Source of the DNA: Eunapius fragilis
Taxonomy: Eukaryota; Porifera; Demospongiae; Spongillida; Spongillidae
Direction: 5' to 3'
Assembly (NCBI GenBank): GCA_963681505.1
Contig: OY811977.1
Coordinates: 8,147,181 to 8,211,180 of the forward strand
DNA: 64,000 nucleotides
In this document: positions 1-64,000 of the stretch, piece by piece
Layout of the letters: each line of letters starts with the position of its first letter
Numbering within the stretch: position 1 is the stretch's first letter
The notes under the pieces: generated by a model
What the model saw: the letters and a program-made list of their open reading frames with translations, nothing else
Told to the model about the DNA's origin: nothing
The model's database searches: none
Position numbers and translations under genes: made by a program

Positions 1-307
1 TGACGCCAAAACAGAGTAGAGACTTAAATGAGTTGAGGGCTGAGTTCGAAGATGTCATGAGTAATCTGCCTGGTGTGACTAAGCTGGTGGAACACAAGGT
101 CGAGACTGGAGTTGTGAGACCCGTCAAGTTACCGCCATATTGCCTACCTCATGCCTATCGGGTCATCGTGAAAAGGGAGCTCAAGGAGAATAACAGTAGA
201 CTCAGTCGTTGGAGCCTGGCACTGCAACCCTACCAATACTCCGTCCAGTACCGGACTGGTAAGGAGAATGGCAATGCAGATGCATGCACTTTCCCGGTAC
301 TTAGTTG
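1..307 (+). mobile_element. Ty3/Gypsy LTR-retrotransposon pol fossil
   Basis: The translation contains a stretch typical of Gypsy polyproteins upstream of reverse transcriptase (LPGVTKLVEHKVETG, then RPVKLPPYCLPHAYR) and a stretch typical of the RNase H end (LSRWSLALQPYQYSVQYR, GKENGNADA). Both match the Ty3/Gypsy family as commonly found in invertebrates. The copy is a small broken piece cut by the window edge, with no LTR identified, so it is a fossil. The match to family motifs is from memory, not from a search. Confidence 0.85.
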
Positions 308-345
308 ACGCGACAGGTGAGTCGCAGGAGAAGGGGGAAGGAGTG

Positions 346-355
346 CAGGGGCGGA

Positions 356-386
<31 letters not shown>

Positions 387-1087
387 TCCAGGGGGTCCGG
401 ACCCCCCCTTTCCTGTATGAAGATGACGCAATGCATACTGTAATCTATGCAGCGTTCTGCATGTTACCATCCTTGGATTTGCAAGCTTGCAAATCGTTCT
501 AGCCAAGCGGGGTCTATATCGATCTAATTAAATCCTCCTACTGTACATAACGGCATGTGTGCATGTAGATAATTAGATTTAATCGCGCGATCGGTGCATG
601 TGAGCAGCAATTGAGGTAAGCGATCAAAAGACGTGTGTGGGATGGATGTCAGATTCTTTTCCTAACAGGTAGCTATAGAGCTAAACAAACTAATACTAGA
701 CATGAGTCGTTAACGTTTATAGACCGACATATATAGCTGGTGCATGGTCACGTGCACGCTTCGGTCATTACAAATTCACAAAAGCTTTCCGTCACGAATT
801 TAATTGCTGAGCAGTAGGAACTATAGCATTGTGAAGAATGAAGAGTTTTCTCGTCGCCATCATGCAGGCTCTAGTAATCCGGATATCGCATGATGTATGT
901 TTGGATATCACTGTGAATTTCATGCTAAATAAACGCAAAAGCAAAAAAAGCGGCTGGGGCTTCGCCCCAGACCACACTGATGGGGCTATCAGCGCACCCC
1001 TAGACGCCCTTGCTGTCACGGGACCTCCCCCAGTTGTGAATATATTTATCAGACTCCCCCTTTCCCAAAATCCTGGATCCGCCCCTG
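346..1087. mobile_element. Non-autonomous TIR element with 5-bp target duplication (family A)
   Basis: The left end reads CAGGGGCGGATTTAG and the right end is its near inverted complement (ATCCGCCCCTG at 1077-1087). The element is flanked by the direct repeat GAGTG (341-345 and 1088-1092). A 27-base G run (360-386) lies just inside the left end. No transposase is visible. A 5-bp duplication with a CAGGG-type end would fit an hAT5-like group, which is inference. A small hairpin (TGGGGC..GCCCCA) sits near 954-971. Related ends recur at 5541-5556, 20171-20185 and 54158-54405. Confidence 0.75.
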
Positions 1088-1092
1088 GAGTG

Positions 1093-1472
1093 TCAGGGAA
1101 GCCAGTCAGTGCCATTGCTGAGACCCTGATAGGTGTCGATGAGACTGTAGGAGCATGCAAAAGCCTGCACCGGCCGGTATGAGGTGTTGATCGACAGCCT
1201 GCACAGCATGTGACCACGGTCAAACCAGTTTGGACCCTGTTTAGAACCGGTTTTCTACACCTCTTATATAATCCCCTTTTTGAGTTGAGTTGTAATAGAG
1301 TGTGCCTGAAATCGTGTATAGCCATGGTCATACAGCCGTGATTGTAGCGCCACAGCGTAGGTGCGCCAGGAGAGAGAACGTATCCATTACAGTGTACAAG
1401 TTACTTGCCATCATTGGCACAAGCTATCCTCAGCCATCGAGAAAGCTGGCTTCCTTTCTTTGCTTGTTGAAG
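1093..1472. other. Gene-free stretch between elements
   Basis: No convincing gene. A segment near 1204-1275 (GTCAAACCAGTTTGG, then a GGTTTT and a TATA-like ATATAAT) resembles the segment at 3630-3680, suggesting two copies of one dispersed repeat, perhaps a promoter part of an old retroelement. Confidence 0.35.
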
Positions 1473-1481
1473 CATCCACAG

Positions 1482-2160
1482 GGTTCTTGTGAAGATCTCC
1501 CCCCTCGCACCTATACTTTTACGGTACAGATATTCAATTAACATCTTATTGACACCTCAATGACATAATAAATTCCGCATCTCAAACTAACACCATTAAA
1601 TCAGATATTCTTCATTCCGAGACGCGAGCAAATGCTGTGAGGTTTATCTCTAACATGCACAAACAGTAGTGAACACTTACAGTAATGAGCGTTTCATTTT
1701 TCGCCGGTACTGGTCCACACCCTCTTTTAAATTCTCGTTCCAGCTGGGCTAGTTTAGGTTAAGTGTAATGGGGATAAGTACATTGGCTTCACTCCCCTAT
1801 CCTAGCATGGCACACCCATTCTAATGCCCCCCATTTTCTAATCCTAAGTGAAGCCAATGTACTTATCCCCTTTACACTGAACCTAAACTAGGTCCAGCTG
1901 GAACGAGAATTTACAAGAGGGGTGTGGACTAGTACCGGCAAAAAATGAAATGCTCATTACTGTAAGTGCTCATTACTGTTTGCGTTAGAGAATATATTTG
2001 AAACCTGATGGGTCCTCTGTATTTGCTCATATCATACAACATACCCTGTTTGAGATGATAGATGAGCGGAATGCATTGTCATTGAGGTGTCAATAAGATG
2101 TTAATTGAATATCTGTACCGTAAAAGTATAGGTGCGAGGGGGGAGATCTTCACAAAAACC
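1482..2160. mobile_element. Long foldback (hairpin) element with 8-9 bp target duplication
   Basis: The two arms are inverted copies of each other from end to end: the left begins GGTTCTTGTGAAGATCTCCC and the right ends with the complement of GGTTTTTGTGAAGATCTCCC. Further matched blocks include the GTCAATAAGATGTTAATTG region and a block around GAACGAGAATTT near the centre (about 1800). ATCCACAG flanks both sides (1474-1481 and 2161-2168; C also precedes both). An 8-9 bp duplication and full-length arms fit a Mutator-type foldback, which is inference. No coding capacity is seen. Confidence 0.85.
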
Positions 2161-2168
2161 ATCCACAG

Positions 2169-2805
2169 TAGACAATGCCAGACTACTACTCCCAAAGCAC
2201 ATGGGCACAACCATCTTCAAAATTGGGGTTAGAACCGCTGCCCAATGAAGTCCAAGCCTGGTGGCCTCCACTTTTCACCGATGTAGATGCCTGCCCACAC
2301 TGCTCCCAACCCCTGGATATTCATGGGCACCATGCCCTGATATGTCGTTCAGGTGGTGATGCAGTCACAAGGCACAACCCATCTATGTGACAGCTTTGCA
2401 GATTCCTGCCATAGGGCTTGTCTTGCCCCTGAATTTGAAAAAGGTTGTGGGCTCACCTCAACAAAGGACAAAACACGTCCGGCTGATGTGTTGGTGCCTA
2501 ACTGGTCTCTCTCATGTTCAGCAGCATTTGACCTGAAGGTCATCAATCCACTCAACTCAACTTGTTATTGCGAGCGAGCATGACCTCAGGTTATACTGCT
2601 GAGCTGAGAAAGCAGGACAAACACTCCAAAAATGACATTCACTGTACAGAGAGAGGTTGGGTATGCGTCCCATTGGTCATGGAGGTATTTGGTTGTTGGG
2701 GTAACGAGGCACAAGAAGTTCTCTCAAGGTTTGCCAAGAAGCTAGCCATCAGGATATATCACTTCTGGCCTGAGGTGTTACCTCAATGTACTGCCACCTA
2801 GGCAA
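2169..2805 (+). mobile_element. 3' end of a LINE-like reverse transcriptase ORF, broken
   Basis: Three reading frames in order carry pieces of one C-terminal domain: a zinc-binding motif (DACPHCSQPLDIHGHHALIC, then SGGDAVTRHN), then RPADVLVPNW and AAFDLKVINPLN, then NDIHCTERGWVCVPLVMEVF. This order is typical of the region after reverse transcriptase in many invertebrate LINE-type elements. The frame changes at least twice, so the copy is dead. The clade is not certain. Confidence 0.75.
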
Positions 2806-4666
2806 TATGCTGATGTGCCAAAATGCTAGGGCTTTGCTTGGATGAAGGGCCACAAGTGAAGTAGATATTTGTTTAGTGTAGCTCAGTATGTAGTTTTCCG
2901 TAATATGTATATATTTTAGGCTAGTTAAAAAATTCTCGTTCATGTATTATTTTAATTTAATATTAGCGATTGGTTCTGCTGTATTTTAAATACATGTACT
3001 AAAATACTCTATTAGTAGAATATAATTAAAAATTGATAAAAACGTAAAATTAGCTACAGCAACATCACTGAACAACCTCCCCAGTACACTCTTCCTTTCA
3101 GTTCTCCGACATTGAAGCACACTGTCTAGTAGTCTCTGACCCTCATGGTTTGAGAAACAGATACGCATGTATTTATTCATTTTTACAATTGATAAATTTG
3201 TGTTAAAGACACATGCACAACAATTGATACATTGAACGAAGCGGGATCGAGCTACCAGTGGGTCAGCAGCTGATAAGGCCGAGTACGCAAGCACAATACC
3301 AATGAGGACAAGTGCAGAGAACTAAGTTAGGTCTGCGTCCCCTTGGCGGTAGAGAACTACAGTGCTCAGTTTCCTGCTTTGCAGCCCCGCCTAGCCCTGC
3401 AGCTGCAGTGCAGCAAGACAGAAGCCATCACAAACATCTACCAGAGGCTTAACTCACCTTAGTTCGCTGCATTGCTAGAGCCTTGTTCTCCCTTTCAAGG
3501 TTTCAGCATTCAGAGGGCATGGGCTGAAAGTGCTTATTGATATATGGATGGAGTACTAGAATAATGTTTAGGCAATAAGTAATCATATTGTGAGAACCAG
3601 GACAATGGTCATTGTATGTAGAAACAGTCAAACCAGTTTGGGCACTGCGGACGGACTGGTTTTATGTTATGGGTATTTAAGCAGATGTCATTGTCATGTC
3701 AAAAAAAATATTGACATACTAAACCATGAATTGTACATCATTGCGTGGGGCACATTACGAATCATGCATACCTAAACTCGCGTTGTGAATAATAAATGAA
3801 TAAAAATTAACCGATTACCGCCGAGATACGCATATCTGCGTCAAAAATGTGTCTACCGTTGCCAATGAATTCTTCAACCACCTTAGAACAATTTGAGGTT
3901 ACTCATGTTCACGGCTTCAGATTATGTTGTTGAAACCCCTTCCAGCTACCTACGATTCCTCTGCTGCCTCATTTAACTGTTTTTTTACAACTCTACTTTA
4001 GCTAAACAAAAATATTTCCGACGTTAATCGGTTAATACATACAGCACCGGGTGGTCCCGTGGCTTCTAGCCGCTGAAGACTCTCGCACATATCAATCATG
4101 ACAGGAAATACAATCGCCCGTTATACAGTCACCTATATAAATGCACCGCCACCACTCAGCCCGTTACTTTCCTCAAGAGGGCTATATCCGTGTCATATAT
4201 AAATAGGGTGCATTTATGCATGCCGTGCCGGCAACAATTAAGTCAGGTTACACATTAATGCAGTTGTTTACACACGACTTTCAAGGAAGGTCATAAATTA
4301 AAATCACAGGTGTATCACCCTGCACACAGTAATGATTAACCTTATTATATTCCAATTTTTTTTTTCTATTGCCCGTAATTATTGTATACATACGCAAGCG
4401 TTATAAGCCTATATAAGAAAGGACCCTTTACGCGTAAGAGTATTAATTCTCCAAGTTAAATTCAAACCTTTTCCCGTCGTTCATAGCTTTGATGCATGTA
4501 CCACCGGATGCCATCATTACTTGGTTGTGTTTGCCAATCAAATTCTTCATCTCTATGCGTAATGGGTCCATTAGTCATCATCATATCATTGTACATACTG
4601 AGCGTTGACCCTTATAAGAGCAATGCTGAGTTCCTCGGATTTGCATGATTTTATAACTATCCTTTA
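2806..4666. other. Gene-free stretch
   Basis: No gene with family motifs or a splice pattern could be supported. The segment at 3600-3700 shares a GTCAAACCAGTTTGG block with 1204-1275, suggesting a dispersed repeat. The rest is AT-rich sequence with scattered short ORFs. Confidence 0.4.
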
Positions 4667-4701
4667 GTAGCAGATCTAGGGAGGGGGAGGGAGAGGGTTA
4701 G

Positions 4702-4740
<39 letters not shown>

Positions 4741-4860
4741 AGCCCTTCGATCATATTTTCATAGCTGACAATTATGCAATCTGCATTGGTAGTTGTATGT
4801 GAATAAACAATAAATCCCCCCCGCCCCCTTCCTCTGCCACGCCCCCTTCGTACGTCCGCT
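4667..4860. repeat. Purine-rich lead and 39-base poly-C tract
   Basis: A G/A-rich lead (4677-4700) runs into an uninterrupted C run (4702-4740). The arrangement resembles the interior of the family A elements, and the AGATCTAGGG before it may be a worn left end. The opposite end may be the CCGTATCCACCCCTG at 5542-5556, which would make an element of about 890 bp. Confidence 0.5.
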
Positions 4861-6150
4861 GTCCTTCATTGCATGGTTATACACATAATTATTGCAAGGG
4901 GTATACAAACTCCCAGCCTATAAACAAACACATAATCAAACTAAAACGCATCATGCTCAGATTATTTCTAGACAAGGCCCTAAGTGGCATTCGAATGCAT
5001 ACGTTAAGGTGTCCATATCTCGTCTGGCATCCCATTTAACTACAGTACTATCTGAAACCAAAGCAATCGTGTTCTCCAGTCTCTAGAGCGCCTTTTGCTA
5101 GTCTTCAGTCCGTATCTGAAGCTCCACACTGAATGCTTTACCGCAAGGGGTACACACTTCTAGCCTAACTTAATCGTTGCACGGAGTGCTTCCGAAAATC
5201 AACTGCAGCTGGCGTGCGTGTCAAACCAGCAGTGTCACCCACTTCTGAGATAAGAGCGGTAGAGTCATAGTCAAGTCAATGGCAGCCACTTATAATGCTA
5301 GGACACGTGATGCCTGACCATGGGGAACTTCGCTAACGTTTATCCAGTGCATCAGAGGAACATGGACATACAATTTATACACCTTGCTTTCTCCATTGAA
5401 CTGGCAGTCAATGAATCATTGACACCTCGTCGACATGTATAATGGCAAAGTAATTGGAGTATACAGATTGCAAGTAATTTCAGTCACATGTGAGGACTAG
5501 GCCGCACCTAATTCATGTTGGACACCCCTCTACCCAGAATTCCCGTATCCACCCCTGCCATATATACTTTGAACGCATGCATATTAGAAACATTATAGTA
5601 TCATGTGACCGCGTTGTTTACAGTGTTTTTACTGCGTTCAAGACGCTAAAATAGAGAACCCAATATAGCAGCCCTATGTAGAATTCAATTGCGTCGCGCA
5701 GTGAAGCGCTGTAATGTACACTCAAATACAGGACTACATGTAGCTGGCATTAGCGCAACGGTAAGGGGTTAAACCAAGTAACCAGATATATCGGAGAGGC
5801 AACAGTTGTCACATATTAGAGATATTACCGTGCATGTGTGTGCACTGTGCATGCAGGGTGTGAACCAGATCAAGGCGGCCCGTCGAGATGGACTTATATT
5901 AAAGTTTTCCTGCCGGAAAAAGGAAGGGTAAGGCTTAACATGCTAAGAAGGATGATGCGCAACACAATCTTCGCATTATCTGATACGCAGAATAAAATGA
6001 CTTCCATAGCTTTTAGCTCAGTGCTTTGTTTACACATAGCTATGGTAAACTGTCAGCAGCGATTTGATGATAGTCCAACTGTATTCAATAAAGTGCAAGA
6101 TGTACGCGCGTTGCATAGTTTGTGAATATAGAGCGGACGCGTGGGCGGAA
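4861..6150. other. Gene-free stretch upstream of the Mind-bomb-kinase gene
   Basis: Nothing recognisable apart from a family A terminus at 5541-5556. ORFs here lack family motifs and a coding pattern. Confidence 0.4.
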
Positions 6151-6155
6151 GCAAC

Positions 6156-6163
6156 AATATAAG
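6156..6163 (+). promoter_or_regulatory. TATA-like box
   Basis: AATATAAG lies about 50 bp before the predicted ATG at 6209. The spacing matches that seen at the CUB gene (TATA 38814, ATG 38873). The role is inferred. Confidence 0.4.
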
Positions 6164-6208
6164 TGTCAGAGCTGCCACTGATATACGTATGAGACAGAAG
6201 TAGAAACA

Positions 6209-9200
6209 ATGGGTGGAGGTCAGTCAGCTCCAAAGGTAAAATTGATTGATTGGTCCGGCATGTCGTTTGTGTGTGTCCAAAATATGTGTGTGCATGTCAT
6301 AGGGATAAATGATCGCCAATCAAAACATGATTTACAACTTATTGAACACCTGCATTCTGATACAGGTTGTATATAGACTGCATCGGAAAGTACACATCCT
6401 CTATTAGGACATTGGTTCTCGATCAAGCGTATATTTTTTAGATGATTCCACGAGTTTTTTTGCTGCGTGTGCATGCATATGTGTGATGACAACTTTAATA
6501 ACATCCTAGCTTTAAATCATGCATGGACGAATCAGCATGTTTTTAAAGCGCACTTCTAAATGTATATAAGTGTTCACATTATTCATAACCTAGTTCAGCA
6601 ATTTTGGCGCACTGGAGTGCAATCAGTAATAGGTAATCATAGTCTTTGAATTCTAATAAATGATGACGTTCTGTTCCATGCGTACATATGGTAGGTAGCG
6701 CTGCGCTAGGGATGCTTCAATTAATCAAATGTAATGCATGATTGCGAATTCTTTCGTATAGCCTAGTCTGAATAATGTTTTGTCAGCGGAAGAAAAGCAA
6801 CACCGTTTTGCATTGTGGGCATCGCCGCAATCTCTCTTTTTAGGAATTGTGTTCGTAAAAATTACCAATTTCCGTTCTTTATTAGTTTGCTATGGCCATA
6901 TAGCTAGATCTGACGAATGCACTTTCGAGATTTACCAGAATAGATAAATTATCCAAAGAATAAAAACTGATTAGAAACGCAGTGACTACATGCACTGATG
7001 ATTGCATGCATTTAAAACAGTTCAAAGTTGGTGATATAGTCCGAGTCCAGAATAACGTGTCTGCAGTTCGAGAGCTTCAGAAAGGCCATGGAGGATGGAA
7101 TGATGACATGGAAAAGGTTAGTAGTTACTCTTCAAGAAATCATAATCGTATCATTTACATAATTGTTTGGTACAATCAGCATAATGCTACCTTAGGATAG
7201 CCCGGAAACAACACTGGATGCTTTGAATTAGTGTTACCCTTATTCTATATGCAGTGCTTGGGAAAAGTTGGAACAGTTAAACATTTATATTCAACTGGTG
7301 ATGTCGTAATAACCATGGCTGGCAATCTGTGGGCATTCAATCCCCTATGTTTAATTCCTGCTCCTGGACAAGTGCCTGATGTAGGTGGAGGAGGAGGAGC
7401 AGGAGGAGGAGGAGGAGGAGGAGGAGGGAGTGATAGTACAAGTAAGGCTACATGTACAGTCCTATGTGATAGTTGTTCTTTCATGCAGCTAGTTGTATAG
7501 TGATTTAAGGGAGTGAGCAGATTAAAGTGCACGTAGTAGTCCTACATACATTTCTGTATTCACACATTAGTGAACATCACGTTAACATTGTCTTGATTAA
7601 AATACACTTAATAACCAGCTTCCATTTAGCATATTTAGTTTCAGAATTAAGATTGTTTTTGAGAATCAAGTACACAATATATTCAATTTTCTAGAGCAAG
7701 AATAATGCACCTTATATGATTAATTAAAAATACATTTCGATTTTCAATGAATCCTTTCATGGAGAACTTGCAGGCCTATTTATCCGCAAATGTATCATTG
7801 ATGCATTAACCATAAGCTGATTTTGATATTGCAACCTTGCCGGAGACCTCCCAACCATATAAGTCAGAAAAGCTAAGGAAAACTAATTTCAGCATCCATG
7901 TGTAATTACGCTTAATTCATGAATTGAGCAATATGCAGCAAAGTCCAATAGCTGGGCTATTCTCATATTGATGGCTGCTTAAACTAGTACTATACATACA
8001 TGTATAAATGATACAATCATTTTTTTTGGTCATCAATCTGAGAAAGAAAACTCAAGAGATGTCCCCTCAAACACTGGGCTCTTTTTAGGCATAGCAAACA
8101 CCAAACCAGTAGTGTGCTTAAATATTTGTTTATACTTGTGTATATGTTTATTTTCCTTCAACCATGTCTTTTTCCCATGCAACAGTTGATGGTATGGATT
8201 TAGTCAAGCTTCTACTTGCTGCAGCAGCAGCTTCATCTGGTTCTGAAAGACCAGCAAGAAAGGTGATTGCTTCACATGAATAGATTGCAGAAGTTTGGGT
8301 TTACCAGGGTTTGCCCAAATTGAACATTTTCAATTTGCAACTTTTTGGTACATTTTAGTAGAGTATTTTATTTCCTTTACCCTTGCTTTTTTAACGTAAA
8401 TGGTATGTTATAGATTACAAATGTTTCCCTTGTTATATGTAGCGTACAGAATACTACCATTTGGTTGTAAATCTATGCATTCTGAAGTCACATCAAAATC
8501 ACTACAAAACACTAGTATTCCTTCTCCCATTGATTGGTTCAGATTTGGTTTTGTCACTGAGGTGCATTAAAATGTAAAATGATAATCATTTTCTTTTTCC
8601 TTATTTTTTTCAGTTCAACATTGGCGATTCAGTTCGTATACTTGCTGATGCTGATGTTGTGCGCCACCTGCAGGAGGGTCATGGAGGATGGATTGATGCA
8701 ATGGCAGCAGTATGTTCAGGAATGTGGTATCTTAGTGGTACTATTAAGGATTGATTTCCTTTCATAGAGTATTGGACAAACTGGTAAAGTATTGAGTGTG
8801 GACAAAGATGGAGATGTAAAAATTGCAGTAAAAGGTGGCACTTGGACATACAATCCACTGTGCTTGACACCATTAAACAAGGATCCGTCATCAGGTGGAT
8901 CAACGTTATCAGGTAATGAATTTAACAGAAAGTTCAAAACCTCCTGGGAGGTAGTGAGATTTGCATGGTTGTTAATTATTACCCATTGTCTTATTTTAAC
9001 ACATATGTCATCCTTACACATACGATGAGCATGAAACCACATTGTATGTCTGCAGTGCATCAGTATTGTGTCACGTTTTTCTGTAACTGGCAATAGTATA
9101 TTATGCCAATATGACCCTACAGATATGGCAAAGGTGAAGGCACTGATGTTAATGTCATCAGCTGTTTCTGGAAAAGCTGATGAAGTCCGAAAAATACTAC

Positions 9201-12200
9201 AGGCTAATCCAGAGCTGGTATGATAGTGCAAAAGCAAAACATGTATTAATATTCTGCAAGTAATTTTATCTGGTCATCAAATTAAGACCATTTACTGTAG
9301 ATATTATTTCTAGACAAATTCACACTCCAACAGCTAAATTCAGTGTTGTTGAATAAGAGTGAGCTGCTCGTGTTGCTACTGCCATAAAGGTTATCGGCTA
9401 ATCGCATTTTCACATGATCTTCAAAATTGTAAACCACAATGTTGATCCTCCATCTGATCAATTATTCTCATTTGCTGACATAAATCACAACACACACGGA
9501 TACAATGGTTTGAGACTACAAAGATCTTTCATGTTGAGAATTTTTTTTCTGTTATAGTGTTACACCAATATGGAACTTTCTGCCCAACTCAACTAGAACT
9601 GTAGAGATACTTGTCAATACCTTTCTAATGTAGACCTCTCAAAATATTTAACTTTTACTCCATCCATTTAAATAACTGCTACTTAAAAACTCTATCTATT
9701 CCAATCAATCCATTGATCCTCACATAGTTGATGGGCAATTGTACATATACTTCAGAGTTCTAGAATTAATCATTGGCAGAATTAATTTTCCAGTTGCAAA
9801 CGTATTATAATTTAATAGAGGTAACATTTCCATCCATTCAGATAAGCTGTACCCCAAAATGCAGGACAATTTTTTATACATCAAATTAACATTCCCTTGT
9901 GAACACACAATCGCATAGTAACAAAGATATAATCTTTTTTTTACTGTGGTGCAAGAATGGGTAATCTTTATTGTCTATGCTTTCTAAGCATCAGAAGTTC
10001 AACCATATTAATCGTGGTAATCAATTTTCCATGCTGCTTTCTTTGAATGTTAATAGAATTACATCTAGTTCAAATGTATTAGTCTCACTGTTTGCTCTGC
10101 CCAATCCAATTTTTTCTATGAAAATGCCTGGAACCATTTACCCTCTGTCTCAGCTCAACATTGTTTGGCTTCATTCAATATAGATTACACTTATATAACA
10201 TGTGTTATAATTTTACTTCATTAGGCATTATTACCTTTCAGTGCTTGCCTGATAAATTGATATCAATGTCCATTCACCAGGATGATTTTCAACATTGCAT
10301 TATTCCTACACATGAATTTGCATCCCTTTGTTCATTCTAGATTCATTTATGGTGCAAAGAAAATTGTTTTATGAAATGATTATAATGTACATGTTAAGTG
10401 TGCAGCTGTACTATACAGTTTGTATTAGAAAACATCATTTCTTTCAGGTCAATGTGCAGGTCTCCAACAAGTCTGCTCTTCACTGTGCAGTGGCAGCAAA
10501 CAGTTTAGATGTATTAAAAGTTGTGCTGGAATTTAAACCATACCTGGAAATAAAGGTACCATGATTTTTTATGCAGCTGAATATGAATGGTAAAGGTTTC
10601 TAAATAAATAGGATGAAGATGGAGATACACCTCTTCATCTAACTGCACAAAGGTATTCCTCTCAATTGCACCCATGTACATATTATTTAGTAGTGTTGAC
10701 ATTTTAAATTACCAGTTTTCATGATTTTTAATAGGGATAATGATGAAATTGTGGAACCTCTGTTAACTGCTGGAGCAAATGTCAATGCAAAAAACAACAA
10801 AGGAATCACACCACTCATGATAGCCGCAGCAAAGGGACAGCAGAAGGTGACAAAGATGCTCTTGAAACGACCAAACATTGATCACCAACTGCAGGTAAAC
10901 CAATCATCAGAAGTGTTGCACAATATTAGCCACAACAACTTGCGCACCTAGGACAAAGATGGGGACACTGCTCTTCACTATGCTGTAGCTAGAGACAAAG
11001 TTGAATGCCTGGCATTGCTCTTGGAAGCAGGTGCAAATCCAATCTCAAGGAATGAGAAGGGTTTTACTCCAATGCATGAAGCTGCAAAGAAAGGATTTGT
11101 ACCGTAAGTGTTTGAACTCATTTTATTTTATGAACTTGCAATCGTGGAAACAACTGAAAAAGATTTTTATATACTAAAAACTGTGACATATATGAATGTG
11201 CATCTTGCATTTCATCATATATGCTGGATGATGTATGTAATCTGTACATCATCAGTGTCATTGAGATGTTCATCAAAGTCACCCCTCAACATGTAAACAA
11301 TAAGAAAGATGATGGATATACAATGCTGCAATTGGCTGCTCTGAATGGAAACATTTATGTTGTTAATGCTCTGGCAGCTTCAGTAAGTTGTACCGACATG
11401 CATAAACATGCAACCGGTATGCAATTATCTGTATGAATGAGAGACTGGTAAACATTCCTGTGTTCCTTACATATACATCTAACAGCCATAGCCATGCAGA
11501 CAAGTTGTTAAAGAAAGTTTGCGTACAGCAACCGAAAAAAAAAACTTTGATTAGGGACTCAATTAATATGCATTCAACACAAGAACCAAATACCAAACTC
11601 TCTAAAATTCTGTATCCCCATTGCTAATTTACCTTCTGACCTCATGCAATCTGCTGTGTAATATCTTCAATTCTGTCTCCTCACTAGTGAGCAAAGGACA
11701 TTATAAACAAACTAAGCCATAACTTCATGGACTCCATCTCACTGATTATAACAGTAGCTTAACTCTAAGACTTTCCTTTATAAAAAGTACAGAAATGCAC
11801 ACTAAAGAATGAGGATTAGTCCACAGCCCCCCTTAAGATTGAATAGATGCATTATTTAATGTATTTGCAGTTTGACTTATTATAAACATGAACGTTAGAT
11901 CCGACGTATATATCAGTATATGCTAAGAAATAAAAAGAAGCAAACACAAGCTGTTATATGCATAATAATGTAGCCACATTCTAAGTGCTAATTATAGGAT
12001 TAGGTTATTGGTAGTGTTAAAACTATACTTGGTAACAAGGCACTAGTCCAATTTATAGCATTGCACACATTATAGTCTTGTATCCCTCACAAACTTTATA
12101 GCAATGCGGTAGGAAATTTCTGGTAATTGAAAAAATAAGATTAGTTTTTCCACAACAATAGGAGCATTGTGACCTTGATGTAAAGAATGCTCGTGAACAA

Positions 12201-15200
12201 ACAGCTCTTCATGTTGCTCTAATTGCTGGACAACTGCCAATCGCAGAGCAACTAGTTGGCTATGGAGCAGATGTTAATGCTGTTGACAGAGATGGTGATA
12301 CACCCCTCCATTATGCCTTTGTGCTACCTAAGATGGCAGCACCATCAAAGGATACTCCTCAACTGCTTAAGGTATAGATATGTTTTATTTATGACATTCT
12401 TCATTCTGATTTAAAACAAAAGGTTCGTGAAAAGCTTCAATCCAAGCTTCCAACTGATGCTGAAGCAAGCAACAGGATCACATGGGCAGGCTTTCTGGTC
12501 CAGGAGGGTGCCAATACTGATATTAAAAATAAAAAAGGAAGGTTTCCTTTGCAAACATGTGAAAATCAATATGCCGAGGTTATCATGCAGTTAAAAGCTA
12601 CAAAAGGGTATGTATGAATAATTCAATACCTAATCTGCTGTAACGATCCAACAAAATCAAAAGACCCTGCCATGCTTTCATTTCAATTCCAACAATAAGA
12701 GCTGGAGTATTACATTTGGTATTTTAGGCAAAACTGTCACAGAGGTTCCATTGTTCTTGCTATAATGTTTACACTATAGTGCTTATATCAGATCATTTGC
12801 AGATCATTTCGAGGATGTTTACGCCCTAAAAAATCTGGTCATTCAGAAATTGAACGTGTAAGTTGTAATACTTCACATTAATATTGTCAATGCGTTTGTT
12901 ATAGACCTGGTATTGATGGCTGATGGGTATAAATATGTTCGCGTACTCAAGCAGCATGCATGTACATTTATTATGATAAGTTTTAAGTACACAAGACTGT
13001 GAGGTATGTTTGCATTCTTAGAATGCATAGCTATGCGATTTTGAACAAGCAGTGGTGACAAGCCATGGATCATTACATTTGTAGTAGAGAAGGCAACGGA
13101 TGCTCTATATAATATGCATGGTTGAGAATTAATCACACGTCGTCACGAGTTTAATCAACACATGAATAAGCGACCAAAAAAATTACATCTAAGCAGGTAT
13201 TAAGAATTCAACCGATTAGTAAATCATACGTTTACTTTTTAAACATCCCAGTGAATGACGTTTTGATCAATATCACAAAGTGCTAGCCATGCTATAGCCT
13301 GCAGCTGGCTTGGAACAATGACATAGTTGCAGCTCGCAACAACGGAAAATAAGACATATTCATCGTGGAGTTAATTGGACTGAAAGCCATAGCGCAACCT
13401 TACCGTTTTCCATCATAAAAATCAAGGCTGGTCCAAATCAATCGATGTAAGCACAAAAGTCATGATGCATAGGTTGCGCTATGAGCACCAGTTAAAGCAT
13501 TCCAACTGTACGATGACTATGCCTTAGACTTTTCGATGTTCCAAGCGTACAGACCTTATTCGACCTCGACATGAATTCATAAATGTCATACACTCATCCA
13601 ATGATTGTTCAGTTAGGTTAAAATGGGTAACGGTGATTTCATGCATTGCGCTAGAAATATTGAGCTGTCACAGTTTGATGTATCAGTGCACATTTATTGC
13701 TAACTGATCAACTTAGGCACTGTCTTCTTCAAGAAGTGAAGGTAGGTCTGGTCACATTAGAAATACAATTGTTTCAGTATCGTTAAATTGCACAGGGGAG
13801 TTTTCTGATATCGAGCTGAAAGAGAAACTTGGAGAAGGAGGGCAGGGAGCTGTGTACAAAGCTATGATGAAGTCTAATGGAAAGTTAATCGCTGCAAAGA
13901 AAGTGAATATAGCATCAGTAGGCACTGCAGAAAAAGAGGTAAACTACCCCTCACAGAGCTGCAAGTGTCATTAGCCACGTTAACTTCTTCTTTAGCTATC
14001 AGCTCTGAAGGGGATAAAGCACAAAAACATTGTGAATTTCTATGGAGTTGCTAAAGACCCTGAAGGAGGCATTTTGTTATTGATGGGTAAAATATTATTA
14101 GAACACTAACACATAAACACTATAACTGAACATTTTATTCAGAACTTGCGGAGGGTTCCTTGTACCATGCAGTTCGCAAGCTTACCCCTGACACCAGGAG
14201 AAGCATAAGTTGGGCCACTCAAGTTGCACAAGGTGGCTACACTAGTGCAAACTTTACACCTTTTTATTTCCATGATTCGTTTGCAGGAATGCGTTATCTT
14301 CACTATGATGCCCCTGATACAATACTGCATGGCGATTTGAAGTCCTTAAATGGTTAGCAATTTAGATATTTACTTGACAATGTATATTTATGTGCTAAAA
14401 AATCACCAAACAGTGCTTACATTTCCATCTAACATTGTAAAAGTGAGTCTTTGTTATGGGTTTCTTAGTTACGATATCTCTATGTACATCATCAGATCAG
14501 TGATTTTGGTGCTGCAAAGGTTTTCAATGTAACACATGCAACGAGTACCGCCATTAGTATTTTGTGGTCAGCCCCAGAGGTATGTAATCTTATTTGCATT
14601 TTGCGTATAAATAAACTAATAACTCAACCCATTCAATGCCCTATTGTAGTTATTCTCAGCTACACAGCAGCCTAACCTTGCCTGTGATGTTTACTCTTTT
14701 GGCATACTGCTTTGGGAGATGGTAACCCACAAGGTGCCATATGATGGAATGGGCCTTGAAGCCATTCTCACTCAAGTTGTGAAGAACAATCAGGTAATAG
14801 CTGTGTTATCCAGAGTACATATCATATAATAATTCTTCAGCGTCCTGATATTCCATCATCATGTCCTGAATTCATGTCAGCTCTGATGAAACAGTGTTGG
14901 GACAGTGATCCCAAGGTACTGCAATTGTGAATTGATAATTGATATGTTGCAAAATTTACACATTCTTTAGAAACGGCCTACATTCAAAGCAATCCTCCAG
15001 ATATTGGAAGAAGAAAAAATAAAGGTGTGCAACTTACATATAGTATACTTTTTTGTAATGGGCAATTAATTATACGATACGGATTCAAAAACAATTTCTA
15101 GTAATCCTTCTGAGCTCAAGGTTCATGCAGTAGAGGATGGGAAGAAGGGTAGCAGGGTAATTCCTTGGCCAGACTATTACTTTATTTAATCAGTCTCCAT

Positions 15201-17325
15201 CCGTGGCATGATAAATGTTATAGGCTGTTTTTTTTTTTTCAAAACTGTATCCCAATTCACATCATTATATTAATATTGGCATTCAGTTCAGCAAGAAACT
15301 CTGAAGATTCTTATCATAATGAATAGAAGTCTGTATTAAGGTTTGCCCGCACGCACAGACTGATACTCAGTGGCCCAGGCAAAGCTTATTTCTCTGGCCG
15401 TAAGCTAAAAACGCTTCGACTCAATAGAATGCAACCTTTGTGTGCGGATATAATAAGTAGACAGTACGGTGGTAAAAGGATATGTTTTTCATCATTCTGT
15501 TAATATTTCTTTAATCCAGACACCTACAAACAACAACCCCAATCCTGTTGCATCTGAAGGTATTATATTTAATTCCATATAATATATGCAATTAATGGTA
15601 GGAGTGTATGAACAATTTGGAGAAGGTGGTGGAACATTTAAGAAGGTTCAAATGAATGCCTGCAAAGTGGGCCACCCAGATGCCCCGTCCCCTCTCCCCA
15701 AAATCCACAATGCTACAGAATGTCATAAAAATATGACTTCATATAGACTGATAGCTACTTGAACAATGAAAATTATCTAATGTTTTGGCACATTCTTCAG
15801 CACCTCATCAAATGCATTAAGAACTGCACAACAGATTAACTTATTGTTTAATGGTGACAATTTTCTGATTCAATTGCACAATTATTACATGCAGTTTGCA
15901 TGAATACGGGTATTTAAAACTCGAAAGGTTAAATTAATTGCTGCATGATGAATAACAAATTTATGAGAAATAAGGTTGTGAACTACTGTAATGTAGTTGG
16001 TATGTATTTATCTTTCAAAAACCAACAGATGCATCAACAAACGATATTGAGCTGAAAGAAAAGTTAGGATCTGGTGGTTTTGGAATAGTTTTTAAGGCAG
16101 TGTGGAAATCTAAGAACATGATGGTGGCTGTGAAAAAAATTCCCATGAAAACTTCTGAGAATATTCAGAAAGAAGTATAATTACGTGCAGGTTTACATGC
16201 TCATTCAATGATATATAATCGTAGGTATCAATTATGAAATCTGTGAGACACAAAAATATAATACAACTTCATGGTTATTATCAAGACCCTGATGAAAACT
16301 ACTTCATCATACTGGGTTTGTTGGGGAGATAACCTTGTCGCCTATTATATTGCATCTCTATAAATGACAGAACTGGCTGAGAATTCGTTGGACAAAGTTT
16401 TAAAGGCAACTTCTCCGCCAGATACAAGAAGAAGCCTGAACTGGGCCACTCAAGTAGCCAGAGGTGGGGTATTTTTAATTTCTTAATCGTTGGTCTTTTG
16501 CATTCTTATTATGCATGTTTTATATATCCCAAGGCATGGCCTACCTTCATTATGATGCACCTGAAACAATTCTCCACGGAGACCTGAAGTCTATGAATGG
16601 TAATTATTAAAATTTAACAAAAAGTTCATATATCACCGCACTGTTGTCACGAAACAGTACTCACATTTCCTAATGATGTTGTGAAGGTGAGAAAAGCTTC
16701 ATTTTAACATGTCCATGAACAAACAAAATCTCACTCCCAGATAACTGACTTCGGGAGTGCAAAGTACATGGATGCAACACGTCAAACAAACATTAACATT
16801 ACTTATGCTTGGTCAGCTCCTGAGGTATGTAATTAAAAGATTAATTTTAATCATTTACAATTGTGTTAATTTTAGCTTTTTAAGAAAAGGCAAAGACCAA
16901 ACCTGGCATGTGATGTCTACTCCTTTGGTATTTTGTTATGGGAAATGGTGACACACTTGGTACCTTTTGATGACTGTGACAATCCGCAAATAATTGCTAC
17001 TGTTTCAAGTGGTGATGTATGTTTACTATTAAAATCATCTCTGCATCCTGCTAAATTCTCCCCACTCCCTTCCTCAATAACTATATATAGCGCCCTGAAA
17101 TACCAAAGGATTGTCCTGACATGCTTCAAATCCTTATGACAAAATGCTGGAGTAGCGATCCAGCGGTAAGCTTTTGACCATAGGTTTGCGCATGCTGAAT
17201 TCCATGAGCGCATTCATAAAAAAGTCGCTTGCTACGACATAATAACTTTTGCACTACAGCTACGACCCAATTTCAAGACAATTATTCGTACACTCGAGGA
17301 CGCTGGCGAGAAAGAATTTTTTTGA
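6209..17325 (+). CDS. Mind-bomb-type REP / ankyrin / tandem protein kinase protein (about 36 exons)
   Basis: Exons read from GT-AG sites with matching phases: 6209-6235, 7021-7116, 7255-7441, 8186-8262, 8614-8709, 8768-8912, 9123-9217, 10448-10555, 10612-10652, 10735-10894, 10952-11103, 11256-11382, 12162-12371, 12423-12607, 12803-12857, 13717-13741, 13796-13938, 13996-14086, 14143-14232, 14287-14352, 14414-14442, 14496-14579, 14650-14793, 14841-14915, 14971-15024, 15115-15156 (uncertain), 15520-15559, 16029-16174, 16225-16315, 16371-16463, 16534-16599, 16658-16686, 16741-16824, 16876-17016, 17091-17165, 17260-17325; about 1144 aa. The N-terminus MGGGQSAPK fits N-myristoylation. Two REP repeats (residues about 10-100 and 130-205) and ankyrin repeats (about 215-570) match Mind bomb. 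Two TKL-like kinases follow (about 600-850, 886-1140). The usual N-terminal MIB/HERC2-ZZ modules and C-terminal RINGs are absent. Predicted role: membrane-tethered signalling kinase. Function is inferred; domain identity is strong. Confidence 0.88.
7021..9217 (+). other. Duplicated REP-repeat exon block of the Mind-bomb-kinase gene
   Basis: Exons 7021-7116 and 8614-8709 are both exactly 96 nt, phase 0 at both ends, and encode paralogous segments (FKVGDIVRV..LQKGHGGWNDDM and FNIGDSVRI..LQEGHGGWIDAM). Each is followed by a phase-1-ending exon with the second REP half (GKVGTVKHL..FNPLCLIP and GQTGKVLSV..YNPLCLTP) and then a phase-0-ending exon. This is a tandem duplication of a three-exon cassette. 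The first copy also encodes a GGA-repeat poly-glycine tail (7386-7430). In Mind bomb the REP repeats bind the tails of Notch ligands; here the ligand is unknown. Confidence 0.8.
13335..13485. repeat. Intronic foldback related to the 46.4-47.2 kb repeat family
   Basis: In the 858-bp intron after the last ankyrin exon, AGCCATAGCGCAACC (13387-13401) is matched by an inverted copy near 13468-13484. The neighbouring CTCGCAACAACGGAAAATAAG closely matches the core of the foldback at 46735-46780. A small MITE sits inside this intron. Confidence 0.6.
13796..15024 (+). other. Kinase domain 1 exon block (non-RD, TKL-like)
   Basis: Nine exons of 143, 91, 90, 66, 29, 84, 144, 75 and 54 nt. Visible motifs: glycine loop GEGGQGAVYKA, ATP lysine in IAAKKV, alpha-C glutamate in TAEKE, catalytic loop HGDLKS.N (residues about 718-725), DFG (about 738), SAPE, and DVYSFGILLWEM. 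The catalytic lysine, aspartates and asparagine are all present, so an active kinase is expected. The Arg of HRD is Gly, making it a non-RD kinase. The YLHYDAP..IL segment before the loop resembles ZAK/MLK-type MAP3Ks. Confidence 0.85.
16029..17325 (+). other. Kinase domain 2 exon block (non-RD, TKL-like)
   Basis: Nine exons of 146, 91, 93, 66, 29, 84, 141, 75 and 66 nt, mirroring block 1 in order, size and phase. Motifs: GSGGFGIVFKA, VAVKKI, HGDLKS.N (residues about 1006-1013), DFG (about 1026), SAPE, DVYSFGILLWEM. It ends with the stop TGA at 17323-17325. The HGD form is shared with domain 1, so it predates the duplication. Confidence 0.85.
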
Positions 17326-17947
17326 ATATCTTGATATAACTGTCGATAGATAGCTATATTGTGTGTGGCTGTATCAAAAATTAATGGACCATTGTATGTA
17401 ATATTTTATTAATTTCTCCAAAGCTTTTTTTTAATTTGGCATTTGATGCCTCTTCACTCATTGAAATGTGCTACGGCATGTATCCATGACGTAGATCATT
17501 ATGTATAGTTCAAGGACGCATAGCATACATGCGCTACTTTCATTGCACCTCATCGGTTACGTATACATATGGTTTGCCATAATTATGATTGGTGTTAAGC
17601 TCTGTTGTATAGGACTAAGCATAGCTTAGCTAGTGCTACTGATTCCCCTGGACTTATAAAGAAGAACGGACATGTAATTAAATAGCGTCACCAACCTCCA
17701 TGTGGCACTTGATCGCTTTAATTAAAGATCAAGTAGAACATCTACATGGAATGAAGTGGAGGTAAGAGCTCTATACCTAAATCATGTTAAATATACATGT
17801 GCTATAAATTACAGGCAATACACTGTGAAGGTGTTTATATGTGGTGACTATTAGTTCCTTGTCTAAGATGTATGGCTTGTCAGGAGCCAGTTGTATGCAG
17901 TAGTATACTAAATGCAAGCATGATGTGAAATGATGACCATGCAATAG
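17326..17947. other. Gene-free stretch
   Basis: AT-rich spacer after the kinase stop codon. No clear AATAAA was found close by. A short imperfect inverted repeat (TTGATC..GATCAA) lies near 17708-17733. Confidence 0.4.
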
Positions 17948-19342
17948 GATGCTACCCTTGCCTATACTGCAAAATTCACAGTGACCAGATGGCTACACCT
18001 CTAATCGTTCGAGGGCATGGCAAAGAAAGGTCACTAGAGGATATGTGTGCTGACCACCAGTGCTATGTATCATCAAGGAGTGTTAAAAAGGATGCACAGA
18101 TGTTCTTTAACTGCATCTCAGAACCTATTTTTGACATCCCTGTTTCACAGGTAAATGAATCCAACATTACAATTATTCGAATTACACCATACAGGTCTGC
18201 CCACCTGGTCTCCACATCATGTTGGGGATCTTCACAAAGATTTTCCATCTGCTGGAAGCTCTATGCTGTCAACTGGACTTGGAACTAACATCTCAAACAA
18301 CTGATTTCGACTCCTCCAGTTTTTCCAAGTACAGCCAGGTGCTGCAAAGGCTTCCATTGCTCCAAGCAGACCTTGAAACTGCCCAGTATACACATGAAGT
18401 GTTGCAGCAGGTGGCAACATATGTGGCCTTAGTTCATGGAAAGAAAAACCCTCTTGCTGTGGATCTTTTGAAGCAATCTGCTGCAAAAAAAGAGATCAGT
18501 GAAAGCACTTGTAAGTCATTATCCAACATGAACAATTGTATTCAAGTTAGTTATAATAGGAAGCAGAAGTGGCCAAATGCACAGCAAATGTGAAAAGAGG
18601 GTACTTTGAAAAAGAAGGGCCCTTTGTCAAGACACTTGACAGTGCACTACAATCATTTGGAGTTCAACGACAGCAGTATTTTTGGGGGGCATTTATTGGC
18701 AACCATGAACACAAGGCATTGAAGGTAAACCGCTATACATGGGGATATGAATAATTCATACCACTTAAATAATTATTAGGTACCAAACATCCAGACTCTG
18801 TGCACATCTATATCTCAGTTGGCACAAGAGAAACTGCCCCACCGATCTGGAGAGGTAGCTGATCAAGTGACTAAGTTCATCACCGCATTCTCCTTGTATG
18901 GAAAATGACACAATATATGTGATCAGAACTTCATTAATGCGACACAAGCACATGCACTAGACCTGGTAAGTTAACAATGTTCAGTGTACATGTAGGGCTC
19001 ACTTTATGCTCCATTCTAACTAACTAGGCTATTCAAGAGTTCATGGCCTTTTTCCGAGACACATATCCAGAAGCAACAGTCCCAATTAAAATGAATCTAT
19101 TAGAGGATCACACTTCACAGTGGGCAAATAGTAATCACGTTGGCTTTGGCCTCCTGGGTGAACAAGGAGCTGAGTCAATCCATGCCAAGTTTAATCAACT
19201 TGGCTTGGTATTTGCTCCCATTAAAGACCGGGTGCAGAACCTGAAGTGCATAATGAAAGAACACTTACTAAGTATTGAGCCACAATTGGTAGCTGCCATC
19301 CCTCCTCCGGCTAAGAGAGTAAAGAATACTATAGCTATGTAA
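17948..19342 (+). pseudogene. Multi-exon member of a repetitive invertebrate family (HVGFGLLGEQGAESIHA), one in-frame TGA
   Basis: Exons inferred at 17948-18150, 18195-18510, about 18564-18724, 18780-18965 and 19028-19342. The first exon is entered from an acceptor and carries a zinc-type CLYCKIH pattern just before ATG 17989, so the true N-terminus lies upstream or is lost. Later blocks are VCPPGLHIMLGIF, QQYFWGAFIGNHEHKALK and, near the end, LLEDHTSQW followed by HVGFGLLGEQGAESIHAKFN. I recall this combination as a multi-copy family in cnidarians and sponges, probably transposon-associated; the GEQGAESIHA motif superficially resembles the RAG1 C-terminus. An in-frame TGA at 18906-18908 interrupts the fourth exon. 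Function unknown. Confidence 0.6.
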
Positions 19343-19860
19343 TTCGACCTATATACATATCAACATGAAGTCAAATCAAACCTCATTGCGCAAATATTCT
19401 CCACCCCTAAAATGACACAAAAATGGTGGATTTTCAAAGGCTTGAAAACTATTTCAGAAAAGATGTCGCCATTAACGTGTACCAGAAAACGATAGTACAT
19501 TCAACGAACGTTACCGTGATAGTTTTGGCATGTTCCATCTCGGTCACCAAGGGTCGTTATCCTTTTTTGAACACGCGTGGTCGGTGTTCACCGTGCGTAA
19601 GTCAATAGCTTTCGAAGATCCAGAGCCAACAGTTCGCAACGCCAGGGCACGTGATTTATGCCTACAATAAAGGTCAGAGGTGTTTGTCACTGCTAGTATG
19701 GCTTTTAGGTGTTGATTACGTTTCATGTACCTCGTGCACAGCTTGTTCTAAAGGACATCGGTTGCTAGGTTCGTTGCTATGGGGGCTACGTAGCCACTTC
19801 AATGTGTTGGGGCGTAGGGCCTAGTTTCCACGCGTTCAATGAGAGCAGACCGCCGTGGGC
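19343..19860. other. Gene-free stretch
   Basis: No coding signal beyond short ORFs. It leads into the G/C-rich composite element and ends with GCCGTGGGC, which is repeated at 20492-20500. Confidence 0.4.
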
Positions 19861-19968
19861 CAGGGCCGCCAAGAGCCAGCCCGGGCCCGGGGCAAATTTT
19901 TTCTCGGGCCCCTAGCCTAATGAATCTCATCAACTCATTAAACCTTTAAACGCTATCACATCAAACCA

Positions 19969-20013
<45 letters not shown>

Positions 20014-20491
20014 GCAACATATAAGGTACCGCCCCCTCTTCTGCTAAATAGCCCCCCGCCCGCTTTTCGTATCGTGCCTAAAGTGGACAGCAGCCCCCCC
20101 CCCCCCGCATTTCGTATCGCGGGTCTCAACCCCCCCCCCCCCCCCCCCCCCCCCCCTAATTTGGAAAATCCTGTATCCGCCCCTGCAAACCCATGTTGTT
20201 TTAGCGTATTGTGCCTTTGACCCCTTTAACACGCATTGCCTTTTCCCTTCTTTTCTGGGCGCCTGATTTGTGATGGTAGCCCATTCTTGCCGCTCGTTAA
20301 ACAGAAAGCGTAAACCAAGACGCTGATTGGTTACAACGATCTGGGCCCCGAAACTAATTAGCAAGTAAGCCATTCATTATCAACCAGGCCTGAGGGGGCG
20401 TGCCTAGTGACTAATAAAGGGCGTGGCTCTAAAGGCCCGGGCCCCATTGAGGCCCGGGCCCGGGGATTTTGCCCCCCCTCTCATTGGGGCT
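19861..20491. mobile_element. G/C-rich composite TIR element region with 41-G and 27-C tracts
   Basis: It begins CAGGGCCGCC, like the hAT-type end at 32742, followed by GCCCGGGCCCGGGG; a similar GCCCGGGCCCGGGG recurs at the far side. The interior holds a 41-base G run (19971-20011), a 27-base C run (20130-20156) and a family A terminus (20171-20185). The nonamer GCCGTGGGC lies on both flanks (19852-19860 and 20492-20500), which could be a target duplication. The right end does not match the left well, so the structure is uncertain and probably nested. Confidence 0.5.
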
Positions 20492-20690
20492 GCCGTGGGC
20501 AGGAGGGGCCGGGGGATAAGTCTATAATATGTAGTGCGGGCATGACAGATATCCGTAGGGTGGGGAGGATAAAATCGCGGGAAACTGAATCTGTACCATA
20601 TATTTTCCTCGGATCAATATTTGGCTGACGGTGCCTTGCATGGTCCGTGTAGGTCCGTGTACTTTTGCACAATTTAATTTCTCGTATTTC

Positions 20691-20789
20691 TATATATTTT
20701 ATGCGCGAAGCAAGGATTTGCGCAATCCAGGGATTGCCCTGCGCAAACCCTGGATCCATGGTTTGTTTGCGCAATCTCGAGATTGCACC
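20691..20789. repeat. Left terminal inverted repeat of the Ginger-like element
   Basis: About 80 bp match the right end in inverted orientation. Within it lie palindromic units, such as an approximate CAAACCCTGGATCCATGGTTTG palindrome read in two parts at 20744-20765. Confidence 0.75.
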
Positions 20790-21309
20790 AACGTAATCAG
20801 TTGCATTTCGAATTAAAGGACTGACGCTATTACGAAGTTACAAGTTGTATCGTACCGTTCAGAATACACATTGATAACAGTCTCTTGGTCTCCAAGCTGT
20901 TTGGGCTTTTTCTACATCATACGTTGTGTACAGCTGCTTCATCAACCAACTGTCAGTTGCTAGGCGTTATTAAGAGCGGATCGGTTATATGCGATATGGA
21001 TGCTCAAAAGAACACCTTCCAGACATTTTTGGTGGATTCATTCTTGTCAGGGAAGAAACCTGGCAGTAAAGTAATAACAAGAGCAAAGGGCAACAAGATC
21101 GTTGCGCTTTTGAAAGGGACTTGTAACGACAGTGATCATCATTTGAAATTTTGAGTAAAATCACGCAAATTTTCCCTAATGTCCTATCCTGCGTTTGGTC
21201 TGTCGGATGTGCTTTGCTTGCCTGCCAGAAAAAAGGTGAGCATTAGAAAAATGTGATAATTATTTTTTACTTGTACTTGTTTTTTCTATTTTAACCATAC
21301 AGGATTGTA

Positions 21310-22262
21310 GTGACACCGCCGTGCTTAGCCACGTTAGAAGAGTGGCTTATGTTGAAGACTTCTTTGAGATACTTCACAGGGTGCATTGCCAAAAGCGAGG
21401 TCATGTGGGCTACAAAAAAACTTTTGCAGAGGTATTCTGGTAGAATTTGTTTCATGAATATTATACAGTATAATAGAGTATGGTTTTTACTATTACAGAT
21501 TTCGGCATGCTATGGGTATCTTCCACGGTCAGCTGTACAGACGTTTATGAGCCTGTGCCCCCTTTGCAGTACTCAAAAAGTACAGCGCAATCAAGCACCC
21601 CTGAAACCCATCATTGCATCAGGATTTATGAGTAGAGGTCAGGTGAGTTACACTTTATGCACAGCAAAACAAAGTTGACAGTGGTGTTTAACAAGCTAGG
21701 TTGACCTAATAGACATGCGCCACCGACCTGATGGACCTTATAATCGGATAGGACACTACATGGACCATTGGTCTAAATTCCATGTACTGTTTGCCCCTCA
21801 GAGGAAGAGTAGCAAAGAGGTGGCCTGGAACCTTACAACAAAAGTTTTTGCATATCTTGGTTTACCCAAAGTATTGCAATCTGACAATGGGCGAGAATTT
21901 GCAAGCACTTTGATAGCCAAATTAGTAAAGAACTGGCCTGGTGAAATTACCATTGTCAATGGCAGAGCACGCTATCCTCAAAGCCAAGGACTGGTAGAAA
22001 GAGGCAATGCGAAAGTGGAAGAAATGATAGCTTGTCATTTTCATGAAAGCAAGGGAACTAAGTCCTGGATGGACTGGCTACATGAAATTCAATTTAAGTA
22101 TAATTATCTACTACATCAGTAAGTGATAATTTTAATTGCAGATAAATTGAACACTTGCGTGCATGCAACAACAAAGACAACTCCTTACCAGCTGGTGTTT
22201 GGTCAACCTCCTCATTCATCACCATTTCCTGGTACATTGTTATGGAAGAAGCAGTGTCTGAT
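21310..22262 (+). CDS. DDE integrase of the Ginger-like element (multi-exon)
   Basis: The upstream part shows an HHCC-type pattern (HCQKRGHVGYKKTF, then FMSLCPLCS). The core has the first Asp in VDLIDMRHRPDG, the second in LQSDNGREF and the Glu in SQGLVERGN, with 37 residues between the last Asp and Glu, as in retroviral-type integrases. The downstream exon carries TTPYQLVFGQPPH, the usual follow-on block. The catalytic core lies at about 21701-22122. The enzyme would cut and join transposon ends in the nucleus. Several introns are used and the whole is probably not functional. Confidence 0.75.
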
Positions 22263-23104
22263 ATCTTAGGTGCAGTACACTTGTGTAGCTTGTATTTATA
22301 CAAAAAAAAACATGTAGACTTTTACAAAGCACATTTTGTTTTTGTGGTCTCTAATATTTTGTACACATAGATGCATTTTTTGTGAGGCTGAGATAGATTC
22401 TTGTGACTAAAGAATTAAGGTACCTTAATGCACCTGTTAATTCCATACATTGCTGTAGATACTTGTGATGTTGAAAAAGAAGTGACTGATATACATGTAT
22501 CAGGTGAATTGTACTTTCCCGCTAACATTATTCAGTCACTCTCAATTTGATTCAGATTATTTTATTGTTGATAAAGAAGGAAGTAGTGAATCAGGTCAGT
22601 AAATGATATGCAATTTGTATGTGTACATGTATACTATTACATCACTCCAGATTCAGATGCAAAGCAAAGTGAAACAAATGTAACACAATGCATAAGTGAG
22701 AAGAAACCCACATACATGAACTATAATAATGGTATTAACCTTATATAATATTAGGTGATTGGTATAGTTAAGGTTAAAAGATTTGAATAACTAGCATTAT
22801 GGGTAATCATATTATTTATACTAGCGTCTGCTTGCAAAAGATCAAGATGATTTCTATACAAGGTAATTAAGATATTAATGTGTAAAGCAATGTTGCATTT
22901 GCAAACTTTTCTGTGTGCAAATTTGTTACAGTCCTGCAGATATGCACCTGTTCAACTATATCAAAGCAGAAATGGATCGATTGAAGGTCGTACCAGATGC
23001 ATTTATTTAAAAATTTATTCATTGTATCCATCAACACATTCAGCCAGAAATTATTGGAATAATTCAGGGGAAACCAAACTCTAATTTGTACAACATATAC
23101 TGGC

Positions 23105-24050
23105 ATGGAAGCAAGAGTGAGAAAAGTAACATTCACCTTCATGACAACTTTGGACCATCCAAAGTGCTGCCTGATCATTTGGTTAGTCATTAATGAAGTT
23201 GTAATTATGTACATTTACATGGTTATAAACATGCTCCTTATATATCAAGGAAGATTATGTACTTATCTGGGTACTGTTACAAATGCATATATGATGCGTG
23301 GATATGGCATATCATATGTTTATGAAGTTTTGATTCCTGAGGTGGGTTCAAATATTTATCAAATTTTCCACCTAGATACACATGTACATGTAGCTTGTTT
23401 TTGCTTTGACCTACAGTTTTATACTCGGATGGATAAAAAGCATAAATTTGTGAGCTCTACTGGTTCAGAAAGTACTGAGCTAGCAAAGGCTGATGATGAT
23501 GATGGAGTAGATGATGACGTTGATGCTGATAGTGATGATAATGAAGGTATCACAATGCAATTATGATGAGGGGTAATTAAGATATATGTTTTAATGTCAT
23601 GTATTTATCACTTCTTGTAAAATGTAAGATTCATTCATAATTATGATAGCCCTTAGTACATGTAGCAATGATTTATTTTGTCTCAGTTTAGTAGCTTGTT
23701 TTTAGCTATGTATGTTGTATTTAAAGCTCGTTTTGGCAAAGTAATATATTTTTATTGTGTAATGTCTTACTTGTATAGGGCAGTATAGTGGCAGATTTGG
23801 AAGCTCCTTCAAGCACCTCATAGCACGTATTGACGCAGACAAGCATTACCACTGCAATGCTGAAAGAATGAAAAATTTGTATCTGGTCTGCAAGAATATG
23901 AAAAAAATTTAATGTTGGAGACCTAGTGTTTGTTAGAATCCCTAGAATTGATTGGGCCCGTACAGACACTAGACGATTACCATGCATTGTTGTGGAGAAG
24001 ACTTAAAAAGCATATGTTTCATCACCTCAGGTGTGCACAAGGAGTACTTA
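23105..24050 (+). other. Middle part of the Ginger-like element
   Basis: An acidic low-complexity segment (DDDDGVDDDVDADSDDN, 23491-23545) is followed near 23910-23990 by VGDLVFVRIPRIDWARTD, resembling the DNA-binding tail segment found after this type of integrase. Coding continuity was not established. Confidence 0.45.
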
Positions 24051-24120
24051 AATCCTGCTATCAGGAAAGTGATTTAGAGTTGTATCCTGGTAGTAGCTCA
24101 TCAAATGATGCATTAAAGGG

Positions 24121-24330
24121 GTGAAAGGGTGGAAGGATGAGAAACTCATTAGGTTGCGTGAGGCTTCAAAGAGGCAGAACCCTAGTAATAAATTCTATGG
24201 AGACAATTGCTCATGTCAGAAAGGCTGCTCATCGCAGCGATGTGGTTGTGTCATTAAAGGTAAACCATGCACTAGCCATTGCCATGGAGGTAGGCCATGC
24301 CAAAATGAAGTGGAGCATATTACTCCTAGA
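24121..24330 (+). other. Cysteine-rich CRC/tesmin-like motif in the Ginger-like element
   Basis: The reading CSCQKGCSSQRCGCVIKGK followed by CTSHCHGG and CQN has the C-x-C-x3-C spacing of CXC/tesmin motifs. Such motifs bind zinc and DNA in host proteins. Here it sits between integrase and protease, suggesting a DNA-binding part of the same polyprotein. Confidence 0.6.
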
Positions 24331-24587
24331 CGCTCATCCAGCAACAGCACAATTGAAGGAAAAGATGAAGCAAAGCTTATTTCTCCTGGAAGCGCACCTA
24401 GCAACAGCACAATAAAAGATGAAGCAGAACTAATTACATGTACTTTGGAGGCTCACAGTACAAATCGAGAATATTGCTCATGCAAAATGACTGCTCATCC
24501 AGTTTGTGTCCTGAAAGATAAAAAAATGCAGCATGCAATGGAGGGAAATCATGCAAAAATGAAGCAGAATGTATTAATCCTATTTGG

Positions 24588-25040
24588 GTGTCTGAACTAA
24601 GTTTAAATTTAGATGACAAGAATGCTATCCTTTTAGGTGATTGGTTGACAGACAAACACATCTCTGCTGCTAACCAATTACTTAAAAAGGGATTTTCACA
24701 GTGTAAGGGATTAGACAATCCAATTTTGGGGGAAAATTTTTCATTTCCTATCCTGAGAGGAGAGGGTGTTCTAATGTTACATGTAGATAAATCCCATTGG
24801 ATCTGTGTGTCAACAAGTGGATGTACTTTTAGGGAATTAAATGTATATGACAACCGACTTACCACTCTCTCTCTCTCTCCAGCAACACTTAAGGTCTTCT
24901 TCACTGCACTGAGTAAAAGTGACGTGACTGTCAATATCATGCAATTGCAACAACAGTCTAATGGAAGTGACTGTGGGGTGTATGCAATAGCATGTGCAGC
25001 ATCTTTGTGCAATGGAGATGAGCCATCAGACCAGTGCTGA
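24588..25040 (+). CDS. Ulp1/SENP-type cysteine protease domain (C48) of the Ginger-like element
   Basis: About 150 residues with the full catalytic set of the Ulp1 family: His in KSHWICV, Asp in LNVYDN, Gln in QQQSNGSDCG and the nucleophile Cys in SDCGVYAIA. The family cleaves SUMO-like modifiers or processes polyproteins. It is probably the last exon of the transposon gene, and the part after the stop still resembles a tail. The uninterrupted catalytic core suggests a fairly young copy or retained constraint. Confidence 0.75.
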   Translation: MSELSLNLDDKNAILLGDWLTDKHISAANQLLKKGFSQCKGLDNPILGENFSFPILRGEGVLMLHVDKSHWICVSTSGCTFRELNVYDNRLTTLSLSPATLKVFFTALSKSDVTVNIMQLQQQSNGSDCGVYAIACAASLCNGDEPSDQC

Positions 25041-25454
25041 GATGAGCTGCATCTTCATCTCCTTCAGTGTTTTGAAAGTACCTCTATGTCAGTCTTTCCA
25101 GCTTCAGCTGCAGAGGATGAAAGTCGTGCACAATGTACCACCACAGTCCTAAATGGTACCAGTCTACTGCATTTGTCACCTTCCATGGCACAAGGAAGAT
25201 ATGATACAGTGTGGGACGTGTATGGAATGGTATCACCCAAGCTGCTTGTCTTTGCCTTACCACATTTTTAAGAGTTCTAAACCATAGCGCTGTTCACTGT
25301 GCTCGGTGTCTCGTGTATAGTACTGTACAATATAGTCCTTTTATTTGTACACGCGCATTCATGATACCAGTCAATGCATCGTTTCACATTTGATGTAATA
25401 AAATCATTCTCCGTTTAAACCATCGCTTATACATGTACATGTACATATTTATAC

Positions 25455-25620
25455 TTTACGCAAGAACAATCCCAGGATTGTCCCGATCCATGGTTTGCGC
25501 ACGCGCAATCCGAGGATTGCGCGGTCAATCCATGGTTTGTGGTACAAACCATGGATCCAGGGTTTGCGCAGGACAATCCCGGGATTGCGCAAATCCATGC
25601 TTCGCGCATAACATATATAC
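25455..25620. repeat. Right terminal repeat with stacked palindromes
   Basis: The end contains several palindromes in a row: ACAATCCCAGGATTGT, GCGCAATCCGAGGATTGCGC, CCATGGTTTGT with its inverted partner ACAAACCATGG, and CAATCCCGGGATTG. The outer part is the inverted match of 20691-20760. These are likely transposase-binding or cruciform-forming sites. Confidence 0.75.
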
Positions 25621-25812
25621 TACTAGGGCAATTTCGGCTCAATTGGCAATGTTTCATGTGATGGAATTCAATTTTTGGCCTATATCCAGCGCGTCGCATG
25701 ATATTGAAAAATGAACGTCGTCTTTATGAATATAAAGAACAGTGCTCAATCCGAAGCAAATAATGGTTTGAAAGCAGTGCCGACCTGAATCACCAGAATC
25801 TACCGTTTGTAA

Positions 25813-26405
25813 GGAACGCGTATACCACGTAGGCGTATGCATGTTTCATTGCATCCTTATAAAGTACATCCATACCATGGTGTGATAGCACCTACTGTAC
25901 TCGAAGCTGCGAACAGTATATTTGTTGTGGTGTATGGTCATGGTGCATGTGGTGTGTTCGTGAGTGTGTATCATGTGCGCGTGTGTATACTTATTAACAA
26001 TAGTGTTTTTACCATAATCCCCTCCCCTCTAAATAAGGGCATACATACACATGCGCATATGAGATGCAAAGCTACATGGTTACAACCATGAATGGACAAA
26101 ATAATGTGACAGCACGGTAAACACCGGCATTATACGTTGCAACCCCATGAAAAGATAATTGCCGTACGCGTGTGATTACTGTAACATTGCATCCTCGCAC
26201 GGAACGCGTACACCATGTAGGCGTGTACGTCCGTACATATAGGTAACATTGCATCCGTATAGTCTATTTGATATAATGGTGTAATATCACGTACTGAACT
26301 CGAAGCTGCCAACAGTACATTGTTATTTTTATTGGTGTGGTTAATTGCCATGGTGTGTGATCGTTCGTGTACATGTACACGCGTGTGTGCTTAATAGTGT
26401 TTTTC
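25813..26405 (+). repeat. Diverged direct duplication of about 200 bp
   Basis: Segments 25813-26012 and 26198-26405 share, in the same order, GGAACGCGTA.ACCA.GTAGGCG, CATTGCATCC, ATGGTGT.ATA.CAC.TACTG, CTCGAAGCTGC.AACAGTA and a final AATAGTGTTTTT. The copies lie about 385 bp apart. Not coding. Confidence 0.7.
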
Positions 26406-26427
26406 ACTTTCTACCAACACTTACATA

Positions 26428-26713
26428 CAAATGATAAAAACATTCTCTATGCGAGAAGGTTGGTGGTATATAGGAATCAAAGGCGGTGGTGGTGTAAAAA
26501 GCAAAGGAACAAGACTTGTGATTGAAATGGAAAAATGAAATAGACCTACATGTATATTAGCAGCATGTTGTCATGTTTAATTTTGTGTGCTAATATAGGT
26601 CTATTTCCTTTTCAATCACAAGCCTTGTTCCCTTGCTTTTTACATCACCACCACCGCCTTTGATTCCTATATACCACCAACCTTCTCGCATATACAATGT
26701 TTTTATCACTTGT
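26428..26713. mobile_element. Foldback MITE, family H, copy 1
   Basis: A near-perfect hairpin of about 285 bp. The arms share AAAAACATTCTC, TATATAGGAATCAAAGGCGG, a GGTGGTG.TGTAAAAAGCAA block and AATAGACCTA, with a loop near 26550-26590. Copies 3 and 4 have the same plan (47961-48254, 59054-59339), and copy 2 (45938-46091) keeps one arm. No coding content. Confidence 0.85.
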
Positions 26714-26923
26714 TTCCTACATTTTTTGGTGGATTTAGTATTGTATTTAGTTCTTGAAACTTATATACCCATGTAGCAAGAATGTCAAATGGCAGTTTTA
26801 TTTTAGAATCTCGTGGCCATGCAATTTTTTGAGGTGTGGGTGTACCATTAAAACAAACAGTATTACTATTTAAACAATAAGTACAAGTATTTCATTTATA
26901 GCTATAAAACCCAGGAGCGTGTC

Positions 26924-27109
26924 ATGGATCGTCTGGACCAGGATATACTGCTGTATCCAAGATATACAGCATATAGAGCAGGTGGAGCTAATCCTGCAGC
27001 TGGACGTGGAACGACTCCTGGACCTGGACGTGGAGCTGGACCTGGATGTGGAGCAGGTGGAGTGACTCCTGGACCTGGACCTGGAACAGGTGATTCAAAC
27101 AACCGTTAG
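26924..27109 (+). CDS. Possible small Gly/Pro-rich ORF (61 aa) or last exon
   Basis: MDRLDQDILLYPRYTAYR is followed by a GGA/CCT-repeat segment rich in Gly, Pro, Thr and Arg with a single Cys. A TATAAAA lies at 26903-26909, too close to the ATG for a normal promoter. The ACCCAG|GAGCG at 26910-26915 could instead be an acceptor for a terminal exon of an unseen gene. No family recognised; it may be a chance ORF through a repeat. Confidence 0.25.
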   Translation: MDRLDQDILLYPRYTAYRAGGANPAAGRGTTPGPGRGAGPGCGAGGVTPGPGPGTGDSNNR

Positions 27110-28955
27110 TTAAAACATAAAATCATCAAATCCTCCACTGGCAAGCGAAGCCATATAATACATCAGACAAAGATTACGTGTAGCCACCGATCTCATGCTA
27201 TTATCAGATAAACCATGCCACAATACGTTGTCGTCAGCAATTTTGACACTATTATCAGATGTAAACTATGCACCACAATACACATTATTACGAAATTGTT
27301 GTCAGCGAACAGCGTGCACACAGCACTAAAAGTGGAGAGAGACGCAATATCTACCGCTGTAACTGTTGCATAAAATATTCCTTCCATTTTAGCGATCCAC
27401 TATACATGCTATCATTTATGTCCAGATCCAACATTCATGGTGTAACGAACCTTCGGGTGGTCGCTTTGTTGGTCCTTTCAGTAGCGCGCTTGACACCTTG
27501 TCGTGTCTTGTATTGCACTCGTTTGGCATATCTGTAGGTGTACGAGTGGCTAGTTGTTGCCGGGTTTTTTTTTCTGTAAGGCGGTGGTGAGGGGGAGACA
27601 CATTCTAATTGGAGTCTTTTGTTTCACATATATGTGCTATAGACTGTATACCGTAGTATCTGATCGCGTATGTATTTCCACCGACAGAATTCGAAAGTTA
27701 TGCTATACAAGAAGCTGTGGCATAGAAATCAATTCGGTCAAAACAATTATATGCGATAGTGTCGGGTACTTATGTGTATAGTAGTTTTTGGCTTTCATTT
27801 CAAGCTGCGTAACGAATGATAGAGTTGAGAGTAACGCACAGGCGTCATGCAGAAAATGATACCTTGAATATTCGTCAGGAGGCTTCCTATAACGTTATCG
27901 CATATCACTGCTCCATTCCGTTTCTCAACCGTTTGGCAATATGGTTGGACATTTATACATGGAGCCGTAGGGACCCTGAAATCATCAAAAGGGCCTCAGA
28001 TGCTCTTAGATTCAGTGCGTATACGTCTTCCACAGCGTGCAGGAATATTACGAATTTGAATCACGCCCACGACACGTGGCTATTATTAATTAAAATAGCT
28101 AGCTGATGTAATTGGGTATTATACCAAATGAGGTACTATTCGCTTTAGTTAATTGCCCGAACAGTTAGGCGTCTAACAGACACCCGAAGATAACCTGCGG
28201 ACGCATCCTGAAGCAATTGGCACACTTAACATAAACAGATGGCATTCCAATTTCTTTTCCAGAGTTCACTGAGAGACAATTAAGTGTTGCTGAGATTAGT
28301 AACCCGATTACTGAACGGATTGATTGCATGTATTATCTGCACTGCTACAGCCAGATGAGGATAACGAAACGATGATCGCTCAGCAACACACAAATGGCGA
28401 CAAAGAAAGCGCCCCAAAATCTAAGCTAAGCCTCCTAGCCAGTCTTGTTTCCAGACAGTGTCTGCTGTTTTGATGGCAAAGCAGCATGTGAAGCACTTCT
28501 TAGCTTCATGCCAAATCATGATCAAATAGCTTCAAAGTCAGCTAGAAGCACAAGAGAGACAATACCAGTTGTGTGTCTATTAGTAAACTTTCAATACACT
28601 CCAAACTGGTGATACTGTCAAGCACTGTACATGCACCAAATGTTCCATTGTCTACCAGATGCAGGCACTACAGACTGTAGTGAAGTTCCATCGAGGATAT
28701 CAGGCCTGATAGAACATTGCCTGCATGTAGAAATCATCATCAATTATGCTCGAGATCAGCTATATATTGTAGTATTTAAGCCGGAAAGCAGCAATGGGTC
28801 GAAACCGGAAAGCAGCAATGGGTCAAGACTTATGCTGGTAGGAGTTTGGGAAAGAAAGTGTCACCGCAGCTACCATATTGGCTGTCTCCGTTAACAAAGC
28901 GACTAATGACAATGGCTTCAACTTGGCTTCATCGATATGGAGTTCCACTACCTGA
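27110..28955. other. Gene-free stretch
   Basis: No gene could be supported. A perfect 19-bp tandem unit (CCGGAAAGCAGCAATGGGT, two copies) lies at 28781-28824. Other ORFs lack any recognisable pattern. Confidence 0.4.
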
Positions 28956-28963
28956 CTATTTAA

Positions 28964-29215
28964 TATGTCTATTGTCCTGAGTGGCCACCCGGGGGTACAA
29001 TTGGACACCCGGGTGGACAGCAAAAAAAGTTTTTGCCGTTCGGTCATGGAAGGGACCTAGTGGCATTTAAAGGTACTGGCTTATAGAACAAGCCTTTCTA
29101 GGATCGGGCCGAGATAAGTAAGGCTTAAATCCTTTCGATACCCGTAAAACGAGCCGTGCTAGTGGGCCTATCCATTATGCCCGTGCCGGCTGTGCGGTAC
29201 ATTATACGAGCTACG
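28964..29215. repeat. Left terminal inverted repeat of the piggyBac-like element
   Basis: Inverted match to 33520-33717, with imperfect stretches. It contains GGCCACCCGGGGGTACAATT and its overlapping partner GGACACCCGGGTGGACAG, giving a small subterminal palindrome. Confidence 0.85.
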
Positions 29216-29670
29216 GAAGGCGTTTTTTGCTCTCGTTTGGACAGTTCACAGCAAGTAGCTGCTTTGCTTTACTATAGAGTATTTCACCAAGGCCATTGAG
29301 AGCTTCCAGCTCTGTTTTTTTTAAGGGGATTGAGTAGGCTGTAGCATGCACGTGCGCAATTATAACTTTTGTGCCCTATAGAGGCTATAGAAGTAAAATA
29401 AGCTTGGCCAATGGTACGATTGACGTAGTGCAAAGCTACGCAGAAGTCATTTTTAGGGCTAGGCCATGCTGGTAAGTTATATGTATCAGTAGTAGGTCCA
29501 TAAAAATGCATCATTGTCTATAGGTTTTTTATTAAATACTTCTATGGACATTAGAATGTATACGTAAAAGCAGAGATACTAGTGGTGCTAAAAGTTTTAA
29601 GTAAGGAGTGTACACCTCCATATTTAAAAAGGGTACAAGATAGATATGGATTGAGTTGAGACAGCTTCTT

Positions 29671-32190
29671 TCAGTACAGTGAAGAAATGTGGTGGATCAA
29701 GCAATCACGCCCTGTGCCGGAACTGCAAATAACCATGATTGCACCACCAGTACGCTCATAACAGGTGGAACAGAAAAATGCCGCCTTTTTGCTACAGATG
29801 ATGCAGCGTCGTCTTGCACGATAGTTGCATATTGATGTTGACTCTGCAGATTTCCTTTTCTTCTCACCATATGTTGGCAGAGTGTGCAGGGGTTTCAGGG
29901 TGTGAATGGCTTGACAATTTCTAGCATGAACCGATTCCTGTTCATTAGAAAAACCACTTGCCCTAACAGCATAGATATCACTATTGATTAACTGATATGC
30001 CAATCTGTCTACATACTCACGGAAATCAACTCCTGACATTTCTGCTGGATGAATATATCTGGATGCATAGTAGCAATCTGTTACAATCACTCCAAACAAT
30101 GTAGACAAGACCCTGTACACCCAGTTTCGTGTAAGCCAGTGCTGCTCCAACTTCAATATGCCTTGGCGCATGTGATCATGCACATCAATGAAATGGAAGT
30201 TGTCAAAGTAGGAGGCGACAATGTTGCAGCGAGATGTTGTGCGTAGATAAGGATGAGTACTGACCCCTTCATCGGCTGAAACCACCACCTCCTGGCGTGT
30301 ACGTGTTGCAGGAGTACTTGGAAGTGTTGTGCCACAAGTGGACACCAGGTCTTTTCTCTTGCCATCCAACCATCCAACAGCAAATAACTGGTGGCCCTGC
30401 ACATTTGCACTGAGTGCAACATGATCACCCCTTTTGGAAAAGTCATGAGTTCCCATGAATTGCTTCGGATACATTTTATGGGCTGCTTTCACTATGCCAA
30501 TAAAGTATGTACCATGCTGTTTCAAAGCTACTGCTGTGGCTACAGAACTGAAGGCGCTGTCTGCAATAACAATATATGTGCTTTACCATGCCATGGAGCT
30601 GACATGCGTAAAGTTACAGCTGTTCCAGAGCCATATTCCTGTTCATAAAGTTTGCTGCACTGACGCAATGCTCCTTCACAAAGCTCAAGACGCATCATTA
30701 TTGAACTCTTGCAGTCTATAAGTGCCTTTAGCTCTACCCCAACACCCTTTGGTTTTCGCTTTATCTTGGTTTTGTGTGGTATGCCATTCAAAGAGTAGTC
30801 AGCCTCCAGACCCAGCCAGGAACTCATTATTTCATCTAATAGAATAAATGTCCCAGGACTGACAACTTTTGTTCTGTTGGTATTGAAAGCATCAATGAAG
30901 CATTGCACTGGTAGCCACGGGTTATGCAGCAGTTCCAGATCAGAGAACTTGCCAAACTGCAAGCAAGAAAGAATAGCATCATACCTGTTACGGGACATAC
31001 CAAACCTTGTGCCAAATGCAGCAGGCAAACAACAACTTTCAACATGCATCTCAGTCCGCCACAGGTCACGACCTTGTTCTTTGAATAGAGTCCTTGCAAA
31101 GGTTATGCCAAACCACTTCTCCATTTCAGTTGAGGTAGTTGGTGGCAGCCCTCCCTTCTCCAACAGGAGGGATGTGTTCTGAACACAATTGGGCATTATG
31201 TCATAAGGGAACAATAACTTCCAAATGGAATAGAAATTTCCAAAATCAGGAACTACTCCATTGGGGAAGTTGATAATAGAGTTCTTTGGCTGATCCCTGC
31301 ATATGTCCATTGAAATGCATTCTTCTAGTGTCCACTTCAGTCCATGAGCTATCAGAGGATTTGTTGCATCATCCTCTGGAACAGTAGTGCCATTTCCAAG
31401 CAGCTGTCGCATACTCTCATCGGGGATGTCATCAAACATTGGTTGGTCTTCTGTACCAGATTCATCACAGTCATCAATGCTGGTGTCTTGGACTGCTCCC
31501 TGAGTATTTCCTTGCTCTCTATCTTCGTCAAAATTAGACATCAAAGTCTCTTGAGGAGGACATGCCGAAGGCAACTGTAATGGAGGTGCCAACTGTATGA
31601 CAGCTCCAAGTGAGACGACGGCTGCTTCTAAACCGGCTTCACCTCCACCTGATATAGAATCATAGAACATTTCTTCAGTAGTATAATTTATAGCCTATAT
31701 GCTGTTGATAATAAAGTGCATAGCCCCCACAATAGATAGTTTAGAAACTATCTATGCCCCCACATCATCGTCCCTTCCAGCTCCACTGTGCCCACACATC
31801 ATCCTCCCTTCCAGCTCCACTATGCCCCAACGTCATCCTCCCTTCTAGCTCCACTATCACCAAAAGACTTACCTGCAGCAATAAATGCTTGCTTTACTTG
31901 GTGTGGTGAATGTGGAAGGAATGCTGGGTCCCATTGAATGGCTCTAGAAGTCACTTCTTGTGATTTAGAATCCTGTGGGTATCATCAACCTTAGTTAGTT
32001 TCCACATGTAAATGCCATCCTTGCACTGAGGTGCAAAATCTACATGACTTACACCCTCGAATAGGACATGGTACTTGGAAATTGTGCCCTCAGTAACCAC
32101 TTTCTGAATGACCCCTTTTCTGTTCATAAATTTTTTGATCTTACCTAAAATACGGTCATTTTGCTTCAGAGGTTGCTTTTTTGATGGCAT
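29671..32190 (-). CDS. piggyBac-type transposase (DDE_Tnp_1_7), two exons, one frameshift
   Basis: A first exon (from ATG 32190 to donor at 31873) and a second (31648 to 29671) are joined by a canonical GTAAGT..CAG intron. Exon 1 carries KIKKFMNRKGVIQKVV and a chromo-like tail; near 31965 its frame must shift to reach QWDPAFLPHSPHQVKQAF. Exon 2 shows FGMSRNRYDAILSCLQFGKF, the first acidic block LLDEIMSSWLG, GIPHKTKIKRKPKG and, after a one-base frame change near 30585, VIADSAFSSVATA, then LSTLFGVIVTDCYYASRY. It ends with a zinc-type CIICSKKAAFFCSTCYE. These are the usual order for piggyBac transposases. The copy is disabled but recent. Confidence 0.85.
31765..31857. repeat. Minisatellite of about 33 bp in the transposase intron
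   Basis: About three tandem units of the form CATCATCCTCCCTTCCAGCT followed by CCACTATGCCCCA. Confidence 0.75.
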
Positions 32191-32569
32191 CTTTGGGAGT
32201 ACGTAACTACCTGCGCGCCGTTTTGAATACTACTGACGTCCGTAAAATTTGGTAGTAAAATTAATAGTACAACTTACACTGTATATGTACTAGTACTATA
32301 TGTAACGTTGAAAAAGCTTAGTTCTGCCGACTTCTAGCTAGGTGTACATGTACGTGTACTACGAAAAGTGGGCGGGACTGGTTATACATTATAATCGATG
32401 TATGGCATAATAATGTGCGCGGCGGTGGCGTGGAAACAAGGCCAGAATTGTATTGTGTGGCCCTAATACGTCGCTTTGAACAATGAAAAACCCTCTCCAA
32501 TCATACTGTTAGCCAACCAAGCTTATTTTAGCTTTCACTATACACCATTTCGCCATTTTGGCTATTTAT

Positions 32570-33511
32570 AGCTACGTAAGGTAAGTTTTTTTTGCCAACG
32601 TTCATACAGATAGTAAAATAGCTGTTTCTCTGGACTAGTGTTTGTCAACTAAAAGTGATTGAGAGCTTTCAGCTGTCTGTTTAGGCCTATGTTTAAAAGG
32701 TCGTAAAGTCTATACGCGTACTACATGTCCATCTAAACATACAGGGCCGCCGGAGCCGGGGCGGCTGGGGCGGCTACGGCCGCTCCACTTTTTACGGGTA
32801 CATTTATAATTATTAATTAATCACAATTACATACTTACGCTTAATATAATTATGAATAACCTACCAGCTGTCTTTAACCAGAGATCATATATGATCTCTG
32901 CTTTAACTACCCTGAGATGTCTTCGAATTCTTCCAAACCAGTAGTTCTGGTCAATTGGAGCTTCTGTCGCAGGTCACGAAATTGGTCAGTCTACTACTTG
33001 TAATGCCTGCTACTAATGCTGAAACTAAGCGATCGTTCAGTGCTATACGACGAATCAAGAGTTAACGACGATCAACAATGTCACAGCAGCGGCTCAATCA
33101 CCTTATGGTGTTACATGTGCACAGCGATCACACAGATAAACTCAATCTGGTTGACGTAGCTAACGAGTTCATTGCAGACAACGAATATAGGAGACAAGTA
33201 TTTGGGAACGGATTTAAAGAAACTGATTTGTAGATATATTAAAGTGTACTTTATTAAATGTGTACTTTTTAAGTGATTTGTAGAGATTAATAATCGTTTG
33301 TTATGTAACTTTTAATAATTTATTACGTTGTTGATCATGAATATTAATGAGCCGCCCCATTTATGTTATCCTTCCGGCGGCCCTGACATAGGCCTAAACA
33401 GACAGCTGAAAGCTCTCAATCACCTTTTGTTGACAAACACTAGTCCAGAGATACAGTGATTTTACTATCTGTATGAACGTTGGCAAAAAAACGTACCTTA
33501 CGTAGCTCGAC
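32570..33511. repeat. Internal palindrome in the right half of the piggyBac-like element
   Basis: The arms 32570-32695 and 33386-33511 are inverted copies. Both contain GTTTGTCAAC/GTTGACAAAC, GATTGAGAGCTTTCAGCTGT and TGTTTAGGCCTATGT or their complements. The hAT remnant occupies the space between them. Confidence 0.85.
32742..33385 (+). mobile_element. hAT transposon remnant inside the palindrome
   Basis: Perfect 13-bp terminal repeats (CAGGGCCGCCGGA and its complement) flank 644 bp. ACATA lies directly on both sides (32737-32741, 33386-33390). The interior encodes the hAT C-terminal dimerisation segment (VMPATNAETKRSFSAIRRIK, then LNHLMVLHVH and NEYRRQVFG) with an in-frame stop, and most of the transposase is missing. 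A 5-bp duplication instead of 8 fits the hAT5-type group, from memory. Confidence 0.8.
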
Positions 33512-33529
33512 GTACCGCACGGAGCGTAA

Positions 33530-33717
33530 TGGATACGTCCGTAAGCACGGCTCGTTTTATGGGTATCGAAAGGATTTAAGCCTTACTTATCTCGGCCCGA
33601 TCCTAGAAAGGCTTGTTCTATACTAGGTCCCTTCCATGACCGAACGGCAAAAACTTTTTTTGCTGTCCACCCGGGTGTCCAATTGTACCCCCGGGTGGCC
33701 ACTCAGGACAATAGACA
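33530..33717. repeat. Right terminal inverted repeat of the piggyBac-like element
   Basis: Inverted complement of the left end, including CCGGGTGGCC and ACTCAGGACAATAGACA just inside TTAA. Confidence 0.85.
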
Positions 33718-33721
33718 TTAA

Positions 33722-35095
33722 GTTCCGGTCGAGCTTCTGAGAGGAAAGGACAGATGGACAGATCAGTGTAGACTTTGTTATGTGTATGTAATGCAAGTAC
33801 GCTCGTGCACGGGGTGAGATTGGTTACCTAGCGACTGAAACATGAACGTTGTGTTGTGTTGCATTGGACTCTTGTATTCATTGTTGTCAAGACCTTTACA
33901 CATCATTCGATAGCAAACATTTCCAAGTGCATAAACTTTATTTATGTTTCAAGGATTGAAATGCGTGGTGTTATGATATTCCTTTGCGGCATATACAGTG
34001 TGTGCACATAATGCCTGATCAGTACATAACCTTTACACTTATACATGCACCTTTACGTGCACACATTATTGCCCACTCAATGTCCACCCACCTTGTCGAG
34101 AGATCCTAGCTTAATCCATACTTCATCGTTGGGGATTTAGTTGTCATGCAAGGTGAGTCTGAAAACTATATATATAGCAAGTGATTTATAAATAATCACG
34201 CGGCAAAACTGCTGGTCATATATCAAGCCGCCGTACTGATAGTGATCCTCAGAGCTGCAGGCATACTATAGATATGCAATATATTTTTTGGTTAAATCGC
34301 GTGCATGGGATATACAGAGATATACGAAAAGTAATTCAACAGGTGCAACTATAGTGTCGGCCTAATTAAACATGCAGCCGTACTGCGCGTACACAAATAT
34401 AGAAATAATGGCTCGTATTTAACCGCGATCGAAAGGGGGGGGGGGGGGGGGGGGGATGTGTATAGCGGCAAAATTACAACACGAACCCCACTTTGCATTA
34501 TATGCCACTGAAAAATGCATTACCAAGCCGTTCTGACAAGTGGCCCATCGTTTCTTTTCTGGTTTATATAATAATTCATTCCGTGGGAAACCCTTCTGAA
34601 GGGGAGTCGCGGGATGGCAACACTAGGCAGATAGAATTCACCACCACAAAAGAGCCCTGTACGATATCCCGCCTGCCCTACAGCATGGTAGGACGGTTTA
34701 TGTGTTAGTTCTTTGCCTCCACAACAACGCAGTTTCAACTATATGAAAATTATGTGTTTTGCCAAAATGCGATAAACAAAATCTTTTGGCCTACAGTTGT
34801 TGATAATGACATGTCACAGCTAGACCGGACCTTTGGTTGTTCACATTGCTAGCTCGGATGGGGGGAATGTTTGTTAATAACCCTGTCGAAACAGCAGGAG
34901 CAGCCTCTGAGCACGCGTTAATGCAGCAATAAAAGGCAAGGGAGATTTCATCACTTGCAACAGATGTCACAGGCAAAGAAAGAAATGAATCATGAGGTCA
35001 AATGACTTCAAGAAAACAAGCTAACTTCAATACTGACATCCCTGAGTGGATGGGAAGAAACGAGCGATTCAGAGAGTAGTAAGTGGCTAGACATC
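33722..35095. other. Gene-free stretch with a 21-G tract
   Basis: No gene supported. A G run lies at 34435-34455. Confidence 0.4.
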
Positions 35096-35099
35096 CACC

Positions 35100-35970
35100 T
35101 AGCTGACTTTACTTCCAGTTTCCCACTACCATTATGACCTCTCACCATCAGAATTTCGTGATGCTTTGAATTGGCTATCAGATATCACCAACCACTATCA
35201 GCTGCCTGCTGACTGTGATAGATGTGGTGGAGAGTTTACGCTTCAGCATGCTTTGGACTGCAGCCAGAAAAGGTGGTTTGATCATCCAACGGCACGATGA
35301 GGTACGAGGTGCCTCGGGTGATCTTTGCATCCATTGCATTAGGATGTGATCAGAGTACCAATCGTCAGAGATGTCGATCCTGTGGGAGGTCTAGCTTCCT
35401 GCCTTACTACTGTAGCTGCCCTAACTGTGAGAGGAGTGTGGGCTGTCCAGACGGAGGCAGACCTTCCAACTCACCCGCATTTTGCGGGTGCACCCGCAAT
35501 TGAAAGGATTCACCCACTCACCCGCACAGCAATGCAATCACCCGCATTTGTAGAAAAGCATAAGTCTGGAATATTACATGTTTAGCCCGCTCGAACCTAA
35601 CCGGGACTTTAAGTTACTCACGTAGATTTTTTCGTTGGTTGGCTGAGGCGTTGTTTGATATTCGTGTCATGGACATTGACGCCCAGTCGTATATACTAGC
35701 CGCACTGTTCATTCTGTTATTCTATCAGTTGAAAATGAAAAGAAAAAGAAATACTTGTAGGCTGTTGAGGCTAGGCATGCATCTTTCACCCCTTATGCTA
35801 CCTTGCACATGCTCTGTCTGAAACTTTTAGCTACAAAAATAGCATTGAAGTGGGAAAAACCATGAAGTGAAGTGACTGGATGGTAAGGGCCAGAATGGCA
35901 TTCGTCAAACTTAGAAGCGACAAATCTGTGCATAAGAGGAAGTAGAGTCAAATGGAGGAGTGCTATTCAC
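35100..35970 (+). mobile_element. Reverse-transcriptase-class retroelement, 3' remnant
   Basis: Pieces of a C-terminal domain appear in order: LSPSEFRDALNWLSD, CDRCGGEFTLQHALDC, IRVPIVRDVD, VRGVWAVQTEADL, then ALFDIRVMDIDAQSY and, near 35825-35970, ALKWEKP and the pattern ATNLCIRGSRVKWRS. This series is common after the reverse transcriptase of repetitive retroelements in corals, hydra and sponges. The copy is clearly broken and holds a non-homologous segment around 35475-35640 (repeats of CACCCGCA). Whether the family is LINE or DIRS-like is unresolved. Confidence 0.7.
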
Positions 35971-36112
35971 ATAGATGATGGGGCTGTTTACTCACAGCCA
36001 TTTAGAATTTGTTTGTGTGTGCATGTGCTCAAGTATGTTATTTGTCTATCAGTTTTTTTCTGTTTGTTTGTCTTCTTTTATTTACTCGTTACATCATTAT
36101 TAAAAATTCCAG

Positions 36113-36180
36113 ATTATGATATTTTACTCATATCGCGATATAGACGATATGGGCAAAATTCTATATCGTGGCAGCATTGG
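36113..36180. repeat. Relic of the TATCGCG-ended repeat family
   Basis: CATATCGCGATATAGACGATATGG followed by TATATCGTGGCAGCATTGG resembles 58250-58320 and the end at 60230-60258, so it is probably a worn terminus of the same element. Confidence 0.5.
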
Positions 36181-36524
36181 TGATCCCTCTGCTTTGGATT
36201 TCCATTACCATGCACTGTACTAACAGGGAAGGTGGTACTTTTGATCCATTAATGAAATCGTACCGTGCAGCAAGAATGTTTACTAGCCATATATCCAACC
36301 AGTTGTAGATACTATAAGTCGGCATGGAATGGAAACGTATTAAATCCACAGCAGCTAGAAACAAGAAGAGTATACACTCAGTAGCTGGGAGGCAGACTGT
36401 TGCCCGTGTAGTGGCACAAGCAATCTGTCAAGGCAGGTACCCACATCAGAATAATCAATGATTTTGGAATTCTTTACTCTCTAATCAATAACTCCCCATG
36501 GTATGGTGATGCGAACTGCCGCCC

Positions 36525-36815
36525 CATCATATCATATATATATATATGGGACAGTGTCCAGCTAAATCACCCTTATGGTACATTTTCAAAATTTCCAGAA
36601 CAAGCAAAAGAAAAGTAACGCTCGCATTGAAATGTATGGCTAATTATAAATTCAGTGCCTAATAACTTTGTGATGGATAGTCCGATTTAGGATGCGTAAG
36701 GACCATTTGACAGAAGCTCATGGGTGTTCAAGGAAAATCAAAAAATTTGAAACTTGAAAAACTAGCCAGAAGGGTGATTCTGCTAAACACCGTCCCATAT
36801 ATATAATATAATACA
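36525..36815. mobile_element. MITE with about 35-bp inverted ends and TA-rich flanks
   Basis: The left TATATATGGGACAGTGTCCAGC..AATCACCCTT and the right AGGGTGATTCTGCTAAACACCGTCCCATATATA are inverted copies. Flanking TA repeats would fit a TA-targeting (Tc1/mariner-like) non-autonomous element. No ORF. Confidence 0.75.
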
Positions 36816-38415
36816 TAATTATGTATATAGGTAGTGATTTGTTATAGAGTAAAGACTGAGTTCTAAAATGCATGTATTATCCCTTTCAGAACCTACTGCA
36901 CCTCGGAGCAAAGCACATACTCAAAACCCGGATGATAGAGTAGGTTGCCATGGAAGTTTTTGAAAGGAGCCAGACGCCATGGATACCGCTGGTATACTTT
37001 TTTAATATACTGTATAATTTTTTATCGTTTGGTGAACATGTTACCACCAAATTCACTTCCTCGACTTAATCTCCATGCATTGTTATGACCAGATGCAAGT
37101 CAGTTACTTATGGTCATCCGGAGCTGGCCTTCCATTTTGTTCTGATGTACAAGTCCGCTACGTCATATACCTTCATTTCAGTTCGCACGCATGCAAACGT
37201 TACTTGCATGTGTCTTTTAGGCAACACTTGTCTTGTTTGCCGGGACAATGCTGGCAACACAGTTTAGACTGCATTTAATTGACATAAACCTGTGTTGATA
37301 CGTTGACACTTGTATGTGTTTCTTTATATCATCCTTTTTTGTCCGTCTTTGCAGTGTCTTCGCGGTTAATGATCCGTAGCCAATATATACGTTGGCACCC
37401 ACGTACACATATCTGTGCATAGTTCTAGATCTCCATCTCCTCCTCTTCCATGCACCTAACTCCAGTAGCTTTTGCTATGTTAGGAGAGGCTGAGCATTCC
37501 TTGCTGCCCCAAGTTATCGTTTCAACTGTGCAGCTAACCTATGCAATTAATTGTTAGCTGCCAAATGCTCAGTAAATATAACTGTTCGGATCGAACCACA
37601 GGGATAGCCCCCCCCCCCCCACCCCCCCCCCCCCCCCCCCCCCCCATCTTCCCCTTTCTATTATATTACTGTACCAACTCATTTTCCTTTTACATGTATT
37701 GCAGTAGCAAACTTAAGGATAAGTCAATTGGACCAGGTTGTTTTGGGCTTAGTTTAGTCTAAAACTACCTTTGAAAACGACCAGTTGCCTTAAACTTAAT
37801 TGTGCTGAACACATGCATGCGAAAAACAAGATATGGGGGAAAAAAAAAGAAAAGAAAAGAAAACGAGCTGTTACAGGAATTCAGTACGGTACATGGTATT
37901 TATAATTATTCTCCAAACGTTTCTGGAACTTCTTATAGTACTACCCCCCCCCCCCCCCCCCTCCCACCCCCCCCCCCCCCCCTCAACTCCCCAGTAAGGA
38001 ATAGCGTCAACAACACCCTGTACTACTATGTATTTTGATCACTGCCCGTTTTTATGGCTAGCCTCAAAATCGAATTGCCCTATACATAACAGAATATGCC
38101 TCACTGTAATATGAAATGAAAAGACATATATTTTTAGCTAGTAATACAGAAACGTTGTCCAATCATCTTTAATCCGCGGCCGAAGAATAATAGCTGAACG
38201 AAGGCGGAGTGCAGGTTCGACTAATTAAAAATGTGAGGCTGAATGTGTACGACGACAAGCAATACCATTCTATCCAACGTCAAACTTCTAGGCTGATAAA
38301 CTTTTCCATGTGTGTGTGAGTGCGTGTAACTTGCGTGTGTGTGCGTATGTTAGTGGTCATGCTCGATATGATCTATTGCTTACATAATTAACTGGTACCT
38401 ATCTCCCCAACAACT

Positions 38416-38451
<36 letters not shown>

Positions 38452-38800
38452 ACACACTCACATGTACACACAGCGAACCGACAACATTTTTGGCATAGTT
38501 GTGTTCTGCCAGATATCAAAGACTCACAAAAAAACACGCAAAGACGCACCAAGTGGATACTATTAAGAAACACATGCAAGTGTCATTGCATCAAACACGT
38601 CTGTGTTGTCTTAAGTTGTGTTGCTAGGCAACATGCGTAACATATATTGGCATCCTCATCAATGTACACAGATCTCAATTGTCTCTACTGTGTGCCAAAT
38701 TTCTTACCGGTAAGTTGAAGTGTAAGTGACCTCTCCCATCACACACACACTATCTCAGCTGCATCAGGAGACACAATACATCCCATATATGGGCAGTACC
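36816..38800. other. Gene-free stretch with poly-C and CA repeats
   Basis: C runs at 37608-37645 (one A within) and 37944-37982 (with T and A breaks), and a CA dinucleotide array at about 38419-38451. No gene supported. Confidence 0.5.
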
Positions 38801-38813
38801 TCATCTCTTGGCT

Positions 38814-38822
38814 CTATATAAT
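38814..38822 (+). promoter_or_regulatory. TATA box of the CUB gene
   Basis: CTATATAAT about 51 bp before ATG 38873. A good TATA match in an otherwise ordinary context. Confidence 0.6.
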
Positions 38823-38872
38823 ACGTCTGCCTCCTAAAGTCATTTTTGGCTGCCATTGTGGTTAGGTTTGGC

Positions 38873-41800
38873 ATGACAAAAGGTGGCTTGCTTCAGCTTG
38901 TGCTCTTTGTGCTGGCCGTTGCTAGCCAGCAGCTGCCCCAGTGCCTGAAGACATTCACCAGGACACCAAGAGAACCTATGGACCTCAGCTCATCTACGCT
39001 GACCTGCCGCCATCTTCGCAACAGAAGTGCCATACCCGTGCCCCCACCAAAGTAAGCTGCCTCATCATGCAAGGGGTGTGGGTATGAAGCCAGTCAGGTT
39101 GGGCTCAGGGAGTGTTGGTGTGTGTTCATAATAGCTATGAATCATGTTCGTCTGTTGTAATCATAATTCCCTCAGCTATCGTGCGTGCTTCAGAACGTGC
39201 ATCAGGACATTTCAGAATGGGACACAGCTCTGTGAAGCGGATGATCCAACAGCAGGAGTGAACGTTGAACCCCTGACCCTCACATACCCCTCAGACCCTG
39301 CCCTCAGTGGGATGTACTTCACCACCACACTAACCTCTCCTGGATTCTTTACCAACAAGCAATACAGAAACAGTGCAATCTGCAGGTAGTGTGTGTGTGT
39401 ATGTGTGTGCATCTGTGTGTGTGTATCTGTGTGTGTGTATCTGTGTGTGTGTGTGTGAATTGTGCACATATGTGTTTATGTGTTCACAATGGCATCAGCC
39501 TCTGTAGACAATATCTTACCAATGTATTGTATATCGTTGGTAAGAGTATGTCTTTTTCAGAGTGTGATAATTTCATCATCATCTTCATAATGATGATGTA
39601 GCTTTATTGCCTTGGGCTGCTTTCCCACAATTCTTATTGTCATTAAGAAATGCTTTTTCTTCATGACTATGATATTACAAATCTAAAAAAAAAAACCCAC
39701 CCAAACAACTCACATTGGGACCATGGCAAAACCTGCAGCCACCAGCTGACTGCTCTGCTCACACCCACATGCATGAGGCCATTGCCTAATTGTGCTCCAT
39801 TCTCCCCACCGTTGCCTAGATACCACGTCCAGTGTGACCCAGGACAGCTGCTCCACTTCCTCATCTCCTCCTTCTCCACTGAGAGCCGTTACAGGTCGAC
39901 GTGTCTGGACAGCATCACCTTTGACCGCTCGGCCTATGGTACCAGGAAGGTGGTGTGTGGTAGTGAGGAGGACATAGGGGCTGATGTGGAAGACTTTAAC
40001 AGTGACCGCCTGCTCGTGGAGTTCTGCTCTAACAGGGTGGTCCAAGATCGTGGCTTCTATGTTGCCGTCACCTGTGTAAGGCCAGAGTTCTACAACCAGT
40101 CGTTCAGTATCCCAGCACCCCCACTGCAAGGTTTTGGCTTCAATAAAAGGAGATCAGTGAATGTAGCCCCACCTCCTCCTCCTCCCCCTCCTTTTCTTTC
40201 CTTTCCGGTGTTTTCTGATAGTCCATTACAAGTAGGTGATGGTGTACGTGTGTGTGTTTGTGTGGAGTTGTATGCATTTGTGGGTTTTTTTTCACAGTGT
40301 AGTCTGTGAGTGTGACTGGACTTATGTGGGATGAATGTGGTGTTCAGGGCTGATATGTAGCAGAAACAGAATGGACTGGCTTATCTATTGTTAGTGTTAG
40401 TCAATTCATGTAGTGGTCATAAACATGCAGTGATGGGATAAGGGGTAGGAGGAGGGGCAGGGTAAGGTACATACAGCACACACTAGCAGTACGCACAATC
40501 CTTGCATACGCAATGTGATGATGTTCATTAATAACTTGCCATACAAATAATAACTGCATAACTACCATTATCAAATAAAGATGTGTGATAATCAGAATAC
40601 ATGATCACAGCTGTACAGCTTCATGCTATGACCACTGCATGCTATAACCTAACATAGTGGTCCATAGCATGTAGAGGTCATACGTTAGGACCACTAAATG
40701 CTTTGAAACATATGACCACTACATGTCATGACCACCATCCCTCCCCCACCCTGCCATCATTCCCTCTACCAACGTTCCTTTTCTCCTCTCGCCTCAACCC
40801 TACCACCCTCCCTTCCCCTCTCCCTCTCCACCCTCCTCCACTCCACCCTCCCCTCTCCAACTTCCCCCTCTACACCCACCCCTATCCATCTCCCCTCTCC
40901 ACCATCCCCTCTCCTGTCCCCTCTTCACCCTCCCCCTTTCCACCCTCCCCTCCTCACACTACCATTACCTTCTTTTCCTGCTCTCCCTCCCCTCCTGATA
41001 ACATCCTACCCTTCGCTCCCATGCCAACCCTCCCTCCTCTGATTTTATTACCTCTTCTCCCTCTCCCTCCCCATCCCCTCTCCGTCCACCCCACCCCTCT
41101 CCCTTCCCCCTACCCCTTTCCCTTCACCCCATCCCCTCTCCCTTCACCACCCATCTCCCTTCACGCACCCCCTTTCCCTTCACCACCCACTCTCCCTTCA
41201 CCCACCCCTTTCCCTTCACCACCCACTCTCCCTTCACCCACCCCCTCTCCCTCCACTCCATCCCCTCTCTCTTCACCCCATCCCCTCTCCCTCCAACCAG
41301 AATCACATACCCACCAGTGTCTTTGGGGCTCGCAGTAAGAAGTCCTTCAGAGTGGTCACCATCACCATACCAGCTGGTGGCATTCTGCTCTACAACCTCA
41401 GAACTGTTAGGGTCTGCCAGGGAAACTATTCCATTTACAGGTTTGAAGGCATTGAGACTCTCCAGGTGTACAACAGGGCAGAGGGATACCTCGCCTTCTA
41501 TGAGACTGCTGGGACCAGGCAATTCCCAGGATTAGGTAGGGTGGCAATTTTTTTGGATCACCAGTTAGTCAACATCCTGTAGTCCTGCACTCCATGCACA
41601 CATATATGTCCTTTATCCTCAGTGTATCCAACCCCTTACTCTTGCCTCGTACCTGGAAACTGCCAATGGCCTAGTCCCCATACCTTTCTTATTAGTACCG
41701 CTTTTCTAACTGTTTTGTTTCAATCTTATCTCCCTTCCCCTCCCTCTCTTCCCCTCTCTCCTCCACTCTCTCCTACTCCCTCTCTCTACTCTCTCCCTTC

Positions 41801-42832
41801 TCCCTCTCACCACTCTCTCCCTACTCCCTCTCACCTACCTTTCTTCCACTCACATCTCTAGCCCAACTCTTTGTAGGGTATGACATCATTCAGCTCATCC
41901 AATATGGAGTAGAGAACCAGGTGAGCAACACTACTATGGAAGTGGGCGTGGTCATTACCACTAGTGAGGTGGTGAGTATGGTACAAAAGAAGTTTTAGCT
42001 TTTGACCAATTCTTTACCTTGCAATTGAAAGCTGTAGTCATTACTAGTCAAGCAACCAAGCCTCTTCCCACTAGTGGTACTCACCACACCCACAACCTCA
42101 TTGTCAGGCCCCACTTACAGGCCACATTCTTGATGGCTAACCTTTTACTAAAAGTTGGCTAGAAAAGCGTATTGAACCGAAACATTTTTAAAAATTGTTA
42201 TCGGTGTAGGCTAAAATTAAATTAGTTAAAAACTGTTCAATACTCACCCAATTCACTGTTTTGTTTCAGTTTCGCCTTACAATAAATGACCAAGAGGGGC
42301 TTCGCTTATTGTATCAGGAGCTCTACCGGCTTGGGGTCTTCCAGAACGAAGACTTTGATATAGGCGATCCAGATGATCCAGATATGCCTAGTAAGCAACG
42401 GTGTATGTATGGGCATTGGTTGGCTGCCTATGGGATACATTTACTGTTGTGCTTTCGTTGAAATTCAGCCACAACTATCATGGCAGTGAAAAGGACCTTA
42501 GAAAATTGTTTTTTCAAGTATTTTCTAGGAAAAACCTGTGTCCTCTACAATTCTTTCTTACACACTGGAAATTAGTCTGTCCAACAGAGGCCTGAATTTG
42601 TAATTGCAGGCACATTTTAATTGCACGTGTCAGCTTTGAAGTTCCTTCCTGGAAAATTTTTACAATATGTGCTAGGTCCCACGACTCCATATATTTTATC
42701 ATTTTTGTCTTCATTTTGATGTATGTACTACGTAATGCTGTCCTTTTTTCATGTATGTCAAAAATAAATTTGCATTTTTAATAAACATTTTCCTTCACTT
42801 TCAGGTGTTACAAAACAACGTAAGGGTTCTTC

Positions 42833-42864
<32 letters not shown>

Positions 42865-43173
42865 CATGTATGTATGTGTGTGTCTGTGTATGTGTGTGTT
42901 GTGTGTGCTAGTGTGTATGTGTGTGCTTGTGTGTATGTGTGCGCATGAAATACCACTGCCCTGCTCTTGGTATGACTAGTTCACTCTCTCATCACACACA
43001 CACACTCACACACACTCACACACACACACTCACACACAGCTCCATCAAACCTCAACTACACACAGCTGGCATACACCTACTCCCAGTCCAGTAATGGTGT
43101 ACTGCGAGCAGCTGCCTGCCTGTACAGGGAGAAGGTTCTCCAAAGACCCTGCACATCACTACCTCATGCTTGA
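38873..43173 (+). CDS. Secreted CUB-domain protein, seven exons, about 397 aa
   Basis: Exons with matching phases: 38873-39051, 39176-39385, 39820-40075, 41301-41535, 41862-41920, 42270-42390, 43040-43173. The N-terminus MTKGGLLQLVLFVLAVASQQ is a signal peptide. Exon 3 gives a CUB-like stretch: YHVQCDPGQLLHFLISSFS, CLDSITFD, VVCGS, LLVEFCSN, GFYVAVTC, with paired cysteines as in extracellular CUB domains. Exons 2 and 4-7 (PTSVFGARSKKSFRVVTI, FVGYDIIQLIQYGVENQ, LRAAACLYREKVLQRPC) are not recognised. It ends with TGA in exon 7. An ATG-less extension to 38846 was rejected. Likely an extracellular adhesion or matrix protein; partner unknown. Confidence 0.8.
40735..41295 (+). repeat. Polypyrimidine tract of about 560 bp in intron 3 of the CUB gene
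   Basis: Almost pure C/T, with tandem TTCACC(A/C)CCC..CTCTCCC units in the second half (41100-41290). A similar shorter tract lies in intron 4 (41725-41855). Intron phase is unaffected. Confidence 0.85.
42833..43039. repeat. GT and CA dinucleotide repeats in intron 6 of the CUB gene
   Basis: A GT-rich array at 42833-42945 and CACA arrays at 42990-43039. The last array ends at the CACACAG acceptor of exon 7. Confidence 0.85.
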
Positions 43174-43439
43174 AGAGATCAGCCAGTCATGCCCAACTGC
43201 CCTTACCTTACCTCCTCCACTAACCTTACCTCCTCCCCACACCTTACACTCTCCATACCTTCTCACTTTTTAACAAAGCCCTGCTTTAGTTTTTTTTATA
43301 TTAATTAATTTTATTATACGTATATGTGTGTATGGACTTGTATGTGCATTTCATGTGAAGTTGGGCATGAGTACCACACCAAATGAAATAATGTGATATC
43401 TCCAAGCATTGGTGTGCCTCACCAGTCCTTACATGTGGT

Positions 43440-43445
43440 AATAAA
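43440..43445 (+). terminator. AATAAA poly-A signal of the CUB gene
   Basis: Canonical hexamer about 270 bp after the stop codon. Confidence 0.55.
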
Positions 43446-43449
43446 ATCA

Positions 43450-44039
43450 TGGGCTAGTTATTAATGCTGTGAGGCAGTGCTGATGGTGCTGTGTTATATA
43501 TATTTCAACCACTTCTTTTATAAGGTAATAGAGTTATAATGGATTATATATAATTAGTGTGAGGCTTTAACCATGGCAGGATTATTAAATGTATTATTAT
43601 TAAATAAATTAAAAGTTCTCGATAAGGTTGTATACATGAGACGCCCGCTTTTGAAGGTTCAGCATTGTACCGAAACGGGAGTCTCTAACTCGTCGACCGT
43701 CTCGATTGTGGAGGTATTCGTCAGTTTAGCTCTCCTCTTTTTTTGACGTGAAGGCATATTGACAAAAACTACTTCGCTAGCGACAAAATAAAAAAACTGC
43801 GATCAAATGAAATTCCCACCTGTTATTATAACGCTGCACAATTCTAATTATACGTGAATGTTGCCATGGGAACGCTCCATTTAGCACCTCAATACGTAAT
43901 GATTACGTATGTCAGTTTCATATACAGATACCTGAAGATGTCCTTCCAGAAGATTCCAAAGCGATTGGTATAATTTGCGCTCTTTAAAACCATTCCTATC
44001 CGGAGTTATACTAACCCGAGAATTAGAAGACGACGACGA

Positions 44040-44072
<33 letters not shown>

Positions 44073-45937
44073 AGAAGTATGGCCTGGGGACGAGGAATAT
44101 TTTGTTCTCTAAATTAAAGCAAGCAGTTATAACACTGGAACAAAACATTAAAATGACCGTCTTTGCCTTCTGGTTCGATAGCAACAAAGAGCTACACTAT
44201 CCTTTTCTTGGTACGCGTTTTTAAAATGATATTCACGACCCGGGTCAGGAACTACTATCGTAGTTCCTGATTGTGAATATGGTGCCCAGACCTACTTCAC
44301 AGCTCCAGTTTGCATGGGTAACGACGAGAAAACTCTTCAACCACAGCATCTGGATTCAGGGTGCCAATGGTTTACCATAAACGTGTTATGGGAATGCTTA
44401 ACCCTAAAGTTACTAGGGTCACACCGCAAAATAGGTGGCCTACACCCCCTTTGTATTTGCTGTGGCATGTGTCAGCGTACTGCTTTCATGTGTGCACACA
44501 TGCGTGTTGTTTGGAGAGCACACTTCGTGTGCATTGGTGTTTGTGTAGTGTACTTGTAGAAATTTTAATTGAATTGCAACTATACATCTGTATTAAGTCA
44601 AAGAGCAGCAATCAAAAATGAACTGTTCCTAAGCACTTAGCATCATTCAAAGTGTGTTTAGTAATCAATAGCTGCCTATCAGTTTGGCATCCATGATACC
44701 TAAGGAGAAGAATTAAATGTTAAAAGTGATATTATTATATGCACTGAAAATGCAAAAGAAAATTTTATTTTAGAGCATCAGCTCCACATGCCCTAATTAA
44801 AATAATACGGTGGATAAGTTAAATAACCCAATCCATGATGGCGAAAGAGGTAAAGTTAGTAGAGTGGGTGGAGCATCACCGCTCGAGATAGGGCATCTAA
44901 TCATCTGTTATGGAACACCAAATGACTCAAACAATGTCATTTGATCGAAGCTAATAATATTTCCATACAGATAGGGGGGAAGGGGAATAAGATACAGATA
45001 ACATTCGATCATATAAACATTGCAACCCATCCATAGACAGCCATCTAAAGTGCATCTAAATATTATCAGATATCGGTTGAAGATTGAATTGGCAAATTAT
45101 AGTTCCCTTTCGCTGGCCAGGATGAATCCCTGGATATAATTTCACTACCGACAGTTCTACCCATCAAGTGGCGGGACATACTGTACTCATAAACTGAGAA
45201 TTTGAAACTGTATAGACCTTGTTGAGAGGGTCAAGATCAGAGCTCCAACATGAACATTCCATTTCGCCTTAATTTGCTGTCATGTAAAATTCTCTTAAAT
45301 TTGTTCTTCTTGCAAAGGCCAAGTGCTCTTTGAATTTAAAACAAATGCCATGGACATTGCTGGACATGCAGATATCCACAATAACTATTGTGGTATAATA
45401 AACTGGGGTGGTGTGTGTGGGTGTGGGAAGACACATGAAGCAAAGAATTCACCACGTAGCTAGATCAACGACTTGGCAGCACTATGTAAGTCACGCGCTT
45501 AGTTACTCCAACCCCCTCGATCGGTTAACCACCACATGCAACATTTCACTATTCATCAGGATTCATGCAATGTACTTTTGCATGGAGCATTAAGTTATTA
45601 ATTATGAACAAACTTATACATACTAGTTTTGTAAGGAATGCCGCTTTTTAATTCCTGAATGGAACACACCTTTTATCGAGCATAGGCCATAGTGATAGAA
45701 AGACGAATGAAAGAGTTAGTATGCTACTTACGGCTACCGTTGGAGATCCGTTTGTAGTTTTTTTTCAAACACAAAGCATAGCTCTGTTCAGAAGGCTATG
45801 TTTTACAAAAAAAAAGTCTAGACAAAGTTTAACCAGGTAATATGAAGGTGAATTATTCATTATCGGTATTGATCCAATTGAGCAAAATTAGCATACAATG
45901 AGCCTGATGCGAACATACACTGATCAGATATTTTGCA
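43450..45937. other. Gene-free stretch with a MITE piece, (GAC)n and a palindrome
   Basis: 43955-44112 resembles one arm of the family B foldback (ATTCCTATCC..GTTATAC, GGGGACGAGG, TTTTGTTCTC). A GAC triplet array is at 44028-44071. A palindrome with arms ATATTCAC..CAGGAACTAC lies at 44229-44280. No gene supported. Confidence 0.5.
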
Positions 45938-46091
45938 CATTTCTAGGGCATATGTTGTTTATGTGCTAAATATAGGACTATTACATTTTCCCTTCTGATA
46001 AGACCTTGTTTTCCTTGCTTTTTACATCACTATTGCCTTCAAATCCTAATATACCACCATCTTTCTCATAGAGAATGTTTTTTTTACTTGT
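45938..46091. mobile_element. Foldback MITE, family H, copy 2 (one arm)
   Basis: Matches the loop and right arm of copies 3 and 4: ATGTGCTAAATATAGGACTA, TTCTGATAAGACCTTGTTTTCC, CTTGCTTTTTACATCACTA and the ACTTGT end. The left arm is missing. Confidence 0.8.
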
Positions 46092-46398
46092 TTCATTGAT
46101 TTTTGTTCACACACAAATCACTGAAATCATATTGCATCACTGCTCCCTTCCCCCCCAGCACGTAGAGAGTGATTTAATCCGTAAGTCTAGGCGTCCATGG
46201 ATCTGGGTACCAAGATATCTAATTATACGTCATACGCAGACCGTATAGTTGATTGTTAAATCATTTGCTACTGCTTCTGTAGTTTTCTGGTTTGGTATCG
46301 ACAATTCTAAACTTGTCAAGATTCTGCCGTAATGATGCGAGTAGCGTTCAGAAATCAACAATACAATTACCAAAATATCCATGAATTATTTGATCATA

Positions 46399-47231
46399 GT
46401 AGGCACTCTTCCAGCCAATTCTGAAGCTATTGGTGAAATTTCCATTCTTAAATGTGTTCCTATCCTTAGTAATGCATGGTCAAGAAGGAGGAGAAGAAGT
46501 AAGTGGAGGATAATTCTGGGACCGGGAACGAGAACGGGCAGTACCCTTTTGTTCTCTACAACCGCGTGGTTTTGTGACAAAAAAAAAACGACAAAACTAC
46601 TCACTATCACCTTCTCGTTCGATTACATGCAACAACTAGCTAAACGATCCGATCGTCAGGAGTCTCGTTATAAATGGGTCGCGTGTTTTAATGATTTCAT
46701 AGTCGGGTCAAATCCCATAGTTACAGTACCTGCTCGCAACAGCGGAAAAGTTACAGTTCTCAACAATGGAAAATAAGGCATATTCGTGGTGTTCATAGCA
46801 CAACCTTACTACTTTCATCTATCAATATCGATCGATCTGAGCCACCCTTCACCAAATGAATTTTCATTGATGAAAGCGGTAGGGGTGTGCTATATGTATC
46901 GAGAGTTACGTTAACTCTCATATAGGATTTGACCCCGATTATGAATGTCAAAAAACGCGACCCACTTCTAACAAGACTCCTGATGAGCGGATGGCTTATC
47001 TTCTTGTCGTCATCGTACAAGAAGGCAACAACAAGCAGTTTCGTGTTTGTTTGATGTCACAAAACCGCGTGGTTGTAGAGAACAAAACTATTTTCCAAGC
47101 TCGTACCCAGTCCCACGTATTTTTCTTCTTGTTGTTCTTGTTCTTATTCTTGACCACGCATAACTCGGGATAGGAACACTTTTAAGAAATGAAAATCACA
47201 CCAATGGCTTCAGAATTCGTTGGCATTGTCG
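46399..47231. mobile_element. Foldback element, family B, full copy
   Basis: Arms about 46399-46715 and 46915-47231 are inverted copies: CCAATTCTGAAGC versus GCTTCAGAATT, CCGCGTGGTTTTGTGAC versus GTCACAAAACCGCG, and AAATGGGTCGCGT versus ACGCGACCCA. The centre (46720-46900) holds a separate small inverted block (AATTTTCATTGATGAAAG) and a core shared with intron sequence at 13335-13485. One arm also occurs at 58680-59021. No gene. Confidence 0.85.
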
Positions 47232-47469
47232 CTTCTGTGGTCAAAACGTCTCGAGGCTACATGACATATATCGGTGGTTGTGTTAGCAAATCACGTATAG
47301 TTAAGCTTACTGCACTGACACGACTCGGATAGGTCCTTTATACGAAGTACTAGTAGTATGCATGATATAATCATACGTGTACGGTCTGGGCACTACACGT
47401 AGTGATAATTAACTGGGGCATGTATCCGGTTTTGCAAATTGGGCACTACATGTATTTAATATTGCGTAC

Positions 47470-47476
47470 TATAAAA
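47470..47476 (+). promoter_or_regulatory. TATAAAA box
   Basis: TATAAAA 50 bp before the ATG at 47526, the same spacing as at the CUB gene. Confidence 0.5.
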
Positions 47477-47525
47477 GCTTCGATCGTTGTTGGTTTGGTA
47501 ACTTAGTGAAGGTGTTTTTCTCAAA

Positions 47526-47729
47526 ATGCCTTCACGTCAGGAAAAGAAGAAAGCCAAACGACGAGCAAAGTACCTCGACGTATTAGATTCTGCCCAAGCG
47601 AGCTACAAAGCAGAGCCTGAAAAGAAACGGACCTCTCGAAGCGCAAGGTATCGAGCAGAGCCTGAAAAGAAACGGACCTCTCGATGCGCCAGGTATCGAG
47701 CGGAGCCTGAAAATGAAAGGGCTGCTTAA
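47526..47729 (+). CDS. Lysine/arginine-rich tandem-repeat ORF, 67 aa, truncated
   Basis: After MPSRQEKKKAKRRAKYLD comes a 14-residue unit repeated about three times (YRAEPEKKRTSRSA and variants; 42-bp DNA unit, 47600-47726). The ORF stops at 47729 although repeat-like sequence seems to go on. I recall such basic repeats at the start of multi-copy sponge ORFs that may belong to large transposons. No function can be assigned. Confidence 0.4.
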   Translation: MPSRQEKKKAKRRAKYLDVLDSAQASYKAEPEKKRTSRSARYRAEPEKKRTSRCARYRAEPENERAA

Positions 47730-47960
47730 AGACAACGATATTGACAGAGTCCCGAACATGCTCGCTTGGCGAAAAGAGTTAAGGTCACTCAAAGGTATGT
47801 CGTACTTGTGCTTGCACCAGTAGCTACCTACTCTTTCTAAGCTTGGTTTGCAATATGACATTGGTGGCTGAACATTACAGATCAATTACGGATCAATTAC
47901 GATCATCAACTACATCAAATATACGCATCGGAATAATGTGCATTTTAAAAAATGAAGGAA

Positions 47961-48254
47961 ACAAGTAAATAAAAACCTCAATGAGAAAGTTGGTGATATA
48001 TATGTATAGGATTTGAAGACAATGGTGGTGCAAAAAGCATGGAAACAAGGGTCTGTAATAGTAAGGGAAAATGTCATAGTCCTATATTTATAGCACACAA
48101 ACATAGTATATGCTACAAACGGGCCGCTAAATATAGGACTATGACATTTTCCGTTACTATTACAGACCCTTGTTTCCTTGCTTTTTGCACCACCATTGCC
48201 TTCAAATCCTATATCCCACCAACTTTCTCATTGAGAAGGTTTTTATTTACTTGT
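47961..48254. mobile_element. Foldback MITE, family H, copy 3
   Basis: Complete hairpin: ACAAGTAAATAAAAACC on the left and its complement on the right, with GAAAATGTCATAGTCCTATA and its complement near the loop (about 48105). A separate short segment at 48285-48345 (CTGTGACTTTTCCGCTGTT) matches the family B core. Confidence 0.85.
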
Positions 48255-48773
48255 ACCAACAGCTTTCCCAACTCCACCATGAATATGACTTAATTTCCGT
48301 TGTTGCGAGCTGTGACTTTTCCGCTGTTACGAGCCGGTACTGTATAAAGATTGTGGATTGGGACTTAGACGTGAATAACCCCTATAGGCATCACTGCTAC
48401 TAATAAACACTGCTAATGAAGGATAGTAGAAAGGGAGATTTGGTTTCTGAAGTATTTATATGCACATTAAATTCCACCTACCTCACACGTGTATGAGTAA
48501 GACACACCCTAATTTCTATTCATGAGTTGCTTGGTTTTGCAAGCAATAAAATTCCCACATACCTATATATTAAGCCCATATATGTATTTATTGCATGTAC
48601 AATCACTCTACAGGTGCATCTAAACTAGTGGGGTTAGGCCATATGAATGCACTCCTTGCTATACCACCTCATTAGAAATACAATCCGATTTACATAGTCA
48701 TGCAACACAGACATGTTAACCACGTAATTTATTAAATATCTAGACATATACAGGCCTTCGCAGATGTACTCAC

Positions 48774-49636
48774 CAGTGAAAGCCACTTTGCACACTATAA
48801 GGCAATTGGCATTAGGCTCATCTTCTGGTCGTATTGGCCATGCTGTTTTGATCCTACGTTGAGCATTTACAAACGTAACTGTCACGTGATCAAGGATATT
48901 GTTGATGCTGACTCTGAGCAATTGCGTGCATTGGGCTGGATAATATTCAAGCAATTTTTAGAGTTGTACAACGTCGTTAAGTAGCTCACTAACTGTACTG
49001 GAGTGTACTGATAGAAGAACTGAATATTTAATAGACCTGGTTGCATTGGTTTCCTCACGAACATATTTCCATTTGCATTCCATACGTCAATATTATTCCA
49101 GCATGGAAACTGTCTGAAAGCAGGACAAGACCCGCTGACCTTGACAACAGTAGATGGAGCTGCACGTGCGTCAAGGGAGTGAACTCCTTGGGCAATTCCA
49201 TTTACAATTTGTCCACAAAACATGTGGGTGAGAGACACTTGTGGTTGTGAATTGCTCCATACTTCTGGATCAACTGGACTTGTTCGTACACATGCAAAAT
49301 TTGCTGGATTAACCTACATGAAAACAATTATTCTCGATTATTATACTCATATACGACAAAATAGAACTACATGCATGTGCATATTATAAAACTATCAATA
49401 CATCTGGTTCACTCGTCGTTCGGAGGGATATACAGTAACATCAGACATCGATGGATCATCACCCCGTATATATTGTATTCTTTTACAAATTAAAGTAACA
49501 TCCTATGACAATGTCCGATATTTGCCCCCGCGCGCCTTCCGTCGCCCCTGTGTAAATAACCCACCTGAGCATCGGAGTTTTTGCTCTTGCCAATGATAAA
49601 TAATGCGCACACCACAAGACTATTCAGGAGTGCCAT
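48774..49636 (-). CDS. Small secreted protein resembling the EndoU-type nuclease family
   Basis: Exon 1 (49636-49565) encodes 24 residues, MALLNSLVVCALFIIGKSK.., a signal peptide, with a GTGGGT donor. Exon 2 (49313 to about 48774) reads VNPANFACVRTSP, VSLTHMFCGQIVNGIAQGVH, CWNNIDVWN, YTPVQLVSYLTTLY and, further on, DHVTVTFVNAQRRIKTAWP. The H.FCG.I..G.A.G.HS and final RIKTA.P patterns resemble bacterial EndoU-like domains found in some secreted eukaryotic proteins. The reading frame of exon 2 is not continuous (one apparent break, which could be an assembly error), so the gene may be broken. If active it would be an extracellular RNase; function is tentative. Later exons were not identified. 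Confidence 0.55.
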
Positions 49637-49707
49637 TTGTTTGCAGAGCCGGCTGAGTTCTCGGATGATTTCAAGTTTTGACGTATTCGGAATTGAGTGC
49701 CGTTTGC

Positions 49708-49714
49708 TTATATA
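49708..49714 (-). promoter_or_regulatory. TATA-like box of the EndoU-like gene
   Basis: TATATAA on the minus strand about 72 bp before ATG 49636. Confidence 0.5.
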
Positions 49715-49739
49715 GTAGGTTTATCACTTGTCCCTTTTC

Positions 49740-50410
49740 CTCCATGCATCCTATTTACACTGATATATTTACTTCCTCTTACTAAAGTCCACGACATTTT
49801 TATTTACTATGTCCTGCCATCTATGGTCCTACATTCACGGAGGAGGAATATGCACCTGCAAAGATGGGCATATACCATTCAACTCCATGAACTCATGACT
49901 GGACAATATGCATTAATGTCATTGAATGACTAAAATTTCACAATGCACAACACAAATCATACGCTTGAAATTGATTGAGTATCTCAGCAGAAACAATATA
50001 TTAGAGGATATTGAATAGACATGAGAGAAACAGACAACTGAGAAGTAAAACGCTTGAAATGCAGTGGGACATAGCAGAAGAAAGAGGGACGCAAGAAGTG
50101 CTAGGAACGCTGAGGGCAGTATAGCAGAAAAAAGGAGCGGGTAGCGCGGGAGGAGGTGATGCCCAAGTCACTGTATGTTGAAGATGGCTAAAAACCAAGC
50201 GTGAAGCTACATGTTCGCTCTGACAGAGATTGGGGACACCTGGCAACTTCTACTGAAAGAATCATGAAAGCGCAGGTATATGTATATTGACCATTGACAC
50301 ATATACTTCGGAGCGTCGAAATAAATGTAAGTGTTGATGTGCGAATTGTATCAAAAAATTGTATTACCTTTTCCTGCATCCTATTTACTACTATTTATTT
50401 CCTTCATCCA
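49740..50410. other. Gene-free stretch
   Basis: No supported gene. The CCATGCATCCTATTTACACTG at 49742-49762 resembles the CCTGCATCCTATTTACTAC at 50373-50391, hinting at a dispersed repeat. Confidence 0.4.
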
Positions 50411-50418
50411 CACAGGAG

Positions 50419-50514
<96 letters not shown>

Positions 50515-50575
50515 ACACACACACACACACGCAACACACACGCACACACACGCACACACTCACACACAAACACAT
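50419..50575. repeat. CA dinucleotide microsatellite
   Basis: Long (CA)n broken by TACACA and CGCAACA variants. Open frames through it on both strands are artefacts. Confidence 0.95.
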
Positions 50576-50594
50576 ACAATCCAAAATACGAACT

Positions 50595-50910
50595 AAGGCA
50601 TGATGAGCGGGATCGTGAAATCGGTAATGTACGTTGCAAACGACTAACTGTCCCGATTGATTGTTTGCTGCCAAGCAGTGATGCCGCGGTGCGCCCGCCA
50701 ACCGTCAAAAACGTCAAACTAGACGATATATACGGTTGGCTTGAACGCATCGCACAGACGGAAAAAACGAATAATTATATCAGCGTAACTGTCAGCCTAA
50801 TTGAGGTATTAACCGTGCATGGACCTCCAAAAAATTTGGCGGTCGGCAAGGAAATTTGTTTGATGGCTGGTGTGAATGGGCACAATGCAGTATTCATTTA
50901 CCTAAAGTGA
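50595..50910 (+). CDS. Coding-like ORF of about 105 aa, family unknown
   Basis: From about RHDERDREIGNVRCKR to the TGA after VFIYLK, one frame is open for 316 bp with GC-ending codons (GTC, CGC, CCG, GCG) unlike its AT-rich surroundings. Segments such as KNVKLDDIYGWLERIAQTE look globular. No ATG near the start is evident and the microsatellite precedes it, so it may be an exon or a remnant. I do not recognise the family. Confidence 0.4.
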
Positions 50911-51355
50911 CAATTCGATAACAAGATCGGTCTCCTGCCGCGGGTCATTTATCAGGAGCTACGGTAGTAGGTCCTATGTAGGATTGGCTCCGTAGGCGTG
51001 GTTTTCGATCGAGCGTTAGAAAGTTTTATTTAACATTACACTGTATAAAATAATCACTGAAATGTGGTGCACTTCCGCTATAGTTCATATGAACTACGGT
51101 GTTGATGTCACATGTACCATATTTGCAAACACATTTGCACCACATTTGATTACTAGTAAATACATTGTACATCCAGATGTGGCCGTTTGAAACCCTATGG
51201 AGTATCGGACCTACCTTGTAATGTCGGTACCCCGTATGAGAAATTCCCTTTATCATTATTTTCGTCTTCATTTTGATGTACAGTAGCGGTCACAAAAAGT
51301 ACACGTAACGTTAGCGTCGCACTCAATTAACGTTCACGTACAGTTTGCGTGGGAC

Positions 51356-51425
51356 TAGCGTAGCGTTTTGGGAACGTAGCGTTTGTGGAACGTAGCGTTT
51401 TTATGGAACATAGCGTTTTATAGAG
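51356..51425 (+). repeat. Short tandem repeat (GTAGCGTTT units)
   Basis: Four spaced copies of (C/G)GTAGCGTTT or a variant, each followed by a GGAAC-like spacer. Confidence 0.7.
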
Positions 51426-51458
51426 ACTGCGCCTAAATTAAAATTTTCTGCTGCTTGC

Positions 51459-51503
51459 ATTATCGCTGTAAACAGTATAATCACTACTGTTTACAGCGAT
51501 AAT
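51459..51503. repeat. Perfect hairpin with about 19-bp arms
   Basis: ATTATCGCTGTAAACAGT is inverted at 51485-51503 with a 7-base loop. Function unknown; possibly a small MITE core. Confidence 0.85.
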
Positions 51504-51720
51504 CGCTTACGTCATAGACGGTCTGGGTAAGAGACTAACCAAAGACTGGGAGTAAACCTAAATAGGATGCAGGGACAAGTAGTAAATATTTGTATACCTT
51601 CTGTTCTGTAAAAAAATGTGCACCCATCCCTTTCAAAACGGAGTTTTGTCTCATTGCATACATAATATACCCTTTTCATCGCGTGAGCAATGACATTCAT
51701 TGAGATTATAATTATTTATT

Positions 51721-51955
51721 GTCCACCATCTTGGTGCTTAGGACGGTATGGGCAAAGCAAAGATTTTGGTTATTACTGTACCGTTCACAGTAAGTGATTA
51801 TGAGTTTGGTTGTATTTTTTTTTTTACAGTGGACACTGACATCATTCCATGGTAAGAATACGAAAGTATTACGAGACCCAATACAGGCATAAATAATTAA
51901 AAACTGTAAATTGCCCATACCGTTCTATAGTAACTTGAGCACCAAGATGGCGGAC
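51721..51955. mobile_element. MITE with inverted ends (CCRCCATCTTGGTGCT)
   Basis: The left CCACCATCTTGGTGCTTA and the right complement of CCGCCATCTTGGTGCTCA are followed on each side by ACGGTATGGGCAA. The interior is AT-rich without an ORF. Confidence 0.75.
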
Positions 51956-52075
51956 AGCATTGAATTAACGCCAAATGAATTTCATTAAGTTAATTTTCAT
52001 GTGATTTTTGACTTCATTTGAAAGGGATCTATAGTACGTCATAACTGACGTTGACCAAGTAAACTTTGTTACCCG

Positions 52076-52120
52076 GTGGTGGTGTATGTACAGGTATTAA
52101 ATACCTGTACATACGCCACC
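52076..52120. repeat. Palindrome of about 20-bp arms
   Basis: GGTGGTGTATGTACAGGTAT is followed by ATACCTGTACATACGCCACC with TAA between. It lies just outside the hAT remnant. Confidence 0.8.
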
Positions 52121-52127
52121 AATGATT

Positions 52128-53130
52128 CAGGGCCGGCGGAACCGGGTGGGCTGGGTGGGCTATAGCCCTACCAGATTTGGCTGTCGACGCCATGTTATAA
52201 CTATTAATATATTGCGTAACAGTTCTTAAAATTATCGTTTATTGCGCAGCAGCTGGTACGTATTCAATGACTACATTCGAAGCAAAATTACTCGTAGTAT
52301 CAGACACCCCCCATCAATCCGCAGGTTTTAAATTCCCGCGAAGGGAGATAGGAAAACAGCACCATAGCTTCCAGCCGATCTGGTTTCGAAGTGGAAATGG
52401 TTACATTACAGCGAGTCGGATGACAAGGTATTCTGTCATACTTGCGTTATAATTAAGGCTGTCAGAGATTTCAAAATGAGTTCAAAAAATGCCGAGGAAG
52501 CCTTTCTGACTAGAGGGTACAATAACTGGAAGGCAGCTACTGATGCGTTTCGCAAACACGAATCAAGTGATTGCCATGCACAGTCGGTAGAGAAACTGTA
52601 TACTCTACCGTCCACTACAAAAGACATCGGCGAAACTCTCTCCACTCTTCATGCTCAAGAAAAGCTTCCGAATCGCCAGTGCTTGTTGAAGGTTTTTTCT
52701 GCCCTTCGTTTTTTGTCCAGGCAGTGTTTCACCTGCCAAAAAACATTTAATGGATCAAGTGTGCACTGTACTGAAACTCATTCTGATCATGCCTGCTACA
52801 AATGCTACCTGTGAGCGATCATTTAGTGCCCTGCGTAGGTTGAAAACATATCTTCGCTCATCTATGTGACTATGTCTCAACAGAGACTGAACCATCTTAT
52901 GCTGCTTCACGTTCACAAAGAACGTACAGATGCTTTGGATCTAGAAGAAGCAGCCAGGGAGTTCATAGTCAACTCAGAGCACAGGCAACGTATTTTCGGA
53001 GCGTTTTAATCATTTTTTTGCAGACCGAATGAACATGCATATTGAAAATTAATTGATTTATCCGTAGATATTAATAATCAGTAACGATGAAATTAATTAA
53101 CCTAATGAATGTTAATCAGCCCAACCAGTT
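52128..53130 (+). mobile_element. hAT transposon remnant (TTF/ZMYM-like type)
   Basis: The left end CAGGGCCGGCGG resembles the element at 32742. Two coding pieces remain: a TTF-type zinc segment (RGYNNWKDATDAF-like, with SSDCHAQSVEKLY and TTKDIGETLSTLH) at about 52476-52730, and the C-terminal dimerisation part (MPATNATCERSFSALRRLKT, then a stop) at 52790-52990. The middle of the transposase is absent. The right end is worn: AGCCCAACCAGTTTCC at 53117-53132 may be its remnant. Confidence 0.75.
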
Positions 53131-53754
53131 TCCACATGTGGTGTGGAATAAAATTCAATTGATTGCAAAAACAAAAGTGTGCAGGCCGGGGGAGGATGCA
53201 GTTACAAAGAGGGGAGGTTATGGAGACACAGCCCAGCCTATTTCGTGGTGTGAATATTTGTAGGACACTAATAATAGGTATGACCATCACACCAAGCCTG
53301 GAGTGACATCACCTGTAACGCAGTGTGATAGAGATGAAATTCATACAAGTAGGAGTCGAATCTAGAGTAGCTAGCTTGTACACCTTTAACCACCAGTAAT
53401 AATCCAGAATAACGTACTAACTTGGATACTTACACTACAGCAACCCGAGAAACTAAAAATGACTCCTTATATGCACCGACCTGTATGTTCTATTCGCTAG
53501 AATAAGGTTATTTTGAAACGGTACTTAATTTTAATACTTGGTGTAATTTCCCTCCTTAATAAATAATGTCATTCCTTGTTAGAAGGAGTAAGATTACCCA
53601 AATTTTAGCATTGTGTGAGAATCACACCAAGTACTCTTGGTGTGGACTTCCAGGGTGTGACAATAGATGACCTTCACACTTTCGCTCTTACAGTGTAAAT
53701 CACTCATTAATTCATAATTGTATGTACATAATTATGCTAACATTAGATAGCATG
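53131..53754. other. Gene-free stretch
   Basis: No gene. A short inverted TCACACCAAGTACT and ACTTGGTGTAATTTC block around 53537-53635 suggests a further small repeat. Confidence 0.4.
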
Positions 53755-54157
53755 GAACACCGGATTCAATTAAGATTATACCCATATGCATTCTATATAC
53801 AGTACTTGTGAAAAGTTGGAACAATTAAAGTTAAATTCAGCTGGTGATGTCATAATAACTGTGTTTGGCAATCAGTTGGCACTCGATCCCTTATGTTTGA
53901 TTCCTGCTCCTGGACAAGTGCCTGATGTCAGCGGGGGAGGAGATGGAGGGAGTGATGCAACAAGTAAGGTCCTTTATAAACAGTATTCATGTTACCTATA
54001 GCCCAACCTCAGCTGAGAAACTCCTATCACCCACCACCCCAAGACCCTCCACTCCATGTAATCCCTAAGCCCGACCAGCCCCTAATGAAGTGGAGAACCC
54101 CCCCCCCCCACCCCATTCCTTGCACACCCAGCCCCTGCTGAAATGGACAATCCTGTC

Positions 54158-54405
54158 CAGTGGCGGATACAGGTTGGGTGGGGGGGGGGGGAGTTCTGTG
54201 GTGTCCGGACCCCCCCCCCCCCCCCCCCCCCCCCAGATCTGATGATGAATAAATTAAGTATCAATACTATTAACGAAAGCAAACCCACGTGATATAGTGT
54301 ATCATCCAGTGCACAAGTACGGTACCCCCAAAAGCTTCCGCACCCTCCCCCTGTTGATTATTCATGCCGGACCCCCCCCTTCCTAAATTCCTGTGTCCAC
54401 CCCTG
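54158..54405. mobile_element. Family A TIR element inside the duplicate
   Basis: CAGTGGCGGATACAGG on the left and CCTGTGTCCACCCCTG on the right are inverted. G and C runs lie inside (25 C at 54210-54234). No target duplication was clear. Confidence 0.65.
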
Positions 54406-54409
54406 CAGT

Positions 54410-55535
54410 GTCCTCCCGCCACATAAGGATGATAAGAAACTCATCAAAAGGAATTGTGGATTCTGTGTGTGAGGTATATACCAGCTCCACAGCCAACATA
54501 TGTCACCTAAAGAAATGAAGGGAGACTGAGACAGCCTTTGATGCACAGGAAGATGAGAACACCCAAATCAAGTGGACATACACATGCAGGAAAACCAGAA
54601 GAAAAGTAGATGTGTTTACATGATGTAAAATGAATAAAGAAATTGGTAGTGACCATCATCAAACACAGAATGGGAGAAGTGTATCCAGAGGGATGCATAG
54701 GAATGGGGACCTGGTCCCACCATGATTGTCACACAAATTTCTAAGCCCAGGCACCGCACAAATTGCTGAGCACCTTATCCAGGTCTAACAAAAAGCCCCG
54801 AGCAACGCACCGGAAAAGTCACCAAGTCCCCTCAGGGTCGCCCACCAAATCAGAACCACAGAATCCCTGCCCTCATGTCCCTCCAGCTACCCCCACTTAT
54901 GAACTTTCCCTTCTTTCCACATCAATCCTGGGAACCTGGTGGCATTCCCTGTAGGAATTACTATCTCCCCCCCCCCCCACCCCCCATACACAAACACACA
55001 TATTGTATGACTTCTATAAGTGCAAGGTCTCACATTAAGAAACAGCTTATGGTAAAGGTTCCTATAAAAAGTTCCCCATAAAAGAGTTCACAGAAAATCG
55101 AACGAAATTTATATTAGTGATGCAAGTATTGTCCTTTCTCTCCTTGTTGTAGACAGTTTCACATTTAGTGTGGGGAGGTCAACTTTGTCCATGATAACCC
55201 TCTACACCCTTGAGATCTTTGGCAGTGTTGTGGATATAGAGGCTTCCTAAAATATACTTCCATTGAACTACGTTATAGGAGAAAGGACTGTATTGTATCC
55301 ATAACTATGCATAACTCTTGCGGTATCCAGTGGAGTCCAACATCATAGCATAGAAGTTTTTGATCACTGTAATACGTGCATTCTTGATATTGTTATCTGG
55401 AAAATAATTAGAGAATGCAAACTCTAAAACCATGCATGCAAGATAAGGCACAACACACACCACACTAAATTTTAGTAGCGTGGTTAAATGTTTGCTTTGT
55501 TTTTATTCTTACATAAATGTTTATGCCTCTTCAAT
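54410..55535. other. Unrecognised insertion within the duplicate
   Basis: This stretch has no counterpart in the parent intron. It contains a short C-rich run at 54967-54985. No gene or family recognised. Confidence 0.4.
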
Positions 55536-55914
55536 GATTCAAATACACAGCTTCCATTTAGCATATTTAGATTTAGAATTAACATTTTTTTGAGAATGAA
55601 GTACACAATATATGCAATTTTCTAGAACAAGAAAAACAATGCTTGTGACTAATTAAAATTTAATGAATCCCTCTTGCAGACCTATTTATCCACAAATGTA
55701 TTATTGGTACCTTTACCATAAGCTGATTTTTATACTGTAACCTTCCCGGAGACCTCCCACCCATATAAGTCAGACACCCTAAGGAAGACTAATATCAGCA
55801 TGCATGTGTATTTATGTATTGAGCAATATGCAGCAAAGTCCAACAGCTGGGCTATTCTAATATTGATGGCTGCTTAAAATAGTAATATACATACAAGCAT
55901 GTATATATGTTGGT

Positions 55915-57413
55915 GTTAACATGCATACAAGATATACTAACATACACAAACATCAGGGCAAACAAACAAGACATTAATCATTTCTGCCTGCTGAGCAGGA
56001 CAGATCAATGGCAGAGTCTAGTGGGGAGCACCTTGATGGTATGAAGATCTAGAGCCACGGAGACACATGACTGCAGAACGTAGCAACGAAAAGCTCAATT
56101 TGGCACGAAGACAAAAAGGGTTAGGCTGTATGGCTGATCGTGCATTTCTGCAATAAGTGATGCAAGCCTCTTATAGAAGGTTTTGGCAGCAGGACCTAAT
56201 CCATCAGAAGTAGAAAACACCAGTGGTTTTGAAACATCCAAGTTCTAGGCTTCACAAACTCTGGCTTCATAGGCACGTTTCTTGTCCATTTCTAAATGAT
56301 GATAGCATTGGGTCAATGATTCATTCACATAAGACTTGGCAAAAGGATTGAACACTTTGATATCAAGATAGCTCTTCTGTCTGTTACGACACCAAAAGTT
56401 CTCTGCAACAATGTCTACATGAGCATCATCCACATCATTTGCTGTCTTGCACTTGAGAAACTCACCAGATAAAGGTTGTAGACCAGGCTCGGTTCCAACA
56501 CTGTGGCAAACTTCAGTAAGCAATGTTGCATTGATGTCCAGTAACTCATTGTGCCGAATTGATGGATAACCACCCCAGGGAAAGTTTAAGGCATGTTCAA
56601 TAGAAAATGACTTGCCACAAACACAGGTCAAAGGAAGCAGGTTAGCCTGCCAATCATTGTGCAAACAAAGAGCATCTCTAAATGTAAGGCAAAGCCATGT
56701 TCTTGAATAGGTAGCATAGAAAGCCATGCATGTGGAGGCACCAGTTTCACTGGCAACTTCCATTGATCGCTGAAGAGAAGCTGGTAACTTAGTGAACAGC
56801 TTGTTACAAAGGACAAACAGTTTTACCTCATGACGTATCTCACGTCTAGCAGTGGATTGAGCTTCTACGACTTCAAATGGCAAAGATGTTGATTGTTGGT
56901 TAATGAGGTCAACCAGGGGCCTGGTGAGTCTGATTGAATTGTCGAAAATACGCTGAGATTGATCAACCAACTTAATGATTCTAAGATCACCAAGTCAAGT
57001 AGGAAGGGCTAACAAATATCTGAGTTGGCAGTTGAATGTGTTTTGACCAGTGAGACGAGGAATTAAGAAATGACTTGCTGATTGCATGTTCCAAAGGTTG
57101 AATAGTGCTTGAATAATGGGTATTGTTTTGGAAAGGTACTACCATCTACTTGATAGACCATGAGTAAAGGCAGCATAAGCTGAGTGTGGTTGGGTTAATG
57201 ATATCTCGGATAGAAGCTCAATCTCAGTGATCCATTCAAAAACGTTTTCACTGACTTAGAAATTCACAAACGATTCAGACCCATTGCAGCACCAAGGTAA
57301 CGTTTCCCCTCGCTGGAGATTGGGATACCATAACCTTGAAATATCGTGTGTGCCTCAGAAAGTTTGGCATCTTTTACTATTAGCCACGACTTGGAAGCGC
57401 TAGGGAAATCAAT
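55915..57413 (-). mobile_element. Reverse-transcriptase-class retroelement, 3' part, inserted in the duplicate
   Basis: A 241-residue frame on the minus strand (56970-56245) carries the C-terminal domain of the same broad class as 35100-35970: TCVCGKSFSIEHALNFPWGG, YPSIRHNELLDINATLLTEV, DAHVDIVAENFWCRNRQ, LDIKVFNPFAKSY, CYHHLEMDKKRAYEARV. Degraded sequence on both sides (PLVFSTSDGLGPAAKTFYKRL downstream) extends it. The parent sequence on each side (55915 and 57413) is contiguous in the intact gene, so the insertion site is clear. The element is broken. Confidence 0.8.
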
Positions 57414-57544
57414 GTTTCTTGGTCATCAATCTGAGAGAGCAAACTCAAGAGATGTCCCCTCACACACTGGGTCCTTATTAGGCATAGCAAACATCACACC
57501 AGTAGTTGCTTAAATATTCGCTTCCTGTTTTTATTCTTATGTAT

Positions 57545-58245
57545 ATGTTATTTCCCTTTTTGTATATGTATATGTTTATTTTATGTATATGTTTTATGTA
57601 TATGTTTATTTCCCTTTTTTTCCAAAGCCGTTCGAAAAAGTGCGTGTTGTTATACTTACTGCGGCTTTTAAAATGCCATATTCTGGCTTTGCACCAACGT
57701 CGGGGTGTTGATTTTATTTCTAAGCAGATATAATGTAAGCGACCCGTTTCTTGGTTGCCTAGCTCTAGACGCAAGTTTTTGTTCATGATTTCGTATACTT
57801 GTTAGTATACCAAACAATCCCATATAGAAGCTTGCTAACGCATGTTCGATAATACCCATCCTTCCAGTATGCCTCACCCACCAATTATGCCTCATGCACC
57901 CTAGCTCGATGCGTAACTTTTTCACTGAATTATGAGACCATTAATATCAGTTAAACAGCTAACTGTTCCTCTAGCTGATTGGCCGAAGTGTATATGGTTT
58001 ATCACTGACAAGTGTCTGTAACATCTTTCTTTCCAATGAAGAATCGAGCCGGAGTACAACAATTTGGCGCAAAGCAAATAGCTGTTGGGTGTAGCTCGCA
58101 CGTAGCAAAGAAGCATGGGGAGACCAAGCACTCTATGTCGCAGACGACTGTGTCTGTATAAGGGAAATTCATGCGCATTAATTTGTGAAGATGACAATTA
58201 ATTAATTCATGGAACTGTATAGTTTACTGATACTCGTAAATACAG
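57545..58245. other. Gene-free stretch
   Basis: No gene supported. A tandem TGTATATGTTTATTT segment at 57570-57612 is a simple repeat. Confidence 0.4.
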
Positions 58246-58679
58246 GACCAGTGCCGCCGCGATATGGTCTTTTGCCGCGATATCGTCTATATGGCGATAC
58301 ATCGCTATATTTTTAAATTATATTCATGGAGCAAATAATGTGCATGTAAGTTGAGGCTGCTACGTTGTTGTGGCCGCGACAAAAGAACCAAAACATAAAC
58401 AGTCATATCATATTGTATGGAGTGGTGAATTCTATCTCCCAAACTGGTATAAGGAAATATCTAGCTACTGATCCTTCAGTGGCATAATGCGAAGTACGTA
58501 ATTAGGCCGCTATACAAGTAGCTCACTCCCCCCCCCCCCCCCCACCCCGATAAAAAAAGAAAAAAAAATTCTCCTACGAATAAAAGTACTTATACCGAAC
58601 ACAAGTTGCACCTGCTAAATTTCTTCTGTCTGTCTCTGTATATCCCATGCACATTTGATCTCGATATCGGAAGTTTCGT

Positions 58680-59021
58680 TAGAAACTTCCATATAGGATT
58701 TGACCACGACTATGAATGTCATTAAAAAACGCGACCCGTCTGTAACAACACTCCCGACGATCGGATCGTGTAGCTTGTTTTAGCAATCGATCTAGAAGTC
58801 AAAAATGAGTAGTTTCGTTTTTTTTTCATGTCGCTGAACCGCGTGGTTGTTGAGAACAAGAGTGTACTGCCCGTCCTCGTACCCAGTCTCAGAACAAGGG
58901 GCGGGTCGTCTTCTTATTCTTCTTCTCCTCCTTCTTCTTGGCAACGCATAACTCAGGACAGGAACATTTCTAAGCGATGAAAATTTCATCAATAGCTTCA
59001 GAATCGGCTGGAGGACTCGCT
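58680..59021. mobile_element. Foldback element, family B, one arm
   Basis: Matches 46915-47231: TATAGGATTTGACC, ATGAATGTCA, ACGCGACCC, CCGCGTGGTTGT, ACGCATAACTC and GCTTCAGAATCGGCTGG. The other arm is missing. Confidence 0.8.
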
Positions 59022-59053
59022 TTTATATAATATATGAAAAAAAAATTAAGAAA

Positions 59054-59339
59054 ACAAGTAAATAAAAACATTCTCTACGAGAAAGTTGGTGGGATATAGG
59101 ATTTGATTATGACATTGGTGGTGTAAAAAGCAAGGAAACAAGGTCTTATCAGAAGGGAAAATGTCATAGTCCTACATTTAGCACACTAACAACACATGCC
59201 CTAGAAATGTGCTAAATATAGGACTATGACATTTTCCCTTCTGATAAGACCTTGTTTCCTTGCTTTTTACACCACCAATGTCATAATCAAATCCTATATC
59301 CCACCAACTTTCTCGTAGAGAATGTTTTTATTTACTTGT
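59054..59339. mobile_element. Foldback MITE, family H, copy 4
   Basis: Complete hairpin with arms over 120 bp. ACAAGTAAATAAAAACATTC on the left and its complement on the right, with GTCATAGTCCTA inner block. It is the least diverged copy, so probably recent. Confidence 0.85.
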
Positions 59340-59369
59340 GACCAAAAGGTATCGCGAAATACAGTATCG

Positions 59370-60258
59370 CATATCGCGATATGGAACGTTCTATATGGGA
59401 AAATGGGTCTTGTGCATTTATATATTTTATAATAGCATACAAATCAAATCAATACATCTCACGAAATATTAACTCTATCGGATTCCTATTTTTAACACAC
59501 CATACCCCACCATTACTATGTGTCAAAATTCATTTCGGTGTCTTACGCATGCGAGGTACCGACGTTACACGGTCCGATACCCCATAGTGTTCAAACTGGC
59601 CACATCTTCGAGAAATGGAGCGTCCAAATCGGTTCAAATTTGGTACGTACGTAGAACGGTTCTGTCGTTATTGATTTGTTCTGTTCGCTGAGTTTTACTT
59701 TATCCGTTATGGAGATATAGCTGTGCATGGTTTCCCGCTCGATTCGCCGCAATGATTTAGGCACTCACCATTGAATATAACTAGCGCCAATCGAGCGGGA
59801 TACCGTGCACATACTTTGCACATGCAGCTACATCTCTGTAACGGATAAAGTATAAATTAACGAACAGAACAAATCAATAGCGACAGGAGCCTTCTACGTC
59901 AGTACCGAATTTGAACCGATGTGGACATTCCTACCTCAAGATGTGGCCATTTTGAACACTATGGGGTATCGGACCTTGTAACGTCCGACTCGGTACTCCA
60001 CATGCATGAGTAAGACACCAAAATGGGTTTGCACATATAGTAATGGTGTGGTATGTTGTATTAGAAATATAGGAACCCACCGATAGCGTTAGTATTTTGG
60101 GAGATATATAGGTTTGCGTTCAATGCTATATATATATAATTATAATATTATATATATAATTATAATTATATATATACATATCCACAAGACCCCTTTCCCC
60201 ATAGAACGTTCCATATAATATTTTATTATTCAATATCGCGATACATCGCGGCAACCCT
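59370..60258. mobile_element. Large foldback element, about 890 bp
   Basis: Arms are inverted over hundreds of bases: GGAACGTTCTATATGGGAAA versus the complement near 60197-60222, AACACACCATACCCCACCAT versus the complement at 60040-60060, and GGTTCAAATTTGGTACG versus AGTACCGAATTTGAACC. Loop near 59790. A TA repeat lies in the right arm (60128-60177). No ORF. Confidence 0.8.
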
Positions 60259-60338
60259 GTAAACGGCCTAGGATTTAATTTTGTCAGGCGGGGAGGACCG
60301 TGATCCAATTAATATGAATATTATTCATATAAGCCAAA

Positions 60339-60373
<35 letters not shown>
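60339..60373. repeat. 35-base poly-G tract
   Basis: Uninterrupted G run. A nearby short palindrome (ATGAATATTATTCAT) precedes it. Confidence 0.95.
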
Positions 60374-60374
<1 letters not shown>

Positions 60375-60527
60375 GGCTTTAAGCTACAGATGAAAGTCAT
60401 TAATGTTTGTCCATCTGTAACAAATTATGTCCTATTCTGATGTCGATAAATGACGAGATAACCCTGCATGTACAAACTGAAACTGAGGTATACGTATGCA
60501 TACTGTATATGCCCATCATACACTCAC

Positions 60528-60588
60528 GTGGTCGAGCAAATACGGCGTATAGGTGAGCGAGAAGAACTAAAGCAACGGTTATCCTCAT
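60528..60588 (-). CDS. Orphan signal-peptide exon
   Basis: ATG at 60588 begins MRITVALVLLAHLYAVFARP, a clear signal peptide, ending in CCAC|GTGAGT, a strong donor at 60528 (phase 1). A TATATAA on the minus strand lies about 55 bp upstream (60643-60649). The exons that would follow (leftwards) are not recognisable in this window; the poly-G tract and foldback cluster come next. It is either the start of a secreted-protein gene with distant exons or a gene cut off by insertions. Confidence 0.55.
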
Positions 60589-60642
60589 GTAGAAGTCTTG
60601 AAATCAGCTAAACCGCAATGAACAATCCACGCGCTGGGACCA

Positions 60643-60649
60643 TTATATA
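60643..60649 (-). promoter_or_regulatory. TATA box of the signal-peptide exon
   Basis: TATATAA on the minus strand, 55 bp before ATG 60588. Confidence 0.5.
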
Positions 60650-60879
60650 CCAAATTGGCGCCGGGGCAGGTATCACGTTTCCATAGAGACACTAGCCGAG
60701 CTAGGGCTATGTATAAGGGCCAGCCTCACCAACTTCCGCATTGCATTTGCCACAAGACTACTGCAGCAATTAAGGCTTTCTTAATACAGTTAATTCTATG
60801 CACTTGTATTGATTTGAATAGTATTTCGTCTCCTGTATACGTCATGTTACGTAAAAGCCTCTATATGTTTCAGACATGA

Positions 60880-63500
60880 ATGGTGGAAACGTTAACCTTA
60901 GCGCACTGATTTATTTTGAGTTGTACTTAACCGGATAATGCATGTGCATGTCAATCGAATTTCGTGGAGTCGATCCTGCTCATGCCTATATGCACCACAA
61001 ATTTATCATCCTGTCGATACATGTATGTATCATGTTTAAATTATCAGGTCAATTTAATTAGTTGTGCTGCATGGGAGTGTATGACTTAATCAATTTATAG
61101 AATAAAAGGGAGTAACGGGTTTGCATATGTAGACCACACTGAATTCGAATTTAAAAATTGACATCCATGTAACGGTTACGCCTTGTCGTGCCCTGCGCCT
61201 CGGCGGCGCCAATCAGATGTCTGAGTCCGAAGCGGCCGTATTAGGAGAGGTAGTATGGCGCCGCAGGCGCCCCCGATACCAAGATGGCGTCAACCCGAGA
61301 AGGCGGAGGCTTAAATTTTTCAATGAAAAGTGTCGGGAGGGAGGTACGGGTGAAATTTGAGGGCGGATTCGGTGAGGGGGTGAAAAGTTGATTCCCGAGC
61401 GGGCCCACGGCTCCCCAAACCCAAACCCCAAACCTAAATGTACAAATCCTAATGTCGCAACTCTGCTCATTTTAGGCCACGCCAATATATGAACGGTTGG
61501 TTCCCATTTATTGCAATAGGTTTACAAGTCATGCGGGCGGGCGGTTTAATAATTCATTATCATCATTTTCATATAATGTCTTTATGACTCAAACGACTTT
61601 TACTTCTTGACTGGTGGATGATGAGAGCGTGGTTCATACTGTGGGAATTGCTCAGCTGATGTGAATGACTGCTCATTGCTACAATACACACATGGAGTCA
61701 AACCCTGCCAAATTTATAGTAAGGTTTGTCACAAACATCTTCACAAGCATGATCCCTGGTCTCTTTATCCTTCTTCAACGGGATCAGGCAAGTATTGACC
61801 GTTGAGAGTGCAAAAGAACTTCAAACGCATTTCTTTGCCACGCTAGTGCATGTACCAGCGGGTGACCCCTTTTCAATCCAACGTACCAAATGCCTCAACA
61901 ACTTGCCCGATAACTGAGTTCAAACCTATACCATATCCAGCGTATCTTTGCTAGTGCCCAGCTCTGCTTAAAAATCAAATGACACCAGATGTGCTTGCAA
62001 CGGGCCACCGAATACATGGTCGATAATATCACAAAACGTGTATTTGGCTTCTAACGTGCAGTGATGTAATCCATCCGTGCTGTGATGTCCTAGGGTCTGG
62101 GGCCAAAACTAACTTGTACTTACAATGTTTCAAGGAAGTATACGTTCAAATCGCCATTTCACCATGTCATTACGTCATAATGAACCGACACGCGATCGAA
62201 AAAGTATGTGTTACCAAAAATTGACGCGGGCGGGAGATGGGAAACAACCATTCATATTGGAATGGCCTAATAGTAATTGTTGTATACATACATTGATCGA
62301 CGCATTCATATAACACGCCCTGAACGTTCGGAATCTCACGCAGGCACGGCATGCATGCAAGCTAAGATATACGGGCCCATGCCGTTCACCACACGAATGC
62401 CGTGCGCGTTGCTATTTAACCTATAAAATTAGAATGCATGCGTGCATGCCACAGTCAGAATGCTGCCTGCATACATGCAGCGGTTCAAATTCTATTACTC
62501 CCCAGAAATCATTTCAAGGGGTTCCCGATATATGGTACACACCTCTGGGAGTCCAAGCCACAAGCATGAAACATCGATATATGTTCGGGTAATCGTGGCA
62601 ACACTACCGCGCAGTTACGGACGTGTGGCACATGCCCTATTTAACGTGTAACGAGGATGACCCAAATAAGATAACGATGACGGATTTTTCAAAGACATCT
62701 GTTATTGCGATGGTAAAAATAGTAGAATCGGTATATGAATAGAAGTGAACTTGCATGGATGGAATCAAAGGAGCTTCCTGGTTATTTTGGTGTGCTGGTA
62801 ATCGAAAGTGTGTTACAATCAATATAAAATGATTATGTTTCCAATGAAGCTAGAACGTATTTTCATAGTCAAATCACTGATTTGATTTTATAAAAAGGTT
62901 ACGTATCCAACTGCATATATTCCCAATACAAGTATGTAGTAACTGCCGCTAGCTGTATCAAGTACAAAGCAAACGCGTTGCATCCTAGCATTATAGGAAA
63001 CTGACTGACAGTGACATATGTCATTGCCACCCTAACGTAAGACTCTTCCTAGCACCCTAAGGTAACTTATTCTACGATCAGTGTCAAGTATAGCCGCACT
63101 GATATATACACATCTGCCGCATTACTGACCTGGTTACTCCACAGGGGTGTTGGCCTCGTGGGGCGTATGGCACTGAACATTTTGATTGCTATACAGGTCT
63201 GGACTCTCCAACAAGGGTGTGCACATGTTTTGGAATTTTCTCGTGGCAGGAGTTTAGGTTTCCTAGCAGCCACAACGTCCGCCGTCCTGCACAACAACTC
63301 CTTTTATGGTCAGTCTTCAATCAATGATCTCATGCAGTAATCCAGTTTATCATAGCACCATATGACTTAAATGCTGCACCTATAGGCTGAAAATTGAATT
63401 ATCCAAGACAAGCTAGATATATGTGCAAGAAAAACTGGCATGCTATATCCCATGCACTTCATGCTCACAGAGCGTTCCCCCCTATACATAAAATTTTAGT
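60880..63500. other. Gene-free stretch with a GC-rich island
   Basis: 61195-61400 is GC- and CpG-rich (GGCGGCGCC, GGCGCCGCAGGCGCC) with a CAAACCCAAACCCCAAACC run at 61416-61434. 61560-62000 on the minus strand has short coding-like scraps (FDSMCVYCSNEQSFT) without a recognised family. No gene can be supported. Confidence 0.4.
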
Positions 63501-63508
63501 GTTTTGGA

Positions 63509-63537
63509 CCCCCCCCCCCCCCCCCCCCCCCCCCCCC
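63509..63537. repeat. 29-base poly-C tract
   Basis: Uninterrupted C run with unique flanks. Confidence 0.95.
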
Positions 63538-63651
63538 GTCCTGCGTGCACATGTCATTGGGGTGCGCACGCAACTAATGTCTCGTGGCAGTAGAAATGGA
63601 ATATAAACTGCACTATTCTTTAGAGATCTGTAGCTGCATGTTGGTTACATG

Positions 63652-63913
63652 CATAGGCGGCCCCAGCGCTTACCGAAGGGAGGGGCCAACCCCCACGAAG
63701 GGCGCCAAAGGGGGAGGGGCATTATCGATTTTGCAATCTTAGTCATTTGTTAATCGCTATTTGTACGCTCAGATGAGTGTTAGTAGCTATTTTTACATGT
63801 AGTAATCATACTGCAACGCTACAGTAAAATTACTTATAGGGGCTGGGGGGGCGCCATAACCAGGGGAGGGGGGGTGCCATGGCCCCTGGGCCCCCCCCCT
63901 GGGGCCGCCTATG
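63652..63913. mobile_element. MITE with perfect 14-bp TIRs and 5-bp target duplication
   Basis: CATAGGCGGCCCCA at 63652-63665 is inverted perfectly at 63900-63913. ACATG flanks both sides (63647-63651 and 63914-63918). The interior is G-rich near the ends and AT-rich in the middle, with no ORF. The ends resemble the GGCGG-type ends of families above. Confidence 0.88.
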
Positions 63914-64000
63914 ACATGTACGCCCATATATTTTCCCACTACAATGATAATTCAATTTTATATAGCACAAGCCTGCATGGTTTTGTCTGTCCCATTTTAT

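Follow-up and report, generated by a model that had tools for sequence, protein, structure and literature searches.

A Mind bomb-type REP and ankyrin scaffold joined to two kinase domains in a predicted gene family of the sponge Eunapius fragilis

Mind bomb proteins join client recognition to a RING output; they control the endocytosis of Notch ligands and, in the case of MIB2, the cell-death kinase RIPK1. A TKL-type kinase and ankyrins are combined in RIPK4 and ANKK1, where the kinase stands ahead of the ankyrins and REP repeats are absent. In one study, the human pair MIB1–JAG1 and the fly pair Mib1–Delta are alike in that the REP repeats bind the C-box and the MZM binds the N-box (PMC11887331). 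The same study reports that the MZM matters more than REP in the fly protein and mediates most of its activity, and that fly Mib1 deprived of the MZM seems to behave as a REP-dependent dominant negative (PMC11887331). In a second study, binding of RIPK1 by MIB2 also requires the MZM (PMC5912950).

We analysed a stretch of 64,000 nucleotides from the sponge Eunapius fragilis (hereafter the window). Splicing by hand, checked by script, confirmed the predicted REP–ankyrin–double-kinase gene at 6209–17325 on the forward strand. The model comprises 36 exons and 3429 bases, encodes 1142 residues and carries a single terminal stop (Table 1). All 35 donors are GT, all 35 acceptors are AG, and the reading frame is kept at every splice joint. 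A spliced alignment of the Ephydatia muelleri protein Em0017g635a against positions 5501–18000 gave a score of 3249. On four control stretches of 12.5 kb elsewhere in the window, two of which overlap, the same protein scored between 61 and 138; the reverse strand gave −25, and the shuffled protein 98. Chance joining of frames was rejected, since no control exceeded 138 against 3249. Membership of exon 26 in the gene is doubtful: this exon of 12 residues (15121–15156) has a weak acceptor, and the frame stays open without it. Exon 27 resembles positions 8445606–8445642 of a paralogue on the same contig (C7_8420001). Exon 16 is a separate exon in three of the paralogues on this contig and lies within a longer aligned exon in the fourth (C7_8755001).

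Table 1. Parts of the REP–ankyrin–double-kinase gene, with positions in the window
Feature	Position	Strand	Evidence
Exon 1, start codon; MGGGQSAPK, N-myristoylation-type start	6209..6235	+	ATG, in-phase GT donor; paralogue counterparts
Exons 2-3: REP repeat 1, then glycine-rich linker	7021..7441	+	PF18346; MIB1 4tse/4xi6
Exon 4: linker between REP repeats	8186..8262	+	In-phase splice; conserved in paralogue 8420001
Exons 5-6: REP repeat 2	8614..8912	+	PF18346 residues 130-194, profile 1-67 of 67
Exons 7-14: ankyrin array, at least 8 repeats	9123..12607	+	PF00023, 8 stretches; PF12796, E 1.3e-48
Exon 15: residual MIB2-type tail GSFRGCLRPKK, proposed fusion boundary	12803..12857	+	Aligned with sponge MIB2-like tails
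Exon 16: short linker	13717..13741	+	In-phase splice; recovered in C7 paralogues
Exons 17-25: kinase 1, ZAK-like; AAK, HGDLKSLN, DFG, APE	13796..15024	+	PF07714, 178.6 bits; PDB ZAK/MLT
Exons 26-27: inter-kinase linker (exon 26 uncertain)	15121..15559	+	Splicing; paralogue similarity of exon 27
Exons 28-36: kinase 2 (AVK, HGDLKSMN, DFG, APE) and stop codon	16029..17325	+	PF07714, 203.1 bits; exon lengths parallel kinase 1

The 1142-residue product was scanned against Pfam in four pieces, including residues 1–209 and 210–568. The original prediction of two REP repeats in the exons between 7021 and 8912 was borne out: the Mind bomb SH3 repeat profile (PF18346, SH3_15) matches residues 1–209 in two stretches with 154.1 bits (cut-off 24; E 1.1e-45). 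The predicted ankyrin array was recovered as eight PF00023 stretches within residues 210–568, and the double-kinase output followed by a stop as two complete PF07714 domains (PK_Tyr_Ser-Thr; E 1.9e-52 for kinase 1 and 6.4e-60 for kinase 2). NCBIfam returned nothing above its cut-offs, and Rfam and tRNA scans of the whole window were empty. Elsewhere in the window, two overlapping open reading frames on the reverse strand (29671–31694) match DDE_Tnp_1_7 with E values of 3.5e-21 and 1.9e-10. They apparently represent one split element, which we take to be a piggyBac-like transposase. On the forward strand, an integrase core (rve) fragment at 21700–22119 matches below the Pfam cut-off (E 9.8e-6), and at 24109–25037 a cysteine-rich frame accompanies a frame resembling, by eye, a C48 (Ulp1-like) protease, and Pfam matched neither of the two.

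The scaffold, kinase 1 and kinase 2 might be two or three adjacent genes that were wrongly joined. Introns 15, 26 and 27, which lie at the domain joints, are longer than the introns within the kinases, exon 26 is doubtful, and at the paralogous locus C7_7925001 kinase 2 sits 10.4 kb downstream of kinase 1. Against this, the domain order is the same at four other loci of the contig and in a gene model from Ephydatia that is independent of ours, and no AATAAA or ATTAAA occurs in introns 15, 26 and 27. Such hexamers are present in four of the five remaining introns longer than 300 bases, and one is located downstream of the stop, at 17677. A further observation comes from two related loci on contig C4, where the last ankyrin exon is separated from the first kinase exon by an intron of 46 bases, with the frame kept across it. 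An intron of this size leaves no room for a gene boundary between ankyrins and kinase. Separate genes were rejected on this ground, and misjoining of the window gene is very improbable.

The best PDB matches of the REP part are the MIB1 structures 4tse and 4xi6. A phylogenetic tree was calculated from the REP and ankyrin regions (29 rows, 488 columns, LG+G4, unrooted), with 22 of the 120 proteins listed by the search and seven rows from the sponge genome. The window family, Em0017g635a and a second Ephydatia protein, Em0017g892a, form one group with 100/100 support. This group adjoins sponge MIB2-like proteins, and together they are split from MIB1 and from the MIB2 of other animals, again with 100/100. 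Four of the MIB2-like rows are unnamed metagenome proteins, and a Geodia row, although its source names it mib1, clusters among the MIB2-like rows. Thus the derivation of the REP-REP-ankyrin part from Mind bomb, as originally proposed, holds by structure match and tree, but its kin are sponge MIB2-like proteins rather than MIB1.

The window protein shares with MIB2 and sponge MIB2-like proteins the two REP repeats, a colinear ankyrin array and an [ST]FHG tail motif. The tail encoded by exon 15 aligns with GTFHGSLRR of the Ephydatia MIB2-like protein and STFHGSLKR of its Amphimedon counterpart, in both cases behind the ankyrins, and the motif reads GSFHG or GSYHG in the other copies on the contig. 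Because exon 15 matches these tails, the kinases start where MIB2 continues to its RINGs, which agrees with the earlier proposal that the kinases occupy the RING position. The window protein differs from MIB2 in having kinases and a putative lipid anchor where MIB2 has the MZM and RING. Pfam found no MIB_HERC2 or ZZ domain (the MZM) in residues 1–209 and no RING in the four scanned pieces, and the protein terminates after kinase 2. Em0017g892a, assigned to the same scaffold family by the tree, has an LRAT domain in front, one matched REP and no kinase in its model; it is possibly another fusion or a mis-joined gene model. As a separate observation, the window's contig has an LRAT match some 100 kb past its last family member.

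ZAK/MLT (MAP3K20) is the best solved relative of kinase 1 (E 8.3e-56). For kinase 2 an EGFR entry comes first, followed by ZAK (E 1.3e-50), TAK1 and MLK. MAP3K20 shows 38–39% identity in a protein search with the double-kinase part, and among the 120 proteins listed only Em0017g635a exceeds 39%. The window protein differs from ZAK in having two C-terminal kinases and HGD in place of HRD; moreover, the Pfam scan found no SAM domain, which in ZAK stands behind the kinase. Like RIPK4 and ANKK1 it combines a TKL-type kinase with ankyrins, but it has REP repeats, and its REP and ankyrin parts group with MIB proteins.

Both window kinases contain the β3 Lys, the αC Glu, the catalytic Asp, DFG and APE, and the set is also kept in both kinases of three of the four other copies on the contig. 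The arginine of HRD is replaced by glycine in both kinases of every copy there. The two kinases are identical at 136 of 249 residues. Their exon lengths are nearly equal: 143, 91, 90, 66, 29, 84, 144, 75 and 54 for kinase 1, and 146, 91, 93, 66, 29, 84, 141, 75 and 66 for kinase 2. Therefore the two kinases are products of a tandem duplication, one being derived from the other. In a kinase tree of 20 rows, from which five other kinases of the genome, kinase 1 of C7_8755001 and the weak kinase 2 region of C4 were left out, the kinase 1 and kinase 2 groups each include the Ephydatia counterpart (support 99.7/100 on the kinase 1 side and a modest 83/74 for kinase 2). The duplication thus probably predates the split of the window lineage from Ephydatia. 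Kinase matches are also numerous, and often clustered, in long open frames on contigs C15, C18, C3, C21 and C14 (136 of 401 candidates scored), which is a sign of kinase expansions there.

The best database match to the window protein is Em0017g635a, an unnamed gene model of Ephydatia muelleri with 60% identity over 99% of the query (BLAST, 120 proteins listed). The two proteins have the same REP-REP-ankyrin-kinase-kinase order throughout, match over their full length and are identical at 700 of 1108 aligned residues. Em0017g635a differs in its start (MLSCNNEVISE), with no myristoylation-type exon, and carries no functional description. In the whole-protein and double-kinase searches, 7981 and 7986 candidates sharing most words were scored, with the best 120 listed for each, so that rarer relatives may have escaped both. 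A search with the REP part only passed 8 of 7980 candidates and was probably flooded by glycine words. The original prediction had also known of no described protein of this layout. We found no description of a REP, ankyrin and double-kinase protein in the open-licence literature, PMC2770060 included, nor any mention there of the Em0017g635a identifier. The layout does, however, exist in the databases, as this unnamed Ephydatia protein.

The predicted nine-residue, myristoylation-type first exon is backed by its paralogues. N-myristoylation starts follow the rule MGxxx[STAGCN]. Three of the five loci on the contig begin with an MGG[AG]Q exon: MGGGQSAPK in the window, MGGAQGKPSKE at C7_8530001 and MGGAQGKSSKE at C7_8755001. 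Each splices in phase to the first REP exon, and both MGGGQS and MGGAQG fit the rule. No such exon was found at C7_7925001 or on C4; the upstream region of C7_8420001 is partly N, so that the first exon there was only partly searchable. The window protein is likely to carry an N-myristoyl membrane anchor, judging from these starts. The annotated start of Em0017g635a contains no myristoylation signal and counts against membrane anchoring.

The window gene is not a singleton. It belongs to a family with five loci within 0.85 Mb of the window's contig (C7) and two loci on contig C4, in addition to the Ephydatia relative. The genome searched comprises 218.9 Mb in 24 contigs, with some N stretches. 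A profile search with PF18346 gave 25 matches: 16 on C7, six on C4 and three on contig C9. The four other C7 loci have REP, ankyrins, kinase 1 and kinase 2 in the order of the window gene and are 84, 82, 74 and 71% identical to its product. The number of REP repeats varies, with additional matches at C7_7925001, C7_8755001 and on C4. Short linker exons proposed by the aligner (for example several in C7_7925001 and C7_8755001, and in the kinase 2 region of C4) are not credible and were not used as evidence.

The two C4 copies (11.40 and 11.48 Mb) have ankyrins and a single kinase of the kinase 1 type, and REP matches lie only near the second copy (11.48–11.50 Mb). The alignment at 11.40 Mb reads through the intron that follows the 46-base one (60 bases in the other C4 copy), hence its two stops. 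Both C4 kinases have HGN at the catalytic Asp motif and are probably pseudokinases, to judge by this substitution. Very long single-frame ankyrin genes were also noted in this genome, on C4 at 1.464–1.471 Mb (3310 residues) and on C17 at 5.365–5.372 Mb (2086 residues).

In the assembly, damage is seen at two of the five C7 loci. C7_8420001 (8.42–8.45 Mb) and C7_8530001 (8.53–8.56 Mb) are near-identical and about 107 kb apart, with kinase 1 sequences 99.2% identical. The REP1 exon of C7_8530001 (about 8.535 Mb) has lost two bases relative to C7_8420001, which breaks the frame; this may be a real lesion or an assembly error. In C7_8755001, kinase 1 (about 8.769 Mb) is broken, its C-lobe being lost, and an 82%-identical piece is inverted nearby. 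These two lesions, together with the loss of the catalytic Asp in both C4 copies, are what would be seen if the family consisted of decaying duplicates without function. The window copy, however, has neither an internal stop nor a frame break, and a relative is retained in Ephydatia.

Selection also speaks against decay. Pairwise dN/dS ratios (Nei-Gojobori) were calculated for five domains. Between the window gene and C7_8420001 they are 0.217 for REP1, 0.223 for REP2, 0.242 for the ankyrins, 0.127 for kinase 1 and 0.551 for kinase 2, and across all five domains and the four other C7 copies they range from 0.127 to 0.584. The window gene is thus under purifying selection in comparison with these copies, on the evidence of the substitution ratios, and functionless decay can be given hardly any weight. 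Kinase 2 is the least constrained domain, with ratios of 0.55–0.58 between the window and C7_8420001 or C7_8530001, a strong difference that may reflect relaxed constraint. Relative to the window, the kinase 2 of these two copies is 64% identical and the kinase 1 is 93–94% identical; kinase 2 either evolves fast or was exchanged. The two copies form a young pair, so that few changes stand behind the ratios between them (0.28 to 0.77).

The genome retains a canonical MIB1, as judged from a gene on C9 (1.69–1.70 Mb) in which spliced alignment finds MIB_HERC2, ZZ, REP, ankyrin and RING parts, and which groups with MIB1 at 100/100 in the REP and ankyrin tree. Total loss of Mind bomb genes was rejected by this gene. 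The MIB_HERC2 profile (PF06701) matched eight times across the genome, but on neither C7 nor C4. The Ephydatia MIB2-like protein, used as a query (48 of 737 candidates scored), gave 93 matches, every one of them to its ankyrins. No canonical MIB2 appeared among the 25 PF18346 and eight PF06701 matches of this genome, some stretches of which are N; Ephydatia and Amphimedon, by contrast, possess MIB2-like proteins.

With a canonical MIB1 in the same genome, the family could act as a natural antagonist or decoy, its REP repeats and ankyrins occupying clients or Mind bomb complexes and thereby blocking ubiquitination, with the kinases in a minor or regulatory role. The apparent REP-dependent dominant negative obtained when fly Mib1 lacks its MZM (PMC11887331) provides a precedent, and scaffolds persist at the C4 loci with their dead-looking kinases and at C7_8755001 with its broken kinase 1. 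A decoy would not readily explain why kinase 1 is the most constrained part between the window and C7_8420001, nor why both kinases keep their catalytic residues in four of the five C7 copies. We consider this reading unlikely.

The family might otherwise be a lineage-specific MAP3K of stress or innate immunity, in which the REP repeats and ankyrins would sense a pathogen or damage ligand and the ZAK-like kinases would feed JNK/p38-type relays, with clients other than those of Mind bomb. Non-RD kinases are common among immune receptor kinases, and the HGD of both kinases in the C7 copies is of the non-RD type. The nearest solved kinases include MAP3Ks (ZAK, DLK, TAK1 and MLK for kinase 1; ZAK, TAK1 and MLK for kinase 2), the family is amplified on C7 and C4, and kinase 2 diverges fast between copies. 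The REP core of the window gene is nevertheless well kept, which fits retained binding of MIB-type peptides equally well. An immune or stress function of this kind is rather unlikely.

The explanation that we prefer is a change of output on a Mind bomb scaffold. A MIB2-like gene in a sponge lineage would have shed the MZM (MIB_HERC2-ZZ-MIB_HERC2) at its N-terminus and the RINGs at its C-terminus. A ZAK-like kinase would have been gained directly behind the ankyrins, followed by a tandem duplication of the kinase block. The protein is probably a Ser/Thr kinase that N-myristoylation tethers to the membrane. Its REP repeats and ankyrins may pick up clients, whether C-box-like tails on membrane ligands or different MIB2 partners, and kinases 1 and 2 may act on the client by phosphorylation or set off a MAP3K-type relay. 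We give an even chance to a membrane-tethered Ser/Thr kinase that gathers REP or ankyrin clients and either phosphorylates them or starts such a relay. Several findings count against this explanation: the best known client-binding module, the MZM, is missing; the best solved match of kinase 2 is an EGFR entry and not ZAK; damage affects two C7 loci; both C4 kinases have lost the catalytic Asp motif; and kinase 2 may be under relaxed constraint. The original prediction went further and suggested that the protein phosphorylates what Mind bomb ubiquitinates. Because the MZM is absent, any clients in common with Mind bomb would at most be those of the REP repeats or ankyrins, and this putative overlap is at best partial.

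The broader proposal is that MIB2-type recognition has moved from ubiquitination to phosphorylation, and that a family of seven loci, comprising intact, damaged and dead-kinase copies, replaces the canonical MIB2 that was not found in this genome. We hold this proposal only tentatively.

The joining of the recognition part of Mind bomb to kinases amounts to a natural experiment that separates reader from output, and the family could reveal which portion of Mind bomb works as a portable reader of clients. It also offers a natural variant devoid of MZM and RING for comparison with the engineered dominant negative of the fly, and an example from sponges in which a swap of enzyme output can be put to the test.
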